From contig CANLCX010000002.1 of assembly GCA_947489315.1 (NCBI GenBank), positions 1 to 64,000 of the forward strand: a stretch of 64,000 nt of DNA. Reading direction: 5' to 3'. The notes beneath the pieces are model-generated. The model did no database searches. It had not been told where the DNA came from and saw only the letters and a list, made by a program, of their open reading frames with translations. The stretch comes from an uncultured Sphingomonadaceae bacterium (GTDB taxonomy: Bacteria > Pseudomonadota > Alphaproteobacteria > Sphingomonadales > Sphingomonadaceae). How positions within the stretch are numbered: the first letter of the stretch is position 1; every line of letters starts with the position of its first letter. The position numbers were made by a program, and so were the translations under genes. This document shows, one piece after another, positions 1 to 64,000 of the stretch.

Positions 1-91
1 GTGTGAGAATGGTGTGAACTTTGGGAAGAGACAAGCAGGCAAAGCTAGCGGTTGGTGCTCCGCACTTGATGCGGAGCACGGGGGTGTGTGA
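1..91 (+). repeat. Copy of the 23-base CVNF repeat followed by a perfect hairpin
   Basis: Positions 1-23 carry one copy of a 23-base repeat that recurs at 7156-7418 and 55538-55662. Its core GTGTGAACTTTG is at 12-23. Positions 55-79 form a perfect hairpin with stem GTGCTCCGCA, loop CTTGA and stem TGCGGAGCAC. One reading frame runs from position 2 through both parts to a TGA at 89-91 and reads Cys-Glu-Asn-Gly-Val-Asn-Phe-Gly, later Cys-Ser-Ala-Leu-Asp-Ala-Glu. The same hairpin appears in the same frame relation to the repeat at the ppdK locus. The array may continue left of the window. Function unknown. Confidence 0.75.
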
Positions 92-113
92 GCTATGGGG
101 AGGTGATTGTTTA

Positions 114-325
114 TTAGACCTCAAGTGCCGGGCGGCGACGTCCGTCGCCTTGGCTATCGCGCCATAAGGCGCGGCGGCCAGTCGGCCTTGCCGCCGCGGT
201 GCGTCGGTTTGGTGCCAAACTTGAGAGCATCGTCCGAGCGGAGCGAGGCAAGCGCGACTGCGCGCCCGAGCTTATGCGAGGAAAGCCAAGCGGGCGGATG
301 CCCGCGCCCGGCGCCTGAGGTCCAA
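114..325. repeat. Two inverted copies of a structured GC-rich repeat
   Basis: The ends are imperfect inverted repeats. The top strand from 114 and the bottom strand from 325 share TT(A/G)GACCTCA, then GCCGGGCG, CTTGGC, CATAAG, CAGTC and TTGCC in the same order, so the region is two head-to-head copies of an element of about 100 bases. Inner hairpins keep their pairing while the bases differ: GGCGACG/CGTCGCC (134-149) against GCGGGC/GCCCGC (290-305), and GGCC-AGTC-GGCC (176-187) against GCGC-GACT-GCGC (252-263). Such covariation suggests selection or copying of a folded element. No protein-like frame is convincing here. It resembles the extragenic palindromic elements of Sphingomonadales; the family is not named. 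Confidence 0.65.
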
Positions 326-486
326 CAAAAACTCCCCCACAACACTTGCATTCATCGCGCAAATCCGCCATGAGCGCCGCTTCCGCGTCATTCGACTATT
401 CGAATCACCTGGAAAAACAAAGAAGGCCGGAGGGGCGTGTCTGCATGGTGCGGCGTCAGCGATCGGTAATATGAAGGAAATACTGC
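326..486 (+). promoter_or_regulatory. Leader region of the rpsF operon
   Basis: This 160-base stretch before rpsF must hold the operon promoter and leader, but I see no clear -35/-10 pair. A short inverted repeat ATTCGA-CTAT-TCGAAT lies at 390-405. AAGGAAATA precedes the rpsF ATG at a normal ribosome-binding distance. An S6:S18 autoregulatory leader is known in several bacterial phyla, but I could not assign its fold here. Confidence 0.35.
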
Positions 487-870
487 ATGCCAATGTATGA
501 GCATGTCTTCCTCGCGCGTCAGGATTTGAGCCAGTCTCAGGTCGATAGTCTCGCCCAGGAAGCTACAAAAATTGTTGAAGCCAATGAAGGCAAAGTCGTT
601 TTGACCGAGACTTGGGGCCTGCGTACGCTGGCTTACAAGGTTCAGAAAAACCGCAAAGCACATTATGTCATGCTGCGTCTCGACGCACCGACCAATGTGA
701 TTGCTGAATTGGAGCGTCAGACCCGTATCAACGAAGACGTGATCCGTTTTCTGACCATCCGCGTGGACGAGCATGAAGAAGGCCCATCAGTGATGATGCG
801 CAAGCCTGAACGTGACACCCGCCGTGGTGGTGGTGATCGCCCCCCTCGCCGCGACCGCGACGATAGTTAA
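487..870 (+). CDS. rpsF: 30S ribosomal protein S6
   Basis: This 127-residue protein has the S6 pattern: an N-terminal strand with Tyr-Glu-His-Val, the Trp-Gly-x-Arg-x-Leu-Ala-Tyr segment near residue 43, and a basic Arg/Asp-rich tail (about residues 105-127). S6 pairs with S18 on the platform of the small subunit. It is the first gene of rpsF-rpsR-rplI, with rpsR 21 bases downstream. No ssb gene lies between rpsF and rpsR, unlike in many Gram-positive bacteria. The start follows an AAGGA-like site. Identification is secure. Confidence 0.97.
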
Positions 871-891
871 GCTAGATAAGGAGTAATAAAC

Positions 892-1116
892 ATGGGACGT
901 CCATTTTTCCGTCGCCGCAAAAGCTGCCCCTTTTCCGGCAAGAACGCACAACCAATCGATTATAAAGATGTGAAAATGCTGCAGGGATATATTTCCGAGC
1001 GTGGCAAGATCGTACCTAGTCGTATCACCGCCGTTTCTGCGAAAAAGCAGCGCGAATTGTCCAAAGCCATTAAGCGTGCACGCCATCTCGGCCTGCTGCC
1101 TTATCTCGTTAAGTAG
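892..1116 (+). CDS. rpsR: 30S ribosomal protein S18
   Basis: A 74-residue basic protein with the S18 signature: Phe-x-Arg-Arg-(Arg/Lys)-x-Cys-Pro-Phe near the N-terminus, Ile-Asp-Tyr-Lys-Asp, and the C-terminal block Lys-Gln-Arg-Glu-Leu-(x)n-Ile-Lys-Arg-Ala-Arg. S18 forms a heterodimer with S6 and binds the central domain of 16S rRNA. GGAG in the 21-base gap after rpsF is the ribosome-binding site, and rplI follows after 11 bases, so the three genes are one operon. Length is normal. Confidence 0.97.
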
Positions 1117-1127
1117 GAGCAAGAGAC

Positions 1128-1778
1128 ATGGATATTATTTTGCTCGAACGAGTCGAAAAACTAGGCGGCATCGGTGATGTTGTTACTGTGAAGAACGGCT
1201 ATGCCCGTAACTTCCTGTTGCCTAACAAAAAAGCCTTGCGCGCTAATGCAGCCAACAAGAAGGTTTTCGAAGCCAATCGCGCACAGATTGAATCAGAAAA
1301 TGAAGCGAAACGCTCAGAAGCTGAAAAAGCCTCTGGCGGTATTGATGGCAAACAGATTATTTTGATCCGTGCGTCTTCTGCCAGCGGCCAGCTTTATGGT
1401 TCGGTTTCGGTTCGCGATATTGTCGAAGCTTTGGCTGCCGATGGTGCCACTGTTGAAAAAAGCATGGTGATCCTCGAGAAACCAATCAAAACGCTTGGTG
1501 TTTTCGACGTTCGCGTCCGTTTGCACCCTGAAGTTTCTGTCAACGTGCAGGTCAATGTGGCCCGTTCAGATGATGAAGCAGAGCTTCAGAAAGACGGCAT
1601 CGACGTCATCGCACAGATGTTTGAAGACGAGCAGGCTGAACTGGCTGCAGCGGCTTTGGCGCCTGAAAGCGAAGATGACGGCGAAGGCGAAGCAGCTGAT
1701 ACCGAAGAAGCTTCTGATGAAGCGGCTTCCGAGGAAACTGCTGAAGAAACAGAAGAAAGCACAGAAGACAAAGCATAA
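1128..1778 (+). CDS. rplI: 50S ribosomal protein L9 with acidic tail
   Basis: The N-terminal half is a standard L9 domain: Met-Asp-Ile-Ile-Leu-Leu-Glu-Arg-Val, then Gly-x-Val-Val-x-Val-Lys-x-Gly-Tyr-Ala-Arg-Asn-(Phe/Tyr)-Leu near residue 20-32, followed by the connecting helix and C-terminal domain to about residue 165. At 216 residues it is longer than the usual ~150 because of a low-complexity tail of Glu, Asp, Ala, Ser and Thr (about residues 168-216). Acidic L9 tails occur in alphaproteobacteria. L9 binds domain V of 23S rRNA and projects from the L1 side. It is the last gene of the operon and is followed by a terminator. Confidence 0.95.
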   Translation: MDIILLERVEKLGGIGDVVTVKNGYARNFLLPNKKALRANAANKKVFEANRAQIESENEAKRSEAEKASGGIDGKQIILIRASSASGQLYGSVSVRDIVEALAADGATVEKSMVILEKPIKTLGVFDVRVRLHPEVSVNVQVNVARSDDEAELQKDGIDVIAQMFEDEQAELAAAALAPESEDDGEGEAADTEEASDEAASEETAEETEESTEDKA

Positions 1779-1796
1779 TTTGTCAGCAAGTGATTG

Positions 1797-1848
1797 AAAA
1801 GCCCGGAGCTGGTGCGTTACAGAGTAACAATCCGCCTTCGGGCTTTTT
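1797..1848 (+). terminator. Terminator after the rpsF-rpsR-rplI operon
   Basis: AAAAGCCCG (1797-1805) pairs with CGGGCTTTT (1839-1847), with a T run following. The large loop itself contains GTTAC-AGA-GTAAC. It lies 18 bases after the rplI stop. This is a standard intrinsic terminator, although the long loop is unusual. Confidence 0.75.
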
Positions 1849-1866
1849 CATGGATATGAGGGCGCA

Positions 1867-2916
1867 TTGACCAATAGCTGGCAAAATCAATTTTCTCAGG
1901 ATGCGCGGCTGCTGCCCCATCTGATCGATTTGCCGACCGATCAAGTGCTGTTGTCTCATTTGACCGAAGACGATTACCGTCAGGCCAGTTTCCTGGACCA
2001 ACGGATTATTACACCGCAATTGCGCCGCCAGTTGGTACCGTGGTCAGAACTGTCGCAAGTTGCGCTGCCAGAATTGGCCACGCCTCAGTATATTTTCCAT
2101 ATCGGCCATGTCGGTTCGACATTACTTTCCCGACTACTGGGAGAGATTGATACGGTGCTGGCTCTTAGAGAACCGCAATTGCTGCGGACCTTGTGCGAAA
2201 TATCGCAGATCCGGGACAAACCGGAAAGCCCTTGGTCGCCAGACGTCTACGAGCAGCGCTTTTCCGAGACGGTCCGCTGGCTATCACGACCATTTCAGCC
2301 CAATCAACGGGTCATGATCAAAGCAAGCAGCTTTGTGAGTGAATTAGCGCCACAATTATTGACCGAAACCACAGATGCGCTGATCCTATATGCCCCACTC
2401 GATCGCTACCTTCCAACGATATTGGCGGGCGAGGCCTCGATGCAGGAAACTCACATGATGGCCGCCCCTCGATTAAACCGGCTCGCACATCATCTAGGCC
2501 AAGCACCAGCCCGTTTATGGGAATTATCGCTAGCGCAGCGTGTCGCGATGAGCTGGATGTGCGAACTGGTCACTCTCTTCGTGGCGCAACAGAAAAGCCC
2601 TTCCTCCAACATATTATGGATGGATTTTGAATCGTTTCTCTCCGACCCTGAAGAGAAATTATCAACATCGGCAGAGCATTTTTCGCACCAATTATCGACG
2701 GAGAAAGCGATAGAACTGGTATCTGGCCCAATCATGTCTTCCTATTCCAAAGCACCAGAACATGATTATAGTCCAAATCTAAGACAAGAATTGCTCGAAG
2801 AAGCGAACCATAAACACGCCACCGATATTCGCAGCGCGATTCTATGGGCCGAAAAAATTGCTGCCAAATTTCCTTTGGTAGCTGACGCAATGCAATGGAT
2901 TGAAACGAGAAAATAA
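1867..2916 (+). CDS. Sulfotransferase-like P-loop protein
   Basis: A 349-residue protein with no close named family that I recognise. Residues 77-91 hold Phe-His-Ile-Gly-His-Val-Gly-Ser-Thr-Leu-Leu-Ser, which resembles the PAPS 5'-phosphate loop of sulfotransferases, and Met-Ile-Lys-Ala-Ser-Ser near residue 150 could be the 3'-phosphate element. The start is TTG at 1867, 4 bases after GAGGG. Its TAA overlaps the ATG of the next gene by one base, so it is translationally coupled to a PKHD-type dioxygenase, and the two may act on a shared substrate. Sulfotransferase activity is an inference; a nucleotide-binding protein of another kind is possible. Confidence 0.6.
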   Translation: MTNSWQNQFSQDARLLPHLIDLPTDQVLLSHLTEDDYRQASFLDQRIITPQLRRQLVPWSELSQVALPELATPQYIFHIGHVGSTLLSRLLGEIDTVLALREPQLLRTLCEISQIRDKPESPWSPDVYEQRFSETVRWLSRPFQPNQRVMIKASSFVSELAPQLLTETTDALILYAPLDRYLPTILAGEASMQETHMMAAPRLNRLAHHLGQAPARLWELSLAQRVAMSWMCELVTLFVAQQKSPSSNILWMDFESFLSDPEEKLSTSAEHFSHQLSTEKAIELVSGPIMSSYSKAPEHDYSPNLRQELLEEANHKHATDIRSAILWAEKIAAKFPLVADAMQWIETRK

Positions 2917-3572
2917 TGTTCAAACAACTGAAATTACTCGATCAGAGCCAAGTCAACGAAATCAAAAGGATCGCCAATAGCGGCAAATTTGTTGATGGAA
3001 AAATTAGCAATCCCCACTCAAAAGTGAAGAATAATCTCCAGCTTCACGATCTCGATGCCTATAATAAAACATCCAAAATTCTCCACGATGCATTGATGTC
3101 TAATCCTGAATTTACGGACTTTGCTTTTCCAGAGAAAGTCGCTCCGCCGCTCATCACCCGTTACCAACCGGGCATGCATTATGGTCTTCATGCTGACAGT
3201 GCCATTATTCCTTTACCGGATGGGCCGCTCCGGTCGGATATCAGCTGTACGATATTCTTAAACGGCCCCGATGACTATAAAGGCGGTGCACTGCGCGTCA
3301 CACAGGGCGAAGCGGGAATGCGCTTCAAAGGATTAGCCGGGACTGCAATCGCTTATCCATCCCACACGCTCCATGAGGTCGAAGCAATTTCCGAAGGAGA
3401 GCGAATGGTTGCAATTACCTTCATTCAAAGCAAGGTTCCAGACGTTATGAAGCGCAATTTGCTTTATGAACTAAACGAGGTTGCGGCTTTGGAAGGTTTG
3501 AACATGAAGCATGAAAATTACACCCGCATGCAAGCGTTACAATATAATCTCATGCGTATGTGGATGGATTAA
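2916..3572 (+). CDS. PKHD-type Fe(II)/2-oxoglutarate dioxygenase (PiuC/YbiX family)
   Basis: At 218 residues it matches the PKHD-type hydroxylase family in length and motifs. The Fe(II) ligands are His92-x-Asp94 and His153, and Arg163 is placed to bind 2-oxoglutarate. Family members are cytoplasmic non-haem iron oxygenases, often linked to iron uptake receptors; their substrates are largely unknown. Here the partner is not a receptor but the overlapping sulfotransferase-like gene upstream. It converges on folE with a 5-base gap. The family call is firm; the reaction is not known. Confidence 0.88.
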   Translation: MFKQLKLLDQSQVNEIKRIANSGKFVDGKISNPHSKVKNNLQLHDLDAYNKTSKILHDALMSNPEFTDFAFPEKVAPPLITRYQPGMHYGLHADSAIIPLPDGPLRSDISCTIFLNGPDDYKGGALRVTQGEAGMRFKGLAGTAIAYPSHTLHEVEAISEGERMVAITFIQSKVPDVMKRNLLYELNEVAALEGLNMKHENYTRMQALQYNLMRMWMD

Positions 3573-3577
3573 TATTA

Positions 3578-4198
3578 CTAGTAGCCCATCAGGCTGAGCA
3601 CTTCTTTCCGGCTACGTGAATCATCCAAGAAACAGCCTAAAAGCCGGCTGGTGGTCATGCCAACACCTGGTGTCCGCACACCCCGCGCAGTCATGCAGCT
3701 GTGGCTAGCTTCGATAACAACCGCAACGCCATGGGGCTTTAAATTGTCCCAAATGCACTCGGCGACTTCCGCCGTCAGACGTTCCTGCACTTGCAAGCGG
3801 CGAGAGAAACCATGCAGCACGCGCGCTAACTTGGAGATACCGACAACCCGGTCGGTCGGCATATAAGCGATGCTCGCCTTGCCAATAATCGGTGCCATGT
3901 GATGCTCGCAATGCGAGTGGAAAGGGATGTCTTTCAACAATACCAGCTCATCATAGCCGCCCACTTCTTCAAAAGTCCGTGCCAGATGTATGGCCGGGTT
4001 TTCCTGATAACCTTCGCAATATTCCTTCCATGCACGCGCTACTCTCTTTGGAGTATCACGCAAGCCTTCGCGTTCCGGATCTTCACCCGACCAACGCAAA
4101 AGGGTCCTCACGGCCTCTTGTACCTCATCGGGGACAGGCAGTTTGGCTGCTTCGCGAGCAGCTAGGGCATCTTCAAAAGTGTCTGAATAATCGGCCAA
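3578..4198 (-). CDS. folE: GTP cyclohydrolase I
   Basis: The 206-residue protein carries the zinc ligands Cys97, His100 (His-Ser-His-Cys-Glu-His-His) and Cys168, the Val-Gly-(Ile/Leu)-Ser-Lys motif at 119-123 and the C-terminal Thr-Arg-x-Glu/Leu-Leu-x-type end. It converts GTP to 7,8-dihydroneopterin triphosphate, the first step of tetrahydrofolate (and pterin) synthesis. Length and motifs are typical. It is a single gene converging with the dioxygenase gene; nothing suggests an operon partner. Confidence 0.97.
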   Translation of the reverse strand: MADYSDTFEDALAAREAAKLPVPDEVQEAVRTLLRWSGEDPEREGLRDTPKRVARAWKEYCEGYQENPAIHLARTFEEVGGYDELVLLKDIPFHSHCEHHMAPIIGKASIAYMPTDRVVGISKLARVLHGFSRRLQVQERLTAEVAECIWDNLKPHGVAVVIEASHSCMTARGVRTPGVGMTTSRLLGCFLDDSRSRKEVLSLMGY

Positions 4199-4307
4199 AA
4201 GGCAATCCTTTACGCGTAGAATTAATACACAATGTCGATAAGTTACGCTCCACCGCGCAGCAGCGCAAGTGCACCTAATGCCGTATCATCAACAATATAA
4301 GGTAAAA

Positions 4308-4384
4308 TGGTGCGCCCGGAGAGATTCGAACTCCCGACACCCTGATTCGTAGTCAGGTACTCTATCCAGCTGAGCTACGGGCGC
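4308..4384 (-). tRNA. tRNA-Arg (anticodon ACG)
   Basis: On the minus strand the sequence starts GCGCCCG and ends CGGGCGC-A-CCA, so the CCA is encoded. The D arm (AGCTCAG...), the anticodon loop CTACGAA giving ACG, and the T loop TTCGAAT are all in place. The 77-nt cloverleaf is complete. This tRNA reads CGU/CGC/CGA after A-to-I editing of the wobble base. Confidence 0.96.
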
Positions 4385-4397
4385 ACATTGAGGCCGT

Positions 4398-4426
4398 GAG
4401 ATAGGGGGAGATTATACCTCTGGCAA
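4398..4426 (-). promoter_or_regulatory. Probable sigma-70 promoter of tRNA-Arg
   Basis: On the minus strand, TTGCCA (4421-4426) and TATCTC (4398-4403) are 17 bases apart, and the tRNA begins 13 bases after the -10 element. A TATAAT also lies in the spacer but has no -35 partner at the proper distance. Promoter by pattern only. Confidence 0.45.
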
Positions 4427-4443
4427 GCCATTTTATCTGTTTT

Positions 4444-7125
4444 TCATCCCTTTTTTGCGAGCGCCGCCTGAGCCGCCGCAAGCCGCGCAATTGGGACGCG
4501 ATATGGCGATGCACTGACATAGTCTAATCCGGTTTTTTCGCAGAACGCTATAGAGGCCGGATCACCGCCATGTTCGCCGCAAATGCCCAATTTGATGTCA
4601 GGTCGAGCGGCCCTACCCCGCTCTGCCGCCAGTTCGATCAATTGTCCGACGCCTTCAATATCGAGACTGACGAACGGATCACGCGGGAAAATGCCCTTAT
4701 CGACATATTGGGTCAGGAAACGACCGGCATCGTCGCGGGAGACGCCGAGCGTGGTCTGGGTTAAGTCATTGGTACCAAAGCTGAAAAACTCTCCATGCTC
4801 AGCAATTTTTCCGGCCATCAGCGCGGCACGCGGCAGTTCGATCATGGTGCCGACCAGATATTCGATCCGGCGACCTTTTTCGGCGAAGACTTCCTCTGCC
4901 ATGCGATCGACTGCGTCTTTCATCAATTCCAGCTCTCGGGCGGTAGCTACCAGCGGGATCATAACCTCTGGAATGGGCGCTTCGCCGCTGGCTTCAGCTA
5001 TTTCACAGGCGGCTTCAAATATCGCGCGCGCCTGCATTTCGTAGATTTCAGGATAGGTGACACCCAGGCGACACCCGCGATGACCCAGCATGGGGTTAAA
5101 CTCATGCAGCTCATTGGCCCGCTGTTTCAGCGTTTCTACACCAACGTTCGCAGCAGCGGCCACTTCTTCAAATTCTGCCTGATGATGCGGCAAAAATTCA
5201 TGCAATGGCGGATCGAGCAGCCGGATTGTGACCGGCAATCCGACCATGACTTCGAAAATCTGACGGAAATCTTCGCGTTGTTCCGGCAATAGCTTGGCCA
5301 GCGCTTCCCGTCTGCCTGCTTCCGTGGAGGCCAGGATCATCTGGCGAACCGCAGTAATCCGGGATGTTTCAAAGAACATATGCTCGGTCCGGCACAAACC
5401 GATACCTTCTGCTCCAAAATCACGCGCAACCCGGCAATCCTGAGGCGTTTCAGCATTGGTACGAACACCCAGACGGCGGACTTTGTCGGCCCATACCATC
5501 AGAACACCAAAATCACCGACCAGTTCAGGCTGGATCGTCTTCACGCGCCCCGCCATCACTTGACCGTTGCTGCCATCGATGGTCAGGACATCGCCTTCTT
5601 TCAGCTCCCGATCGCCGATTTTCAGCAATTTTGTCTCATTGTTAATGCTCAGGCTACCCGCGCCGGAAACACACGGACGGCCCATGCCACGTGCGACCAC
5701 AGCAGCGTGTGACGTCATGCCACCACGGGCCGTCAAAATGCCTTTTGCGGCATGCATGCCGTGAATATCTTCCGGCGAGGTCTCTACCCGCACCAAAATC
5801 ACGTCCTCGCCCATTTCTGTGCGGCGTTCAGCGGTATCAGAATCAAACACGATGACCCCGCAGGCGGCACCGGGAGACGCTGGCAAACCGGTGGTCAGCA
5901 CATCGCGTTTGGCGTCGGGATCAAGCGTAGGATGGAGCAACTGGTCCAGTGCCATCGGATCAATCCGCGCAACCGCTTCTTCTTCGGTAATCAGGCCATC
6001 ATTGACCATATCCACCGCTATCTTCAGCGCCGCCTTCGCGGTGCGCTTACCCGAACGGGTTTGCAGCATCCACAATTTGCCGCGCTCTACGGTGAACTCA
6101 ATATCCTGCATGTCACGATAATGGCGCTCGAGCAAATCGAACACATTCGTCAGCTCGCCATAAGTCTCCGCCATCGCCTCTTCCATCGACAATGGCTTGG
6201 CATTGGCTTGTTCGCGTGCGGCTTTGGAGAGATATTGCGGGGTGCGGATACCGGCAACGACATCTTCGCCCTGCGCGTTGATCAGCCATTCGCCATAATA
6301 AGCGCTGTCGCCCGTAGACGGGTTGCGGGTAAAGGCCACACCGGTTGCCGATGTTTCGCCCATATTGCCGAAAACCATCGCTTGCACGTTGACGGCGGTG
6401 CCCCATTCCGCGGGAATATCGTTGAGCCGGCGGTAAACCTTGGCGCGCTCGGCCTGCCAGCTGCCAAAAACAGCGCTGATTGCGCCCCAGAGCTGGTCAT
6501 TCACATCTTGCGGGAAAGGCTTGCCCCATTGTGCTTCAACAAGGCCCTTATATTCCGCAACCAGCGCCTTCCAATGCTGAGACTCCATCTCAGTATCAGT
6601 GAAGAAGCCATTATCTTCTTTGATAATTTCTAACGCTTCTTCAAAAGCATCATGATCCAGTTCCAGCACCACATCGGAATACATTTGGATGAACCGGCGA
6701 TAGCTGTCCCAGGCGAAGCGCTCGTCACCAGAGGTTTTAGCCAGACCTTCAACCGTTTGGTCGTTCAGGCCGAGATTAAGAACCGTATCCATCATCCCCG
6801 GCATCGACGCGCGCGCGCCGGAGCGGACAGATACCAGCAGCGGGTCAGCCGCGTCGCCAAATGTCTTGCCGGTGACGGCTTCGATATGCGCTACGCCCTG
6901 CACCACTTCAGCGCTCAGACTGTCGGGATAGGCCCCGTCATCCTGCATGAAGCGCGTGCACATTTCGGTCGAGATCGTGAAGCCGGGAGGAACCGGCAGA
7001 CCAATATTGGCCATTTCGGCGAGATTGGCGCCCTTACCGCCCAAAAGATTGCGGGCTTCGGTGCTATCGGTTGGCGCGCCATCTGCGTCCACGCCACCAC
7101 CGAAACGATATACATATTGGGTCAT
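4444..7125 (-). CDS. ppdK: Pyruvate, phosphate dikinase
   Basis: A full-length 893-residue enzyme. The N-terminal ATP-grasp domain begins Tyr-Val-Tyr-x-Phe-Gly-Gly-Gly and includes Leu-Leu-Gly-Gly-Lys-Gly-Ala-Asn. The central swivelling domain has Gly-Gly-Met-Thr-Ser-His-Ala-Ala with the phosphorylated histidine, and the C-terminal PEP/pyruvate domain has Gly-Ile-Cys-Gly-Glu-His-Gly-Gly-Asp-Pro. It interconverts ATP, phosphate and pyruvate with AMP, pyrophosphate and phosphoenolpyruvate, a pyruvate/PEP node step. The open frame through the upstream CVNF repeat array stops with TAA one base before its ATG. Confidence 0.97.
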   Translation of the reverse strand: MTQYVYRFGGGVDADGAPTDSTEARNLLGGKGANLAEMANIGLPVPPGFTISTEMCTRFMQDDGAYPDSLSAEVVQGVAHIEAVTGKTFGDAADPLLVSVRSGARASMPGMMDTVLNLGLNDQTVEGLAKTSGDERFAWDSYRRFIQMYSDVVLELDHDAFEEALEIIKEDNGFFTDTEMESQHWKALVAEYKGLVEAQWGKPFPQDVNDQLWGAISAVFGSWQAERAKVYRRLNDIPAEWGTAVNVQAMVFGNMGETSATGVAFTRNPSTGDSAYYGEWLINAQGEDVVAGIRTPQYLSKAAREQANAKPLSMEEAMAETYGELTNVFDLLERHYRDMQDIEFTVERGKLWMLQTRSGKRTAKAALKIAVDMVNDGLITEEEAVARIDPMALDQLLHPTLDPDAKRDVLTTGLPASPGAACGVIVFDSDTAERRTEMGEDVILVRVETSPEDIHGMHAAKGILTARGGMTSHAAVVARGMGRPCVSGAGSLSINNETKLLKIGDRELKEGDVLTIDGSNGQVMAGRVKTIQPELVGDFGVLMVWADKVRRLGVRTNAETPQDCRVARDFGAEGIGLCRTEHMFFETSRITAVRQMILASTEAGRREALAKLLPEQREDFRQIFEVMVGLPVTIRLLDPPLHEFLPHHQAEFEEVAAAANVGVETLKQRANELHEFNPMLGHRGCRLGVTYPEIYEMQARAIFEAACEIAEASGEAPIPEVMIPLVATARELELMKDAVDRMAEEVFAEKGRRIEYLVGTMIELPRAALMAGKIAEHGEFFSFGTNDLTQTTLGVSRDDAGRFLTQYVDKGIFPRDPFVSLDIEGVGQLIELAAERGRAARPDIKLGICGEHGGDPASIAFCEKTGLDYVSASPYRVPIARLAAAQAALAKKG

Positions 7126-7155
7126 ATTATGATCTATCTCCGAAATTTATCGGCG

Positions 7156-7178
7156 CAAAGTTCACACACATCACAGGG
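7156..7178 (-). repeat. CVNF repeat unit, ppdK-proximal copy
   Basis: This 23-base unit is identical to the copy at 55595-55617, some 48 kb away on the other strand. It contains two TGTGA words nine bases apart and ends in the shared core GTGTGAACTTTG. In frame it reads Pro-Val-Met-Cys-Val-Asn-Phe. Confidence 0.8.
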
Positions 7179-7236
7179 TGCAATTCGCCAGCCATATCAT
7201 CATTCTGATTCATCATGTGATCCACCTTCGCCTTTT

Positions 7237-7259
7237 CAAAGTTCACACGGTTCACAGGC
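7237..7259 (-). repeat. CVNF repeat unit, middle copy
   Basis: The minus strand carries TGTGAAC-CG-TGTGAAC followed by TTTG, so the half-repeat structure is especially clear here. In frame it reads Pro-Val-Asn-Arg-Val-Asn-Phe, the only copy with Arg in place of Cys in this array. Confidence 0.75.
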
Positions 7260-7287
7260 CTATTCTCGCCTAAATCTCCCCACACCA

Positions 7288-7364
7288 GTGCTCCGCACTT
7301 GATGCGGAGCCTAGGATGGCTGTCACGGCCGTCTACCTTGGGCTCCGCATCAAGTGCGGAGCAC
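7288..7364. repeat. 24-base inverted repeat, each arm itself a hairpin
   Basis: The left arm (7288-7311) and right arm (7341-7364) are exact reverse complements, separated by 29 bases. Each arm also folds on itself through CTCCGCA/TGCGGAG around a CTTGA or TCAAG loop. The left arm matches the hairpin at 55-79 for its first 23 bases. The layout resembles bacterial interspersed mosaic elements or REP pairs; it could form a cruciform or stop transcription weakly, but no T run follows. Confidence 0.75.
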
Positions 7365-7395
7365 GGGTATCCTGATATATGTGCGTTCTCTGCCC

Positions 7396-7418
7396 CAAAG
7401 TTCACACAATTCACAGGG
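7396..7418 (-). repeat. CVNF repeat unit, glyS-proximal copy
   Basis: The unit begins 18 bases after the glyS stop codon on the same strand. It carries TGTGAAT-TG-TGTGAAC then TTTG, reading Pro-Val-Asn-Cys-Val-Asn-Phe in the shared frame. Confidence 0.75.
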
Positions 7419-7436
7419 TGTCGATCGGCAATCACA

Positions 7437-9737
7437 TCATCCCTCAATCTTGGAAAAGTCAGCGACCTGATGCACCGCCGCGCGGAAACGGGCGAGCAGC
7501 CCAAGCCGCGCAGTCCGTTTGTCGTCGTCGCTGTCATTCACCGTCACATCCTCGAAAAACTGGTCAATTGGCGCGCGCAGATCGGCGAGCGCGGTCATGG
7601 CTTTTTCAAACGCTTCCGCCGCAATGGCAGCCGTCACATTCGGTTGCGCCGCATCCAGCGCGTCGATGAGAGCCTTTTCGGCTTTTTCGGGCGTGTAGGA
7701 AAGGGTTTTTACGCTGCTGTACTCCTGCGAAGGCAGGAGTCCATCTCCGGCGGTTGCGTCTGTCTGCTCGAACGGGAGATGGGCACCTGCCTGCGCAGGT
7801 GCACTGCCTTCTCCCAACTCTTTCTTCAAGATGTTCGAAGCGCGCTTATAGCCGGCGAGCAGGTTTACGCCGTCCTCAGTCACTACAAAAGCCTGCAAAG
7901 CCTTCACGCGGGCCAGTAAGCGCACCAGATCATCTTCTCCGCCCAGCGCAAAAACCGCATCGATGAGGTCATGGCGGACGCCCGCCTCGCGTTGTTGGAC
8001 TTTTAGACGGTCGGTCAGGAATTCTAGAACATCATCGATAATTGGGCCGCGGGCTTCTATTTCCGCGGTCACACTTTTGGCGGCAATCGTGGATTTTTTG
8101 ACAGCTTCCATAGCAAAGGCGGTGCCTAACTTCCCATCACCCATATATTCTTTTGCAATCTCAAGTCCAGTTGTTGAATCAGCCAAACTCGGGAGAGGGA
8201 TAATTTCACTCAATGCCGAAGCAACAGTTCTTTTTACAGGAAATGTGAGATCTCTCTCGATTAAAATCCTAATGATACCAAGCGCCGCGCGTCTCAAAGC
8301 AAATGGATCCTTCGACCCCGTCGGCTTTTCACCAATCGCGAAAAACCCAACCAGCGTATCCAGCTTATCCGCCAAACTCACGCACACCGTCACCGGATCG
8401 GTCGGCACATCATCGCCCTGCCCAACCGGCTTGTAATGATCGCGGATCGCATTGCTCACCGCAATCGGCAAGCCCTCTTTCTCTGCATAATAGCCACCCA
8501 TTAAGCCTTGCAGCTCGGGGAACTCGCCGACCATTTCGGTGACGAGATCAGCTTTGCAGAGACGTGCAGCCAGTTGAGTCTGTTCTGGGTTGGCACGGTG
8601 TAACCCAGTCCCTTCTAAAGACGCCAACCTCTCAGCCAACTTGGCTACACGCTCTACCTTGTCGGCAACCGTTCCCAATTTCTCATGGAACACAATGTTG
8701 CTCAATTTCTTGGCATGATCTTCCAGCGCCGTCTTCTGGTCGAGTTCCCAGAAGAATTTGGCGTCGGACAGTCTTGCCGTCAGTACTTTTTCATTGCCTG
8801 CCGTAATCGCTTTGCCACCATCGCTGGCGTCAATATTTGCGGTACAGACAAAATTCGGAGCCAGTTTACCCGATTTATCGCGGCAAATGAAGTATTTTTG
8901 GTTCACTCGGGCGGTGAGCTGAATGACCTCTTCCGGAACATCCAAAAACGCCGGATCAAAGCCGCCCAGCAACGGCACGGGCCATTCGGTCAGGCCAGCA
9001 TTTTCAATCACTAGGCCCTCGTCGGAAACCAGTTCCAGGCCGCCATCGGATGCCGCCTTGGCCGCACCGTCCCGAACAATCGCTTCGCGTTCGGCCTGAT
9101 CGACCAATACATGGCAGGCGCGCAGTTTTTCGGCATAATCACCGGCATTGCCGATGGTTATCATGCCCTCATGGTGGAAGCGGTGGCCGACGGTTTCATA
9201 ACCTGACGTCACGCCGTCAATTTCACAGGCGACCAGATCATCACCCAATATCGCGACAATGCCTGACAAAGGCCGCACCCAACGCAGGCTTTCCGTCGAA
9301 GCACTAGCATCGCCCCAACGCATGGATTTGGGCCATGGGAAGGCTTTGATAATCGCCGGGATGGCTTCGGACAGCACATCGCTGGTTGCCCGGCCTGGCT
9401 TGTTGATCACCGCGAACAGGGTCGGACGACCCTTGACGTCGCGCACCTCCAGTTGATCGCGGGTTACGCCATTTTTGCGACAGAATCCGTCAACCGCTTG
9501 ATCGGGCGCGCTTTCTGGAGGGCCTTTGGCTTCTTCGCTCACGGCTTCGGTCTGCGCTGGCAGGTCCTTTGCGATCAGCGCAAGCCGCCTTGGCGTCGAG
9601 TAAACGGTAACGGCACCGGCTTTCAGGCCAGCATCGCTTAGTTGCGCGACAAACAGCCGCTCTAGATCAACGCGAGCCTTGGCCTGCATGCGGGCTGGAA
9701 TTTCTTCAGAGAGCAGTTCGAGCAGGAAATCAGCCAT
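7437..9737 (-). CDS. glyS: Glycyl-tRNA synthetase beta subunit
   Basis: The 766-residue protein starts [15 protein letters not shown], as GlyS does, and carries the central Gly-Gly-Tyr-Tyr-Ala block and a C-terminal anticodon-binding helical domain. With GlyQ it forms the alpha2beta2 enzyme that charges tRNA-Gly. I chose the ATG at 9737, which overlaps the glyQ stop by one base; an ATG at 9752 is also in frame. It is longer than E. coli GlyS (689 residues). About 30 residues come from a palindromic repeat element read in frame (7721-7802), falling between Ile-Leu-Lys-Lys-Glu and the final domain. Confidence 0.95.
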   Translation of the reverse strand: MADFLLELLSEEIPARMQAKARVDLERLFVAQLSDAGLKAGAVTVYSTPRRLALIAKDLPAQTEAVSEEAKGPPESAPDQAVDGFCRKNGVTRDQLEVRDVKGRPTLFAVINKPGRATSDVLSEAIPAIIKAFPWPKSMRWGDASASTESLRWVRPLSGIVAILGDDLVACEIDGVTSGYETVGHRFHHEGMITIGNAGDYAEKLRACHVLVDQAEREAIVRDGAAKAASDGGLELVSDEGLVIENAGLTEWPVPLLGGFDPAFLDVPEEVIQLTARVNQKYFICRDKSGKLAPNFVCTANIDASDGGKAITAGNEKVLTARLSDAKFFWELDQKTALEDHAKKLSNIVFHEKLGTVADKVERVAKLAERLASLEGTGLHRANPEQTQLAARLCKADLVTEMVGEFPELQGLMGGYYAEKEGLPIAVSNAIRDHYKPVGQGDDVPTDPVTVCVSLADKLDTLVGFFAIGEKPTGSKDPFALRRAALGIIRILIERDLTFPVKRTVASALSEIIPLPSLADSTTGLEIAKEYMGDGKLGTAFAMEAVKKSTIAAKSVTAEIEARGPIIDDVLEFLTDRLKVQQREAGVRHDLIDAVFALGGEDDLVRLLARVKALQAFVVTEDGVNLLAGYKRASNILKKELGEGSAPAQAGAHLPFEQTDATAGDGLLPSQEYSSVKTLSYTPEKAEKALIDALDAAQPNVTAAIAAEAFEKAMTALADLRAPIDQFFEDVTVNDSDDDKRTARLGLLARFRAAVHQVADFSKIEG
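7721..7802. repeat. Palindromic element inserted in frame within glyS
   Basis: Three perfect inverted repeats are packed in 82 bases: ACTCCTGC-GAAG-GCAGGAGT (7721-7740), CCATCTCC (7741-7748) with GGAGATGG (7775-7782), and GCACCTGC-CTGC-GCAGGTGC (7783-7802). The whole is symmetric, hairpin - long stem - hairpin. Read as glyS (minus strand) it encodes Ala-Pro-Ala-Gln-Ala-Gly-Ala-His-Leu-Pro, a peptide of the type often seen when such intergenic repeats are translated. Frame and gene function appear kept. Confidence 0.8.
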
Positions 9738-10639
9738 TATGCCGCGCTCCATTTCGGATGACGCAACTTCCAGTCTTCGGCGTTCTTCGCCATATAGGCC
9801 TCACAGCTGCCTTTCGCGAGATCGCGGACACGGCCCATATAGCTGGCGCGTTCTTGCACAGAAATCACGCCACGCGCTTGCAACAGGTTGAACACATGGC
9901 TCGCCTTGATCGCTTGCTCATAGGCCGGAAGGGGAAGTTTAGCCTCGAGGCAATTCTCACATTCCCCGACCGCCTTGTTGAACAGATCAAACAGGGTTTC
10001 GGTATTGGCGACCTCGAAATTCCATTCCGACATCTGCTTCTCATTATCTAAGAAGATATCACCATAACTGACTCCATTACCGTTATAATCCAGATCATAG
10101 ATACTATCGACGCCCTGAATATACATGGCGAGCCGTTCCAGCCCGTAAGTCAATTCACCAGCAACCGGTTTGCAATCAAAGCCGCCCATTTGCTGGAAAT
10201 AGGTGAACTGCGTTACCTCCATGCCGTCACACCAGACTTCCCAGCCCAGACCCCAGGCGCCCAATGTAGGGCTTTCCCAGTCATCCTCAACAAAGCGAAT
10301 GTCGTGGAGCATCGGATCAATGCCAATCGCGGTCAGGCTGTCGAGATAAAGCTGCTGGATATTTGGCGGCGATGGTTTGAGGATCACCTGATATTGGTAA
10401 TAATGCTGAAGCCGGTTGGGGTTTTCACCATAGCGGCCATCGGTGGGCCGGCGGCATGGCTGCACGAAAGCGGCATTCCAAGGGTCCGGACCAAGCGCGC
10501 GCAAGGTGGTTGCCGTGTGGAACGTACCCGCGCCCATTTCCATGTCATAGGGCTGCAGGATTGCACAGCCCTGATCACTCCAATAATCATGGAGTTTCAG
10601 GATGATCTGCTGGAAGCTGAGCGGCTTCTGTTCGGTCAA
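9737..10639 (-). CDS. glyQ: Glycyl-tRNA synthetase alpha subunit
   Basis: A 300-residue class II synthetase catalytic subunit. It shows Ser-Phe-Gln-x-Ile-Ile-Leu-x-Leu-x-x-Tyr-Trp near the start, Gln-Pro-Tyr-Asp-x-Glu-x-Gly-Ala-Gly-Thr-x-x-Pro/His, and [17 protein letters not shown]. It forms glycyl-adenylate and transfers glycine to tRNA with GlyS. It is first in a glyQ-glyS operon with a TAATG overlap, divergent from a TraB-family gene 156 bases away. Confidence 0.97.
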
Positions 10640-10795
10640 TTTGATAGCTTTCTTCGCAAGTGCAATAAGTCCGGCAACGCTTTGGCTTATGGGGCTGCAC
10701 GGGTCAAGAACCCATATCTGTTCATATGTACATTATCTATTATTGATATTCCGGTGTTAATCTGGCGTTCAGTGACAATATCTCAACAAATTCAA

Positions 10796-11965
10796 ATGAT
10801 TAAACCACTTTCTGCATCGCCACGGATACTCGCCATATGCGCCCTGTCCGTCTCCATATCTCTTGCCAGTCCGTTATATGCACAAACCGCTGATGCATCC
10901 AAGATCAAGGAATCTGCAGAGCCTGCCCCCCTATCGGCGGCTGAAGAAGCGGTAGCGGCAGCCGCTGAAGCAGCGGAGGCCGTGGCTGAAGCAGCCGGTG
11001 ACGCGGTTCGACCGGCAACTATACGATCGTCAGAAGCCCAGATAAAACGCGAGAAAGAACGAAAAGAGCGTCAGGCCGCTCGTGAAGCCGTCTTTGATTT
11101 CACGCCCAGCCCTGCGCTCTGGAGAATGGCCGACGCCGATTCTACCATCTATATATTTGCCGGAATTGAAGGTTTTTCAAGTCCGATCAAATGGAAAAGC
11201 CAAGCCATTACGACCGCGCTGAAAAGCGCAGACAAGGTGTATTTAGAAACCGTCTATTACGATAAAAGAGACCGGGAAACGCGATGGCAAAATGAGCGCG
11301 AAGCCTTTCGCAAACTCATCCGCCATGACCGCGACCTAGTGGAAGATCGCTTTGACCCGGGCTTGTTTGACAAGATCAAAGGGGATTTGAAGAGCGACTT
11401 TTTAGTTATTGGTGATTTCATGCCGACGTGGATGCTCATTACTCTCATTTCTGACACCGACCGGATGTTCCAGCCCGGGCGCAATAATCAGTATCTCGAC
11501 TATAGAATTACAAATGCAGTGACAGATCGCGACCTCAAGATCGACGGTCTGGAAAAGCCGTCACACCTGATCGATCTGCTAAACGGTCTCGATGAGAAAA
11601 AGCAGCGAAAGTGGCTCAACGATTTTACCCGAGCGGAATTGACAGTGGAAAAATCTCAGCGATATAGAAACAGAAAACGTGGTCCTTACGGCCGAGTTGG
11701 GCCATTGACTGCGCAAGAGCATCAAGGAATTGCTTGGGCCAAAGGCGAGCCGCCAGAAGCCCCGCCGGTCAAGACAGAGGGTCTCAGCAACCTTTATGAG
11801 CATATCCGCCAAAACCGGATGAAAAACTGGTCGGCCAAAATCGGCGCAATGCTGGACGATGAAGGGACCAGTCTTATTATCGTCAGTCAGGAATATCTAT
11901 ACGGCGAAAACAATCTGCGAACCGCGCTGGAGAAAAAGGGATATCAGCTCGAGCGCATGCCATAG
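10796..11965 (+). CDS. TraB/GumN-family protein, degenerate paralogue
   Basis: This 389-residue secreted protein has a signal peptide (about 1-30, ending Tyr-Ala-Gln), an Ala/Glu-rich stretch (48-70), a charged helix (80-98) and a TraB/GumN-like domain from about 105. Its two downstream relatives have Phe-Gly-Thr-(Val/Ile)-His at this point; here it reads Phe-Ala-Gly-Ile-Glu (121-125). The C-terminal Val-Gly-Ala-(Gly/Ala)-His-Leu is also gone, replaced by a Ser-Gln-Glu-Tyr-Leu segment. Both histidines are therefore lost, which suggests a non-catalytic role. The start at 10796 avoids overlap with glyQ and gives the signal peptide; an open frame reaching 10190 is antisense read-through. Confidence 0.8.
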   Translation: MIKPLSASPRILAICALSVSISLASPLYAQTADASKIKESAEPAPLSAAEEAVAAAAEAAEAVAEAAGDAVRPATIRSSEAQIKREKERKERQAAREAVFDFTPSPALWRMADADSTIYIFAGIEGFSSPIKWKSQAITTALKSADKVYLETVYYDKRDRETRWQNEREAFRKLIRHDRDLVEDRFDPGLFDKIKGDLKSDFLVIGDFMPTWMLITLISDTDRMFQPGRNNQYLDYRITNAVTDRDLKIDGLEKPSHLIDLLNGLDEKKQRKWLNDFTRAELTVEKSQRYRNRKRGPYGRVGPLTAQEHQGIAWAKGEPPEAPPVKTEGLSNLYEHIRQNRMKNWSAKIGAMLDDEGTSLIIVSQEYLYGENNLRTALEKKGYQLERMP

Positions 11966-12027
11966 ATCGCTTTATCGCGACTGCCAAACAGCGCTCATTC
12001 TCTTGTTGAGGCCACCATTTGATCCAA

Positions 12028-14127
12028 TCACTCAGCGGCCACCATCTCGACCGCCCGCTCCACAGTGACTGGCGTAGCGTTCAATACGGCATTGCCGGAC
12101 AGCGGATCAAAACTTGTCGGATCGGTCAAATCATTGAGAGAAACGCCCGGTTTTGAGGCGGCGACCGACAATCCCACTCCCTTTCGGCCATGACCGAAGC
12201 CATGCGGGATCGACACCACGCCGGGCATGACGTCATCCGTGACTTCGACAACGATCTCGACATTATTCACACGGCTTTCAACCGTCGCCATATCGCCATC
12301 AGACAGACCGCGCTCTGCAGCGTCATCGGGATGGATCATCAATGTGCAGCGATCCGGGCCTTTGAGCAGCCGCTTGCTGTTGTGAAGCCAGCTATTGTTA
12401 CTCCGCACATGGCGGCGGCCAATCAGCCGTAACATATCCGAACGCAGATCCCCGAGTGAACCACTGAAACGCTGCACCTCGGCCAGAAAATCAGGATGGG
12501 CGCACTGGATTAACTTGTCTTCCGTCATCAAACGATCCGCCATACAAGGGCGCAATGGCCCGAGATCAATCCCGTTCGGTGCGGCTTCTACCTCGGCCAA
12601 GGTCAGACCAGCAGGCGAGCTTTGCAGCATATTGTCCAGCACATCCCGCGGTTCGCGAATATTGGGTACATCCTGCCCATCGGTCGCCAAGATTTCCCGA
12701 GCGAGTTCGGCAATAATTTCCCAATCGGCTTTTTCGCCATCCTGAATGTCGAATATCGCTGGCGAATAGCTAGCATAGTTGCGGATCGCGAGCGGCCCGA
12801 AGAAAAACGGATAATGGTCTTTTTCCAGTGGCCCACAAGGCGGGAGAATATAGTCGGCATGGCGACTGGTTTCGGTGACATACATGTCAAACGACACCAT
12901 CAGATCAAGCTTCTCAAGCGCCCGATCCAGCTTAGCTCCGTCTGGTGATGAGAGCACAGGATTACCGGTGATCACGAACAATGTCCTGATTCGCTCTTCA
13001 TCATCGCGCAGCATTTCGTCCGCCAAAGTAATTGTCGGCAACTCGCCCATGACCACTGGCATTTCACCACGTATGGTGTCGATCTTGCGCACAGAACCCC
13101 TGCCCACCAGATTTATCGTATCCAGTGCAGGCTCGGGAACCATCGTTCCGCCTTCGCGGTCTAAATTACCCGTCGCGATGTTGATTACCTGTATCAGCCA
13201 CTGGTTGAGCGTACCAAATTCACAGACAGACACACCCATTCGGCCATAAATCGCCGCTGGTTGGTCCGCGCCCAATTGCGCGGCCATGGACTGCATATCC
13301 TCAACCGATATACCGCAATGAGCGGATAGTTCGGCCATATCAAAGCCGGCAATGGCTGGTTCGATATTGCTCCAGCTATCATCCATGATATTATCAAGAC
13401 GAGAAATATCAGCATGGCCGCCGTCGAAGACTGCTTTCAATATTCCAATGAACAATGCCGTGTCCGTTCCCGGCTTTACGAAATGATGGGCATCGGCCAG
13501 TTTCGCCGTTTCGGTCCGGCGGGGATCGATCACGACCAACTGGCCATCACGCGCCTGCATTTCTTTCACGCGTTTCTTGAAGTCGGGCACGGTCCAAATA
13601 CTACCATTGGAAGCCGCTGGATTCCCGCCAACAATCAACAGATACTGACAGCGGTCAATATCCGGCACCGCAGCCAAGCTAACATGGCCGTACATATGAT
13701 ATTGCACCACATGATGGGGAATCTGGTCGAGTGTGGAGGCTGAATAGATATTTTTCAGGCCCATAGCACGCCGCAAAGTGCCGATCTGCGTCGAAATACC
13801 ATAATCATGCGCGCTGGGGTTGCCCATATACATGGCCGGTTTTGCGCTAGCTTGTTTCAAGTCGCTCAGTTTGGCGGCAATTTCCTGAAACGCCGTTTCC
13901 CAGCCAATTTCCTGCCACTCGCCATTCACTTTCTTCTGTGGCTTGTGCAACCGATCCGGATCATCCTGCAAATCCGCAATGGCCGTGGCTTTAGGGCAAA
14001 TATGCCCACGGCTCAGCACATGATCAGGATTGCCTTTGATCGAGAGGATTTCGCGCCCTTCGACTTCAACCAAAACACCGCAATTGGCTTCACAAATATG
14101 GCAGGTGCGGGCATGTACTTGGCTCAT
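12028..14127 (-). CDS. Molybdopterin-dependent oxidoreductase
   Basis: A 699-residue member of the DMSO reductase superfamily. The N-terminus binds a [4Fe-4S] cluster through Cys9-x2-Cys12-x3-Cys16-x27-Cys44, followed by molybdopterin domains and a C-terminal dinucleotide-binding domain (Pro-His-Gly-Phe-Gly-His near the end). There is no Tat or Sec signal, so it is probably cytoplasmic. I cannot name the substrate. The family includes formate dehydrogenase-like and BisC-like enzymes, and the residue that would ligate Mo is not obvious by eye. AGGAGA lies just before the ATG. It is a single gene placed between TraB-family genes. Confidence 0.85.
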   Translation of the reverse strand: MSQVHARTCHICEANCGVLVEVEGREILSIKGNPDHVLSRGHICPKATAIADLQDDPDRLHKPQKKVNGEWQEIGWETAFQEIAAKLSDLKQASAKPAMYMGNPSAHDYGISTQIGTLRRAMGLKNIYSASTLDQIPHHVVQYHMYGHVSLAAVPDIDRCQYLLIVGGNPAASNGSIWTVPDFKKRVKEMQARDGQLVVIDPRRTETAKLADAHHFVKPGTDTALFIGILKAVFDGGHADISRLDNIMDDSWSNIEPAIAGFDMAELSAHCGISVEDMQSMAAQLGADQPAAIYGRMGVSVCEFGTLNQWLIQVINIATGNLDREGGTMVPEPALDTINLVGRGSVRKIDTIRGEMPVVMGELPTITLADEMLRDDEERIRTLFVITGNPVLSSPDGAKLDRALEKLDLMVSFDMYVTETSRHADYILPPCGPLEKDHYPFFFGPLAIRNYASYSPAIFDIQDGEKADWEIIAELAREILATDGQDVPNIREPRDVLDNMLQSSPAGLTLAEVEAAPNGIDLGPLRPCMADRLMTEDKLIQCAHPDFLAEVQRFSGSLGDLRSDMLRLIGRRHVRSNNSWLHNSKRLLKGPDRCTLMIHPDDAAERGLSDGDMATVESRVNNVEIVVEVTDDVMPGVVSIPHGFGHGRKGVGLSVAASKPGVSLNDLTDPTSFDPLSGNAVLNATPVTVERAVEMVAAE

Positions 14128-14295
14128 CGATCTTCTCCTAATTTAACTGAGCGATTAGCAGACTGCACAAGGACATGCCAATAGCAGCTGGCGTTTTTTA
14201 TCGCCAAAGTGGAATATTGCTATGCTTTCGGTAAGGATTGCTCGATTAACACGGACGATATAACAGAATCTCAAACTCATAAAAATAATGGAATT

Positions 14296-15237
14296 ATGCC
14301 CATGATGCGCCGCTGGTTTTCTCCCCTTTTGTCCTTACCGTTCCTTTTTGGATTGGCCGCATGTCAGCCTGAACCGCCCCAATCCGCTGGCAATTCTGCT
14401 CCTCAAGTCACCGAAATTGCTACAATACCGGATGATCCAGACCCGGCCCTATGGGTGCTCAAGGATGAAGACACGACTATCTATCTGTTCGGTACGGTTC
14501 ATATACTGAAACCCGGCCTCAGCTGGTTTGACGAAGCGATCAAAGATGCGTTTGATGCGTCCGATGAACTGGTTGTTGAAATGATCGAACCAGAACCCGC
14601 AGAGATGATGAAAATCGTCAGTGAATTGGCGATCGACACGACCGGCGTGCCACTGCGCGACAAACTCGACGCCGAAGACCGAACAAAATATGAAGCGGCC
14701 ATGACATCACTGGAACTGCCGTTAAATGCTTTTGATCCCCTAGACCCCTGGTTCGCTAGCGTCAGCATGTCCCTCGTTCCGCTGATGAAAAGCGGTTATG
14801 ACACAAATAGCGGTGTGGAAGATGCCCTCACCTCGAGCGCCAAGGCGAGGAATATGAAAATCGTCGGGCTAGAGACGCCCCGGCAACAACTGGGTTTTTT
14901 CGACAATCTTCCGGAAGACGTCCAAATTCGCTTCCTGAATTTCAATGTCTCATCGATCGGCGAAATGGCTGACGGCATGGAAAACATGGTCGCGCATTGG
15001 GCCAATGCCAATATTAGCGCCCTTGCAGAACTCATGAATGCCGGTTTGGAAGAGAAAATCCTGTATGAAACACTTCTCTCCAACCGAAACGCCAATTGGG
15101 CTGTTTGGGTGGACGACCGGATGGACGAGCCAGGCACGGTCTTCATGGCTGTGGGTGCGGGGCATTTGGCGGGGGATGCCAGCTTGCAAGCCCAACTCAA
15201 GAAACGTGGATTTCAGGTTGAGCGGATCGAATATTAG
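14296..15237 (+). CDS. TraB/GumN-family lipoprotein
   Basis: A 313-residue protein with a lipoprotein signal ending Leu-Ala-Ala-Cys23. The TraB domain has the N-terminal Gly66-Thr-Val-His69 motif and the C-terminal Val-Gly-Ala-Gly-His-Leu motif. In the TraB/PrgY/Tiki superfamily these GxxH motifs are proposed to bind a metal and mediate proteolysis; bacterial members have no settled role. The ATG at 14296 gives a normal signal peptide; an ATG pair at 14302 is an alternative. A second active-looking copy follows 55 bases downstream on the same strand. Confidence 0.85.
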   Translation: MPMMRRWFSPLLSLPFLFGLAACQPEPPQSAGNSAPQVTEIATIPDDPDPALWVLKDEDTTIYLFGTVHILKPGLSWFDEAIKDAFDASDELVVEMIEPEPAEMMKIVSELAIDTTGVPLRDKLDAEDRTKYEAAMTSLELPLNAFDPLDPWFASVSMSLVPLMKSGYDTNSGVEDALTSSAKARNMKIVGLETPRQQLGFFDNLPEDVQIRFLNFNVSSIGEMADGMENMVAHWANANISALAELMNAGLEEKILYETLLSNRNANWAVWVDDRMDEPGTVFMAVGAGHLAGDASLQAQLKKRGFQVERIEY

Positions 15238-15292
15238 AGGCTAGCAAAGGTGACATCTTTCATTTTCCCGCTATCATAACCAAATAGCACTT

Positions 15293-16207
15293 ATGAAATA
15301 TATCCAAACCTTATTGACGCTGATTGCCACTGTCTGTTTGACCGCATGCTCCAATGCACAAGAACCGGTGCAGTTGAACACGGTGAAAGAGGGCAAACCA
15401 GCTCTCTGGAAAGTAACCGGCACCAAGCCTGAACAAGTTGGTGAAGCCTATTTATTCGGCACCATCCACATATTACCAAAGGATGTGAACTGGCGTACTC
15501 CTCTCCTTGAAGAGGCGCTAAAAAAATCGGACAGGCTAGTTATCGAAGTGCTTGGCCTCGAAGACACCAAAAATGCCGCCAAGATATTTTCCAAACTGGC
15601 CATTTCGCCCAATCAACCAGAGATTGAAAAACGGGTCAAACCATCGCTGCGCGAGGATCTTGATGCTGTTATCGACAAGAGTAATATACCTGAATTTGCT
15701 CTCAATCGGATGGAAAGCTGGGCCGCAGCCTTATCTTTGGCTTCTGCACAGACCAACAATCTGGGACTGGATTCGAGCGAAGGCGTTGAGAAAAAATTGG
15801 TGGCACAATTTGGTGAATTCAAAAAACCTGTCGAAGGTTTAGAAACTATCGAACAGCAACTGGGCTATTTTGATACATTGCCAGAAGCGCAGCAGCGCGA
15901 CATGCTCACCAGCGTCGTCGAGGAAGCATCCGACGCCAAGAGCTCCTTCGAGAAACTGTTCAATGCCTGGATTTCAGGGGACACGGATATGATCGTCGAG
16001 CTTTCAAACGGCGGAATATTGGAAGACCCCAAAACGCGCGAAAAACTTCTGATCGGTCGCAATCAGGATTGGACGGACCAGTTAGACAAAAACCTGCAAA
16101 GCCCTGGCATGTCCTTCGTCGCTGTCGGTGCCGCACATTTGGTAGGTCCAGATGCTGTCCAAGCCATGCTAGAGAAGCGCGGATATAAAATCGAAAAAAT
16201 TCAATAA
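15293..16207 (+). CDS. TraB/GumN-family lipoprotein
   Basis: A 304-residue paralogue of the preceding gene. The lipobox is Leu-Thr-Ala-Cys19, the Gly56-Thr-Ile-His59 motif is intact and so is the C-terminal Val-Gly-Ala-Ala-His-Leu. Both copies also share Val-Glu-Gly/Gly-Leu-Glu-Thr and Gln-Gln-Leu-Gly-(Phe/Tyr)-Phe-Asp in the middle, so they arose by duplication. It is probably anchored in a membrane facing the periplasm. A thioesterase gene follows 21 bases later and may be co-transcribed. Function is not known. Confidence 0.85.
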   Translation: MKYIQTLLTLIATVCLTACSNAQEPVQLNTVKEGKPALWKVTGTKPEQVGEAYLFGTIHILPKDVNWRTPLLEEALKKSDRLVIEVLGLEDTKNAAKIFSKLAISPNQPEIEKRVKPSLREDLDAVIDKSNIPEFALNRMESWAAALSLASAQTNNLGLDSSEGVEKKLVAQFGEFKKPVEGLETIEQQLGYFDTLPEAQQRDMLTSVVEEASDAKSSFEKLFNAWISGDTDMIVELSNGGILEDPKTREKLLIGRNQDWTDQLDKNLQSPGMSFVAVGAAHLVGPDAVQAMLEKRGYKIEKIQ

Positions 16208-16228
16208 TATAGATTTCAGGGCAACTTC

Positions 16229-17026
16229 ATGACATTTCTATTCGATCGCGAGACCGCACTCATACCGTGCGGCGACGGGCAATATATTATCGAGGCCAGC
16301 GACGTATATCGCAATCCAACCGGCGCGGCCTTTGGCGGCTGGGTCGCTGCGATCATGGCTAGAGCGGTGGCAAACCATCTCGAATGCAACAGTCCTATCG
16401 TATCCCTGCAGGCCACTTATATTGCGGGCATTGGTCCGGGTGCAGTCAATATAGATTCAAAGCTACTCAAGTCAGGGGCGTCCACCCAATTTTGGCGTGT
16501 TGAGTTAAGCCAGGCCGGTAATCTGGCCATTATCGCCGATATTGTTACCAGCAACCGACGGCCGACCGAGCTGAACTATCAGATCGACATGCCAGAAATT
16601 TCTCCACCAGAAGAAAATATCAGGCTGCAGCCGGTTCCGGGTCAAGCACCCGAATGGATAATATCCTACGACCAACGCATTGCGAAAGGCGTTCCCTTTC
16701 AGGTCAATGATACACCAGAAACCATCGTCTGGATCAAGGAAGCAGATGGACGGCCGCTGGACCGGATCAGCATCACATCTATTTGCGATGTACCGATGCC
16801 CCGTACGTTTTTTCTGAGTGACGAATTTCACCCCGGATCGACCGTCGCCATGTCGACCTATATATTCGCCAGCGAAGAGGATATTGCCGCAGCGGGATCG
16901 GATTATCTGATCATGCGCGTCACCGGCGCTGTCGTCAGAAATAGCAAATGCGACTCCCGCGTTGAACTTTGGTCGGGCAATGGAACCCTGCTCGCCACCA
17001 GCAATCAGATTGGCTTTTTCCGGTAA
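16229..17026 (+). CDS. Acyl-CoA thioesterase-like protein (hotdog fold)
   Basis: A 265-residue protein with the double-hotdog TesB-like layout. Asn-Pro-Thr-Gly-Ala-Ala-Phe-Gly-Gly-Trp-Val-Ala-Ala-Ile near residue 30 matches the substrate-pocket helix of acyl-CoA thioesterases, and a second half begins near residue 140. The likely reaction is hydrolysis of an acyl-CoA, but the chain length is not predictable here. It lies close behind a TraB-family gene on the same strand and ahead of the rplY promoter. Confidence 0.7.
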   Translation: MTFLFDRETALIPCGDGQYIIEASDVYRNPTGAAFGGWVAAIMARAVANHLECNSPIVSLQATYIAGIGPGAVNIDSKLLKSGASTQFWRVELSQAGNLAIIADIVTSNRRPTELNYQIDMPEISPPEENIRLQPVPGQAPEWIISYDQRIAKGVPFQVNDTPETIVWIKEADGRPLDRISITSICDVPMPRTFFLSDEFHPGSTVAMSTYIFASEEDIAAAGSDYLIMRVTGAVVRNSKCDSRVELWSGNGTLLATSNQIGFFR

Positions 17027-17048
17027 CAGGAAACCGCTTCAATTTGCC

Positions 17049-17077
17049 TTGCTTTTCCGCCCTTGCCTGCTTATAGC
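17049..17077 (+). promoter_or_regulatory. Probable sigma-70 promoter of rplY-pth
   Basis: TTGCTT (17049-17054) and TATAGC (17072-17077) are separated by 17 bases, about 70 bases before the rplY start. The match and spacing are good for a housekeeping promoter. No operator is evident. Confidence 0.55.
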
Positions 17078-17150
17078 GCCCTCTTTCCGACCATGAGCAC
17101 CCTGGAGGCGTGGCGGGAAATTCGTTAAAACTATATTTTGGAGCAACATT

Positions 17151-17831
17151 ATGAGTGATCAGCTGACACTATCAGCCGAGCCTCGCGAACGGGCTGGCAA
17201 GGGAGCCTCCCGTGCACTACGTCGCGAAGGCCGCATACCCGCCGTTATTTATGGCGATAAAAAAGAACCTGTGACGATTCATTTGGACGAACGTGCGCTG
17301 AACAAGCTGCTCGGAACCGGTGTATTCATGAACTCGCTGGTCATGGTGGATGTGAACGGTGAAATAACCCGTACCCTGCCAAAAGATGTTGCTTTTGATC
17401 CGGTCTCTGACCGTGCTCTGCATGTTGATTTTTTCCGCCTCGCCAAAGGCGCGAAGGTACAGGTCAACATCCCTGTTATGTTCGTAAACGAAGAAGAATC
17501 ACCTGGTCTGAAACGTGGCGGCGTGTTGAACGTTGTTCGCTTCGAACTGGACCTTATGTGTGACGCCGACAAAATTCCTGATCAAATCGAGATCGATGTG
17601 ACCGGTTTGGAAATTGGCGATTCAATTCACATTTCCAACGTTACCCTGCCCGATGGTTCTGAAAGCTCGATCACTGATCGCGACTTCACCATTGCTGGTG
17701 TAACCGCTCCATCCGCTCTGAAATCTTCCGACGACGAAGCAGAAGAGGCCGAAGGCGAAGAGGGTGAAGAAGGCGCAGAAGGCGAAGCAGCTGAAGGCGG
17801 CGAAGGCGAAGGCGAAAAGTCAGACGACTAG
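17151..17831 (+). CDS. rplY: 50S ribosomal protein L25/Ctc with acidic tail
   Basis: A 226-residue long-form L25 (Ctc/TL5 type). The N-terminal 5S rRNA-binding domain has [10 protein letters not shown]-x-Leu-Arg-Arg-Glu-Gly-x-Ile-Pro-Ala-Val-Ile-Tyr-Gly (split over residues 11-34), followed by the beta-rich C-terminal domain. The last ~35 residues are Glu/Gly/Ala-rich and acidic. It is co-directional with pth, as is common in bacteria, but a terminator separates the two. GGAG precedes the ATG. Confidence 0.96.
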
Positions 17832-17859
17832 ACCTTACCGCATAAATCAATGTAACGAA

Positions 17860-17913
17860 AAACCGTTCATACTAAGCCTATCACCGGGCTTGTCGATGTA
17901 TGAGCGGTTTTTT
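17860..17913 (+). terminator. Terminator between rplY and pth
   Basis: AAACCGTTCATAC (17860-17872) pairs with GTATGAGCGGTTT (17898-17910) with one G-U pair, followed by more T. The T run makes it a good intrinsic terminator. As pth begins only 28 bases later, pth may depend on read-through or its own promoter. Confidence 0.75.
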
Positions 17914-17940
17914 GTATCTGGACTTTAAGGAAACCAAGAA

Positions 17941-18513
17941 ATGCAACTATGGGTCGGCCTTGGCAATCCCGGCGCGCAATATGCGCTCCACCGCCATAAT
18001 GTCGGATTCATGGTGATTGATGCCTTGGAAGAAATACATGGCTTTCCTGCCCCCAAACAGAAATTCCAAGGCTGGGCGATCGAAGGCCGGCTCGGTTCAG
18101 AAAAGCTATTATTGCTTAAACCCGCAACGTTCATGAACGAGAGCGGACGAAGCGTTGGCGAGGCCATGCGTTTCTATAAGCTGGAACCGGAGGATGTGAC
18201 TGTCTTCTATGATGAGCTTGACCTCGATCCGTTCAAGATCAAAGTAAAACGTGGCGGCGGTACAGCCGGACATAACGGTATTAAGTCCCTGGTGGCCCAT
18301 ATCGGTCCGGATTTCCGTCGCGTGCGCATTGGCATTGGTCACCCCGGACACAAATCGCGCGTCCATGGTCATGTGCTTGGGAACTATACGAAAGCCGAGA
18401 TTGATCCACTGGCCGGAATGTTGGGCGCTATCGCATCAGAGGCCGAATGGCTGGCCAAAGATAACGACGCCCGGTTCCTCAGTGATGTCGCCCTGCGGCT
18501 GCAGGACGACTAA
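17941..18513 (+). CDS. pth: Peptidyl-tRNA hydrolase
   Basis: A 190-residue protein with Val-Gly-Leu-Gly-Asn-Pro-Gly-x-x-Tyr near residue 4, catalytic His20 in Thr/Leu-His-Arg-His-Asn-Val-Gly-Phe, and Gly-Gly-x-Ala/Thr-Ala-Gly-His-Asn-Gly. It cleaves peptidyl-tRNA released from stalled ribosomes. It lies directly behind rplY and ahead of a convergent PEP-CTERM gene, with ychF further on, a usual neighbourhood (rplY-pth-ychF) here interrupted by the lipase gene. Confidence 0.97.
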   Translation: MQLWVGLGNPGAQYALHRHNVGFMVIDALEEIHGFPAPKQKFQGWAIEGRLGSEKLLLLKPATFMNESGRSVGEAMRFYKLEPEDVTVFYDELDLDPFKIKVKRGGGTAGHNGIKSLVAHIGPDFRRVRIGIGHPGHKSRVHGHVLGNYTKAEIDPLAGMLGAIASEAEWLAKDNDARFLSDVALRLQDD

Positions 18514-18533
18514 CACTGAAGCTATTGATTTCC

Positions 18534-19496
18534 CTAGCTATAGCTAAGTTGAACCCGCTTACGCCGGCGGATGGCTGATCCGGCCATAAAGAAACCAAAA
18601 ATCATCATAGCCCAAGTTGTTGGTTCCGGCACCGAACCCAGCACATTAAACTGACTATCGATATCCCGAGCCAAGGCTTCATGAATCGGTGCTGAAAAAT
18701 GAATGCCATCAAACGAAAATATACCGTCACAATCATTGGCAATCGCTGCGGGTCCGGCGGCTTGGCAAGTTATATCAAGCCTTTGCGATGGCAATCCAAG
18801 AGCGCCTGGATCGGTTAATATACGATCAAAAAAATCAAAATAGCTGTAGCGGAACAAACTTGTATCGCCCGTAAGACTAAGCCCGGCTAACTCTTCCGTC
18901 AGATACTGCTCGGCACTGAAACCCAATGGTCCGGCAACTGGGAAGCCGGTCAACAGAACGTTCCTCACACCAAGATCATTCAATGCCTGTACGCCCGCAG
19001 CATAATCCTGCGCGGACTGACGAATGAACATATCAGCAGCGGCCGGATCATCCGGCGCATTGAAAACATCGTTGCCGCCAAAGTTGAGGATATATAGTCC
19101 GTTCGAATCCACCTGGTTGCCCGCTGCCAAATAGCCGGCATAGAGACCCAGCTGCTCACCAAAATCGGGAACTTGTGGATTAGTGTTCGAAGCACGAGCA
19201 CCGCCAAATGCAAAATTGGTTCCGCCCTGCAAGGAAGCAACGGTGGGCGCACCGAACAGCTCGATGCTCAACAAATCGGTATAATCATAGCCATTGGTGA
19301 AACGACCATTGAAATAGCCTTGCGAAGCCGCAGGAATAGCGCCTCCGGTTGCCGTAAAAATATTCCCCGCATCAACAAGACTATCGCCAAAAACGGTGAG
19401 AGAGGTGAACCGCGCTGTGTCACGCTCGGCTTGTGCCGGTACCGCAGATGCCAATATCAGCCCGCCTGCGATCGCCCCTAAAAGTCGTGCCTTCAT
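18534..19496 (-). CDS. Secreted GDSL/SGNH lipase-like protein with PEP-CTERM tail
   Basis: A 320-residue exported hydrolase. It has a signal peptide (about 1-23), block I Val-Phe-Gly-Asp-Ser39-Leu-Val-Asp-Ala-Gly-Asn, block III Phe-Gly-Gly-Asn-Asp and block V Asp-Gly-Ile-His, so the Ser-Asp-His catalytic set is present. The C-terminus is Val-Pro-Glu-Pro-Thr-Thr-Trp-Ala, a hydrophobic helix and Arg-Arg-Arg-Lys-Arg: a PEP-x-x-WA sorting tail recognised by exosortases. The exosortase at 59279-60829 could process it. It sits between pth and ychF and looks inserted into a common gene order. Substrate unknown. Confidence 0.88.
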   Translation of the reverse strand: MKARLLGAIAGGLILASAVPAQAERDTARFTSLTVFGDSLVDAGNIFTATGGAIPAASQGYFNGRFTNGYDYTDLLSIELFGAPTVASLQGGTNFAFGGARASNTNPQVPDFGEQLGLYAGYLAAGNQVDSNGLYILNFGGNDVFNAPDDPAAADMFIRQSAQDYAAGVQALNDLGVRNVLLTGFPVAGPLGFSAEQYLTEELAGLSLTGDTSLFRYSYFDFFDRILTDPGALGLPSQRLDITCQAAGPAAIANDCDGIFSFDGIHFSAPIHEALARDIDSQFNVLGSVPEPTTWAMMIFGFFMAGSAIRRRKRVQLSYS

Positions 19497-19638
19497 ACCC
19501 GTTCTCCCCGTTATTAATCGTTAATTTTCGTTAACCTGCACGGATTTAGCAATGAAAGCAATCGCCATTGCATGTTGTTACTGGTAATCGCAAAGGAGGC
19601 CCGCTATCGAGCACGCTTAATTCCACGGAGTGACATAA

Positions 19639-20739
19639 ATGGGTTTCAAATGCGGTATCGTTGGCCTTCCCAACGTTGGAAAATCAACGCTGTTTAATGC
19701 GCTCACCGAAACGCAGGCGGCGCAGGCGGCCAATTATCCATTTTGTACGATCGAGCCCAATGTCGGACAGGTGGCTGTGCCAGACCCACGCTTGAACAAG
19801 ATTGCCGAAATTGCTGGCAGCGCAAAGATTATCGAAACCCAGCTTGCCTTTGTCGATATTGCTGGCCTTGTAAAAGGCGCATCACAGGGCGAAGGTCTGG
19901 GCAATCAGTTCCTCGGCAACATCCGTGAAGTGGACGCGGTTGTGCATGTCCTGCGTTGTTTTGAAGATGATGATATCCAGCATGTCTCGAACAAAGTCGA
20001 TCCGCTGTCCGACGCCGAAATTGTCGAAACAGAATTGCTGCTCTCTGATCTCGAAAGCCTTGAAAAACGCGTCCCGGCTTTTGAGAAAAAGGCCACCAGC
20101 GGCGACAAGGAGGCCAAAATTGCGGCCAGTGTTCTTGGTCAAACATTGGAATTGCTCCGTGATGGCAAACCCGCGCGGTTGACCAAGCCCAATGATGATG
20201 AAGAACAACGGATTTTTGATCAATCGCAACTGCTAACCGCCAAACCCGTACTCTATGTTTGCAATGTCGATGAAGGTGAAGCGGCGAACGGCAATGAACT
20301 GAGCGCACAGGTTTTTGAGAAGGCCAAAGCAGAGGGCGCAGAAGCCGTTATTGTGTCCGCTGCGATCGAATCAGAACTGGTTGGCATGGAAGCCGAAGAA
20401 CGCAGCGAATATCTCGCAGAACTGGGTTTGGAAGAATCGGGCCTCGCTCGGGTTATCCGCGCTGGATATCAGCTGCTCGATCTGCAAACTTTCTTCACCG
20501 CTGGGCCCAAGGAGGCCCGTGCATGGACCGTCCATAAAGGGGCCAAAGCACCGCAAGCGGCTGGCGAGATTCACACCGACTTTGAACGCGGCTTCATTCG
20601 CGCAGAAACCATTGCCTATGATGATTATGTCTCACTGGGCGGTGAAAGCGCCGCGCGCGATGCCGGGAAGCTGCGTCAGGAAGGCAAAGAATATGTTGCT
20701 CAGGATGGCGATATCATGAATTTCAAATTCAATGTCTGA
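19639..20739 (+). CDS. ychF: Redox-regulated ATPase / OBG-type GTPase-fold protein YchF
   Basis: A 366-residue protein with Gly-Leu-Pro-Asn-Val-Gly-Lys-Ser-Thr-Leu-Phe (P-loop), Ala-Asn-Tyr-Pro-Phe-Cys-Thr-Ile-Glu-Pro-Asn, Asp-Ile-Ala-Gly-Leu-Val-Lys-Gly-Ala and a C-terminal TGS-like domain ending in a Gly-Asp-Ile-Met-Asn-Phe-Lys-Phe-Asn motif. YchF/Ola1 proteins bind ribosomes and prefer ATP over GTP. The length is standard. It follows pth apart from the inserted lipase gene. Confidence 0.97.
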   Translation: MGFKCGIVGLPNVGKSTLFNALTETQAAQAANYPFCTIEPNVGQVAVPDPRLNKIAEIAGSAKIIETQLAFVDIAGLVKGASQGEGLGNQFLGNIREVDAVVHVLRCFEDDDIQHVSNKVDPLSDAEIVETELLLSDLESLEKRVPAFEKKATSGDKEAKIAASVLGQTLELLRDGKPARLTKPNDDEEQRIFDQSQLLTAKPVLYVCNVDEGEAANGNELSAQVFEKAKAEGAEAVIVSAAIESELVGMEAEERSEYLAELGLEESGLARVIRAGYQLLDLQTFFTAGPKEARAWTVHKGAKAPQAAGEIHTDFERGFIRAETIAYDDYVSLGGESAARDAGKLRQEGKEYVAQDGDIMNFKFNV

Positions 20740-20756
20740 CTTGTCATAAAAGCTCG

Positions 20757-20776
20757 TTAGACTGGCAACAGTCTAA
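20757..20776 (+). other. Hairpin with GCAA loop before the phosphodiesterase gene
   Basis: TTAGACTG-GCAA-CAGTCTAA is a perfect 8-bp stem with a GNRA-type loop. It lies 18 bases after the ychF stop and just before the AGGGG ribosome-binding site of the next gene. There is no T run, so it may affect mRNA stability or translation rather than end transcription. Confidence 0.5.
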
Positions 20777-20786
20777 GGGGAAAATA

Positions 20787-22034
20787 ATGATTCGATATAT
20801 ATTACAGGCATTTGTTGCTGGCGCTTTATTGACAGGGTGCGCGTCTGCCCAGACAACCGGATCCTCTGCAACTGGCGAAGCCCCCCTGCCCACTGCACAA
20901 AACCGCGATCCGGTTACGATATTGATATCCATTGACGGTTTTCGTCCTGATTATCTGAACCGCGGCATCACCCCTAATCTGAGCGCACTGGCAGCATCCG
21001 GCATTTATGCCGACATGCGGTCGAGCTTTCCGACCAAGACCTTCCCCAATCACTGGACATTGGTAACCGGCAAGCGGCCGGATAATCATGGCATTGTCGG
21101 CAACAGCATGGAAGATGTGGCCCGGCCAGGCGAAAAATTCACCATGTCCAACAAAGACCCGTTCTGGTGGGATCAGTCGGAGCCCATCTGGATAACGGCG
21201 GAAAAGCAAGGTGTCCGGGCAGCCACCATGTTCTGGCCGGGATCTGAAGTCGAGCTGGATGGAACACGTCCGAGTGACTGGTGGCCCTTTTCACAGGCCC
21301 TTTCCGACGACCGCCGTGTCAATGCCGTGATCGACTGGATGCGGCGACCGACAGCGACGCGCCCCCAGCTGGTCACACTCTATTTTGATTCGGTGGATAC
21401 AGCGGGGCATTTTTTTGGACCAGCGCCGAGCGAAAAACTCCATGCCGCGATCAGCGCGATCGATAAGAATATTGGAAGCCTCGTTGAGCAATTTGCTGCG
21501 TTGGGACAACCCGTCAATTTCGTGATCACATCGGACCATGGCATGGCCGAGACTCATCCCGACCGGGTCATCTATCTTGATCGGATATTACCGCGCGACC
21601 AATATCGGCTGGTTGTTGATGGGAATTATGCAGGCATCGAACCGCTGGCGGAAGACATGAGCGCCATCGATGCCGCCTTCCTGAAACCGCATGAGAATAT
21701 GGAATGCTGGAAGAGAGAAAATATTCCTGCCCGTTTTCAATATGGCAAAAACCCGCGCGTGCCCTCCATCATTTGCCTGCCGACAACCGGCTGGGTTGTT
21801 TATCAGGATAAACCGGAATGGATGACCGGAATTGGCGGCGGCCATGGCTATGATCATCTGCATCCGGACATGATCGCGTTTTTCCTCGCCAGCGGCCCTG
21901 ACATTATAGGCAATGGCAAGATTACGACTTTCGACAATGTGGACATCTATTCGCTGCTGGCGCATTTGATCGACATTGATCCGAACAAGAGCGACGGCGA
22001 TATCTCTCCATTTGAACAGGGGATAAAACCCTGA
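20787..22034 (+). CDS. Lipoprotein nucleotide pyrophosphatase/phosphodiesterase (NPP family)
   Basis: A 415-residue protein with a lipobox Leu-Thr-Gly-Cys18. The alkaline-phosphatase-superfamily core is complete: Ser-Ile-Asp-Gly-Phe-Arg-Pro-Asp, nucleophile Thr in Phe-Pro-Thr-Lys-Thr-Phe-Pro-Asn-His, Asp-Ser-Val-Asp-x-x-Gly-His, Ser-Asp-His-Gly-Met and a late Gly-Gly-Gly-His-Gly-Tyr. Members use two zinc ions to hydrolyse nucleotide or lipid phosphodiesters outside the cytoplasm. It is probably anchored in the outer membrane or periplasm. It may be co-transcribed with the MaoC gene 42 bases downstream. Substrate not predictable. Confidence 0.88.
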   Translation: MIRYILQAFVAGALLTGCASAQTTGSSATGEAPLPTAQNRDPVTILISIDGFRPDYLNRGITPNLSALAASGIYADMRSSFPTKTFPNHWTLVTGKRPDNHGIVGNSMEDVARPGEKFTMSNKDPFWWDQSEPIWITAEKQGVRAATMFWPGSEVELDGTRPSDWWPFSQALSDDRRVNAVIDWMRRPTATRPQLVTLYFDSVDTAGHFFGPAPSEKLHAAISAIDKNIGSLVEQFAALGQPVNFVITSDHGMAETHPDRVIYLDRILPRDQYRLVVDGNYAGIEPLAEDMSAIDAAFLKPHENMECWKRENIPARFQYGKNPRVPSIICLPTTGWVVYQDKPEWMTGIGGGHGYDHLHPDMIAFFLASGPDIIGNGKITTFDNVDIYSLLAHLIDIDPNKSDGDISPFEQGIKP

Positions 22035-22075
22035 AGCCTTGCCATAGAAACATGGTGTCATCAGAAAGAATATCC

Positions 22076-22522
22076 ATGCTCTATTACGAAGATATCGAGA
22101 TCAACGTCGTCCAGAAATACGGGTCCTATGAAGTGACCCGAGAAGAGGTGATCGAGTTCGCCTCCAAATATGATCCGCAGCCTTTTCATCTCGATGAAGA
22201 CGCAGCCGCCAAGACCCATTTTGGCCGTCTGTCCGCCAGTGGCTGGCACAGCGCGGCCATGATGATGCGGATGATGGTTGACCAGATGAACGCCAACAAG
22301 CAGGCGGGATTGGGCTCGCCGGGTGTTGAGAACCTGCGCTGGCTAAAGCCCGTCTATCCCGGCGACACGCTGCGCTGCGAACATGTCACGCTGGAGAAGC
22401 GGCGGTCCGAAAGCCGCCCGGATATGGGTATCATGAAGGGTAAAATCACTGTGCTTAACCAGCATGACGAGCAAGTCATGACGATGGAAAGCACAGGACT
22501 CATAAAAGTCCGCGGGGACTGA
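22076..22522 (+). CDS. MaoC-like acyl dehydratase
   Basis: A 148-residue single-hotdog protein. Tyr-Asp-Pro-Gln-Pro-Phe-His-Leu-Asp near residue 37 is the hydratase motif with the catalytic Asp/His pair, followed by Ala-Ser-Gly-Trp-His. Such proteins hydrate enoyl-CoA or relatives. I prefer the ATG at 22076, preceded by an AGAAAGA site, over the GTG/ATG codons near 22052. It is followed by the convergent lipoprotein gene 8 bases away. Confidence 0.85.
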   Translation: MLYYEDIEINVVQKYGSYEVTREEVIEFASKYDPQPFHLDEDAAAKTHFGRLSASGWHSAAMMMRMMVDQMNANKQAGLGSPGVENLRWLKPVYPGDTLRCEHVTLEKRRSESRPDMGIMKGKITVLNQHDEQVMTMESTGLIKVRGD

Positions 22523-22530
22523 TCAGTCCG

Positions 22531-23058
22531 TTACGCGCCGCATTCGTAAATGCCTTCATACATGTTGGAACCCGATTCATCCTGACTGATTTTCAGCGTC
22601 GCTGGCCAGAAATAGGTGCCTTCTTTTTCGCTGCTGGGTTCGCCGCCGGGATGTTCGATTGTCACTTCAACCGCTTCACTGGAAAACACGCCACCGGCTT
22701 CCACTTGCGCAAGGCCAACACCATTACGTTCCAGGACCACGACCGTATCGTTGATCTTGATCGCGCCTTTGCCCGCGATCTTGTCGCTATCCGGCGCGGT
22801 GGCGGCAAATAGAGGTTCTGTATTGCCTTGAGCAATAAATGCGCATCCTGCGCCTGCCTCTATGGCCTGGCTAAATTCATCATAGACCATCGGCATTAAC
22901 ATCGGGCGACCGATGCCATCACCGATGCTACCATCGGGTTCCACGGGCAGGACCTCTTCTTCTGATTCTTCTGCAGGGCTAGCCGGTTTATCGCTCTCAA
23001 CCGGAGAACAGCCGGCAAATATCAATGCGGCAAGAGCCAAAGCCAAAATTCTCATCAC
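22531..23058 (-). CDS. Hypothetical lipoprotein
   Basis: A 175-residue protein with a lipobox Phe-Ala-Gly-Cys near residue 16, then a Glu/Pro/Ser-rich linker and a domain with two cysteines (in Gly-Ala-Gly-Cys-Ala-Phe and the terminal Glu-Cys-Gly-Ala) that could form a disulfide. I do not recognise the family. Its ATG overlaps the mutL stop (ATGA), so it is translated in the same transcript, although a functional link to mismatch repair is not implied. Confidence 0.75.
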   Translation of the reverse strand: MMRILALALAALIFAGCSPVESDKPASPAEESEEEVLPVEPDGSIGDGIGRPMLMPMVYDEFSQAIEAGAGCAFIAQGNTEPLFAATAPDSDKIAGKGAIKINDTVVVLERNGVGLAQVEAGGVFSSEAVEVTIEHPGGEPSSEKEGTYFWPATLKISQDESGSNMYEGIYECGA

Positions 23059-24866
23059 TTTCTCCCAAAGAGCTTTTCAATATCGCCATGCGCCAGTTTT
23101 ACCCATGTTGGGCGGCCATGATTGCACTGGCCTGAATGCGGAGTGACTTCCATTTCACGCAGCAAAGCGTTCATTTCAGCAACATTGAGAACCCGCCCTG
23201 CCCGCACTGATCCGTGACAAGCCATAGTCGACGCAACATGGTCTATCCGTTCTTTGAGCGACAGTGCCTCGTCATAAGCACCCAACTCGTCAGCGAGATC
23301 GGTAACCAGGCCTTTGACGTCACCGGATCCCAGCATTGCCGGAGTGGCCCGTACCAACATGGCAGACGGACCAAAGCGTTCCAGTTCCAAACCAAATTCG
23401 GACAGTTCAGCCAAGCGTGCTTCCAGTCGGTCGCAAGCATTTTCATCCAGCTCGACGACTTCCGCCATCAGCAAAGCCTGAGACGCAACCGTGCCGCCTT
23501 CGACAGCCTTGCGCATGCGTTCCAGCACAAGCCGTTCATGAGCGGCATGCTGATCGACAATCACCAGCCCGTCTTCTGCTTCGGCGACGATATAGGTCTT
23601 TGAAACTTGGCCGCGGGCTATACCAAGCGGGTGACTGACGGCTTCGGGCACCGGCTCTGCTGCCTCTTCGGCCCGGCCCATCAACGGAGCAAGCGCATCA
23701 GCATCCATAGCGCTATATGCGTCATTATTATCCCGTACAGCCGACGGATAGGGTTGTGACTGGATCGTCGCCCTGTTTCCCATATGCTGCTGCTGACCAA
23801 AAATACTCGTCTGGGGATCAGGTGCCGAGGTTTCCGTTTGCCAGTTGGCCAAAGCGGATTCCGCAGGGCGCTGCACCGCGCGAAAGCCGCCTTCGTCCAG
23901 AGCGCGCCGCAAGCCGCTGACAATCATCCCGCGGATCATCGCCGGCTCGCGGAAACGAACCTCGGTTTTGGCCGGGTGCACGTTCACGTCCACAAGCTCC
24001 GGCGGCATATCAATAAACAGGGCCACAATAGGATGACGATCCCGCGCCAGCATTTCCGCATAGGCACCGCGAACCGCTCCAACCAAAAGCCGATCTTTGA
24101 CGGGACGCCCATTGACGAACAGAAACTGATGGTCGGCTACCCCACGATTATAGGTTGGCAAACCTGCCACACCAGAAAGCCGGACGTCTTCGCGCACCAG
24201 ATCAACCGCCACGCTATTGGCGCGCAATTCCTTGTTGGTGAGCGCAGCCACCCGGTCAGGACCGCTTTCACCGCCCTGAACCGCAATGGCCTTGCGATTT
24301 TCATGAGTGAGCGTGAATCCGATATCGGGCCGCGCCATAGCAAGCCGGCGGACAACATCCACGCAGGCGGCATATTCACTGCGCGGCGTACGCAGAAATT
24401 TCCGGCGGGCCGGAACTTTGGCAAATAGCTGCTCAACCCGCACTTTGGTGCCCGGCGGAATAGCAGCGGGGCCGTCATTTTCAACTTCACCATGATTGAC
24501 GATTCGCGCCCAACCATCTTCGCCCTCGACTCGGCTTTCGATAGTCAGTCGCGCAACACTGGCAATGGAGGGCAGAGCCTCACCGCGGAAACCCAATGTT
24601 GCGACCATTTCGATCGCTTCATCCGGCAGCTTCGATGTCGCGTGACGTTCGAGCGCCAGGGCAATGTCATCGCGGGTCATGCCGCAGCCATTATCGGCAA
24701 CCTCGATCAGGTCGAGTCCGCCTTGTTCCAATCGGATATTAATTTGGCTCGAACCGGCATCTATCGCATTTTCGACCAGCTCTTTGAGCGCGCTGGCTGG
24801 GCGCTCGACAACTTCACCGGCAGCGATCCGGTTGATCAGGCTATTTGGGAGTCTTCTTATTGACAT
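23055..24866 (-). CDS. mutL: DNA mismatch repair protein MutL
   Basis: A 603-residue GHKL ATPase. The N-terminus reads Ser-Ile-Arg-Arg-Leu-Pro, with Ile-Ala-Ala-Gly-Glu-Val-Val-Glu-Arg-Pro-Ala, the ATP-binding Asp-Asn-Gly-Cys-Gly-Met, and Gly-Phe-Arg-Gly-Glu-Ala-Leu; a long linker and a C-terminal dimerisation domain follow. The endonuclease motif Asp-x-His-Ala-x2-Glu-Arg appears as Asp-Gln-His-Ala-Ala-His-Glu-Arg near residue 440. It couples MutS recognition to repair. The ATG at 24866 gives the family N-terminus; an upstream GTG/ATG extension to 24950 is not needed. It diverges from mreB across a 175-base gap. Confidence 0.96.
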   Translation of the reverse strand: MSIRRLPNSLINRIAAGEVVERPASALKELVENAIDAGSSQINIRLEQGGLDLIEVADNGCGMTRDDIALALERHATSKLPDEAIEMVATLGFRGEALPSIASVARLTIESRVEGEDGWARIVNHGEVENDGPAAIPPGTKVRVEQLFAKVPARRKFLRTPRSEYAACVDVVRRLAMARPDIGFTLTHENRKAIAVQGGESGPDRVAALTNKELRANSVAVDLVREDVRLSGVAGLPTYNRGVADHQFLFVNGRPVKDRLLVGAVRGAYAEMLARDRHPIVALFIDMPPELVDVNVHPAKTEVRFREPAMIRGMIVSGLRRALDEGGFRAVQRPAESALANWQTETSAPDPQTSIFGQQQHMGNRATIQSQPYPSAVRDNNDAYSAMDADALAPLMGRAEEAAEPVPEAVSHPLGIARGQVSKTYIVAEAEDGLVIVDQHAAHERLVLERMRKAVEGGTVASQALLMAEVVELDENACDRLEARLAELSEFGLELERFGPSAMLVRATPAMLGSGDVKGLVTDLADELGAYDEALSLKERIDHVASTMACHGSVRAGRVLNVAEMNALLREMEVTPHSGQCNHGRPTWVKLAHGDIEKLFGRK

Positions 24867-25023
24867 ATCGGCATTCCTAGCCCAAGCGATCATGCCAAGC
24901 GACCCTTGATTGTGACTTAGTTTTTCGGGGTGTTTTGCTGGACGATGCATATGGTTAACTTCATCCCCCGTTCAGCCAAAATATCGCTATAGGTTTAGGG
25001 ATCGGCTTTCGCCGTAAATATAA

Positions 25024-26082
<1,059 letters not shown>

Positions 26083-26125
26083 GGGACAAAATACCGACAT
26101 GACGAAAGTGGAAGGATAAGCAGGA

Positions 26126-27034
26126 ATGGCGCCGCCAAATAACCGGCGCCCAGGATTTTCCAAGCGCGCGCAATATAGTATATTCGCTAGCTATTTACTG
26201 GGCATATTAGGAGCTGTTGTCGGGCTCCTCTTGCTGCTTATCTCTATTTTCGATCCCCAGGGCTTTGCGGTCCTGCGCACCATTGGTGCAGAAGCAACAG
26301 CACCTGTCAGCAAAACCCTCTCAGAAGTCGGCGGGGCCACTGGCAATGCTGGCGAGAATATCTCCGCCTATTTTAACGCCGCATCAAAAAATGCTGCGAT
26401 GAAACGCGAGATCGAGAAAAGCCGCATCGAAATATTGGAAGCGCGCGCTATTAAGCAAGAAAATGAGCGGCTAAAACGGTTGCTCGATCTGGACAAAGAA
26501 GTCCCTGAAGCCATCGGTATGGCGCGATTAATCAGTTCCACCTCCTCTAGTTCCCGACGAATGGCTACTCTGGGACTGGGAACCACAGATGGCATTTTAA
26601 TCGGCCAGCCCGTCCGGGCGCCCGAAGGCTTGGTTGGACGGGTTCTGGAAGCCGGTCCCACAACTGCCCGAATATTGCTTGTCTCAGATGGCCAGAATGT
26701 GACGCCGGTAAAAAGGGCTAGCGACGAGCTACCGGCTTTTGCAACGGGTCGCGGTGACGGCACTGTTGAAGTGCGCCCTATCAACCTAGGCACAAACCCC
26801 TTTAAGGGCGGCGACCTATTGATCACATCTGGCAGCGGCGGCCTATATGCACCGGGGATTCCAGTCGCTGTCGTTATTCGTAAAACCGAAACCGGGGCCA
26901 TCGCCCGAATATTGGCCAACTCAGCAAAAGTTAGTCATGTTATCGTCCAACCCATGTTTCAAGCCGAAACGGTGGCCGCCATTAAGCAGGAAAAAATTGA
27001 CGAGGCCGAAACGGCTATCGAAGGCGGAGAATAA
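26126..27034 (+). CDS. mreC: Rod shape-determining protein MreC
   Basis: A 302-residue bitopic inner-membrane protein: a basic N-terminus (Asn-Arg-Arg-Pro), one membrane helix (about 20-42), a coiled coil with Glu-Asn-Glu-Arg-Leu-Lys-Arg-Leu-Leu-Asp-Leu near 105-120, and the periplasmic beta domain with Gly-Arg-Val-Leu-Glu-Ala-Gly-Pro. MreC activates PBP2 in the elongasome. Its stop overlaps the mreD start by one base. Confidence 0.95.
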   Translation: MAPPNNRRPGFSKRAQYSIFASYLLGILGAVVGLLLLLISIFDPQGFAVLRTIGAEATAPVSKTLSEVGGATGNAGENISAYFNAASKNAAMKREIEKSRIEILEARAIKQENERLKRLLDLDKEVPEAIGMARLISSTSSSSRRMATLGLGTTDGILIGQPVRAPEGLVGRVLEAGPTTARILLVSDGQNVTPVKRASDELPAFATGRGDGTVEVRPINLGTNPFKGGDLLITSGSGGLYAPGIPVAVVIRKTETGAIARILANSAKVSHVIVQPMFQAETVAAIKQEKIDEAETAIEGGE

Positions 27035-27549
27035 TGGCGAAACCCTATCGTTCCCGTATCAATCGGCAACCTTCCCAATTTCGCATCAAATTCATTCCGT
27101 CTATCACCGTCATTTTGGGTTCGATGGTTACAGCACTGCCCTTGATAACCGATTATCCGATATTGCCGCCTCTGGGCCTATTAGTATTGCTATCTTGGCG
27201 GTTGATCCGCCCAGGCTATTGGCCGGTATGGGCAGGCTTCCCTTTGGGTATGATGGATGACATATTTAGCGGACAACCCTTTGGCAGCGCCGCATTTTTA
27301 TGGTCGCTGGTATTTATCGCGCTAGAGACCCTCGACCGGCGCGGTGTTGGCAGAGATTATTGGCAGGACTGGCTTATCGCCTCCCTTTCGATCATTTTTG
27401 TGCTAATATGCGGTATGCTGATCATAGACTTTCAAAGCAATTTACTCCGGCTCGAAATATTAGTGCCACAAATCTTGCTTTCGGTCCTGCTCTATCCCTT
27501 CGTAACGCGCCTGATCGGAGCCATCGATAATTGGCGAGTAGCGGCATGA
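27034..27549 (+). CDS. mreD: Rod shape-determining protein MreD
   Basis: A 171-residue inner-membrane protein with about five hydrophobic segments and Gly-x-x-Asp-Asp-(Ile/Leu)-Phe-Ser-Gly-Gln-Pro-Phe-Gly, the conserved MreD loop. It overlaps mreC by one base and mrdA by four (ATGA), so expression is coupled. MreD binds MreC and tunes its activation of PBP2. Confidence 0.93.
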   Translation: MAKPYRSRINRQPSQFRIKFIPSITVILGSMVTALPLITDYPILPPLGLLVLLSWRLIRPGYWPVWAGFPLGMMDDIFSGQPFGSAAFLWSLVFIALETLDRRGVGRDYWQDWLIASLSIIFVLICGMLIIDFQSNLLRLEILVPQILLSVLLYPFVTRLIGAIDNWRVAA

Positions 27550-29522
27550 GTATCACCGGCGGCAAAACCATTAGCGGAGCAGTACAGGCTCTTACCTTTT
27601 CGCGGCGTGCCACTATCATCGGCGGGCTGCAGGCCAGTATCGGCGTCCTGCTAGCCGGGCGAATGGCTTATATTTCGGTTGCCGAAAACGAACGCTACCA
27701 GCTTTTGTCTGAAAGTAACCGGGTCAACCTGACGCTTGTACCACCGCGACGCGGCTGGCTGATTGATCGCAATGGCAAACCGATCGCAAATAATAAAACA
27801 GATTTCAGGGTCGATCTTATTCCCGACCGGATGCGCGACAAGGACAAGACCGTTGCGACACTGGCCCAGCTATTATCTCTGGATGAAGAAGAAATAGACC
27901 GGATCAACAAGGAACTTGAACAAGCCACCAGCTTTCAACCGGTTCAGGTCGCTACGGGACTGGATTGGGAGAGTTTCGCCGCCGTTAGCGTCCGCCTTCC
28001 TGATCTTCCCGGCGTATCACCGCGACAGGGATTTTCTCGCTTTTATCCGACGGGAGCAGCTGTCGGCCATCTGGTCGGTTATGTGGGCATTGCCTCTGCC
28101 GAGGATTATAAAGAAAATCCCGATCCTATCTTGGTTACGCCGGGATATAAGATCGGCAAGGATGGTATTGAAAAAACCTTTGAGGATCGTCTGCAGGGGA
28201 AACCGGGAGCAAAGAGGGTAGAAGTCACGGCGCGCGGCAAAATCGTTCGCGAGCTTGATAGTCGCCCGGATATCCCGGGCAAAGCCATGCAAATGACGCT
28301 CGATATTGATTTGCAGGAATATGCAGCCCGCCGCCTTGGCCCTGAATCCGGTTCTGTAGTGGTTATGGATTGCGAAACCGGCGACATTTTGGCGATGACC
28401 TCAATGCCGTCTTTTGATCCGAACAGCTTTTCCGATGGCATTGGCCAGACCGAATATGGGATGTTGCGAGACGACGACCATGTCCCGCTGCGCGACAAAT
28501 CTTTAAAAGGTCTGTTCCCGCCGGGCTCGACCATCAAGCCGATGGTCGGATTAGCTTTTCTCGAAGCCGGCCTGAGTCCAGACGAAGCTGTAAACTGCAA
28601 CGGTGGTCTTCGCGTTGGCAATCGTCGCTTCCGTTGCTGGAACCGGCGTGGCCATGGCCGGGTCGATATGGCCAAAGGCATTTATCAAAGCTGCGATGTT
28701 TATTTTTATCATTTTGCCCAGAAAATCGGGATGAATCCGATTGCTTTAATGGCAAATAGACTTGGTCTGGGTCAGGAATTCCCGCTCCCCGTCACCAATC
28801 AATTTTATGGCACTGTCCCTGATCCCCAGTGGAAGATGAAGAAATTTGACAAGTCCTGGCAGGCCTTTGACACCGTCAATGCAACCATCGGCCAGGGCTA
28901 TATGCTCGCCAATCCTTTGCAGCTTGCGGTGATGTCAGCCCGTATTGCCACTGGCAAGAAACTGATGCCTCATCTGTTGCTGGGCGGCAAACGCAAGCCC
29001 GTTGAGACGTTAAACATCGAACCAGAACATATGGCCTATATCCATGAGGCGATGAGTCAGGTTGTGAATGGCGGAGGTACGGCGCGGCGAGCCCGATTGC
29101 CACTCGATGACGTCAAACTCGCAGGGAAAACCGGTACGGCACAAGTGGTCAATCTCGATTTTGGCCGCGGTGGTAAGGACGTGGCATGGAAGTTTCGTGA
29201 TCACGGACTGTTCGTCTGTTTCGCGCCCGTTGACAATCCGCGCTATGCTGCAGCCGTCGTAATTGAACATGGCGGAGGTTCTGGTTCAGCCTATCCTGTT
29301 GCGCGTGATGTCATGACGTTTCTCTATGATCGTGAGAAAGCCATGAGCGTGCTGACCGATCTCGAAAAAAGTTGGGGAGGCACGATCAATGAACGCATGG
29401 ACAAGAAAATGACGGCCTATCGCGCGAAAATCGCTATCGAAAAAGCCATCGCCGAAGGCCGCATAACTCCCGAGGGTGCGGTAGCAACGGGTGACACAGC
29501 AAACCCCGAAATGGGCCAGTAG
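27546..29522 (+). CDS. mrdA: Penicillin-binding protein 2 (peptidoglycan transpeptidase)
   Basis: A 658-residue class B PBP. It has one N-terminal membrane helix, the pedestal domain with Arg-Gly-Trp-Leu-Ile-Asp-Arg-Asn-Gly, and the transpeptidase domain with nucleophile Ser328 in Pro-Gly-Ser-Thr-Ile-Lys331 and the Lys-Thr-Gly-Thr-Ala motif. It crosslinks side-wall peptidoglycan with RodA. The ATG at 27546 makes the usual 4-base overlap with mreD. A tail of about 60 residues after the catalytic domain ends Pro-Glu-Met-Gly-Gln. Confidence 0.96.
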   Translation: MSITGGKTISGAVQALTFSRRATIIGGLQASIGVLLAGRMAYISVAENERYQLLSESNRVNLTLVPPRRGWLIDRNGKPIANNKTDFRVDLIPDRMRDKDKTVATLAQLLSLDEEEIDRINKELEQATSFQPVQVATGLDWESFAAVSVRLPDLPGVSPRQGFSRFYPTGAAVGHLVGYVGIASAEDYKENPDPILVTPGYKIGKDGIEKTFEDRLQGKPGAKRVEVTARGKIVRELDSRPDIPGKAMQMTLDIDLQEYAARRLGPESGSVVVMDCETGDILAMTSMPSFDPNSFSDGIGQTEYGMLRDDDHVPLRDKSLKGLFPPGSTIKPMVGLAFLEAGLSPDEAVNCNGGLRVGNRRFRCWNRRGHGRVDMAKGIYQSCDVYFYHFAQKIGMNPIALMANRLGLGQEFPLPVTNQFYGTVPDPQWKMKKFDKSWQAFDTVNATIGQGYMLANPLQLAVMSARIATGKKLMPHLLLGGKRKPVETLNIEPEHMAYIHEAMSQVVNGGGTARRARLPLDDVKLAGKTGTAQVVNLDFGRGGKDVAWKFRDHGLFVCFAPVDNPRYAAAVVIEHGGGSGSAYPVARDVMTFLYDREKAMSVLTDLEKSWGGTINERMDKKMTAYRAKIAIEKAIAEGRITPEGAVATGDTANPEMGQ

Positions 29523-29558
29523 AGAAATGGGCCAACCGAGCAAATGGAGCTGTAGGCT

Positions 29559-30671
29559 TTGAACGACTTCATTCCTGCACCCATTGCGCAGCTTCCTTGG
29601 AAAACAATTTTACTGTTGCTGGTCATGGCCAGCTTTGGTTTTGTCGTCCTTTATTCGGCCGCAGGCGGAAGCCTGACACCTTGGGCGGGTCTACATATGG
29701 TCCGGTTTTTGGTCTTTCTCACCATGGCGATTATCTTCTCCCGGTTGAAAGAAAATTTCTGGAAGACCATTGCTTTCCCCGTCTATATCGTCGTCGTCAT
29801 CATGCTGTTAGGCGTTGAACTGATCGGAGCCGTAGGTGGTGGCAGCCAACGATGGCTTAATCTGGGTTTCATACGAATACAGCCTTCAGAGCTGATGAAG
29901 CCCGCGATCATCCTAGCTGTCGCGCGTTTTTATGACCTATTGCCAGCGGGCCAAATCCGGACCTGGGGCGCGATATGGCCTTTGCTGGCGCTTCTTGCTT
30001 TTCCTTGTGCATTAATTTTGCTGCAACCCGATCTCGGCACAACGATCACTGTTGTGGCGGGCGCAATGACTGTGGCTTTTCTCGCGGGCCTCCCCATGCG
30101 ATTATTTGTCGGCGGAGCTGCTGCCATTGCGGTCATCGCTCCCCTCGCCTTTTTCTTTGGGCTTGAGGAATATCAGCAGCGCCGCGTCACCACGTTCCTG
30201 AATCCGGAAAACGATCCTTTGGGCGCAGGCTATCATATCAGCCAATCAAAAATTGCGATCGGGTCCGGTGGCGTATTTGGGAAAGGTTTCCTAAATGGCA
30301 CCCAAAGCCATCTCGACTATCTGCCCGAAGGACATACCGACTTTGTTTTTGCCACCATGGCTGAGGAATGGGGCCTGATGGGCGGCGTTGCCGTCTTGTT
30401 TGGGTTCTTCCTGCTGTTCCGCTGGGGCCTCGGCGTGGCGATGAGAGCCAAGACGCGCTTTTCACAGCTTGCAGCCGCAGGCCTCTCAACGACGATATTT
30501 TTCTACGTCGCCATCAACCTGATGATGGTCATGGGCCTCGCGCCAGTGGTCGGTATTCCACTGCCTTTTCTCAGCCACGGAGGGTCATCCATGATGACGA
30601 TCATGATCTGTATCGGAATATTGATGGCGATAGACCGCCATCCCGGACGACGGAGCGGAACATTCGGATAA
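29559..30671 (+). CDS. rodA: Peptidoglycan glycosyltransferase RodA
   Basis: A 370-residue SEDS-family polytopic membrane protein with about ten helices. It shows Gly-Gly-Ser-Gln-Arg-Trp-Leu, Pro-Ser-Glu-Leu-Met-Lys-Pro, Pro-Asp-Leu-Gly-Thr, and Leu-Pro-Glu-Gly-His-Thr-Asp-Phe-Val-Phe, with Ser-His-Gly-Gly-Ser-Ser near the end. It polymerises lipid II for elongation with PBP2. The start is TTG at 29559 after GGAG; no in-frame ATG lies early enough. Last gene of the rod cluster. Confidence 0.95.
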   Translation: MNDFIPAPIAQLPWKTILLLLVMASFGFVVLYSAAGGSLTPWAGLHMVRFLVFLTMAIIFSRLKENFWKTIAFPVYIVVVIMLLGVELIGAVGGGSQRWLNLGFIRIQPSELMKPAIILAVARFYDLLPAGQIRTWGAIWPLLALLAFPCALILLQPDLGTTITVVAGAMTVAFLAGLPMRLFVGGAAAIAVIAPLAFFFGLEEYQQRRVTTFLNPENDPLGAGYHISQSKIAIGSGGVFGKGFLNGTQSHLDYLPEGHTDFVFATMAEEWGLMGGVAVLFGFFLLFRWGLGVAMRAKTRFSQLAAAGLSTTIFFYVAINLMMVMGLAPVVGIPLPFLSHGGSSMMTIMICIGILMAIDRHPGRRSGTFG

Positions 30672-30699
30672 GTCAAGATAGCCTATCAGGCGGTTGTGC

Positions 30700-30727
30700 T
30701 TGAGACTACCACGCTTATATATATCTT
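30700..30727 (+). promoter_or_regulatory. Probable sigma-70 promoter of tRNA-Lys
   Basis: TTGAGA (30700-30705) and TATCTT (30722-30727) are 16 bases apart, and the tRNA 5' end is 13 bases after the -10. Based on pattern only. Confidence 0.45.
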
Positions 30728-30740
30728 ATATCAAAGACAT

Positions 30741-30816
<76 letters not shown>

Positions 30817-30857
30817 TTTTCGCGGGAAACAATGCGGCGCATTGTTTCCCGCGAAAA
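30817..30857 (+). other. Perfect 18-bp hairpin directly after tRNA-Lys
   Basis: TTTTCGCGGGAAACAATG (30817-30834) is the exact reverse complement of 30840-30857, around a CGGCG loop. It starts at the base after the tRNA CCA. No T run follows, so it is not a classical terminator; a role in 3' processing of the tRNA or in ending transcription is possible. Confidence 0.65.
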
Positions 30858-31010
30858 TCCCGAGCGCAAGCGAAGGGTGACCTGGCGCAAGAGTAACGCT
30901 TTCCAGAACCTCATTAGCTCTCTCTAGATACCGCGAGACATTGCCAAAAACGAACAGCAACTTTCACAACCGCTCGCCAACCAGATCCCAACAATCCCAA
31001 ACCAAAATGA
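30858..31010. other. Gene-free stretch between tRNA-Lys and hupB
   Basis: No gene, repeat or recognisable regulatory site is visible in these bases, which end at the HU terminator. Confidence 0.6.
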
Positions 31011-31039
31011 AAAAAGGCGGGCTCCGATGGAACCCGCCT
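31011..31039 (-). terminator. Terminator of the HU gene
   Basis: On the minus strand AGGCGGG (31033-31039) pairs with CCCGCCT (31015-31021) and is followed by a T run. It is 60 bases past the HU stop codon. The stem is flanked by A/T on both sides, so it could also stop plus-strand transcripts. Confidence 0.8.
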
Positions 31040-31098
31040 GAATTTTTCAGAACAAAGTGCGAAAAATAGGGAGAGCGCCCAGGCACTCCCCCAATTAC

Positions 31099-31374
31099 TT
31101 ATTTGTTAACGGCGTCTTTCAAGCCCTTGCCGGCTTTGAATTTAGCTTGCGTAGATGCAGGAATCTGCATTGGCTCACCCGTACGTGGGTTACGGCCTGT
31201 AGAAGCTTTACGCTTTGATGTAGAAAATGTTCCAAAACCGACGAGACGGACTTCATTGCCGCTCTTCAGTGAACCTGTGATAGAATCGAAAACTGCGTCA
31301 ACGGCTTTGCCGGCATCGCTTTTGCTGAGACCACTGTGATCTGCAACGCTACTGATAAGATCCTGTTTATTCAT
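31099..31374 (-). CDS. hupB: DNA-binding protein HU
   Basis: A 91-residue HU/IHF-family protein with Met-Asn-Lys-Gln-Asp-Leu-Ile, the beta-arm signature Gly-Phe-Gly-Thr-Phe and Gly-Arg-Asn-Pro-Arg-Thr-Gly. HU coats and bends DNA without sequence specificity. The 240-base gap to lon upstream should hold its promoter. Pro in the arm fits HU rather than a specific IHF subunit. lon upstream of hupB on the same strand is a conserved bacterial order. Confidence 0.95.
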   Translation of the reverse strand: MNKQDLISSVADHSGLSKSDAGKAVDAVFDSITGSLKSGNEVRLVGFGTFSTSKRKASTGRNPRTGEPMQIPASTQAKFKAGKGLKDAVNK

Positions 31375-31614
31375 AATGGGTATCCCCCCTTTTCTAAAAG
31401 CAACTCTTGATTGAATCGCGACTTTGTCTACCGGCAGTAACTACAAGACCCACCCTTGAGTCAAAGGAAAACCGCCAATTTCTGGGTCAAAGATGTAATA
31501 TTTATGTCAAATGGTTAAATTTGATCCAAAATCGGACATTTTCGGGCGATTTTTTTGGCCAACTGTCACTTATCCTAGGAGTAACAACCGGTAACGAATC
31601 GCGCTGATCTGCGG
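31375..31614 (-). promoter_or_regulatory. Intergenic region between lon and hupB
   Basis: This 240-base region should carry the hupB promoter. TTGACT at the minus-strand position near 31463 could be a -35 element, but no good -10 lies at the right distance. No repeat or gene is seen. Confidence 0.3.
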
Positions 31615-34050
31615 TTAATGTCTTGCTGTTGACCCTGTGTCATCTGAAACGGGAGCCGTGGCATGGCTAGCTAACTCATCCGCATCGCTCCATTCGATCG
31701 GCTGAACTTTTTCAACCAAAGCCAGAGCGAGCACTTCATCGGCATGTTTAACCGGTATGATTTTCAGAGCAGACGTTATGGTATCGGGTATTTCGACCAG
31801 ATCTTTCTCATTCTCTGCCGGAATCAATACCGTTGTAATGCCTCCCCGCAAAGCAGCGAGCAATTTTTCTTTCAAACCACCAATTGGCAATACGCGACCG
31901 CGCAAAGTCACTTCGCCAGTCATCGCAACATCGCGTCGAACAGCGATGCCTGTCAACGTGGATACAATAGCCGTCACAATACCAACGCCTGCGGATGGAC
32001 CATCTTTTGGTACAGCCCCTTCCGGCAAGTGAATGTGGATATCCTTTCGGCTGAAAATACTGGGTTTAATGCCATATGTTGGCGCCCGGGCCTTCACGAA
32101 CGACAAAGCGGCCTGAACCGACTCGGTCATCACTTCGCCGAGCTTACCTGTTGTTTTGATCTGCCCTTTGCCCGAGACAGTAACAGATTCGATGGTAAGC
32201 AGCTCACCGCCAACTTCCGTCCATGCAAGACCGGTCACGGCCCCCACCTGGTTTTCTTCCTCACCGACACCATGACGATATTTACGGACACCGGCATATT
32301 CGGAAAGATTATCGGTCGTAATTTCAACGCTTTTATATTCCCCTTCGAGAATCCGGCGCAACGCCTTGCGGGCTAGCTTGGCGATTTCACGTTCCAAGGT
32401 CCGCACGCCTGCTTCCCGTGTATAATAGCGAATCAAGTCGCGCAACGCGTCCTCATGCAGAGCAAACTCGCCCTTTTTCAAACCATGGGCATCAATCTGT
32501 TTTTGAGTCAGGTGACGTTTGGCAATTTCAACCTTCTCATCTTCGGTATAGCCCTCGAGCCGGATGATCTCCATTCGGTCCAGCAACGGTTGCGGAAGAT
32601 TGAGCGAATTGGCTGTCGTTACAAACATGATGTCCGACAGATCGATATCAATTTCCAGATAATGATCCTGGAATTTATCATTTTGTTCGGGATCCAGAAC
32701 TTCCAGCAAGGCTGAGGCGGGATCTCCACGGAAATCCTGACCCAGCTTATCAATCTCATCCAGCAGAAACAGCGGATTGGAGGTCCCTGCCTTTTTAAGA
32801 TTTGATACTATTTTCCCGGGAAGGGAACCAATATAGGTCCGGCGATGTCCGCGAATCTCGGCTTCATCGCGAACGCCGCCTAACGATTGACGGACAAATT
32901 CGCGGCCTGTGGCACGCGCAATGGAACGACCAAGCGAGGTTTTACCGACGCCCGGAGGACCGACAAGGCACAATATAGGGCCTTTAAGCTTATTGGTCCG
33001 CGCCTGTACCGCAAGATATTCGATAATCCGCTCTTTCACTTTCTCCAAAGCAAAATGATCGTCATCAAGAACAGCTTCCGCTTGCTTAAGATCTTTCTTT
33101 AGCCGCGACTTCTTGCCCCATGGCAATCCTAACAGCACATCGAGATAGTTGCGTACAACTGTCGCCTCTGCTGACATCGGCTGCATGCCCTTGAGCTTCT
33201 TATATTCAGCTGTAGCCTTGGCTTTGGCTTCCTTAGAGAGCTTAATCTCCTCGATTTTCTTGCCGAGCGCCGACATTTCATCGCCTTCGCCGTCTTCGCC
33301 ATCGCCCAGTTCGCGTTGGATCGCTTTCATCTGTTCATTGAGATAATATTCGCGCTGGGTTTTCTCCATCTGGCGTTTTACCCGGCCTCGAATTTTCTTT
33401 TCGACCTGAAGAACACCAAGCTCGCCTTCCATGAAGGCAAAAGCCATTTCCAACCGGTTGATAGGATCGCTCTCAATCAAGAGGCTCTGTTTATCAGCCA
33501 CTTTGACGTTAATATTCGCCGCAACGGCATCTGCCAGACGCGATGCTTCCTCAATCTCGCCGAGCTGTACCACGGTTTCGGCAGGCATTTTCTTGTTAAG
33601 TTTGGAATAATTCTCAAACTGCTCGACCACAGAGCGCATCAAAGCCGTTGCTTCCGGCCCTTCGACAGATTGTTCATCGATCAATTCCACATTGGCTATC
33701 ACAAAGCCGTCGCTTTGTTCATCCAACGAAACATGTTTTGCACGCTGCTTGCCTTCAACGAGCACGCGAACGGTACCATCGGGCAATTTTAAAAGCTGCA
33801 GCACCGTCGCAACCACGCCGAGATCATAAAGCTGATCGCGTCCCGGATCATCTTCAGCAGGGTCCAGCTGCGCCACGAGGAAGATTTCCTTGTCGCTGTC
33901 CATCGCCTTTTCCAGAGCCACAACCGATTTATCGCGCCCGACAAAAAGAGGCACGATCATGCTGGGAAACACCACAATATCGCGTAATGGCAATAAAGGC
34001 AGCGCCTTGGCTTCGGGATTAGAGGCAGGTGTGGACTCGGACTGGGACAT
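31615..34050 (-). CDS. lon: ATP-dependent protease Lon
   Basis: An 811-residue LonA protease: an N-terminal substrate domain beginning Leu-Pro-Leu-Leu-Pro-Leu-Arg-Asp, the AAA+ module with Gly-Pro-Pro-Gly-Val-Gly-Lys-Thr-Ser and Phe-Leu-Leu-Asp-Glu-Ile-Asp-Lys, and the Ser-Lys protease with Pro-Lys-Asp-Gly-Pro-Ser-Ala-Gly and Gly-Gly-Leu-Lys-Glu-Lys. It degrades damaged and short-lived proteins in the cytoplasm. A likely heat-shock promoter lies upstream. Confidence 0.98.
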   Translation of the reverse strand: MSQSESTPASNPEAKALPLLPLRDIVVFPSMIVPLFVGRDKSVVALEKAMDSDKEIFLVAQLDPAEDDPGRDQLYDLGVVATVLQLLKLPDGTVRVLVEGKQRAKHVSLDEQSDGFVIANVELIDEQSVEGPEATALMRSVVEQFENYSKLNKKMPAETVVQLGEIEEASRLADAVAANINVKVADKQSLLIESDPINRLEMAFAFMEGELGVLQVEKKIRGRVKRQMEKTQREYYLNEQMKAIQRELGDGEDGEGDEMSALGKKIEEIKLSKEAKAKATAEYKKLKGMQPMSAEATVVRNYLDVLLGLPWGKKSRLKKDLKQAEAVLDDDHFALEKVKERIIEYLAVQARTNKLKGPILCLVGPPGVGKTSLGRSIARATGREFVRQSLGGVRDEAEIRGHRRTYIGSLPGKIVSNLKKAGTSNPLFLLDEIDKLGQDFRGDPASALLEVLDPEQNDKFQDHYLEIDIDLSDIMFVTTANSLNLPQPLLDRMEIIRLEGYTEDEKVEIAKRHLTQKQIDAHGLKKGEFALHEDALRDLIRYYTREAGVRTLEREIAKLARKALRRILEGEYKSVEITTDNLSEYAGVRKYRHGVGEEENQVGAVTGLAWTEVGGELLTIESVTVSGKGQIKTTGKLGEVMTESVQAALSFVKARAPTYGIKPSIFSRKDIHIHLPEGAVPKDGPSAGVGIVTAIVSTLTGIAVRRDVAMTGEVTLRGRVLPIGGLKEKLLAALRGGITTVLIPAENEKDLVEIPDTITSALKIIPVKHADEVLALALVEKVQPIEWSDADELASHATAPVSDDTGSTARH

Positions 34051-34093
34051 TAATACTCCAAACTATGGCGCTACATTCCGCGCTTACCAGCTT

Positions 34094-34122
34094 ATATGGG
34101 GCGCACTGAGATGACTTCAACC
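34094..34122 (-). promoter_or_regulatory. Probable sigma-32 (heat-shock) promoter of lon
   Basis: On the minus strand, GGTTGAA (34116-34122) and CCCCATAT (34094-34101) are separated by 14 bases. This fits the heat-shock sigma-32 consensus CTTGAA / CCCCAT-T. It lies 44 bases before the lon ATG. lon is a sigma-32 target in E. coli and in other proteobacteria. Confidence 0.6.
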
Positions 34123-34157
34123 ATCTTAAACACCCGCGTGTGAAACGAGCAATACCG

Positions 34158-34493
34158 CTAAAAGGGTAGCTTAAAGCCTGCTGGCAATCCCATTCCACCG
34201 GTCATTTTACCCATTTCTTCGTTGCTGACGGCATCTGCCTTGTCACGAGCATCATTAAAGGCGGCGGCGACCAGATCTTCCAAAATGCCTTTTTCTTCTG
34301 CTTTCATCAGGCTGTCATCAATGCTGACACCTAGGATACGGCCCTTGGCAGTTGCTTTAACCGATACAAGACCGCCACCAGATTTGCCTTCAACCTCAAT
34401 GCTATCGAGTTTGATCTGGGCTTCTTCCATCTGGGTTTGGACCGTTTGCGCCGCTTCCTGAGCCGCTTGGATCATTTCTTCCATAGATTTCAT
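34158..34493 (-). CDS. YbaB/EbfC-family nucleoid-associated protein
   Basis: A 111-residue protein with a coiled N-terminal helix of Gln/Ala/Glu and Val-Lys-Ala-Thr-Ala-Lys-Gly near residue 45, ending Gly-Met-Gly-Leu-Pro-Ala-Gly-Phe-Lys. YbaB dimers bind DNA. Its ATG overlaps the dnaX stop (ATGA), the conserved dnaX-ybaB arrangement. recR, which usually comes next, is instead at 54770-55372. Confidence 0.93.
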   Translation of the reverse strand: MKSMEEMIQAAQEAAQTVQTQMEEAQIKLDSIEVEGKSGGGLVSVKATAKGRILGVSIDDSLMKAEEKGILEDLVAAAFNDARDKADAVSNEEMGKMTGGMGLPAGFKLPF

Positions 34494-36307
34494 GCTTGTG
34501 AGCTCCTTGATTCAGGTCCGGAATCAGCTTGGGCCTGATTTATATCATTTTCGAGTAGTTCCGCATCCGGAAAAGCCTCAAATGCGGCTTTCACGAACGG
34601 CGTGTCCAATATTGCCTGCGTGGCAGCATCCTTATCAAGCTGGATTTGTTCCGAAATGCTTGGCTGTGCCTCGCCCTGCCCCTCTTGAAAGGTCCAGATC
34701 GTATCGGTTGCGTCATTTAGGGCATCGGTGATTTTTTTGAGATCTGACGCTGCGATGGGACGCGCGGATTGATATTCGATAACCGGCGCGGAGAAGCTGA
34801 TTATACGCATATCCGCTATTAATATGCTTTCCAATACAGGCGAAACACCACCGATGATCTTGATGACCGAACCAAAGTCCTTCGGCAGGCTATCCTTTGC
34901 TGCGGCTTGTTCTTGTGGCGACTCAATTTGTTGCGGTTCGATTGCCGGAGCAGGAACATCTGCCAATGGCGCAGGGTTATTGGCCACAGGGGTCGGCGGT
35001 GCTTCGTGGACTGGCAGTGCTATGGGTGCCGGGGCTATGGGTGTTGAAGCCGCTTCCATTGTTTGCGGGGCAGCAGGACCCGTACCTTGTTGCAGCATCT
35101 TTGCCAATTCGCCGGGGTCGGGCATATCAGCGGCACACAGCACCCGTAAAAGGGCCATATCACAAGCCTCACGCGGCATATGTGCTTGTTGCACTTCTTC
35201 ATAACCTTTGAGAAGAAGTTGCCATAACCGGTGGAGAACAGGATAGGATAATTGTTCAGACCAAGCGCCAAGTTGCGCCTTTGCTTCATCCGAGAGGGTT
35301 GGATCATTGGCGCGTCCAACCTTAAACAAGGTCACCTGATGGCTCAGTGACAATAACCCATTCATCAAAGACAAAGGCTCCACACCGACGCGATATTGTT
35401 CGTCAATCGAATCCAAAAGCGCCTGGGAGTCTGCTTCCAAAAGTAATCCAAACAGCCGCCGTATGGCGCTACGATCAGACAGACCCAGCATTTCACGGAT
35501 CTGCGACGCCTTGACGTCACCGCCGCCCTCCATATCGGCATGAGCAATTGCTTGATCGAGAATGGACAGGCCATCGCGGACCGATCCCTCGGCGGCCTGG
35601 GCAATCAGGTCGAGCGCTTCCTGTTCTGCCTGAACGCCCTCTTTCTCAACAATATGAGCAAAATGAGTCGATAACTGTTCGGCCTTAATCCGTTTCAGAT
35701 CGAAACGCTGGCAACGGGACAGCACCGTAATCGGGACTTTGTTCACTTCCGTTGTTGCGAAGATAAATTTCACATGGGCTGGCGGTTCTTCCAGCGTCTT
35801 CAGCAACGCATTAAAAGCGTTTTTCGACAACATGTGGACTTCATCGATAATATAGATCTTGTAGCGCGCCGAAACCGAGGAATAGCGAACGGCTTCGATA
35901 ATCTCGCGAACATCGTCGACACCAGTATGACTGGCAGCATCCATTTCGATCACGTCGATAAAGCTGCCCTCGGCGATCGAGCGGCATGGCTCGCATTTCC
36001 CGCAAGGATCAATGGTCGGACCGCCCCGTCCATCCTCACCAATGCAATTCAGCGCCTTGGCAATCAAACGCGCGGTAGATGTTTTGCCGACTCCGCGTAC
36101 CCCGGTCATCAGGAAGGCATGGGCCAGGCGATCGCGTTTAATCGCATTGCCCAGCGTCTGAACCATCGCATCCTGCCCGATTAACTCAGCAAAGCTGGAC
36201 GGCCGATATTTGCGCGCAAGCACACGATAGGGCTGCGCAGCAACCGGCGCCGGATCAATGGGTGCTTCAACGCCGCCAGCGGCAAATATGTCGGGTGAAT
36301 CGGACAT
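34490..36307 (-). CDS. dnaX: DNA polymerase III subunits gamma/tau
   Basis: A 605-residue clamp-loader ATPase. It has Gly-Val-Arg-Gly-Val-Gly-Lys-Thr-Ser (Walker A), the zinc cysteines in a Cys-x(14)-Cys-x2-Cys-x2-Cys pattern, Ile-Ile-Asp-Glu-Val-His-Met-Leu-Ser (Walker B), and the Pro-rich linker with a C-terminal tau domain that binds the polymerase. It loads the beta clamp. It lies downstream of the SRP RNA gene. Confidence 0.96.
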   Translation of the reverse strand: MSDSPDIFAAGGVEAPIDPAPVAAQPYRVLARKYRPSSFAELIGQDAMVQTLGNAIKRDRLAHAFLMTGVRGVGKTSTARLIAKALNCIGEDGRGGPTIDPCGKCEPCRSIAEGSFIDVIEMDAASHTGVDDVREIIEAVRYSSVSARYKIYIIDEVHMLSKNAFNALLKTLEEPPAHVKFIFATTEVNKVPITVLSRCQRFDLKRIKAEQLSTHFAHIVEKEGVQAEQEALDLIAQAAEGSVRDGLSILDQAIAHADMEGGGDVKASQIREMLGLSDRSAIRRLFGLLLEADSQALLDSIDEQYRVGVEPLSLMNGLLSLSHQVTLFKVGRANDPTLSDEAKAQLGAWSEQLSYPVLHRLWQLLLKGYEEVQQAHMPREACDMALLRVLCAADMPDPGELAKMLQQGTGPAAPQTMEAASTPIAPAPIALPVHEAPPTPVANNPAPLADVPAPAIEPQQIESPQEQAAAKDSLPKDFGSVIKIIGGVSPVLESILIADMRIISFSAPVIEYQSARPIAASDLKKITDALNDATDTIWTFQEGQGEAQPSISEQIQLDKDAATQAILDTPFVKAAFEAFPDAELLENDINQAQADSGPESRSSQA

Positions 36308-36390
36308 GAGCAGAGTTTAGGCGCTCACCATCAGCTTGTCGAAGCCTAAACCGCTATAGAGCACAAAAGCCTGTGTAAATTTTTTAAGTA

Positions 36391-36477
36391 GGAGCCGGGC
36401 GACCCGTAGAAAAATCGTTACGGCTGCTTCCTTCCGGATCTGACCGGGTTGGCGAACACTACGTCCACCCGACTCCC
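36391..36477 (-). ncRNA. ffs: Signal recognition particle RNA (4.5S type)
   Basis: On the minus strand the region begins GGGAGTCGGG and ends CCCGGCTCC, which pair to form the long hairpin base. Its tip has the near-universal SRP core GGTCAG-TCCGGAAGGAAGCAGCC (one base from the E. coli form) with a GGAA tetraloop, where Ffh binds. The location before dnaX is common in alphaproteobacteria. The exact ends are estimated from the closing stem. Confidence 0.92.
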
Positions 36478-36483
36478 GCTGCG

Positions 36484-36512
36484 CATATGGCGAGGAGTCG
36501 CACATAATTCAA
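36484..36512 (-). promoter_or_regulatory. Probable sigma-70 promoter of the SRP RNA gene
   Basis: On the minus strand TTGAAT (36507-36512) and CATATG (36484-36489) are 17 bases apart, and the RNA begins 7 bases after the -10 element, which is the expected start distance. Confidence 0.6.
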
Positions 36513-36533
36513 GTGTGCTTTTGCGCTGGATTT

Positions 36534-37454
36534 TTAATCTATACCAAAGATTAGCTGAACAACTACCCGGGCAACTTCGGCCATCGCCGCGTCGACTTGC
36601 TTCGGCGGCGCTGTCGGGCGATCAATATAGATGGTGAGCGTGAGCGGCTCTAAAGGAAATTCGGCATTCGGCGGTTTAAAGATGGCAATATCGTTACGCG
36701 CTATGCCGCCTGATGCTGTCCCGGTTTTATTCCCGACAGACCAACCCTTCGGTAAGCCTGCACGAATGCGGGTTGCGCCCGTTTTGCTGTCTTCCATCCA
36801 TTTTCGGAGAGTCAGCTTGTCGATATCTAACGGCGCTCCGTTTACCGCCAGCTTATGCATTAACTTGGCCATAGCTTCAGGTGTGGTTGTATCACGCGGG
36901 TCGCCGGGCGCATTTTCGTTCAGTTCCGGCTCCATTCGGTCCAGACGCGTCACGCTATCGCCGTTTGCCCGTACGAATTTCGTGAACGCTTCGGGCCCGC
37001 CAGTGGCTTTGAGAATGAGATTTGCTGCTGCATTATCGCTGGTCATCACCGCCGCACCGGCCAGTTCATGCAAGGACACGGGCAGTTTCTCAGCAAGCTT
37101 CTTTTCAACAAACGGCATGTAAGGCACGCGATCGGCTTCTTTCAAATCAAATTTCTTGAACATATCGACCGTGCCGGCTTCATGAGCTGCAAACAGCACC
37201 GATGCCAAAGGCGCTTTGAAAGTGGAGCACATCGCGAAGCGCTCGCCGCCCCGATGCGACAAAATCAATTCGCCATCGGGAGAAACCAAGCCGACACCCA
37301 AACGCCCACCGATAGCTTCTTCTATTTCTGCAAATGCTGCGACATTCGAAATCGCTGGTATTGAAGACCTGTCATCGCTCGCATTGGATCGCCCGACGCA
37401 ACCACCAACCAAAAGCAAACCGGATGAAAGGATGAACGTTCTGCGATCGACCAT
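36534..37454 (-). CDS. Class A beta-lactamase
   Basis: A 306-residue serine beta-lactamase with all active-site motifs: Ser77-Thr-Phe-Lys80 (Ambler 70-73), Ser139-Asp-Asn141 (130-132), Glu175-Pro-Glu-Leu-Asn179 (166-170) and Lys243-Thr-Gly245 (234-236). Cys76 equals Ambler Cys69, but position 238 is Ala, so the Cys69-Cys238 disulfide of KPC-like carbapenemases is absent. The N-terminus has Asp-Arg-Arg-Thr-Phe-Ile-Leu, which suggests Tat export, and Leu-Leu-Val-Gly-Gly-Cys19, a possible lipobox. It hydrolyses beta-lactams in the periplasm; the spectrum cannot be told. A chromosomal gene with no mobile element nearby. Confidence 0.92.
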   Translation of the reverse strand: MVDRRTFILSSGLLLVGGCVGRSNASDDRSSIPAISNVAAFAEIEEAIGGRLGVGLVSPDGELILSHRGGERFAMCSTFKAPLASVLFAAHEAGTVDMFKKFDLKEADRVPYMPFVEKKLAEKLPVSLHELAGAAVMTSDNAAANLILKATGGPEAFTKFVRANGDSVTRLDRMEPELNENAPGDPRDTTTPEAMAKLMHKLAVNGAPLDIDKLTLRKWMEDSKTGATRIRAGLPKGWSVGNKTGTASGGIARNDIAIFKPPNAEFPLEPLTLTIYIDRPTAPPKQVDAAMAEVARVVVQLIFGID

Positions 37455-37456
37455 CC

Positions 37457-37798
37457 TTATACTCCCTGCATATTGCGGCTTTCAGACGGAATATGCACCG
37501 TAAGTCCATCTAATTCCTTGGTTAGCGTAATTTGACAAGCCAAACGGCTCGTCCGTCGCGCACCAGCAGCGAGGTCGAGCATATCCTCTTCCATCTCTGT
37601 CGCTTCGGGTAACTTGTCAAAATCTTTTGCATCCACGATCACGTGGCAAGTGGAACAGGCCATCTGGCCTTCGCAGGTTCCTTCCAGCGGTTGATCATGG
37701 ATCTGCGCAACCGTCAGCAGGTCATCGCCGTCCGATGCGTTTGCAATCACTGTCTGTTCGCCATCTGCGCTGACAAAATTTACTGAAATGTCACTCAT
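37457..37798 (-). CDS. [2Fe-2S] ferredoxin, adrenodoxin type
   Basis: A 113-residue ferredoxin. The four cluster cysteines are Cys42, Cys48, Cys51 and Cys88 (Cys-x5-Cys-x2-Cys-x36-Cys), the adrenodoxin/Fdx pattern. Such ferredoxins donate electrons to Fe-S assembly or to monooxygenases. It overlaps the preceding cysteine desulfurase by four bases (ATGA), so a role in Fe-S cluster assembly is likely. Confidence 0.95.
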   Translation of the reverse strand: MSDISVNFVSADGEQTVIANASDGDDLLTVAQIHDQPLEGTCEGQMACSTCHVIVDAKDFDKLPEATEMEEDMLDLAAGARRTSRLACQITLTKELDGLTVHIPSESRNMQGV

Positions 37799-38907
37799 GC
37801 AAGCTGTGCCTCGACTGCTTCATTGATATATTTCACTGCTGTTTCAATATCTTCTAGGCTATTATAACGACCAAATCCTAAGCGGATTGATGACTTGATT
37901 TGCTGTGCTTCCAATCCCAGCGCTGCCAAAACATGACTGGGACGTCCTGAACCACTGGCGCAGGCCGAACCTGCGGAAAAAGCCACACTGCGGACGTCCG
38001 ACATCAGGCGCGCCACATCCAAGCCGTCGCGGCGGATATTGAGATTGCCCGGATAGCGATATTCGGTGGAGCCATTAATTGTCCAATCTACAAAACAGCT
38101 GCGCGCCTTATCGGCTAAAGCCTGAATGTGGGCTGCATCGCTATCGCGGCGTGACATACAAAGCGCTGCGGCTTGACCAAATCCCGCGCATAAGGCCGGT
38201 GATAACGTGCCCGAGCGGATACCTTGTTCTTGTCCACCACCATGAATTGCCGGCGGCAGGCTGATCCCATTACGGACCCACAAAGCGCCGATGCCCTTGG
38301 GGCCGTAAATTTTATGGGCGGATACCGCTGCCATATCGACATTGCCTGGAATATCGACGCGGCCATAGCCTTGAACGACATCGCACAGCATCAATGATCC
38401 ATTGGCATGAGCCAGTTCGGCAATAGCTTCGATCGGCTGAATGACGCCAATTTCGTTGTTTACGAGCATGGCGGCAACAAGTGCTGTTTTATCATCAATC
38501 GCGTCCTCCAATTTCTCCAATGACGCAATGCCATCAGGACCAACCGGATGTCTTTCGACCATGAAGCCATGTTTTTCATAGGATAAAGCTGTATCGCGAA
38601 CGGCGGCATGCTCGGTATCCAGAACGATAATCTTGTCTCTTCCGGCTGCTTTCAAGGCATGAACCGCTCCAAAGCCCAAGTTAATCGCTTCGGTCGCACT
38701 GCCCGCGAACAAAGTCTTTCCATCATTAGGTAACAATCCGGCCACCTGTTCCCTAGCGACTTCGACGGCTGCAGCGGCTTTGCGGCCTAATATGTGGGCG
38801 CTATGCGGATTTCCGAAATTGTCGCGCAACCAGGGTACCATGACGTCAAACACTTCAGGAGCGAGCGGTGTCGTTGCCTGATTATCAAGATAGATCGGGT
38901 CCTTGGC
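37795..38907 (-). CDS. Cysteine desulfurase (class V aminotransferase fold)
   Basis: A 370-residue PLP enzyme of the NifS/IscS family. Ile-Tyr-Leu-Asp-Asn-Gln-Ala-Thr-Thr-Pro starts the protein, Ser-Ala-His-Lys-Ile-Tyr-Gly-Pro-Lys-Gly carries the PLP lysine, and Ser-Ala-Gly-Ser-Ala-Cys-Ala-Ser-Gly holds the sulfur-carrying cysteine. It converts cysteine to alanine plus persulfide sulfur. The ATG at 38907 gives the family N-terminus; an extension to 38997 would overlap the upstream gene. It follows a paralogue after 7 bases. Confidence 0.93.
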   Translation of the reverse strand, partial: AKDPIYLDNQATTPLAPEVFDVMVPWLRDNFGNPHSAHILGRKAAAAVEVAREQVAGLLPNDGKTLFAGSATEAINLGFGAVHALKAAGRDKIIVLDTEHAAVRDTALSYEKHGFMVERHPVGPDGIASLEKLEDAIDDKTALVAAMLVNNEIGVIQPIEAIAELAHANGSLMLCDVVQGYGRVDIPGNVDMAAVSAHKIYGPKGIGALWVRNGISLPPAIHGGGQEQGIRSGTLSPALCAGFGQAAALCMSRRDSDAAHIQALADKARSCFVDWTINGSTEYRYPGNLNIRRDGLDVARLMSDVRSVAFSAGSACASGSGRPSHVLAALGLEAQQIKSSIRLGFGRYNSLEDIETAVKYINEAVEAQLA

Positions 38908-38914
38908 CATCTGA

Positions 38915-39988
38915 TTATGCTGGCCTAGCGGCGCCGAAAATGGACTTCCACTGCTCGATAAAGTCATAAATATGCGCGCGTGTCGTATCACGGCCAATGC
39001 TGACGCGGATCACCTCGCGTGCTGTGCCTTCATCAAGGCCCATGGCCTCAAGAACATGACTAGGTTTTAATGTGCCGGAAGAACAAGCGCTGCCTGCCGA
39101 TACCGAAAAACCGGCCATATCGAACTTGATCAGCTGCGTATTCGCCGCGACCCCGGGCATGTGATAGCTGCCAATGGTCGCAATGCGCGGTGCATTTTCA
39201 GCAATAATCGTACCGCCCTCGGTTTTGATAGCATTGTCGAGATGGGCACGTAACTCAGTCGCCCGCCCTGCCCAATTGGCCGGTGCTTCCAGCGCTGCTA
39301 CCATTGCCATAATATAGGGTAGGTTCTGGGTCCCCGAGCGATAGCCCTGTTCCTGCCCGCCATGGGCATGCAACAGGTTCAAATCCTTTATCAGCAAGGC
39401 TCCAACGCCCGGCGGACCGCCAAATTTATGTCCCGCTACGATGATCATATCAGCATCGGGAAGCGGCATTTTCCCAGCAGACTGCGCGCAATCTGCCAAT
39501 AAAATTGCGCCTCGATCTCGGGCTACTTTAGCCAGCGCTTCCATATCCTGCATCACGCCAGTTTCATTATTAACCGATTGTACGACCACCAACGCCTGTT
39601 CTTTTTCGCCTTTCAGCATGTGATTGAGCCGCATCGGCACTACCAAGCCGTTTAGATCAACCGGAACAGCAGCAGCGCCTTCAGAAAAACGCAGAACGAC
39701 ATCATGTTCGATCGGGGAAACCAGCTGCCGCACCGGCTTCGTTTGTTTGAGCGCCATAGCGATGGCCTCACTGGCTCCACTGGTGAATATGACTTCACCA
39801 TCCCAGTCCAGAGCCGCCTTCAACCGCTTCCGCGCGTTTTCGAGCATTGATCCAGCGGCGCGTCCATCTGCATGGGGTGAAGATGGGTTCGCCCAATGCG
39901 TAAATCCTTCCAGACAAGCCTGCCGGGCAACGTCCAACATCGGCGTAGTCGCCGCATAGTCGAGATAGATACGTTTCTTTTCAGACAT
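38915..39988 (-). CDS. Cysteine desulfurase paralogue
   Basis: A 357-residue paralogue of the next gene, with Ile-Tyr-Leu-Asp-Tyr-Ala-Ala-Thr-Thr-Pro, the PLP lysine in Ala-Gly-His-Lys-Phe-Gly-Gly-Pro and the active cysteine in Ser-Ala-Gly-Ser-Ala-Cys-Ser-Ser-Gly. The start is ATG at 39988; a TTG at 40000 is the only alternative. The two desulfurases and the ferredoxin form one operon. No IscU/SufU scaffold gene is present in the window. Confidence 0.93.
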   Translation of the reverse strand: MSEKKRIYLDYAATTPMLDVARQACLEGFTHWANPSSPHADGRAAGSMLENARKRLKAALDWDGEVIFTSGASEAIAMALKQTKPVRQLVSPIEHDVVLRFSEGAAAVPVDLNGLVVPMRLNHMLKGEKEQALVVVQSVNNETGVMQDMEALAKVARDRGAILLADCAQSAGKMPLPDADMIIVAGHKFGGPPGVGALLIKDLNLLHAHGGQEQGYRSGTQNLPYIMAMVAALEAPANWAGRATELRAHLDNAIKTEGGTIIAENAPRIATIGSYHMPGVAANTQLIKFDMAGFSVSAGSACSSGTLKPSHVLEAMGLDEGTAREVIRVSIGRDTTRAHIYDFIEQWKSIFGAARPA

Positions 39989-40134
39989 AAATACGGGCAA
40001 GACCCTTTGGCAGTTGCGGGATAGAGTTGCGGATTACTGTACTCTCTCTATATAGGCGCTTCATTTAGCGCAAAAGCTTATCTGCCTTTTGTCGCCATTC
40101 AAATCGTAATCTTGATCATAGAATTGAAAAAGCC

Positions 40135-40791
40135 ATGCCTGACGTTATTTTTACCGGACCCGAAGGTCGCCTCGAAGGCCGCTTTAGCCCAGGACCGCGC
40201 GACCGCGCGCCCGTGGCCATGATCCTGCATCCGCACCCCCAAGCGGGCGGCACGATGAATGATCGCATCACGCAGGCAATGTATAAAACATTTGTGAAAC
40301 GCGGCTTTGCGACTTTACGGTTTAATTTTCGCGGAGTTGGCCGGTCACAGGGCACATTTGACAATGGTATTGGCGAGCTGTCCGATGCTGCTTCTGCGCT
40401 GGATTGGGTCCAGAGCATCCATCCGGAAGCCCAAACAACCTGGATTGCCGGCTATAGCTTTGGTGCCTGGATCGGCATGCAACTTTTGATGCGCCGCCCA
40501 GAAGTGCGCGGGTTTATCTCGGTTTCGCCGCCAGCGAACATGTATGATTTTAACTTCCTTGCCCCCTGCCCTTCATCCGGAATTATCATTCAGGGCGTGA
40601 ATGACGAAGTTGTGACGCCAAGCGCCGTCCAAAAGCTGGTCGACAAATTGCGGACGCAGAAACATATCACCATCCATCACGACGAAATTCCTCGCGCGAA
40701 CCATTTTTATGAAAATGAAATGGAATTGCTGATGGGTTCGGTCGACAATTATCTCGATATGCGTCTCGCGCCGGATTCGCCGATTAAATAA
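40135..40791 (+). CDS. Alpha/beta-hydrolase family protein
   Basis: A 218-residue protein of the small alpha/beta-hydrolase type. His-Pro-His-Pro-Gln-Ala-Gly-Gly near residue 30 is the oxyanion region, Gly-Tyr-Ser-Phe-Gly-Ala is the nucleophile elbow with Ser, and a late Asp and His (Arg-Ala-Asn-His-Phe-Tyr) complete a triad. Proteins of this kind hydrolyse esters or related bonds; the substrate is unknown. It is divergent from the cysteine desulfurase operon and convergent with a small membrane protein gene 2 bases away. Confidence 0.8.
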   Translation: MPDVIFTGPEGRLEGRFSPGPRDRAPVAMILHPHPQAGGTMNDRITQAMYKTFVKRGFATLRFNFRGVGRSQGTFDNGIGELSDAASALDWVQSIHPEAQTTWIAGYSFGAWIGMQLLMRRPEVRGFISVSPPANMYDFNFLAPCPSSGIIIQGVNDEVVTPSAVQKLVDKLRTQKHITIHHDEIPRANHFYENEMELLMGSVDNYLDMRLAPDSPIK

Positions 40792-40793
40792 GC

Positions 40794-41006
40794 CTAATTC
40801 GGTTTATCGGGAATATTGCTTCCGGCTTCCGATGGAGCGCCAGAGGTTGGTATTGTCCAAATGCCAACATTTGCAAACATGACGGCTGATGCCACAAGCA
40901 TAAGCACGCCTTGCTTCTTATTCTTTCCTGTACGGATCAAATAGACTCCGCCAGCCAAAAGACCCGCACCTGCCAGCATTAATATCGACAATACCCAATC
41001 AGCCAA
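40794..41006 (-). CDS. Small hypothetical membrane protein
   Basis: A 70-residue protein with two hydrophobic helices (about 4-23 and 32-50) separated by a basic loop Arg-Thr-Gly-Lys-Asn-Lys-Lys, and a soluble Pro/Ser-rich tail. I do not recognise a family. A GGAGCAGG site precedes its ATG. Probably an inner-membrane protein. Confidence 0.6.
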   Translation of the reverse strand: MADWVLSILMLAGAGLLAGGVYLIRTGKNKKQGVLMLVASAVMFANVGIWTIPTSGAPSEAGSNIPDKPN

Positions 41007-41179
41007 ACGCCTGCTCCTTCAAGGGAATATTGCAGCCATAATGCTCTGATATCAAGCGATGATGACTTTCGATCCGTTGTGGACCAATATCGACTAGCGC
41101 GCATATTATGCTATGGACATATGTAGCGTAGAACATAAAAAGAACATTGGCTCTTGCGGGGATTAAAAGATAAACGTCG

Positions 41180-41935
41180 ATGGTACAGCAAAATCCACCT
41201 TTAATGCTTATGGTTCCCGTAGCAGACACGTTCCGTCTGTCCGATTTGAAATTGCCGGACGAAGTCGCCACCCGAGTCACACTTAATCATTCGAAATATG
41301 CTGACCTGGACGTTATCGAGGCCATTGTGGGCGGCATGAGCTTTAATTTAACCCATCATGCGGCGCAGGACGTTTTTCAGCATTTTTCCGCTAAAAAGCT
41401 AAATCATATTTTTTGCAGTGCGCCTGCAAGCCCAATTCCTGCCATCGGAATAGCACTAAGCGACCATATCGCAAACGCAAAGCACGACAGCACCGTCAAT
41501 CGCACGTTCTTGGAACTGGCGTGGATTATCGGTGAAGCTCTCAATGCAACCAGCGTCATTTGGCAGCCTGCTAAACTGCACATCGGATTTGAATATTTTT
41601 CTGAAGCGAGCCATCAATATATCACCGGCGGCCCATTCCCAGTACTCATCCAGATCGCAATTTCGGAAAACCCTAAAGGAACGTTCCACACTTATGGGCT
41701 ATCCTATTTTAGCGGACAGGAAATGCGGCTTAGCGCGCCAGCGGGTTATCCGCCAAACCAAGTGGTCAAGCGGCTAGTCCGTATTGCCCATGATATTGCG
41801 ACCAATGGCAAGATCGACTCGCAAACAGAGGCGCAAGGGTTTGTTCCGGAAGAGATGCTGACGCTAACGCCCAGTAAGGATCTTAGCGTGGTCGATATTA
41901 CAATTATCGCGGGCAAGCCGGGACAATTACACTAG
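41180..41935 (+). CDS. Hypothetical protein, possibly DUF4261-like
   Basis: A 251-residue soluble protein. It has a His/Asp-rich middle and a C-terminal segment His-Thr-Tyr-Gly-Leu-Ser-Tyr-Phe-Ser-Gly-Gln-Glu-Met-Arg that resembles the DUF4261 type (Gly-Leu-x-x-Phe-Gly-x-x-Glu). Two conserved-looking Trp residues lie near 110-120. No signal peptide or membrane segment is seen. It diverges from the small membrane gene and converges on pckA. Role unknown. Confidence 0.6.
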   Translation: MVQQNPPLMLMVPVADTFRLSDLKLPDEVATRVTLNHSKYADLDVIEAIVGGMSFNLTHHAAQDVFQHFSAKKLNHIFCSAPASPIPAIGIALSDHIANAKHDSTVNRTFLELAWIIGEALNATSVIWQPAKLHIGFEYFSEASHQYITGGPFPVLIQIAISENPKGTFHTYGLSYFSGQEMRLSAPAGYPPNQVVKRLVRIAHDIATNGKIDSQTEAQGFVPEEMLTLTPSKDLSVVDITIIAGKPGQLH

Positions 41936-41949
41936 CGAAGCGCCTCCGC

Positions 41950-43545
41950 TCAAGCTGCAGTTGGTGCCGCTTCCCGAACATTTTGATCCACATGCTCAGC
42001 AAATTGTTCAAAATTATCGATGAACAATTTGACCAGCTTCTGGGCGGTTTCGTCATAGGCCGCTCCATCTGACCAGGTAGAGCGCGGATCAAGGATCGCG
42101 CTGTCAACACCTGTTACCGATACCGGTACTTCAAAGCCAAAATTACTATCGATGCGGAATTCGCCATCATTCAAGCTGCCATCCAGCGCTGCATTCAGCA
42201 AAGCCCGGGTCGCCTTAATCGGCATCCGATTTCCTTCGCCATATTTACCGCCGGTCCAACCGGTATTCACCAGCCAGCAACGAACGCCGCCCTTCGCGAT
42301 ACGTTCTTTCAGTAGGTTCCCGTAAACCGATGGATGACGGGGCATGAAAGGAGCGCCGAAGCATGTAGAGAAGGTTGCTTCTGGTTCCGTCACACCGATT
42401 TCAGTACCAGCCACCTTAGCGGTGTAGCCGGACAGGAAGTGATACATGGCCTGCTCTGGCGTCAGGCGAGAGATGGGAGGCAAAACACCAAAAGCATCAG
42501 CCGTCAGCATGATGATATTCTTTGGAACCGGTCCCATATTCTTTTCAGACGTATTGGGAATATAGTCGATTGGATAAGCGCCGCGGGTATTTTCCGCTTT
42601 GCTGTTGTCATCCAGATCCAACTCTCGCGTTTCCGGATCCATAACGACATTTTCCAGCACCGTACCAAAACGGCGGGTTGTCGCGTAGATTTCAGGTTCT
42701 GCTTCTTCCGACAAACGGATCATCTTGGCGTAACAGCCACCTTCAAAGTTGAACACGGCGGTATCGGACCAGCCATGTTCATCATCACCGATCAGGGTAC
42801 GGCTGGCGTCGGCGGACAAGGTCGTTTTGCCGGTACCGGACAGGCCAAAGAAAATCGCGGTATCGCCTTCTGGTCCCATATTTGAGGAGCAGTGCATCGG
42901 CATGACCGAATCGAGCGGCAGCAGATAGTTGAGCAATCCAAATACGGATTTTTTCATCTCGCCAGCATAAGCGGTGCCGCCGATGAGAATAAGCTTCTCT
43001 GTCAGGTTTACAGCGATAACCGTTTCACTGCGCGTACCGTGGCGCTCTGGATCAGCCTTGAAGCTCGGCAAATCAATAATTGTATATTCTGGGTCAAATC
43101 CGGCCAGTTCTTCTCCAGTTGGGCGGACGAGCATGGTCCGAATGAATAGGTTATGCCAAGCCAGTTCATTGATCACACGAACATTCACGCGATGCTCTGG
43201 CTGTGAACCGCCGAAAAGATCCTGCACAAACAGAGTCTCTTTATCAGCCACGGCTTTCAGGAAATCTGCCTTCAGAGCCGCAAAATGATCTGGTGTCATG
43301 CTGACATTAGTCTTGCCCCACCAAACGCTGCCTTCTGTCTCGCCATCACGGACGATAAATTTATCGTTGGCAGAACGACCGGTATGCTTTCCGGTTTCTA
43401 CAACCAAAGGGCCATCTTTAGCCAGATGACCCTCACCGCGAGATACCGCAGCCTCAACCAATGCGGGCGCGCCCAAGTTCCAATGCTGCTCTGCCGCTGT
43501 GGCAAAGCCCTGATCATTTAACGTTACAGACGAAACTTTTGGCAC
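41950..43545 (-). CDS. pckA: Phosphoenolpyruvate carboxykinase (ATP)
   Basis: A 531-residue enzyme with [11 protein letters not shown] (P-loop), Asp-Asp-Glu-His-Gly-Trp and the metal-binding [11 protein letters not shown] segment. It converts oxaloacetate and ATP to phosphoenolpyruvate, the first step of gluconeogenesis. It is divergent from chvI, an arrangement conserved in alphaproteobacteria, where ChvI can activate pckA. Confidence 0.98.
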
Positions 43546-43806
43546 GGATATTCCCCTAGGCTTGAATTAGGAATGGATGATTGCCGGATTCGGCAGGTTT
43601 GAGGAGGCGCTTAACTCACCATTACGAGTCGGTCAAATTACCAGATTGGCTAGCCAAACCGCTTGTTTCGATCTGGGAATAATGACAACGATGGTCATTT
43701 TGACGGCGCTGTAACAGTTCCACATGCGTCCTTGTGCCAAAGCCTAGCTTCAATTAGGTCGATTTAGAGTTGAACTAAATAATTGATAACGGGATAAACC
43801 CATTTA
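43546..43806. promoter_or_regulatory. Divergent pckA/chvI promoter region
   Basis: This 261-base region separates pckA and chvI and should hold both promoters and any ChvI sites. A small hairpin TGCCG-GATT-CGGCA lies near 43583. I see no clear consensus promoter. Confidence 0.4.
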
Positions 43807-44511
43807 ATGGCCGCAAATATTGCCCTTGTTGATGATGACCGGAACATATTAACCTCTGTATCTATCGCTATGCAGGCCGAAGGCTTTGTAACACGCGTCT
43901 ATTCTGACAGCGAAGCGGCTTTGCAAGCAATTATCGATAATCCGCCGGATCTTGGCATTTTTGATATTAAAATGCCGAAAATGGACGGGCTAGAGTTGTT
44001 GCGTCGCGTGCGTGAAAAGAGCAATTTGCCGGTCATATTCCTAACGTCCAAAGACGAAGAGCTGGATGAAGCGCTTGGTCTCGCCATGGGCGCGGATGAT
44101 TATATCAAGAAACCTTTTTCACAACGACTTCTGATTGCTCGCGTGAAGTCCATATTGCGACGCGCTGAACTGGTCAAATTGTCGGATGAAGAGGTTGACA
44201 CCGAAGGTCTGGAGCCGCTTGTGCGTGGCGGCTTGGAAATGGATCCGGCGCGCCATCTGGTTAAGTGGAATGGCGACAATGTTACGTTGACCGTGACCGA
44301 GTTCATGATCTTGGAAACCCTCGCCAACCGTCCCGGCGTGGTTAAAAGCCGTAACCAGTTGATGGATGCCGCCTATCAGGATGACGTCTATGTCGATGAT
44401 CGAACCATCGACAGCCATATCAAACGCCTGCGCCGTAAATTCCGAGAAGTCGATTCCGACTTTGACGCCATCGATACGCTCTATGGAGCCGGTTATAGAT
44501 ACAACGAATAA
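43807..44511 (+). CDS. chvI: Two-component response regulator ChvI
   Basis: A 234-residue OmpR-type regulator. The receiver has the acid pocket Asp9-Asp10-Asp11, phospho-acceptor Asp53 (Phe-Asp-Ile-Lys-Met-Pro) and Lys in Lys-Lys-Pro-Phe; the winged-helix domain ends Leu-Tyr-Gly-Ala-Gly-Tyr-Arg-Tyr. ChvG/ChvI (ExoS/ChvI) controls envelope and acid-stress genes in alphaproteobacteria. The cognate kinase follows 4 bases later. Confidence 0.95.
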
Positions 44512-44515
44512 GCCT

Positions 44516-46075
44516 ATGAAGAATATTGACGATCCGGAGCTCTCGCTAAGATGGTCTGCGCGACTATCGCTGACCTCGCGCATATTGGCGGTCAATATTG
44601 TCGCGATCGCCCTTTTGGCGGGCAGCTTATTTTATCTCGACAATTATCGCGACGAACTGACCGATGAACGACTGTCACAGGCACGGCTGCAAACCCACAT
44701 AATCGGCGATTCCCTCAGTCTGCAAACACCAGAGAATCGCAAAAATCTGTTGATTGGTTTTGCCCAAAACCTGGAAAGCCGGTTACGTCTATATGATAAA
44801 ACGGGCGCAAAAATCGCAGACAGTTTTGAACTGGCCGAACCCACATATCGGTTTAGAGACCCGGAAACCCAGACCTGGCAAAAAGATGTGGCCCGTACGC
44901 TGGATCAATCCATTGAATTTGTTGTCCTCAGCAAACCCATCACAGAATTTGCAGAACCAGTGGATGATATCGTCTCCTCTTGGCCGGAACTGCGGACACT
45001 GTCAGAGGGTCAGCAAACCAATAGCGCCGTTCGCTATGCACCCGATCGCACCCCGGTGATCATTGCTGCATCAAGACTTCCCAGCAATGGCGAAGTGCTG
45101 CTGCTGACCAGCAATGCCCGCGATATAACACGTATTGTGCGCGCCGAACGCTCCAATGTCGTGCTTGTTATCTTCCTGACCGCCATCGTATCAATTTTAC
45201 TATCTCTATTCCTGGCCCGAACGATCGTACGGCCGATCAGGAAACTGGCCCGCGCGGCCGTGCGAGTGCGATTGGGGCGAGCCCCCGAGATAACCGTTCC
45301 CCGCATGCCCGGTAGGCGTGATGAAATTGGGCAGCTTGCACGCGCGCTTGCTGATATGAGTGGGGCGTTGCGCTATCGCATAGATGCGACCGAAGCCTTT
45401 GCCGCCGATGTGAGCCATGAAATCAAGAACCCGCTGGCCTCGCTCCGATCAGCGTTGGAAAGCCTCGACCGCGTGGATGATCCTGATTTACGCAAGCAGC
45501 TTTTGGACATTGCCAATGATGATGTGCGGCGGATCGATCGGTTGATCAATGATATTTCCGAAGCCTCCCGCGTCGATGCAGAACTCGCCAGAACGAAATT
45601 TGAAAAGGTTGATATTGGCAAGATGCTGGATCAGCTACTAGCCGCCCGGGAACAGCGCGACACCAACGAAAGCGTGAAAATCGCCTTTGCTCGACCGGGT
45701 CGCGGTGTCGCTACTATTATGGGAGACGATGACCGGTTAGAGCGCGTTTTCAGCAATATACTCGACAATGCAGTTTCTTTCTCGCCGGAAGATGGCTTGA
45801 TCGAAATCCTCGCAACGCCCGATGCGGACAAAGTGGTGATACAAGTCTCTGATGCCGGCCCTGGAATTGCCAAGGAACAACGGCAGAATATCTTCAAACG
45901 TTTTCACTCGGATCGCCCTGCCGGAGAGGCTTTCGGCAAACATAGCGGCCTTGGCCTCGCTATCGCCAAAACGATCATCGAGGGACATGAGGGCACAATC
46001 GAGGTGATCGACAGGCCCGATGGCCAAAAAGGAGCCTGTTTCGAGATACGCCTACCCAAGGCACCGGTAACATGA
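44516..46075 (+). CDS. chvG: Sensor histidine kinase ChvG
   Basis: A 519-residue kinase with two membrane helices (about 24-42 and near 225-245) flanking a periplasmic domain, a HAMP domain, the His box Val-Ser-His-Glu-Ile-Lys-Asn-Pro, and N/G boxes Asp-Asn-Ala-Val and Asp-x-Gly-Pro-Gly-Ile. The ATG at 44516 lies 4 bases after chvI; an open frame reaching back to 44366 overlaps chvI and is not needed. Its stop overlaps hprK (ATGA). Confidence 0.94.
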   Translation: MKNIDDPELSLRWSARLSLTSRILAVNIVAIALLAGSLFYLDNYRDELTDERLSQARLQTHIIGDSLSLQTPENRKNLLIGFAQNLESRLRLYDKTGAKIADSFELAEPTYRFRDPETQTWQKDVARTLDQSIEFVVLSKPITEFAEPVDDIVSSWPELRTLSEGQQTNSAVRYAPDRTPVIIAASRLPSNGEVLLLTSNARDITRIVRAERSNVVLVIFLTAIVSILLSLFLARTIVRPIRKLARAAVRVRLGRAPEITVPRMPGRRDEIGQLARALADMSGALRYRIDATEAFAADVSHEIKNPLASLRSALESLDRVDDPDLRKQLLDIANDDVRRIDRLINDISEASRVDAELARTKFEKVDIGKMLDQLLAAREQRDTNESVKIAFARPGRGVATIMGDDDRLERVFSNILDNAVSFSPEDGLIEILATPDADKVVIQVSDAGPGIAKEQRQNIFKRFHSDRPAGEAFGKHSGLGLAIAKTIIEGHEGTIEVIDRPDGQKGACFEIRLPKAPVT

Positions 46076-46518
46076 CGACCAAGAAACCATATGAAACGCG
46101 TCATGCCAGTTGTGTCGCAATCCAAGGAGCCGGCATAATGCTTTCGGGTCCATCAGGCGCAGGAAAATCCGACCTCGCCCTTCGCTTGATTGATCGTGGC
46201 GCGATACTGATCAGCGATGACTATGTTGAACTGCACAATGATGATAACCAAATAGTCTTAAACGCTCCGGCTAAAATCGCAGGAAAAATTGAAGTAAGAT
46301 CACTAGGTATTTTTGACTGTAAACATGTTTCACATGTTCCGCTAAAGCTGCAGGTGATATTGAAACCAAAGACCGAACGCTTTCCATTGGACAGCCAAAT
46401 AGAAACGATCATGACCATGGCCATTCCAACCATTACGATTAATCCCGCTGAGACCAGCGCCGCGATCAAAGTTGAAATGGCGTTAAAGCGACTCTTGCAA
46501 GACTCGCGGAGCGTGTAA
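46072..46518 (+). CDS. hprK: Short HPr kinase/phosphorylase
   Basis: A 148-residue protein that holds only the C-terminal catalytic domain of HprK, as is usual in alphaproteobacteria. Walker A is Gly-Pro-Ser-Gly-Ala-Gly-Lys-Ser-Asp, followed by Ile-Ser-Asp-Asp-Tyr-Val. It phosphorylates HPr on serine and links metabolism to the PTS branch. It overlaps chvG by 4 bases and rapZ begins 2 bases after its stop. Confidence 0.92.
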   Translation: MTTKKPYETRHASCVAIQGAGIMLSGPSGAGKSDLALRLIDRGAILISDDYVELHNDDNQIVLNAPAKIAGKIEVRSLGIFDCKHVSHVPLKLQVILKPKTERFPLDSQIETIMTMAIPTITINPAETSAAIKVEMALKRLLQDSRSV

Positions 46519-46520
46519 TC

Positions 46521-47450
46521 ATGTCCAACAGCAAACACGTCCTTTTGGTAACCGGTCTTTCGGGCGCAGGGAAAACAACCGCCCTCAAGACACTGGAAGA
46601 TATTGGTTGGGAAACAGTCGATAATTTTCCAATCCGACTTGTTGAAGGGCTTTTAAATACACCACCATCCAGTTCACGCGGTGATGCAGATCCGCCATTG
46701 GCGCTCGGTTTCGATAGCCGAACCCGCGGATTTGAGCCTGATAAATTGATCAACCGCATCAAAAAATTGCAGGAAAATGATAATTACCAGATATCGACGC
46801 TTTATCTTGATTGCGCGGGTGGTGAACTGGAACGGCGTTATTCCGAAACGCGACGCCGACATCCGCTAGCACTGGATCGACCGGCCAAGGAAGGCATTGC
46901 GCTTGAACGTAGCCAGTTTGAACCTTTTCGACGCTGGGCCGACCATGTCATGGATACCAGCGGCCTATCGGCCAATGACCTGCAAGGCCAAATTCGTGAG
47001 CAATTTACGTTGCAAGATACCAAAATCACGACTGTCACCATAACAAGCTTTGGTTTTTCGCGGGGACTGCCCAATAATATCGACCTGTTATTTGACGTGC
47101 GCTTTTTGTCGAACCCCTTTTGGGATCCAGACCTTAAACCACTGACTGGACTGGATAAAGCCGTTGGAGATTACATATCAAAAGACCCAGCCTATGCCGA
47201 AGCGCTGGCAAAATTTGATGATATGATCACATTTCTGCTGCCAAAATATATTAAGGCGGGAAAAGCCTATGTGAATATCGGTATCGGTTGTACCGGCGGG
47301 CGTCACAGATCGGTACACATTGCAGAAGCCCTTCGCAAAAGCTTGCATGCCCAAGGGTTTTCGCCCACTGTCTCGCATCGCAATCTAGCGTCACGACCAA
47401 TGGAATCGCTGGAAACTATGCAGAATTTGAACGGGAATAAGGGTATTTAA
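46521..47450 (+). CDS. rapZ: RNase adapter/nucleotide-binding protein RapZ
   Basis: A 309-residue P-loop protein with Gly-Leu-Ser-Gly-Ala-Gly-Lys-Thr-Thr (12-20), and the C-terminal Gly-Cys-Thr-Gly-Gly-Arg-His-Arg-Ser-Val. In enterobacteria RapZ delivers the small RNA GlmZ to RNase E; in alphaproteobacteria its role is less clear. The conserved place between hprK and the EIIA gene ties it to this regulatory PTS branch. Confidence 0.95.
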   Translation: MSNSKHVLLVTGLSGAGKTTALKTLEDIGWETVDNFPIRLVEGLLNTPPSSSRGDADPPLALGFDSRTRGFEPDKLINRIKKLQENDNYQISTLYLDCAGGELERRYSETRRRHPLALDRPAKEGIALERSQFEPFRRWADHVMDTSGLSANDLQGQIREQFTLQDTKITTVTITSFGFSRGLPNNIDLLFDVRFLSNPFWDPDLKPLTGLDKAVGDYISKDPAYAEALAKFDDMITFLLPKYIKAGKAYVNIGIGCTGGRHRSVHIAEALRKSLHAQGFSPTVSHRNLASRPMESLETMQNLNGNKGI

Positions 47451-47455
47451 TCGCG

Positions 47456-47860
47456 ATGATCGGTTTGGTTCTTGTTACCCACGGCCGTCTGGCCGTCGAA
47501 TTTATCACCGCAATGGAACATGTTGTCGGGCCGCAAAAAGCGATCCTGTCGGTTTGTATAGGCCCACACGACGATATGGAGCAACGACGTCAAGAAATTG
47601 CAGAGTCCATCGAAAAAGTGGAAGATGGCAAAGGCGTCATAGTCCTCACGGACCTATTTGGCGGCACGCCTTCCAATCTCGCCATTTCGTTGATGAACAA
47701 GGGCAAGGTCGAAGTCATCGCCGGCGTTAACCTGCCCATGCTCATCCGCTTGGATGGTGCACGCAAATGCATGGACGTTACCGATGCTGTTGCCGCTGCC
47801 AAAGAAGCCGGTCAAAAATATATTAGCGTCGCTTCTGAAATATTGGGAAGCGATGCGTGA
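47456..47860 (+). CDS. manX: PTS EIIA component, mannose type
   Basis: A 134-residue EIIA-Man domain. Val-Thr-His9-Gly-Arg carries the phospho-histidine, and Asp-Leu-Phe-Gly-Gly-Thr-Pro-Ser-Asn is the family signature near residue 64. No sugar-transporting EIIB/C/D is nearby, so it is probably regulatory. Its stop overlaps the GTG start of the HPr gene. Confidence 0.93.
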   Translation: MIGLVLVTHGRLAVEFITAMEHVVGPQKAILSVCIGPHDDMEQRRQEIAESIEKVEDGKGVIVLTDLFGGTPSNLAISLMNKGKVEVIAGVNLPMLIRLDGARKCMDVTDAVAAAKEAGQKYISVASEILGSDA

Positions 47861-48135
47861 GCGAGCATCGCAAAACCGTCGCCATCACTAATAATCGCGG
47901 GCTCCATGCCAGGGCCAGTGCGAAATTTGTCACCTATGTTAGCAAATTACCTGAAGGCCTCTCGGTCAAAGTCGGTAAGGACGGCACCGAAGTGACCGGC
48001 ACGTCCATCATGGGCCTGATGATGCTGGGAGCGGCCAAGGGCGACAGCGTCGAGATTATCGTAGAGGGCCATCAGGCGGAAACAGCGCTTGAAAAGCTCG
48101 CCGGACTGGTCGTCGACGGTTTTGGCGAGGATTGA
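47857..48135 (+). CDS. ptsH: Phosphocarrier protein HPr
   Basis: A 92-residue HPr with Asn-Arg-Gly-Leu-His17-Ala-Arg-Ala-Ser, where His17 receives phosphate from EI, and Gly-Thr-Ser-Ile-Met-Gly-Leu-Met around the regulatory serine used by HprK. The start is GTG, overlapping manX (GTGA). EI is not in the window. Confidence 0.95.
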   Translation: MSEHRKTVAITNNRGLHARASAKFVTYVSKLPEGLSVKVGKDGTEVTGTSIMGLMMLGAAKGDSVEIIVEGHQAETALEKLAGLVVDGFGED

Positions 48136-48139
48136 ATCC

Positions 48140-48952
48140 GTGTCCTCGCCTGAAAGACGCCAAATTACCGGTTTTTCCAACCCGACAATCAAGCGGTTAA
48201 AAAGCCTGCGCGAAAAGAAATATCGTAAGCGCGAAGGCCATTTTCTCGCCGAAGGTCTCCGCATCCTGACCGAAGCGCTGGATGCCGGAAAGACGCCGAA
48301 GTTACTGGTGGTGGTTGAAGATACAGAGCTTCACCCACTAGCGCAGAAAATAGAAGCAGCAACCTTTGATGCTGGCGGTGAAGTGATTGAAACAAGCGAA
48401 GCGATTATCGCAAAGCTGTCCGGTAAATCCAATCCGCAATCGATCATCGGCATTTACGAAGACCACCCTACCCCGCTCGCTGATATTGACCGCAACGCGT
48501 CCGGTATATGGCTGGTCGCGCAGGCGTTGCGCGATCCCGGCAATTTGGGGACGATATTGCGCACGGGTGATGCTGTTGGCGCTGGCGGATTGATATTGAT
48601 TGACGATTGTGTGGATCCCTTTTCCGTCGAAGCTGTGCGGGCCAGCATGGGCGCTATTTTTACGCAGCAAATTGCACAAGCATCCTGGCCCGATTTTATC
48701 GACTGGCTGCGCTCTGGCGCGGGACAGCTGGTGGGAACCAGTTTGAATACGGACAAGGATTATCAAGCGGTTCGGTATGAGACACCGACATTCTTGCTCG
48801 TCGGGAATGAAGCACAAGGCCTGCCACAGGACTATGAAGCCGACTGTGACGTGCTGGTTAAAATGCCTATGATGGGCAAAGCCGATAGCCTGAATGCGGC
48901 TATTGCTAGCGCTGTCATGGCCTATGAAGTGCTCAACCAGCGCCGGAATTAA
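48140..48952 (+). CDS. TrmH/SpoU-family RNA methyltransferase
   Basis: A 270-residue protein with an N-terminal substrate domain (Asn-Pro-x-Ile-Lys-x-Leu-Lys-x-Leu-Arg-Glu-Lys-Lys) and a knotted SPOUT domain: Leu-Arg-Asp-Pro-Gly-Asn-Leu-Gly-Thr-Ile-Leu-Arg-Thr, Gly-Asn-Glu-Ala-Gln-Gly-Leu and a final Ser-Leu-Asn-Ala-Ala. It transfers methyl groups to ribose 2'-O in rRNA or tRNA; the target is unknown. I chose GTG at 48140, 4 bases after ptsH, since an ATG at 48089 would overlap ptsH for 47 bases. Confidence 0.88.
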   Translation: MSSPERRQITGFSNPTIKRLKSLREKKYRKREGHFLAEGLRILTEALDAGKTPKLLVVVEDTELHPLAQKIEAATFDAGGEVIETSEAIIAKLSGKSNPQSIIGIYEDHPTPLADIDRNASGIWLVAQALRDPGNLGTILRTGDAVGAGGLILIDDCVDPFSVEAVRASMGAIFTQQIAQASWPDFIDWLRSGAGQLVGTSLNTDKDYQAVRYETPTFLLVGNEAQGLPQDYEADCDVLVKMPMMGKADSLNAAIASAVMAYEVLNQRRN

Positions 48953-49006
48953 TCGCTATTTTGTAATATTGATCAATATGCTATCCTGTTACCGGGAGAG
49001 AGAAAC

Positions 49007-49417
49007 ATGAAAAATGCACTATTGGTTATGCCAATTCTACCACTTTTATTGGTGGCTTGCGGTAGCGACAATGAAAAAGCACCGGCACCAGAAGAAAAAC
49101 TGACAGAATATAAAGCTTATGGCACTGAACCGGGCTGGACAGTTGAGATCCAGAATGATGAGATCATTCATACGTCACAAGATGGCAATAATGATTTTAA
49201 CCTGGCGATTCAGAGGATGAAGGCGACACCAACAGGCTGGGAAATAAAAGGCTTTAGCGATAAGAATAATATTACGGTCACCATCACTTCAGACGAAGAA
49301 TGTAATGATGGGATGAGCGATCGAAAATATGCCGATACAGTTACAGTTTCCGTCAGCGGAAGCGGTTATCATACCGGCTGTGGTGGCGAGATATTATCAG
49401 ACCCGGAAGCTGCCTAG
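49007..49417 (+). CDS. COG3650-like lipoprotein
   Basis: A 136-residue protein with a lipobox Leu-Val-Ala-Cys18. Tyr-Gly-Thr-Glu-Pro-Gly-Trp near residue 46, Cys-Asn-Asp-Gly-Met-Ser-Asp and the final Gly-Cys-Gly-Gly are shared by a widespread uncharacterised membrane-protein family (COG3650 type). Two cysteines in the mature domain may pair. Gene stands alone after GGGAGAG; converges with rmuC 25 bases away. Confidence 0.8.
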   Translation: MKNALLVMPILPLLLVACGSDNEKAPAPEEKLTEYKAYGTEPGWTVEIQNDEIIHTSQDGNNDFNLAIQRMKATPTGWEIKGFSDKNNITVTITSDEECNDGMSDRKYADTVTVSVSGSGYHTGCGGEILSDPEAA

Positions 49418-49442
49418 CCAGTAACCTTCTTCATCCAGAAAG

Positions 49443-50834
49443 CTACTCGGCGGCTTCGTCTTTTATTTCCCGATCATCTTCGATCAACGAGGATTCCACT
49501 TCTGAGGAATAGCGCGGCAGAGCTTCGATTTCTGCAACAGGCTCAAGGTCTTTCTTGCCGGTCTCGATGTTGAGTTCTGCAAATTTGCGCCCTGTCGCCA
49601 TGACATTACGTTCGAAACTGCCGACAAATTTATTGTAATTGCCAACGGCGCTGCCAAGACCAGAACCCATGCGTTTCAAATGCTCGCCGGCAACCGCAAG
49701 CCGGTCATACATTTCCTTGCCCAATTGCCCGATCTGCTTGGCCTCTGCCGCCATTTTCTCTTGCCGCCAGACACCAGCAACGGTTCGCGCAATCGCTACC
49801 AAATTTGTCGGCGTGGCGAGCAATACTTTTTTCTCGAAAGCATGATCCCAAAGGGTCGGTTCATGCTCCAGAGCAGCGGACAGGAAATGCTCGCCGGGGA
49901 CAAACATGATCACATAATCGGGCGCATCTTCAAACTGGTCCCAATAAGCCTTTTTCGAAAGACCATCGATATGAGCCTTCATCGAGTTGCAATGACGCGC
50001 CATGGCGAAGTTCCGTGCCGCCTCATCCTCGGCCTCAAACGCATCCTGATAGTCATTGAGCGAGACTTTGGCATCGATCACCAGCTTGCGACCACCAGGC
50101 ACACTGATCACCGCATCGGGACGCAAACGGCCGTCTTCGGTATCAACGCTCTGTTCGGTCACGAAATCCGTATGTTCCGACAGACCGCAAGTCTCGAGCA
50201 CATTTTTCAGCTGTTGCTCACCCCAGCGACCGCGCGATTTCGGCGCATTGCGCAAGCTGTTGACGAGCCGAGCCGCTTCCTGCTGCACTCTGTCCTGCCC
50301 CTGACGCACTTGCTCGATCGTCGCCGTTATTCCGGCGTAGGATTCAGTCCGCTCTTTCTCGATTTTCTTGATCGATTCTTCATAGGTAGCGAGCCGTTGA
50401 TGCACCGGTTGGAGCAGCTTAGCGATTTTCTCGCCGCCTTTTTCATTCGCCTGATCAAAACGTTGATCGGCGCGCTCGAGAAACTGGCGCTGCGCCGTTT
50501 CCAGCATTTTCGCACCGACTTCGGAAAATTGCGCCGTCAGCGATTCTTTCGCTTCGACCAATTGTTGTAATTGTTTCTCATGATTGCGGGCGTCGGCTTC
50601 CAAAGACGCAAGACTTTGCCACGCCTGATCTCTGTCATCACGGATGGAATCGCGTTCGGACCTTGCCGTATCCCGCTCTGTCTGCACGCCGTCCAGCATG
50701 GTCCGCAGGGAAGTTGCTGTTTCCTCAGCCGCCTTGGTCGACGCCGTTGCAGCGCGTCCACCGACGAACCAACCTGCCCCCAAGCCGATGATGAGAGTTA
50801 CAATAGCAATAAGGAGAGCGACAATAGCGTCCAA
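49443..50834 (-). CDS. rmuC: DNA recombination protein RmuC
   Basis: A 463-residue protein: one N-terminal membrane helix (about 5-25), a long coiled coil (about 30-170) and the nuclease-like RmuC domain with Arg-Gly-x-Trp-Gly-Glu-x-Gln-Leu, Pro-Asp-Ala-Val, Val-Ile-Asp-Ala-Lys-Val and Tyr-Val-Ile-Met-Phe-Val-Pro. RmuC limits inversions at repeats in E. coli. It is followed by def upstream on the same strand, with a 74-base gap. Confidence 0.94.
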   Translation of the reverse strand: MDAIVALLIAIVTLIIGLGAGWFVGGRAATASTKAAEETATSLRTMLDGVQTERDTARSERDSIRDDRDQAWQSLASLEADARNHEKQLQQLVEAKESLTAQFSEVGAKMLETAQRQFLERADQRFDQANEKGGEKIAKLLQPVHQRLATYEESIKKIEKERTESYAGITATIEQVRQGQDRVQQEAARLVNSLRNAPKSRGRWGEQQLKNVLETCGLSEHTDFVTEQSVDTEDGRLRPDAVISVPGGRKLVIDAKVSLNDYQDAFEAEDEAARNFAMARHCNSMKAHIDGLSKKAYWDQFEDAPDYVIMFVPGEHFLSAALEHEPTLWDHAFEKKVLLATPTNLVAIARTVAGVWRQEKMAAEAKQIGQLGKEMYDRLAVAGEHLKRMGSGLGSAVGNYNKFVGSFERNVMATGRKFAELNIETGKKDLEPVAEIEALPRYSSEVESSLIEDDREIKDEAAE

Positions 50835-50908
50835 AACAGGCCCTTTCAGTTGGAACGAAACAAGAACCTAGGCCGGATAGCCATTATAAGCAAGCCTGTC
50901 AGAGCAGT

Positions 50909-51466
50909 TTAAGCGGCTTCTTTGCGCTGCTTGGCAAGCTTCTTGAGAACCATCTGCCGTTTCAGGCGGGAAAGATGGTCGATAAACAATATGCCTTCGA
51001 GATGATCCATCTCATGCTGCAAGCAGGTTGCGAGCAAGCCGTCCATCTGTTCTTCATATTGCTTGCCGGTTTCATCCTGCCAGCGCGCGGTGATCGCTGC
51101 GGGGCGTTCAACATCGGCATATTGCTCCGGCACCGACAGACAGCCTTCGCTATAAACGTTTAAATCCGCCGAAGGGTCAAGAATTTCGGGATTAATGAAC
51201 ACCTTAGGTTCACGCACTACCTCATGATCGTGATCGCAATGCTCGCCGTGCTCGTGATCATGTTCCTCCGGTTCCTGAAGGTCGATCACCAATATCCGCT
51301 TGGGCACACCCACCTGAATCGCGGCAAGGCCAATGCCCGGCGCGTCATACATGGTTTCAAACATATCTGCGATGAGCGTCTTTAGCGCATCGTCAAATTC
51401 TGTGACCGGCTCTGAAACAGTTTTCAGACGCGGGTCGGGCACTTCAAGGATCGGTAAAATAGACAT
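50909..51466 (-). CDS. def: Peptide deformylase with a histidine-rich insertion
   Basis: A 185-residue deformylase. Motif 1 is Gly-Ile-Gly-Leu-Ala-Ala (44-49), motif 2 Glu-Gly-Cys109-Leu-Ser and motif 3 His151-Glu-Met-Asp-His155, which bind the catalytic metal. It removes formyl groups from nascent proteins. Between Val-Ile-Asp-Leu (60-63) and Val-Phe-Ile-Asn-Pro (89-93) is a loop longer than in E. coli, with His69, 71, 73, 76, 79, 81 and Cys77 interleaved with Asp/Glu, which looks metal-binding. It does not touch the active site motifs. Confidence 0.96.
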   Translation of the reverse strand: MSILPILEVPDPRLKTVSEPVTEFDDALKTLIADMFETMYDAPGIGLAAIQVGVPKRILVIDLQEPEEHDHEHGEHCDHDHEVVREPKVFINPEILDPSADLNVYSEGCLSVPEQYADVERPAAITARWQDETGKQYEEQMDGLLATCLQHEMDHLEGILFIDHLSRLKRQMVLKKLAKQRKEAA

Positions 51467-51532
51467 GGGTCAAATTTAGGGATTATGCCGAGATTCGTCA
51501 ACCGGTGACCGCGCCGCTTCGCGAACAAAGAA

Positions 51533-51563
51533 AAAGGGCCCGCCAGATACTGGCGAGCCCTTT
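51533..51563 (-). terminator. Terminator of the TonB-dependent receptor gene
   Basis: A 14-bp stem (51533-51546 with 51550-51563) with one mismatch and a 3-base loop ends in GGGCCC/GAGCCC and A/T runs on each side. On the minus strand it lies 22 bases past the receptor stop, before def. Confidence 0.85.
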
Positions 51564-51584
51564 AAATTTTTCTGTTTATTAGAC

Positions 51585-54494
51585 TTAGAACCCGACTTTG
51601 GCACCGAGACGGAAAACACGTCCCAGAGTATTACCGACGAATGGGTTATAACCCAGTGGCAAACGCGCCGCTGAAGCTTCTTCATTTGTGAAGTTTTCGA
51701 TCGAGAATTGCAGCTGCGCTTCAAAAGCACTGATCGGCAAGTCGTAAGCGGCATGGAAGTCATGCTGCGTATAGTTCGAGATATTCCGGCCAAAGTTCGT
51801 ACCACCGAAATTGGTTGTGGCGCAGAATTCTAGTCCATCACATCTTTCATCGCGTACACCTGCAATATAAGTCGCACCGTAACGTAGGTTCAGCCCAGCA
51901 ACATTATAGTTGATATAGGCATTGGCCCGCCATGGTGAGATAGTGCCTGGTAGCCGATCGAGATTAGCCAACCCCACGGCACCGAAACCATCGCGCAACA
52001 ATGTGCCATTCAAGTTAAAATCACCAATGTCATATTTCAGGATATGACTGGCATTCACTCCGATGGAATAAACGCCCGGCCCGATATCAGTGGTGTAGCT
52101 TGCCGCAAAATCGAGTCCAGATGTATTCGTTTTCGGACCGTTGACCCACTGCGTCAAAATACGCGAGATATTGGTGCCGTTGGTCGTGCCCTGAACACAG
52201 GCGCCGCCATCAAAGGTAATGAGAGGCGCAAACACGCTAGAGCAATCGGCTAGACCGCCAGCAGTAGGGACAACAGCATTGGCAATAGCTTGCGCATCCG
52301 TTGTGGTGATTTCATCTTTGAAATCAAAGCTCCAATAATCAACCGAGAAGGTAAAGCCACTGAAATCAACCACTGCACCAAGGTTATAGCTGAACGCTTT
52401 TTCCGGTCCCAGATCGGTTGGATTCCCGGCAATATCAACTGCTTTGAAATTGCCGTTTGCAGCGCTAATCGCCGCAAGAGCGGTATTGGCATTATTGGAA
52501 ACCTGTGCCGCCAATGGTCCACGGAAAGTCGTGCCGACTGATCCGCGCAATACCAACCAATCGGTTGGCTCCCAGCGAACCGCGCCTTTGGGATTGAACG
52601 TAGACCCAATGGATCCACCATAATCTTCAAAGCGAGCCGCCGCTGTAATTTCCAACGTGTCGCTCAGTGGAACGGCCACTTCGACAAAAACAGCTTTCAC
52701 ATCTTGGTCCAAGCGTTCCGGTCTGGAACCGCCGAGGAAGATGAAAGAACCGGCACCGTCGAGAGCACCGCCAATGCAGCTTTGATCACCCAATATGACG
52801 CAAGGGTTTAGATCCAGATTGGATTCTGGCCCAAGCGGACGAGAAAGAAAATCCACTTTGCGATATTGCGCGCCTGCCGCCCAACCGATGTTGCCGCCGC
52901 CCAGATCAATATTCATTTCACCGGAGAAAATAAGGTCTACAACGAGTGAATCTTCGGTTTCCTCAACCCCGTTTGGCACCTGCAAAAATTCAATCAGATC
53001 AATCGAATTTTCGTTGCCAGGAACATAAAAGGGATTTGTCAAATCCAAGGAAGGATGACCAGGCCCGGCGTTGATGAAAGGGTTAAACCACTGACATCCG
53101 CCAACACCCGGTGTACCCGTAGCCGGATCACAATCGGCGCCGCCCAAACCGTTCAAGGCGTCCTGCAAACGAGAACCCACAACGCCCGGTGAACTGCGAC
53201 GCCGTTCATAATTTGCCCATGTTACTGACAATTGACCGCGCAATGTGTCGGAAAAATCTTTTTCCAACGTACCAGACAGACGGAAAGCTTTGTTGTTCGC
53301 CGTTTGACGTCCTGAGCCTCTGCCAGGGTCGGTTGGATTTCCCAGATTACCAAAAGGCCGCCAAAGAAATATACCAATGGGCCCGGCAATCGGAGCAGTC
53401 AGGCCAATTTGATCGGCGAAAACCTGCGCGCCCGGGTTAGCCGGGTCAACCGTAAATCCGCCGCCTAATCGAGCGCCACCGGGTCCTTGAAGCGGGGGGT
53501 AACCCGGCGATGTTCCAATTGAGTCCAGATCAGTCTGTGCATAAGTAAATTCACCATGAAAACGGAACGTATCGGACAGGTCGATATCCGCTTGGATATA
53601 GCCCTGATAACGATCCTCTTCCTCGATCAAATTATCAAAGGGAATGAAGCTAAAGCGACATATGCCATCAGGGGTTCCGCCTGTTTCAGCACAACCCACA
53701 TCAGGCCGCGCGCCCACGCCTGGAACGATGAAAAACCCTGGCGTCGCTAAAGCTGACCATGCCGATGGATTCACTTCATAAGGCTGAAACCCGTATGAAC
53801 GATCCGTCGATTCCAGTTCGGAGCGATGCTGCCAGCCAAAGCCAGCCATGATGTTCAGATCCCCGAAATTCTGTCCGACCAATATCGAAGCAGTATAGTT
53901 GCCATCAGATCCTTTGATAAAGTCATAGTCGCCTTGCAACTCAACACCTTCAAAGCCCGTCTTGGTTACAAAGTTCGCCACACCAGCGATAGCATCAGAA
54001 CCATAGGTCGCTGCGGCACCATCTTTCAGGATCTCAACACGGTCGAGAGCGAAAAGTGGAATTGCGTTCGTATCACCAAATCCGCCGCCAACTGCGCCCG
54101 GCGCTGTCAGCGTACGCCGACCGTTAAACAATACTAACGTTCGCGTTGGCCCAAGGTTACGAAGGTTTATCGACCCGAAGCCTTGGTTCGCCTGAGCGGC
54201 AGTGGAAAACTGATTGGAATCACCAAGAACGCTGCCAACTTCAGGCAAGTCTTTGATAAACTCTAGCGGTGAAGAAACACCATTTTGTGCCAGATCAGCG
54301 CTGGTATAAACATCAACGGGAACGGCAGCATCTTCGGGCGTGCCGCGGATATAAGAACCTGTAACAACGATGACATTCTCAGCGTCTGTTTCTTCTTGCA
54401 CATCCTGGGCAGAGGCCATTCCTGGCGTAACGCCCAAAGCCAACGCCAAAGCGCCAAAGGCGCACCTATTACGTAAAGTGGAAGTGTTTTTCAT
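51585..54494 (-). CDS. TonB-dependent outer-membrane receptor
   Basis: A 969-residue receptor with a signal peptide (about 1-29, Ala-Ser-Ala-Gln), a TonB box-like Asn-Val-Ile-Val-Val-Thr-Gly-Ser, a plug domain with Leu-Arg-Asn-Leu-Gly-Pro-Thr-Arg-Thr-Leu-Val-Leu, and a 22-strand barrel ending in aromatic Phe (Gly-Phe). Extracellular loops hold cysteine pairs. The family imports siderophores, vitamins or oligosaccharides; I cannot tell which substrate. GGAGAG precedes the ATG. Confidence 0.94.
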   Translation of the reverse strand: MKNTSTLRNRCAFGALALALGVTPGMASAQDVQEETDAENVIVVTGSYIRGTPEDAAVPVDVYTSADLAQNGVSSPLEFIKDLPEVGSVLGDSNQFSTAAQANQGFGSINLRNLGPTRTLVLFNGRRTLTAPGAVGGGFGDTNAIPLFALDRVEILKDGAAATYGSDAIAGVANFVTKTGFEGVELQGDYDFIKGSDGNYTASILVGQNFGDLNIMAGFGWQHRSELESTDRSYGFQPYEVNPSAWSALATPGFFIVPGVGARPDVGCAETGGTPDGICRFSFIPFDNLIEEEDRYQGYIQADIDLSDTFRFHGEFTYAQTDLDSIGTSPGYPPLQGPGGARLGGGFTVDPANPGAQVFADQIGLTAPIAGPIGIFLWRPFGNLGNPTDPGRGSGRQTANNKAFRLSGTLEKDFSDTLRGQLSVTWANYERRRSSPGVVGSRLQDALNGLGGADCDPATGTPGVGGCQWFNPFINAGPGHPSLDLTNPFYVPGNENSIDLIEFLQVPNGVEETEDSLVVDLIFSGEMNIDLGGGNIGWAAGAQYRKVDFLSRPLGPESNLDLNPCVILGDQSCIGGALDGAGSFIFLGGSRPERLDQDVKAVFVEVAVPLSDTLEITAAARFEDYGGSIGSTFNPKGAVRWEPTDWLVLRGSVGTTFRGPLAAQVSNNANTALAAISAANGNFKAVDIAGNPTDLGPEKAFSYNLGAVVDFSGFTFSVDYWSFDFKDEITTTDAQAIANAVVPTAGGLADCSSVFAPLITFDGGACVQGTTNGTNISRILTQWVNGPKTNTSGLDFAASYTTDIGPGVYSIGVNASHILKYDIGDFNLNGTLLRDGFGAVGLANLDRLPGTISPWRANAYINYNVAGLNLRYGATYIAGVRDERCDGLEFCATTNFGGTNFGRNISNYTQHDFHAAYDLPISAFEAQLQFSIENFTNEEASAARLPLGYNPFVGNTLGRVFRLGAKVGF

Positions 54495-54769
54495 GCTCTC
54501 TCTCCTGGTTGTCAGTCTCTTTTTATATTATGGGGAGGACCGACTTCTTATTATTATGTTGTGCAATGTGCTCCTAACACAGTCGTTACGTCAAGAGCGT
54601 TTAATTAGGCGTTTAATTATTGTTCAGAATCCCCGTAAATGCTTGGCTTTCAACATCTAAAATCAAAATAACTCATCACTTGAGCGCCTAATTGTTACCA
54701 ACAAGCCACAAATGCAATGCTAAATTACCTGAGCAGATAACATTTTAGAGATTCGGATTCGTTGCTGCA
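54495..54769 (-). promoter_or_regulatory. AT-rich promoter region of the receptor, with a direct repeat
   Basis: This 275-base AT-rich gap has two direct copies of GCGTTTAATTA at 54597-54607 and 54609-54619, with a partial third, GCGCCTAATTG, near 54680. They may be binding sites for a regulator of the receptor. No gene is seen. Confidence 0.4.
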
Positions 54770-55372
54770 TCAATCCTGATTAATCGGCCTGCGTGAACGC
54801 AGCGCTTGGGCTAATGTGCCTTCGTCTAGATAATCGAGCTCTCCGCCCACCGGGATGCCATGGGATAGCTGGCTGAGCCGCAGCGGATAATTTTCAAGCC
54901 GCTCGGCAATATAATGGGCGGTGGTCTGTCCTTCCAATGTCGCGTTCATCGCTAGCACAACTTCATCAATACCGCCCTGCTCCACCCGCTTGATGAGCTT
55001 GTCGATCGCAATATCTTCAGGCCGCACACCATCCAGTGCCGACAGCCGTCCGCCCAGCACATGGAATTTTCCGGGAAACAAACGGGATTTATCGAGCGCC
55101 CACAGGTCCGATACTTCCTCGACCACACAGAGTGATTTTTCGTCCCGTCGAGGGTCGTTGCAAATCTGGCAGGGATCCTGTGTATCAACATTGCCGCAAA
55201 TCCCGCAGGTCACGAGATTGGCCTCGACCCGCTCCATCGCCGCCAATATCGGTTTCATGGTGGTTTCAGGTCGCTTGAGCAGATGCAACACCGCGCGCCG
55301 CGCCGAACGCGGGCCCAAGCCCGGCAGTTTGGACAGAGCCTGAACCAGATTTTCGATTTCCTGCGATGCCAT
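54770..55372 (-). CDS. recR: Recombination mediator protein RecR
   Basis: A 200-residue protein with the helix-hairpin-helix [11 protein letters not shown], a zinc-finger Cys-x2-Cys-(x8)-Cys-x2-Cys and a Toprim domain with Glu-x-x-Asp-x-x-Ala. With RecO/RecF it loads RecA on gapped DNA. The ATG at 55372 gives the family N-terminus; an upstream start to 55420 is unlikely. Confidence 0.96.
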
Positions 55373-55457
55373 GATTTGACCTTTAGGGCCATGAGGTGCG
55401 TGCTGCCAATATAAAATCATGCTGTCCTACACGGGCGAGTTTGGTTAGGGAGACAAC

Positions 55458-55694
55458 ATGACTCACAAACTCTCTAAATTCCGGACATTCAAGGCGTTAG
55501 GAAACGAATCCGCTTTATCTCGCCAACCGGATGCGAGGAGTGAGAATTGTGTGAACTTTGGCGCGGCCACAGGCTGGAACGGTAACAGAAACACCCCTGT
55601 GATGTGTGTGAACTTTGGTTTCGCTTTCCATAAAATGGCGCGTGTGATCTGTGTGAACTTTGCAGCCAGGCTATTGTTACAGAAAGCGTATTGA
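55458..55694 (+). CDS. Candidate small protein through the CVNF repeats before fmt
   Basis: A 78-codon open frame starting at an ATG after GGGAGA passes through all three repeat units here, reading Asn-Cys-Val-Asn-Phe-Gly, Met-Cys-Val-Asn-Phe-Gly and Ile-Cys-Val-Asn-Phe-Ala. Its TGA overlaps the fmt ATG (TGATG). A real upstream frame coupled to fmt, or an open repeat region without a protein product, are both possible. No known family is recognised. Confidence 0.35.
55538..55662 (+). repeat. Array of three CVNF repeat units
   Basis: Units lie at 55538-55560, 55595-55617 and 55640-55662, on the plus strand, each ending in GTGTGAACTTTG. The core distances are 57 and 45, both multiples of three. 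The middle unit is identical to that at 7156-7178. No GC-rich hairpin accompanies this array. It fills most of the gap of 321 bases between recR and fmt. Confidence 0.75.
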
Positions 55695-56623
55695 TGACTG
55701 CCGAGACAACCAAAAAACTGCGTCTCGCCTTTATGGGCACTCCGGAATTTGCCGTACCAGCGCTACGCGCGCTACATGCAGCGGGGCATGAAATTGCCGC
55801 CGTCTATTCACAACCCCCGCGCCGGGCTGGACGTGGAAAGAAACTGACGCCCTCACCTGTTCAGCAAGTTGCAGAAGAATTGGGAATAGAAGTCCGCGTA
55901 CCGGCGTCTTTGAAGAACGAGGAAGCACAAGCAGACTTTGCCGCGCTTGATCTCGATGCTGCTGTTGTCGCTGCTTACGGCCTCATCCTGCCGCAGGCGA
56001 TATTGGACGCGCCAAAAATGGGATGCCTCAATATTCATGGCTCGCTGCTACCCCGCTGGCGCGGCGCAGCGCCGGTGCAACGCGCGATATTGGCTGGGGA
56101 TGACGAAACAGGCATCACCATTATGCAGATGGAGGCGGGATTGGATACGGGGCCGATGCTGCTTAAATCCAAAACCCCTGTAATAGGAAAAACAGCTGGC
56201 GAACTAACAGACGAACTCGCCCAGACCGGTGCAAGGCTAATGGTGCAATATCTATCATCTCCCGAAGATTATCCGCCGGAGATTCAAGACGATGCGCTAG
56301 CGACTTATGCCAAGAAGATCACCAAGGAAGAGGCCCGTTTGGACTTCAGTCAGTCGGCAATAGAGGTGCATCGCCAGATCCGAGCGTTTAATCCAGCGCC
56401 AGGTGCATTTTTTGAATATGATGGTGATCGCTATCGTATTCATTCTGCCGAGATCGTGAATGCTTCCGGCAAAGCTGGTGCGTTAGTCGATGATCAGATG
56501 AATATTGCTTGCGGCGATGGAGCGATCAGACCTAATCTTATTCAAAAAGCAGGGCGACCAAAACTAACACTCCCTGAATTTCTGAACGGAACAAAAATCC
56601 CTGCGGGCACTTCGCTGCAATGA
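55694..56623 (+). CDS. fmt: Methionyl-tRNA formyltransferase
   Basis: A 309-residue enzyme with Phe-Met-Gly-Thr-Pro-Glu-Phe, [15 protein letters not shown] (catalytic Asn/His), Ile-Met-Gln-Met-(Glu)-x-Gly-Leu-Asp-Thr-Gly and a C-terminal OB domain. It formylates initiator Met-tRNA with 10-formyl-THF. The start is ATG at 55694; a TTG at 55691 is one codon earlier. Its ATG overlaps the stop of the CVNF frame, and its stop overlaps truA (ATGA). def, its functional partner, is 4 kb away. Confidence 0.96.
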
Positions 56624-57387
56624 CCCGCTTCGCACTCACACTCGAATATGATGGCCGTCCGTTCATGGGCTGGCAGCATCAGGATCACGGGCCCAGCGTC
56701 CAACAGGCCGTTGAAGAAGCTATCAAGAAAATTACGCAGCAGGATATTCGCGTTTTTGCTGCGGGCCGGACCGACGCGGGTGTGCATGCGCTCGGGATGC
56801 GGGCGCATTTTGACCTGGAGACCAAGCTAACACCTTTTCGGTTGATGGAAGGCCTGAATGCAGGTTTGCGGCCGCATCCTGTGGCAGTGCTCAACCTCGA
56901 TATTGTCGACGACGAGTGGCACGCGCGCTTTGCCTGCATTGGTCGGCGCTATGTCTATAAGATCATAAACCGCCGCGCGCCGTTGACCCTCGACAAAGGG
57001 CAAAGCTGGCAGGTGGTAAGGCCATTAGATGCTGGGGCGATGCATGCTGCCGCACAAGAACTGGTGGGCGAGCATGACTTCACGACTTTCCGATCCGCCC
57101 ATTGTCAGGCGCAAAGTCCGGTGAAGACATTGGATAGTATCTCCGTCACCCGCTTTGGCGAAGAGATTGAAGTCGAGGTTGCGGCGCGCTCTTTCCTGCA
57201 TCATCAAGTCCGTTCGATTGTCGGTTGCTTGAAACTGGTTGGCGAAGGCAATTGGACACGGGGTGATTTGCGCCAAGCGTTACAAGCCAAAGATCGCGAT
57301 GCGCTGGGTTTCAACGCGCCACCGGACGGACTATATTTTGTCGATGCGATCTACCCCCAAGTTGAGGAGAAGTCAGAGACCGAATAA
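56620..57387 (+). CDS. truA: tRNA pseudouridine(38-40) synthase
   Basis: A 255-residue TruA with Glu-Tyr-Asp-Gly-Arg-Pro-Phe, catalytic Asp in Gly-Arg-Thr-Asp-Ala-Gly-Val-His-Ala, and Arg-Ser-Phe-Leu-His-His-Gln-Val-Arg. It makes pseudouridine in the anticodon stem. It is coupled to fmt by ATGA. Its last 15 bases overlap the 3' end of the convergent asparagine synthase gene. Confidence 0.96.
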
Positions 57388-59268
57388 ACGTTGCAATGCT
57401 TTATCGAGCATCAGCAATTGCCAGAGCAAGCGGCTATTATCTGACTTTCCGGCGATGTGGTCATCAGCGACTTTGCGCAGCGCCTGCTCGTCAAACCAGC
57501 CCATGCGGGCCAATGCGCCAGAACCGGATATGTTCCGCGCTTCCTCGGCCAACGGTCCGCGAAACCATTGGGCTATCGGCGTGACAAAGCCCATTTTCGG
57601 GCGATAGAGTATGTCTTGCGGCAAATAGCGTTCCATCGATTTTTTCAGCAGATATTTGCCGGTGCCACCGCGCACCCGCAAATTGGTAGGAAGCTGGGCG
57701 GCAAATTCCATCAGCTTGTAATCCAGCAAAGGCTCGCGCGCTTCCAAGCTCACTGCCATGCTGGTCCGGTCGACCTTGGTCAATATGTCACCCGGCAACC
57801 ACATTTTCATATCGGCATATTGCGCCTGATCGAGACCATTGCGAGCGGGCGCTTGCTCCATCAGATCGATCATCCGAGATTCACCCTGATAGCCATCTAA
57901 TTGCTTGGCCATCGCATCCGAGTAGATCGCATGACGTCCGGTGGGCGTTGTCACACCAACGGCTTCGGCATAGCCTTCCGGTCCAGTGCGAGCGAGCGAT
58001 AGCAGCGTCGACTTGGCGCGCAGCGGGCGCGGTGCCCAATCGGCTTTCGGGTACATACGACCGAGCCAGCCTAAAGCAGGTCCACGAATGGACTGTGGTA
58101 ACAAACCCCTCACCCGTTCTTCGGCATGGTGAAATACATGACGGCGATAGCCCGCCAGCGCTTCGTCCGCACCGTCGCCAGATAGCGCCACCGTCACATC
58201 TTTACGGGCCAGTTCCGCCACGCGATAGGTTGGTAATGCTGATGCGTCGGCAAAGGGTTCATCGAAATGATCGGCCAACGTGTCGATCAGGCCAAAATCA
58301 TCCGCAGCCACAGTCCGCGAACGATGATCGGTTTTGAACCGCTCTGCGACGCGTTCGGCATAGCTGGTCTCATCGAGCGCCGCCTGATCAAAACCGATCG
58401 AGCATGTCTTGACGGGCTGACGGCTCTTTTCCGACATCAAGGCGACAACGGCGCTGCTATCGACACCGCCTGAGAGGAATGCCCCGAGCGGCACATCAGC
58501 AACCATGCGCGAGCCAACCGCGTCCTTCATCAGAGCAACCAGCTCTTCCTCAAGGGTGGCAGCTGATGCCTTACTCCGCTGACTGAAATCCATATCCCAA
58601 TATTGGACCGGCGCGGGTTCGGACTTGCCTTGTTCAAGCAACAGATAATGGCCAGCGGGCAGCTTTTTTACGCCCTTCAACAGCGATATATGATCCGGCA
58701 CATATCCGAAAGCGAGATAATCATCGACCGCCCGGATTTCTGGTTCCCGGCGTAGCAAGGGATTGGCAAGCAAAGCTTTCAGCTCGGACCCAAAGATTAT
58801 GCTGCCATCCGACACAGGCGCATAAAATAGAGGCTTCACGCCCAACCGGTCCCGCGCCAAAAACAATTGCTTGGAACGCTGATCAAATATTGCGAAGGCG
58901 AACATGCCGTTGAGCCGTTTCAGACAATCCACGCCCCATTGGCGCCAAGCATAGAGAATGACCTCGGTATCGCCACTGGTGTTGAACTTGTGGCCGAGAG
59001 ATTCTAACTCAACCCGGACATCCTGAAAATTGTATATCTCACCATTATAGCTGATAACCTGCGCTTCGTCAGCGGTCAGCATGGGCTGCGCACCGCCTTC
59101 CAAATCGATGATCGATAGGCGGCGATGACCCAAACCAACGCCTGGCGCAGTCCAGATACCTGACCCATCTGGTCCGCGATGAGACAGGCTATCAGTCATC
59201 TTGCGCAGGCGTGATGGATCAATCGGCTTAGCCGTCTCCAGATGAAATATACCAGCAATGCCGCACAT
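57373..59268 (-). CDS. Asparagine synthase-like amidotransferase of the XrtA system
   Basis: A 631-residue protein with Met-Cys-Gly-Ile-Ala-Gly (Cys2, glutamine amidotransferase nucleophile) and the synthetase domain with Ser-Gly-Gly-Val-Asp-Ser. It matches the amidotransferase 1 subfamily that travels with exosortase A, rather than housekeeping AsnB, and may amidate or modify exopolysaccharide. I chose the ATG at 59268, which exposes Cys2; extension to 59370 would bury it. It starts 10 bases after the exosortase stop. Confidence 0.9.
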
Positions 59269-59278
59269 GAATTGCGCC

Positions 59279-60829
59279 CTAGCGCAGACCTGCCATTTCG
59301 TCAGCCAATTTATCAATCGGACCAAGCGCTTTGCGAAACGCATCCATCGAAGCCGTCGGCCCGTCCTCATCGATTTTCTCAGCCGATATTAGGACGGCTA
59401 CGGCTTGCTGGTTACCACCTAGCAATTTGGATTTTAGCGTTTCGATCTTCACCGTCGATCCGCTGCCGGTCAATCTATTCCCGACGCGATAGAAGGACTG
59501 CACATCTCGGACTACCGGACCCGGCGCCGTTATCTGAATGGCTTTGCCAGAATCCGGAGCAGCCAGATTGCGGCTCCATGACCATTCGCTTCCTGGGTCA
59601 AAAGCACCTTGCCCATATCCGACAATCTCACGACCATCTTCTTGGCGGTCATAAACGGCAATTGCGAGATCAACCTGAACACCGCTTGACGGATTACGAT
59701 AGCGACCCAGCAATTGGTGATTGGCGCCATCAAAACGGGGTTGCCAGTCAAATAGTGGTCGATAATCTACCCGTTCCCATCCTGCAACAGTCGGCAATGC
59801 AATCTTATCTGGCACCGTCGAGTTTTGCGCGGCAAGAGTGGAAGTCCAGAGTACCGGTGCTGCGATCATGGCCGCCATGACGATCATTGCTGCCTTGGGT
59901 GTCAGTTTTGATTGGACCGATGCACGTCGTTCAATCGCATCACCATCGATCATCGGCTCGTCAATCTTGCGATCAAAAAACGGCCAGCCGATGGCCATCA
60001 CCAACGCTAATACAAAGGCAAAGAAAAACCAGCCGTAAAATATATGGTCAAAGCCAGAAGCAAAATCTGTGGTGGTGTGATGGGCGATGTAGATCGTACC
60101 AAATGCACGAATGCCATTGGCCAGGACCGGGACTGCGACCGCAGCGATCAGGAACAGCGCACGCCGCTTCCAGCTTTGGAAACAAAGATTGGTTACCAAT
60201 GCACCATAAGCGACCATCGCGATAAGGAACTTCACGCCGGAGCACGCCTCTGCCACTTCGAAATATCCGGTCGGTGTCGAAATAAATACGCCATCGATAA
60301 AGGCTGGAATGTCGGTCCAGCCCAGAAAGGTCATCGACATTTTGGCCGTTATCGTTTGCAAGAAAGGAACAAATTCTTCGCCAAATGGCACAAGGAAAAA
60401 ACTGTAACATATCGGAAAGATTAGTCCGCGCATAATCTTGACGCCAAGCAGTGTTATCACCGCGCCCTGCAACATCATCACTAGTCCAAGCTGGCGGGCA
60501 AAAGAAACACCTGCTGCTTCGCCCAGTAACCAGCCGACAGACGCGGCGGCCATCCACAGCAATCCGGGCGCCCAAATCATCGGTGTGATTTTCGCCAGTT
60601 CCTCTCGCCGCTGCTGTACCAGCCAGATGATGATAGGTACTATCAATAGGCAATGATTATAGGTCGAAACATTCCACCAGGCGTCGAGCATCGCCAGACC
60701 ATCGCGCCAAAACAGGATTAATATCGCGGCGACTGCCAAACCCAGCAGCCGCAAATGCTGTGTCCACATAGTCACGCCAGCTTTGCTTGCTGGTAGATCC
60801 AAGGGTTGCTCGACAGCAGCGCTGCTCAT
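59279..60829 (-). CDS. xrtA: Exosortase A fused to an EpsI-type domain
   Basis: A 516-residue membrane protein. The N-terminal exosortase has about eight helices with catalytic Cys196 (Glu-Ala-Cys-Ser-Gly-Val-Lys), Arg241 (Asn-Gly-Ile-Arg-Ala-Phe) and His262 (Phe-Asp-His-Ile-Phe-Tyr-Gly-Trp). A tenth-or-so helix (313-330) leads to an EpsI-like periplasmic domain (about 335-516). Exosortases cleave PEP-CTERM tails and anchor or release proteins in the polysaccharide matrix. It overlaps the glycosyltransferase by four bases. Confidence 0.94.
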   Translation of the reverse strand: MSSAAVEQPLDLPASKAGVTMWTQHLRLLGLAVAAILILFWRDGLAMLDAWWNVSTYNHCLLIVPIIIWLVQQRREELAKITPMIWAPGLLWMAAASVGWLLGEAAGVSFARQLGLVMMLQGAVITLLGVKIMRGLIFPICYSFFLVPFGEEFVPFLQTITAKMSMTFLGWTDIPAFIDGVFISTPTGYFEVAEACSGVKFLIAMVAYGALVTNLCFQSWKRRALFLIAAVAVPVLANGIRAFGTIYIAHHTTTDFASGFDHIFYGWFFFAFVLALVMAIGWPFFDRKIDEPMIDGDAIERRASVQSKLTPKAAMIVMAAMIAAPVLWTSTLAAQNSTVPDKIALPTVAGWERVDYRPLFDWQPRFDGANHQLLGRYRNPSSGVQVDLAIAVYDRQEDGREIVGYGQGAFDPGSEWSWSRNLAAPDSGKAIQITAPGPVVRDVQSFYRVGNRLTGSGSTVKIETLKSKLLGGNQQAVAVLISAEKIDEDGPTASMDAFRKALGPIDKLADEMAGLR

Positions 60830-62049
60830 TCCGCTGCCTCGACCAATTCCGGTTCATGGATACCGCATAGCGCAGCTATATCTGCAAGCTGGGTTTCCCA
60901 ACTGTAGTTAGAGCGGATTAATGCACAGGCTCTATCACCGAGCGCCTTCGCCTTTTTCGAGTCCGACAATAAATCGCATACCAGCATTGCCTCATGCTGC
61001 GCGTCGTCGGCGACACAAAAATGCTCCCCGTTGACGGCTTCTATGCCTTGCGCTGCCGGAGCAGAAGCTACAACTGGCTTGCCCATCGCCATCGCTTCCA
61101 GAACCTTGTTCTGAATTCCCCGCGCAATGCGCAAGGGAGCAACCACAATATCAGCGGCCATCAGCCAACACCGGATATCATCAACACTTCCGGTAACAAT
61201 CGTGCCATTCATCCCGTCCAGTCTAGAAACATTCGCTGTGGGCGCACGTCCCACAATTGCGAATTGCGCGCTAGGATGCTGTTTCAATATTTGAGGCATC
61301 GCCTCTTTTGAGAAGCTAACCACAGCCTCGACATTGGGACGATAATCCATCTGTCCGGTAAAGATGATCAACGGACCGCTAATACTCCGCGTTATCGCAT
61401 CAACCTTAGCGGGATCATAAAAATCTAGGTCTATCCCGTTGCCCACGGCTTTGACCTTTTGGTCATCCAAACCCGAGCGTTGCCGAAACAACTGTGCTTC
61501 GGCTTCGCTAACGAAAAGCGAATGGTCAGCGACAACGCCAATCCGTTTTTCAAAAGCGCGAAGCAATTTCCCTTCGCGCCGATTGACCCAAGCCATCGGA
61601 CCAGAACCATCGTTCGCATAGCTTTCAAATTTTGCGCTATCGACATCGGCAAAATCCATAACCAACCGGCCAGAAAAGTCCGCAGGGACAAATTGGGCCA
61701 TCTGTCCGGAAAACACAAAGATGCAATCAATCGAGTGGGCCTTCAATGTGTCCCGGACATACTCACGAATTTCGGAACTCTCAAAAGACGTCAGCGATAC
61801 TGGCTTTCCGGAAGCAAGGGCTTCGATGCCTGCCTGCCAATTGGGTTTGCTGCGCCGGACAATCTGCATTGACGCCAACGATACTTTGATATCGCACTCT
61901 TCAGTCGCCTCGGTGTCATCATCAGCGAAACAAGCCAAATGCATTGGCTTATATTCCATCAGTTTACGCAAGATATGGTGCGAGCGGATTTTGTCGCCAC
62001 GGTTTGGTGGCCAAGGTACCCGATGGGTCAGGAATAAAATCTCACCCAT
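60826..62049 (-). CDS. XrtA-associated sugar transferase (GT4-like)
   Basis: A 407-residue glycosyltransferase with Phe-Leu-Thr-His-Arg-Val-Pro-Trp-Pro-Pro-Asn-Arg-Gly-Asp-Lys-Ile-Arg at the start and a GT-B C-terminal half (Val-Val-Ala-Pro-Leu-Arg-Ile-Ala-Arg-Gly-Ile-Gln-Asn-Lys-Val-Leu-Glu-Ala-Met-Ala). It matches the sugar transferase found beside PEP-CTERM/EpsH systems. It overlaps the FemAB gene by one base (TAATG) and probably adds a sugar to the exopolysaccharide repeat. Confidence 0.92.
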   Translation of the reverse strand: MGEILFLTHRVPWPPNRGDKIRSHHILRKLMEYKPMHLACFADDDTEATEECDIKVSLASMQIVRRSKPNWQAGIEALASGKPVSLTSFESSEIREYVRDTLKAHSIDCIFVFSGQMAQFVPADFSGRLVMDFADVDSAKFESYANDGSGPMAWVNRREGKLLRAFEKRIGVVADHSLFVSEAEAQLFRQRSGLDDQKVKAVGNGIDLDFYDPAKVDAITRSISGPLIIFTGQMDYRPNVEAVVSFSKEAMPQILKQHPSAQFAIVGRAPTANVSRLDGMNGTIVTGSVDDIRCWLMAADIVVAPLRIARGIQNKVLEAMAMGKPVVASAPAAQGIEAVNGEHFCVADDAQHEAMLVCDLLSDSKKAKALGDRACALIRSNYSWETQLADIAALCGIHEPELVEAAE

Positions 62050-63122
62050 TAGCCAAGGCCTTTGGCGATAATCGGCCCCAGACGGTTTGCAACAGAAAGA
62101 GGCAGTTTTTGCCACAAGGCAACTTGCAGCTGATATTTTGGGCTCATCGGATTAACGTCGCGCGCTTCTTCGCCGTCTGCCGTGCGAATGGCATAGGATA
62201 ATGGTTCCGGCTCAAAGCCCCAATTTTTCTTGAAAGAAAATGCGCCCGTCCCAACTTTTGAACGACCGAAATCAAACTGGTGGCAACGCCGCCCGCGAGC
62301 GTGATTCATAAGCGCATAATACATCACATCATTGGCACGCAGCCGCCGCGCGGTGAAACTTCCGCCACCCCAATAGGGCATGACAGTTCCATTGTGATAA
62401 AGGCTCAATACGCTGGCGACAGGCTTACCCTCGCTTGATACGGTCAGGATATCTGCATCCGAACCGAAAGCGTCCATGACCGCATCAAATAGTGCCTTTG
62501 GAAATACGGGCGTACCCAGATTGCGCACGCTTTCCGCATAGACGCAATAATGGTCGGTACGATCTTGCTCATTCGTCCCTACACGAACAACAAGTTCGTT
62601 TTTCAATCCCTTGCGAACTTCTGCCCGCTGCTTGCGCGGGATGGCGAGCAATTGATTCTCATCGTCGTCCGCTAAGTCCGCCACAAACCCGGCATAGACA
62701 CCCTCTTTGTTCTGCCATTTATCGCAGGGCGTTGGTCCGCCTCGCAACTCAACGGTTGGAAAACTATGCGCCTCTGCAAATTCCCATACGGCATCGGCAA
62801 GCAATTGTGTTGCCTGATCGCTAACGCTTAATATCCCGCCACCAACTGCGAAACCCGATGAAACCAGTGCCCGCCCAAATAACGCAGAATGGATAAGGTT
62901 AAGAGGCAATATGGCCTGCAAATCCCCTTCGGTATTTTCGGCCAACATATAACGCCACTCATGACCGCAAGCCTTTGCGACAGCCACTACCCACTTTGGC
63001 CTGTGAAAAGCAGTGCCCCCCACATGATCGCCAACAAATTTATCAATCCGCGCTAGCTCATTCCGATCTTCCTGATCCAATGTACGAACTATGATCGCTT
63101 GCGGCGAGAAAGGCATATTCAT
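62049..63122 (-). CDS. XrtA-associated FemAB-like acyltransferase
   Basis: A 357-residue GNAT-fold FemAB-type protein. The second half has Tyr-His-Asn-Gly-Thr-Val-Met-Pro-Tyr-Trp-Gly-Gly, and Phe-Asp-Phe-Gly-Arg-Ser-Lys, as in the PEP-CTERM-associated FemAB subfamily. FemAB proteins in peptidoglycan add amino acids; here a polysaccharide or protein modification is likely but not known. It overlaps the deacetylase gene by four bases. Confidence 0.9.
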   Translation of the reverse strand: MNMPFSPQAIIVRTLDQEDRNELARIDKFVGDHVGGTAFHRPKWVVAVAKACGHEWRYMLAENTEGDLQAILPLNLIHSALFGRALVSSGFAVGGGILSVSDQATQLLADAVWEFAEAHSFPTVELRGGPTPCDKWQNKEGVYAGFVADLADDDENQLLAIPRKQRAEVRKGLKNELVVRVGTNEQDRTDHYCVYAESVRNLGTPVFPKALFDAVMDAFGSDADILTVSSEGKPVASVLSLYHNGTVMPYWGGGSFTARRLRANDVMYYALMNHARGRRCHQFDFGRSKVGTGAFSFKKNWGFEPEPLSYAIRTADGEEARDVNPMSPKYQLQVALWQKLPLSVANRLGPIIAKGLG

Positions 63123-63964
63123 TGGGCCAACTCCCCTTCGAGAGCAGCCAATTCATCGACCCTCCCCCATACATAGTCTTTGCCGACGAGAACCAACTTT
63201 GAGCGCATCGAACGAAGCTTTGTGTAGTGGCGCAGCTTTGATTTAAGCGGAGCATTATCAACACGCGGTTGCTGCGGATCTATCTCCCACGGATGGAAAT
63301 AGAATATCGCGCCACGGCCATCATCCGTTTGCATTTTCCTAATAGCCCAATCATAAAGCGCATAAGGGAGCAGCCGAAAAAAACCGCCGCCGCCTGCAGC
63401 TAATATGCGACTTCCAATCTTCACCGTCGTCACAGGCAATTCGATCAAATCGGAGCCCGCCACTGGCTTCCACGCAAAGCGCGGCGAACCACCCCAGCCA
63501 TAGTGATCATGTTTGATCGGCGCGACACTCGACGAATAGCGATAACCCTGCTCCGCCAATATTTCATGGGCCCAAGGTGTACGTTGATCGATGGAGAAAC
63601 TCGGCGCGCGATAGCCAGTAACAGCTTGCCCAGAGCTATCTTCCAAAATCTTGCGGCTGCGTTCCAGATCCTTGCGGAACTGATCTGGCGTCAATGTGAA
63701 GACACGCGCGTGATCATAGCCATGGCTGGCCACCTCATGACCCGCCGCGACAATCCGCTGCATCAGTTGCGGATAGCGTTCAGCTACCCAACCCAATGTA
63801 AAGAAAGTTGCCTTAATCCCTACTTCATCGAACAAGTCCAAAACAGCATTGCTATTCTCTTCAACCCGATGTTCCAGGCTATCCCAGTCGGCGCGATCGA
63901 TTACCGTTTCAAAGGCACCAACCTGAAACCAGTCCTCAATGTCCACAGACATTGCGTTGAGCAA
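63119..63964 (-). CDS. XrtA-system polysaccharide deacetylase
   Basis: A protein of about 281 residues with the NodB fold: Ser-Val-Asp-Ile-Glu-Asp-Trp-Phe, Thr-Phe-Phe-x-Leu-Gly, the metal triad Asp-(His)-His in His-Gly-Tyr-Asp-His, and Tyr-Arg-Ala-Pro-Ser-Phe-Ser. It removes N-acetyl groups from exopolysaccharide. The start is uncertain: ATG at 63952 and TTG at 63964 both lack a good ribosome-binding site, and the frame stays open to the window edge, so the true start may lie outside. First visible gene of the XrtA operon. Confidence 0.9.
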   Translation of the reverse strand: MLNAMSVDIEDWFQVGAFETVIDRADWDSLEHRVEENSNAVLDLFDEVGIKATFFTLGWVAERYPQLMQRIVAAGHEVASHGYDHARVFTLTPDQFRKDLERSRKILEDSSGQAVTGYRAPSFSIDQRTPWAHEILAEQGYRYSSSVAPIKHDHYGWGGSPRFAWKPVAGSDLIELPVTTVKIGSRILAAGGGGFFRLLPYALYDWAIRKMQTDDGRGAIFYFHPWEIDPQQPRVDNAPLKSKLRHYTKLRSMRSKLVLVGKDYVWGRVDELAALEGELAQ

Positions 63965-64000
63965 AGCATTTGCTTTTTTCGCCCTATTTATAGGTTCAGG

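Follow-up and report, generated by a model that had tools for sequence, protein, structure and literature searches.

Results

A palindromic dimer within the reading frame of glyS

The window, that is, the whole stretch of DNA analyzed, comprises 64,000 nucleotides (G000:C2:1-64000) of a genome of 3.88 Mb on 11 contigs. On its minus strand lies glyS, which was identified as the gene for the β subunit of glycyl-tRNA synthetase by matches to Pfam PF02092 and DALR_1 within the ORF. As called, this ORF begins five codons upstream of the ATG used here (771-aa form). The features relevant for the following are:

7288 to 7364, no strand assigned: additional palindromic dimer (F2 type), located between ppdK and glyS
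7437 to 9737, minus strand: glyS, glycyl-tRNA synthetase β subunit, 766 aa, ATG at 9737
7467 to 7850, minus strand: DALR_1 anticodon-binding domain, residues 630–757, enclosing the insert (Pfam match, coordinates converted)
7719 to 7804, no strand assigned: F1 element, 86-bp head-to-head palindromic dimer with GT...AC ends
7721 to 7740, no strand assigned: F1 hairpin 1, ACTCCTGC-GAAG-GCAGGAGT
7741 to 7748, no strand assigned: left arm of the F1 inner stem, CCATCTCC
7749 to 7774, no strand assigned: variable spacer of F1
7775 to 7782, no strand assigned: right arm of the F1 inner stem, GGAGATGG
7783 to 7802, no strand assigned: F1 hairpin 2, GCACCTGC-CTGC-GCAGGTGC

The preliminary description of this DNA had reported three perfect inverted repeats in an 82-base segment inside glyS, inserted in frame without breaking the gene. 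All three, each of 8 bp, were found again base by base (7721-7728/7733-7740, 7741-7748/7775-7782, and 7783-7790/7795-7802), and the reading frame of glyS is uninterrupted across them. The repeats are therefore real, but the unit that contains them extends to the GT...AC ends and measures 86 bp rather than 82. No other 90-base stretch of the window contains three perfect, mutually disjoint inverted repeats of 8 bp (loop of 3–40), and 50 mononucleotide shuffles of the 64 kb contained no such cluster. On the glyS-sense strand, F1 folds with −47.9 kcal/mol (z of −6.5); 200 dinucleotide shuffles averaged −27.3 kcal/mol (sd 3.2) and none was as good as the real sequence. Fold z and shuffles thus rule out a chance palindrome. 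When positions 7000–8000 were compared with Rfam, four matches up to an E value of 1 were obtained, all to microRNA families and far under the gathering scores; they were taken as chance, and a known Rfam family as the identity of F1 was rejected.

The gap between ppdK and glyS also contains three copies (7156-7180, 7237-7261, and 7396-7420) of a direct repeat of 25 nt, CAAAGTTCACAC..TCACAGG, which surround the F2 dimer. The F2-type repeat is also found inside GlyS of several relatives.

F1 is a dispersed repeat of the genome and the genus

A search of the genome for further copies of the palindrome, as the preliminary description had proposed, yielded 21 BLAST matches on both strands (query 7700-7820; E ≤ 0.001), which by our grouping correspond to 13 places, that is, 12 besides glyS. 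In an alignment of nine copies, the order hairpin, CCATCTCC, variable spacer, GGAGATGG, hairpin was retained, with compensated changes at 6 of the 24 base pairs; in the left hairpin the first pair is A-U or G-C and the second pair C-G in eight of the nine copies. Outside the stems, only GT is largely conserved. The typical length is 86 bp (16 of 21 copies), the copies used for lengths and flanks having been chosen by a regular expression, which partly fixes the lengths. Not one of these 21 copies had three or more matching flank bases, which rules out a MITE with target duplication; the flanks merely lean to pyrimidines, and to T on the left side.

Among the loci inspected in the same genome, other copies lie inside the predicted bioB ORF, near the N-terminus (common to G030), and upstream of the Pfam match in the predicted pntB frame; several more stop, judged by eye, just short of a start codon. 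The gene pheT (L292, G000:C7:54300-57200) contains an F1-type dimer in frame, which is read in another frame than the glyS copy and thereby speaks against selection for one peptide.

With a covariance model, F1 was matched in 30 of 32 genomes of the genus, with between at least 2 and at least 83 matches per genome; both strands were counted, and the numbers are lower bounds because 136 candidates per genome were scored. The 136 candidates scored in G024 yielded two matches, one for each strand of the copy in glyS. REPs in the broad sense are multicopy hairpin units of 20–40 bp, often arranged as dimers, and F1 is of this kind. F1 is, thus, a non-autonomous REP-type palindromic repeat scattered over genome and genus.

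Position of the insert in the protein

The linker between the motifs ILKKE and YTPEKAEK is 40 aa long in GlyS of the window, mostly 11 aa (range 8–16) in those relatives of the genus that lack an insert, and 14–17 aa in all 20 rows from other groups. Because 40 aa compare with 11, F1 adds ∼29 residues, in agreement with the figure of about 30 given earlier. The same description had placed the insert between conserved domains; instead, it lies inside one, the anticodon-binding domain. In an AlphaFold model of GlyS (mean pLDDT 87.3, alignment of 30), residues 644–675 have a pLDDT below 50 and sit between helices 621–642 and 685–706, so the insert is predicted to occupy an inter-helix loop within the DALR anticodon-binding domain. 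In a sequence pairing with solved GlyRS, residue 645 of the window protein (771-aa form) corresponds to E. coli GlyS 593, a position that falls in the anticodon-binding domain in the account given in PMC8464048. According to the same account, the E. coli β subunit minus its 114 C-terminal residues forms an active heterotetramer.

Presence and absence of the insert among relatives, another comparison that had been suggested, is exemplified by the sister row L023 (SH-aLRT 93, quick tree), which is devoid of F1; its linker of 16 aa resembles, by eye, a shortened F2. The opposite pattern, a segment conserved across Sphingomonadales and without other copies, was looked for and not seen. A native conserved linker is ruled out by this comparison of GlyS linkers among relatives.

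GlyS of sphingomonads has received inserts at four sites

A total of 210 GlyS loci were collected: 30 from the genus (including that of the window), 100 from the family, and 80 named ones. Seven partial or broken loci were left out (L024, L047, L204, L050, L217, L225, and L214), and 203 were aligned. After removal of L038 (masked linker) and four identical duplicates, 198 rows were counted; some of those remaining are near-identical, and they do not all represent independent species. Twenty non-sphingomonad rows were separated by record title. Inserts were labeled with motif patterns written after the inserts had been inspected, and one (L190) was changed by hand from F1 to other.

By these labels, a REP-type insert of any kind was present in 93 of the 178 sphingomonad rows and in none of the 20 others (93/198 overall), leaving 85/178 sphingomonad rows without a labeled insert; within the genus, 19 of 25 rows carried one (L047, with a frame-ending repeat, excluded). 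Four sites were used: site A (near residue 190) in 7, site B (near residue 286) in 19, site E (about residues 383–387) in 65, and site D, the F1 site of the window, in 47 of the 198 rows. Two or three families were stacked in one site-D linker in five rows. By our sorting there are about eight repeat families, which belong to at least four unlike stocks; the number of unlike stocks is put at four or more and not at eight because F3, F6, and F8 have a CGTC-like character in common, F1 has the same ends as F2, and F4 and F5 start alike.

Two measures independent of the labels gave the same picture. Matching and fold tests were applied to those 130 of the 138 labeled inserts that had sufficient length and unmasked sequence; 121 of them matched DNA outside glyS (fetched loci, E ≤ 1e-4), compared with 2/130 core controls of the same length, 3/67 unlabeled inserts, and 1/67 of the controls for the latter. 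A fold z of −3 or lower was obtained for 105/130 labeled inserts versus 0/130 core controls and 6/67 unlabeled inserts. Inserts of at least 10 aa that matched outside DNA were confined to sites A, B, E, and D, except for one near residue 563. This stretch belongs to a hypervariable part of GlyS (about residues 497–570), where inserts of at least 10 aa occur in 123 rows and just this one matches DNA outside glyS. For two inserts, the genome of the carrier itself was searched: the insert of L031 (F4 plus F2) had 45 matches in its genome (G006) and that of L135 (F7) had 18 (G058), in both cases with self-matches and both strands included.

On a tree of the GlyS core, the fewest state changes were 5 for site A, 11 for B, 41 for E, and 30 for D; these counts do not separate gain from loss and are possibly inflated by recombination because the tree was built on glyS itself. 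In the excluded locus L047 (G003), an F7-type repeat at site D (minus strand, about 440-330) terminates the glyS frame early, and roughly the last 100 residues are encoded in a different frame. Either insertion is not always harmless, or this is an assembly error.

Two further kinds of sequence were encountered at these sites. At site D, 53/198 rows, many of the Erythrobacter type (e.g., L153 and L199), have a conserved linker around TGEEDPLALVDDPD, which is weakly folded on average. At site A, L082, L083, L143, L156, and L178 share a non-REP insert around NFGLPxEFFKDKNPT.

REP-type inserts are rare in six control proteins

GlyQ, PpdK, Lon, MutL, AlaS, and PheT served as controls for the comparison with GlyS, and REP-type inserts were rare in them. 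The 195 GlyQ orthologs contained six inserts of 12–14 aa, none of them REP-like by eye. One insert was found in 82 PpdK sequences, a REP-like one of 38 aa in Sphingorhabdus soli (L206). Single-piece matches were lengthened in none of 28 cases for Lon and in none of 30 for MutL. For Lon, G001 has a split match with stops, G022 a partial one, and G013 and G015 lack a proper match; for MutL, G001 and G021 have an internal stop, G022 has two pieces on two contigs, and G013 has no match. None of the 95 single-piece whole-profile matches of AlaS carried a REP-type insert; of the 99 genomes, three gave no match, G033 an incomplete one, and G067 one with an internal stop. For PheT, the match was split by a REP-like in-frame insert in 4 of 94 genomes, the F1-type copy of the genome under study among them; the 90 single-piece matches span 782–820 aa, and inserts of up to ∼25 aa could hide within single matches. 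Four further genomes were partial and one was without a match. The split lon of G001 consists of two overlapping pieces with stops (G001:C1:427747-430178).

Discussion

Relation to known palindromic repeats

E. litoralis and, like it, S. alaskensis are sphingomonads. Together with X. oryzae, they are the species whose tRNA synthetase genes were named as carriers of REPs (Di Nocera et al, 2013; PMC3733652). The CGTC REPs described there are mostly alphaproteobacterial and have a stem of 8–9 bp, a loop of 4–5, a CCA tail, and a head-to-head dimeric arrangement; in some the ends of the spacer are complementary, and some are intragenic. F1 shares stem length, loop length, CCA tail, and head-to-head dimer with them, but has neither an unpaired CGTC, TGTC, or CCTC tag at one end nor a stem that starts with AT; the F3, F6, and F8 inserts of other GlyS proteins are, by eye, CGTC-tagged hairpins. 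GTAG REPs are likewise short hairpin repeats, often dimeric and at times intragenic (PMC3733652). F1 resembles them in its short hairpins, its dimeric form, and its intragenic copy, but carries no GTAG tag, and the sole Y1_Tnp gene found is not beside it. With bacterial MITEs, which are small, non-autonomous, bounded by inverted repeats, known from in-frame fusions, and in many cases duplicate their target site (PMC2229807), F1 has size, non-autonomy, inverted repeats, and in-frame location in common; unlike the target-duplicating ones, it shows a duplication of 3 bp or more at none of 21 copies.

Rickettsia palindromic elements (RPEs) had been proposed as a parallel, which holds for behavior: RPEs lie in frame in conserved protein genes, and a gmk product tested was active (PMC2229807, PMC3767692), just as F1 lies in frame within glyS and pheT. 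That F1 is an RPE does not follow from this likeness, since the host differs; it is a sphingomonad, not Rickettsia, and the closest named GlyS sequences are from Sphingomonadales. The 86 bp of F1 compare with 105–146 bp for RPEs in PMC2229807 and from 84 in PMC3767692, and related RPE repeats are described from Wolbachia. RPE-4, -6, and -7 substitute for each other in one and the same set of genes; in the R. japonica study it was left undecided whether these are hotspots for inserts of differing origin or whether one insert has diverged (PMC2229807, PMC3767692). For glyS, the hotspot reading is favored, because repeats of unlike stocks meet at the same loops, elements are stacked there, and the sister row is empty.

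In-frame palindromic inserts as such are, therefore, already known, from Rickettsia and, within Sphingomonadales, from the tRNA synthetase genes of two species. The apparent novelty is that one essential gene was entered repeatedly by several repeat stocks. Entry of one gene at several loops by several families is not described in parts 1–3 of the results or in the discussion of PMC3733652, and among the matches listed in a search of open-licence papers (titles and abstract starts), none dealt with inserts in glyS, glyS as a repeated acceptor, or the repeat peptides.

How the insert arose and why it persists

It is extremely improbable that a long-established native linker of GlyS is palindromic here by accident: a linker is indeed present without the insert too, as in the rows from other groups, but the copies elsewhere in the genome, the covariation, the results with shuffled sequence, and the lack of the segment in relatives all speak against this explanation. 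Mobilization by a RAYT (Y1 transposase), as proposed for GTAG REPs, appears unlikely, even though the genome has one Y1_Tnp gene. The Y1 mechanism is consistent with a lack of target-site duplication, and the F1 copies are compatible with it in this respect. However, that gene (L021) is flanked on both sides by GTGACAGTTTA-type repeats and, by eye, not by F1; a RAYT beside the F1 element was, therefore, rejected. Moreover, no Y1_Tnp match (E ≤ 0.001) was obtained in the F1-rich genomes G001 (at least 78 matches), G030 (at least 77), G020 (at least 60), and G004 (at least 30; both strands counted, comparison made by eye), and CGTC REPs are without a linked transposase according to Di Nocera et al (PMC3733652). 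Somewhat less plausible still is that the mobilizing machinery prefers places in glyS, in which case the hotspot would reflect where elements go and not what survives. That the insert positions are few and narrow and that elements are stacked in single site-D linkers would fit such targeting, but the loops are four and distinct, the repeat stocks several, the flanks of F1 hardly biased, and the genes adjoining glyS nearly free of inserts.

A function that has been retained, either of the mRNA hairpin in slowing ribosomes or steadying the message, or of the disordered loop in tuning the handling of tRNA by GlyRS, is improbable. The strong hairpins of the coding strand, the repeated hits to the same gene at four loops, and the comparison of L032 with L035 (four synonymous versus one non-synonymous difference in an 81-nt insert) point in this direction. 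Against it, the sister row does without F1, various repeat stocks and frames serve, a labeled insert is absent from nearly half of the sphingomonad rows (85/178), and other pairs are without a clear synonymous excess (L022 versus L032, pS 0.20 and pN 0.19), although the counts are small. A function of the peptide was rejected since the reading frames differ, the substitution counts being too small to judge by. In a related proposal, to which we give the same low probability, the four loops are a recurrent landing platform for several unlike repeat stocks, with a turnover that is not fully neutral; mRNA hairpins or disordered loops would tune the folding of GlyRS or its handling of tRNA, and carrying some element, of whatever kind, would at times be favored.

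Very probably, then, the F1 of glyS is a copy of a selfish REP-type repeat tolerated in a permissive loop of GlyS, and the pattern across the four loops would be due to random insertion combined with a filter imposed by the protein. To judge from the flanks of F1 copies, the element would have entered glyS without target-site duplication. It may persist because the frame used is open through it, the downstream frame is kept, and the inter-helix loop is flexible, and it is presumably translated as a disordered stretch. Over time, the four loops of sphingomonad GlyS would gain and lose palindromic repeats, random insertion followed by filtering according to what the protein tolerates being the likely cause; we infer that the insert is neutral. 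Flexible loops alone leave unexplained why outside-matching inserts are nearly absent near residue 563 (1/123).

In-frame palindromic repeats have so far been debated chiefly for Rickettsia. GlyS of sphingomonads adds a natural insertion map of a bacterial GlyRS, indicating where an essential enzyme tolerates inserts, and its presence/absence pairs can be used for judging whether such inserts are neutral. As the length of GlyS varies with repeat DNA, caution is advisable in annotation and phylogeny.
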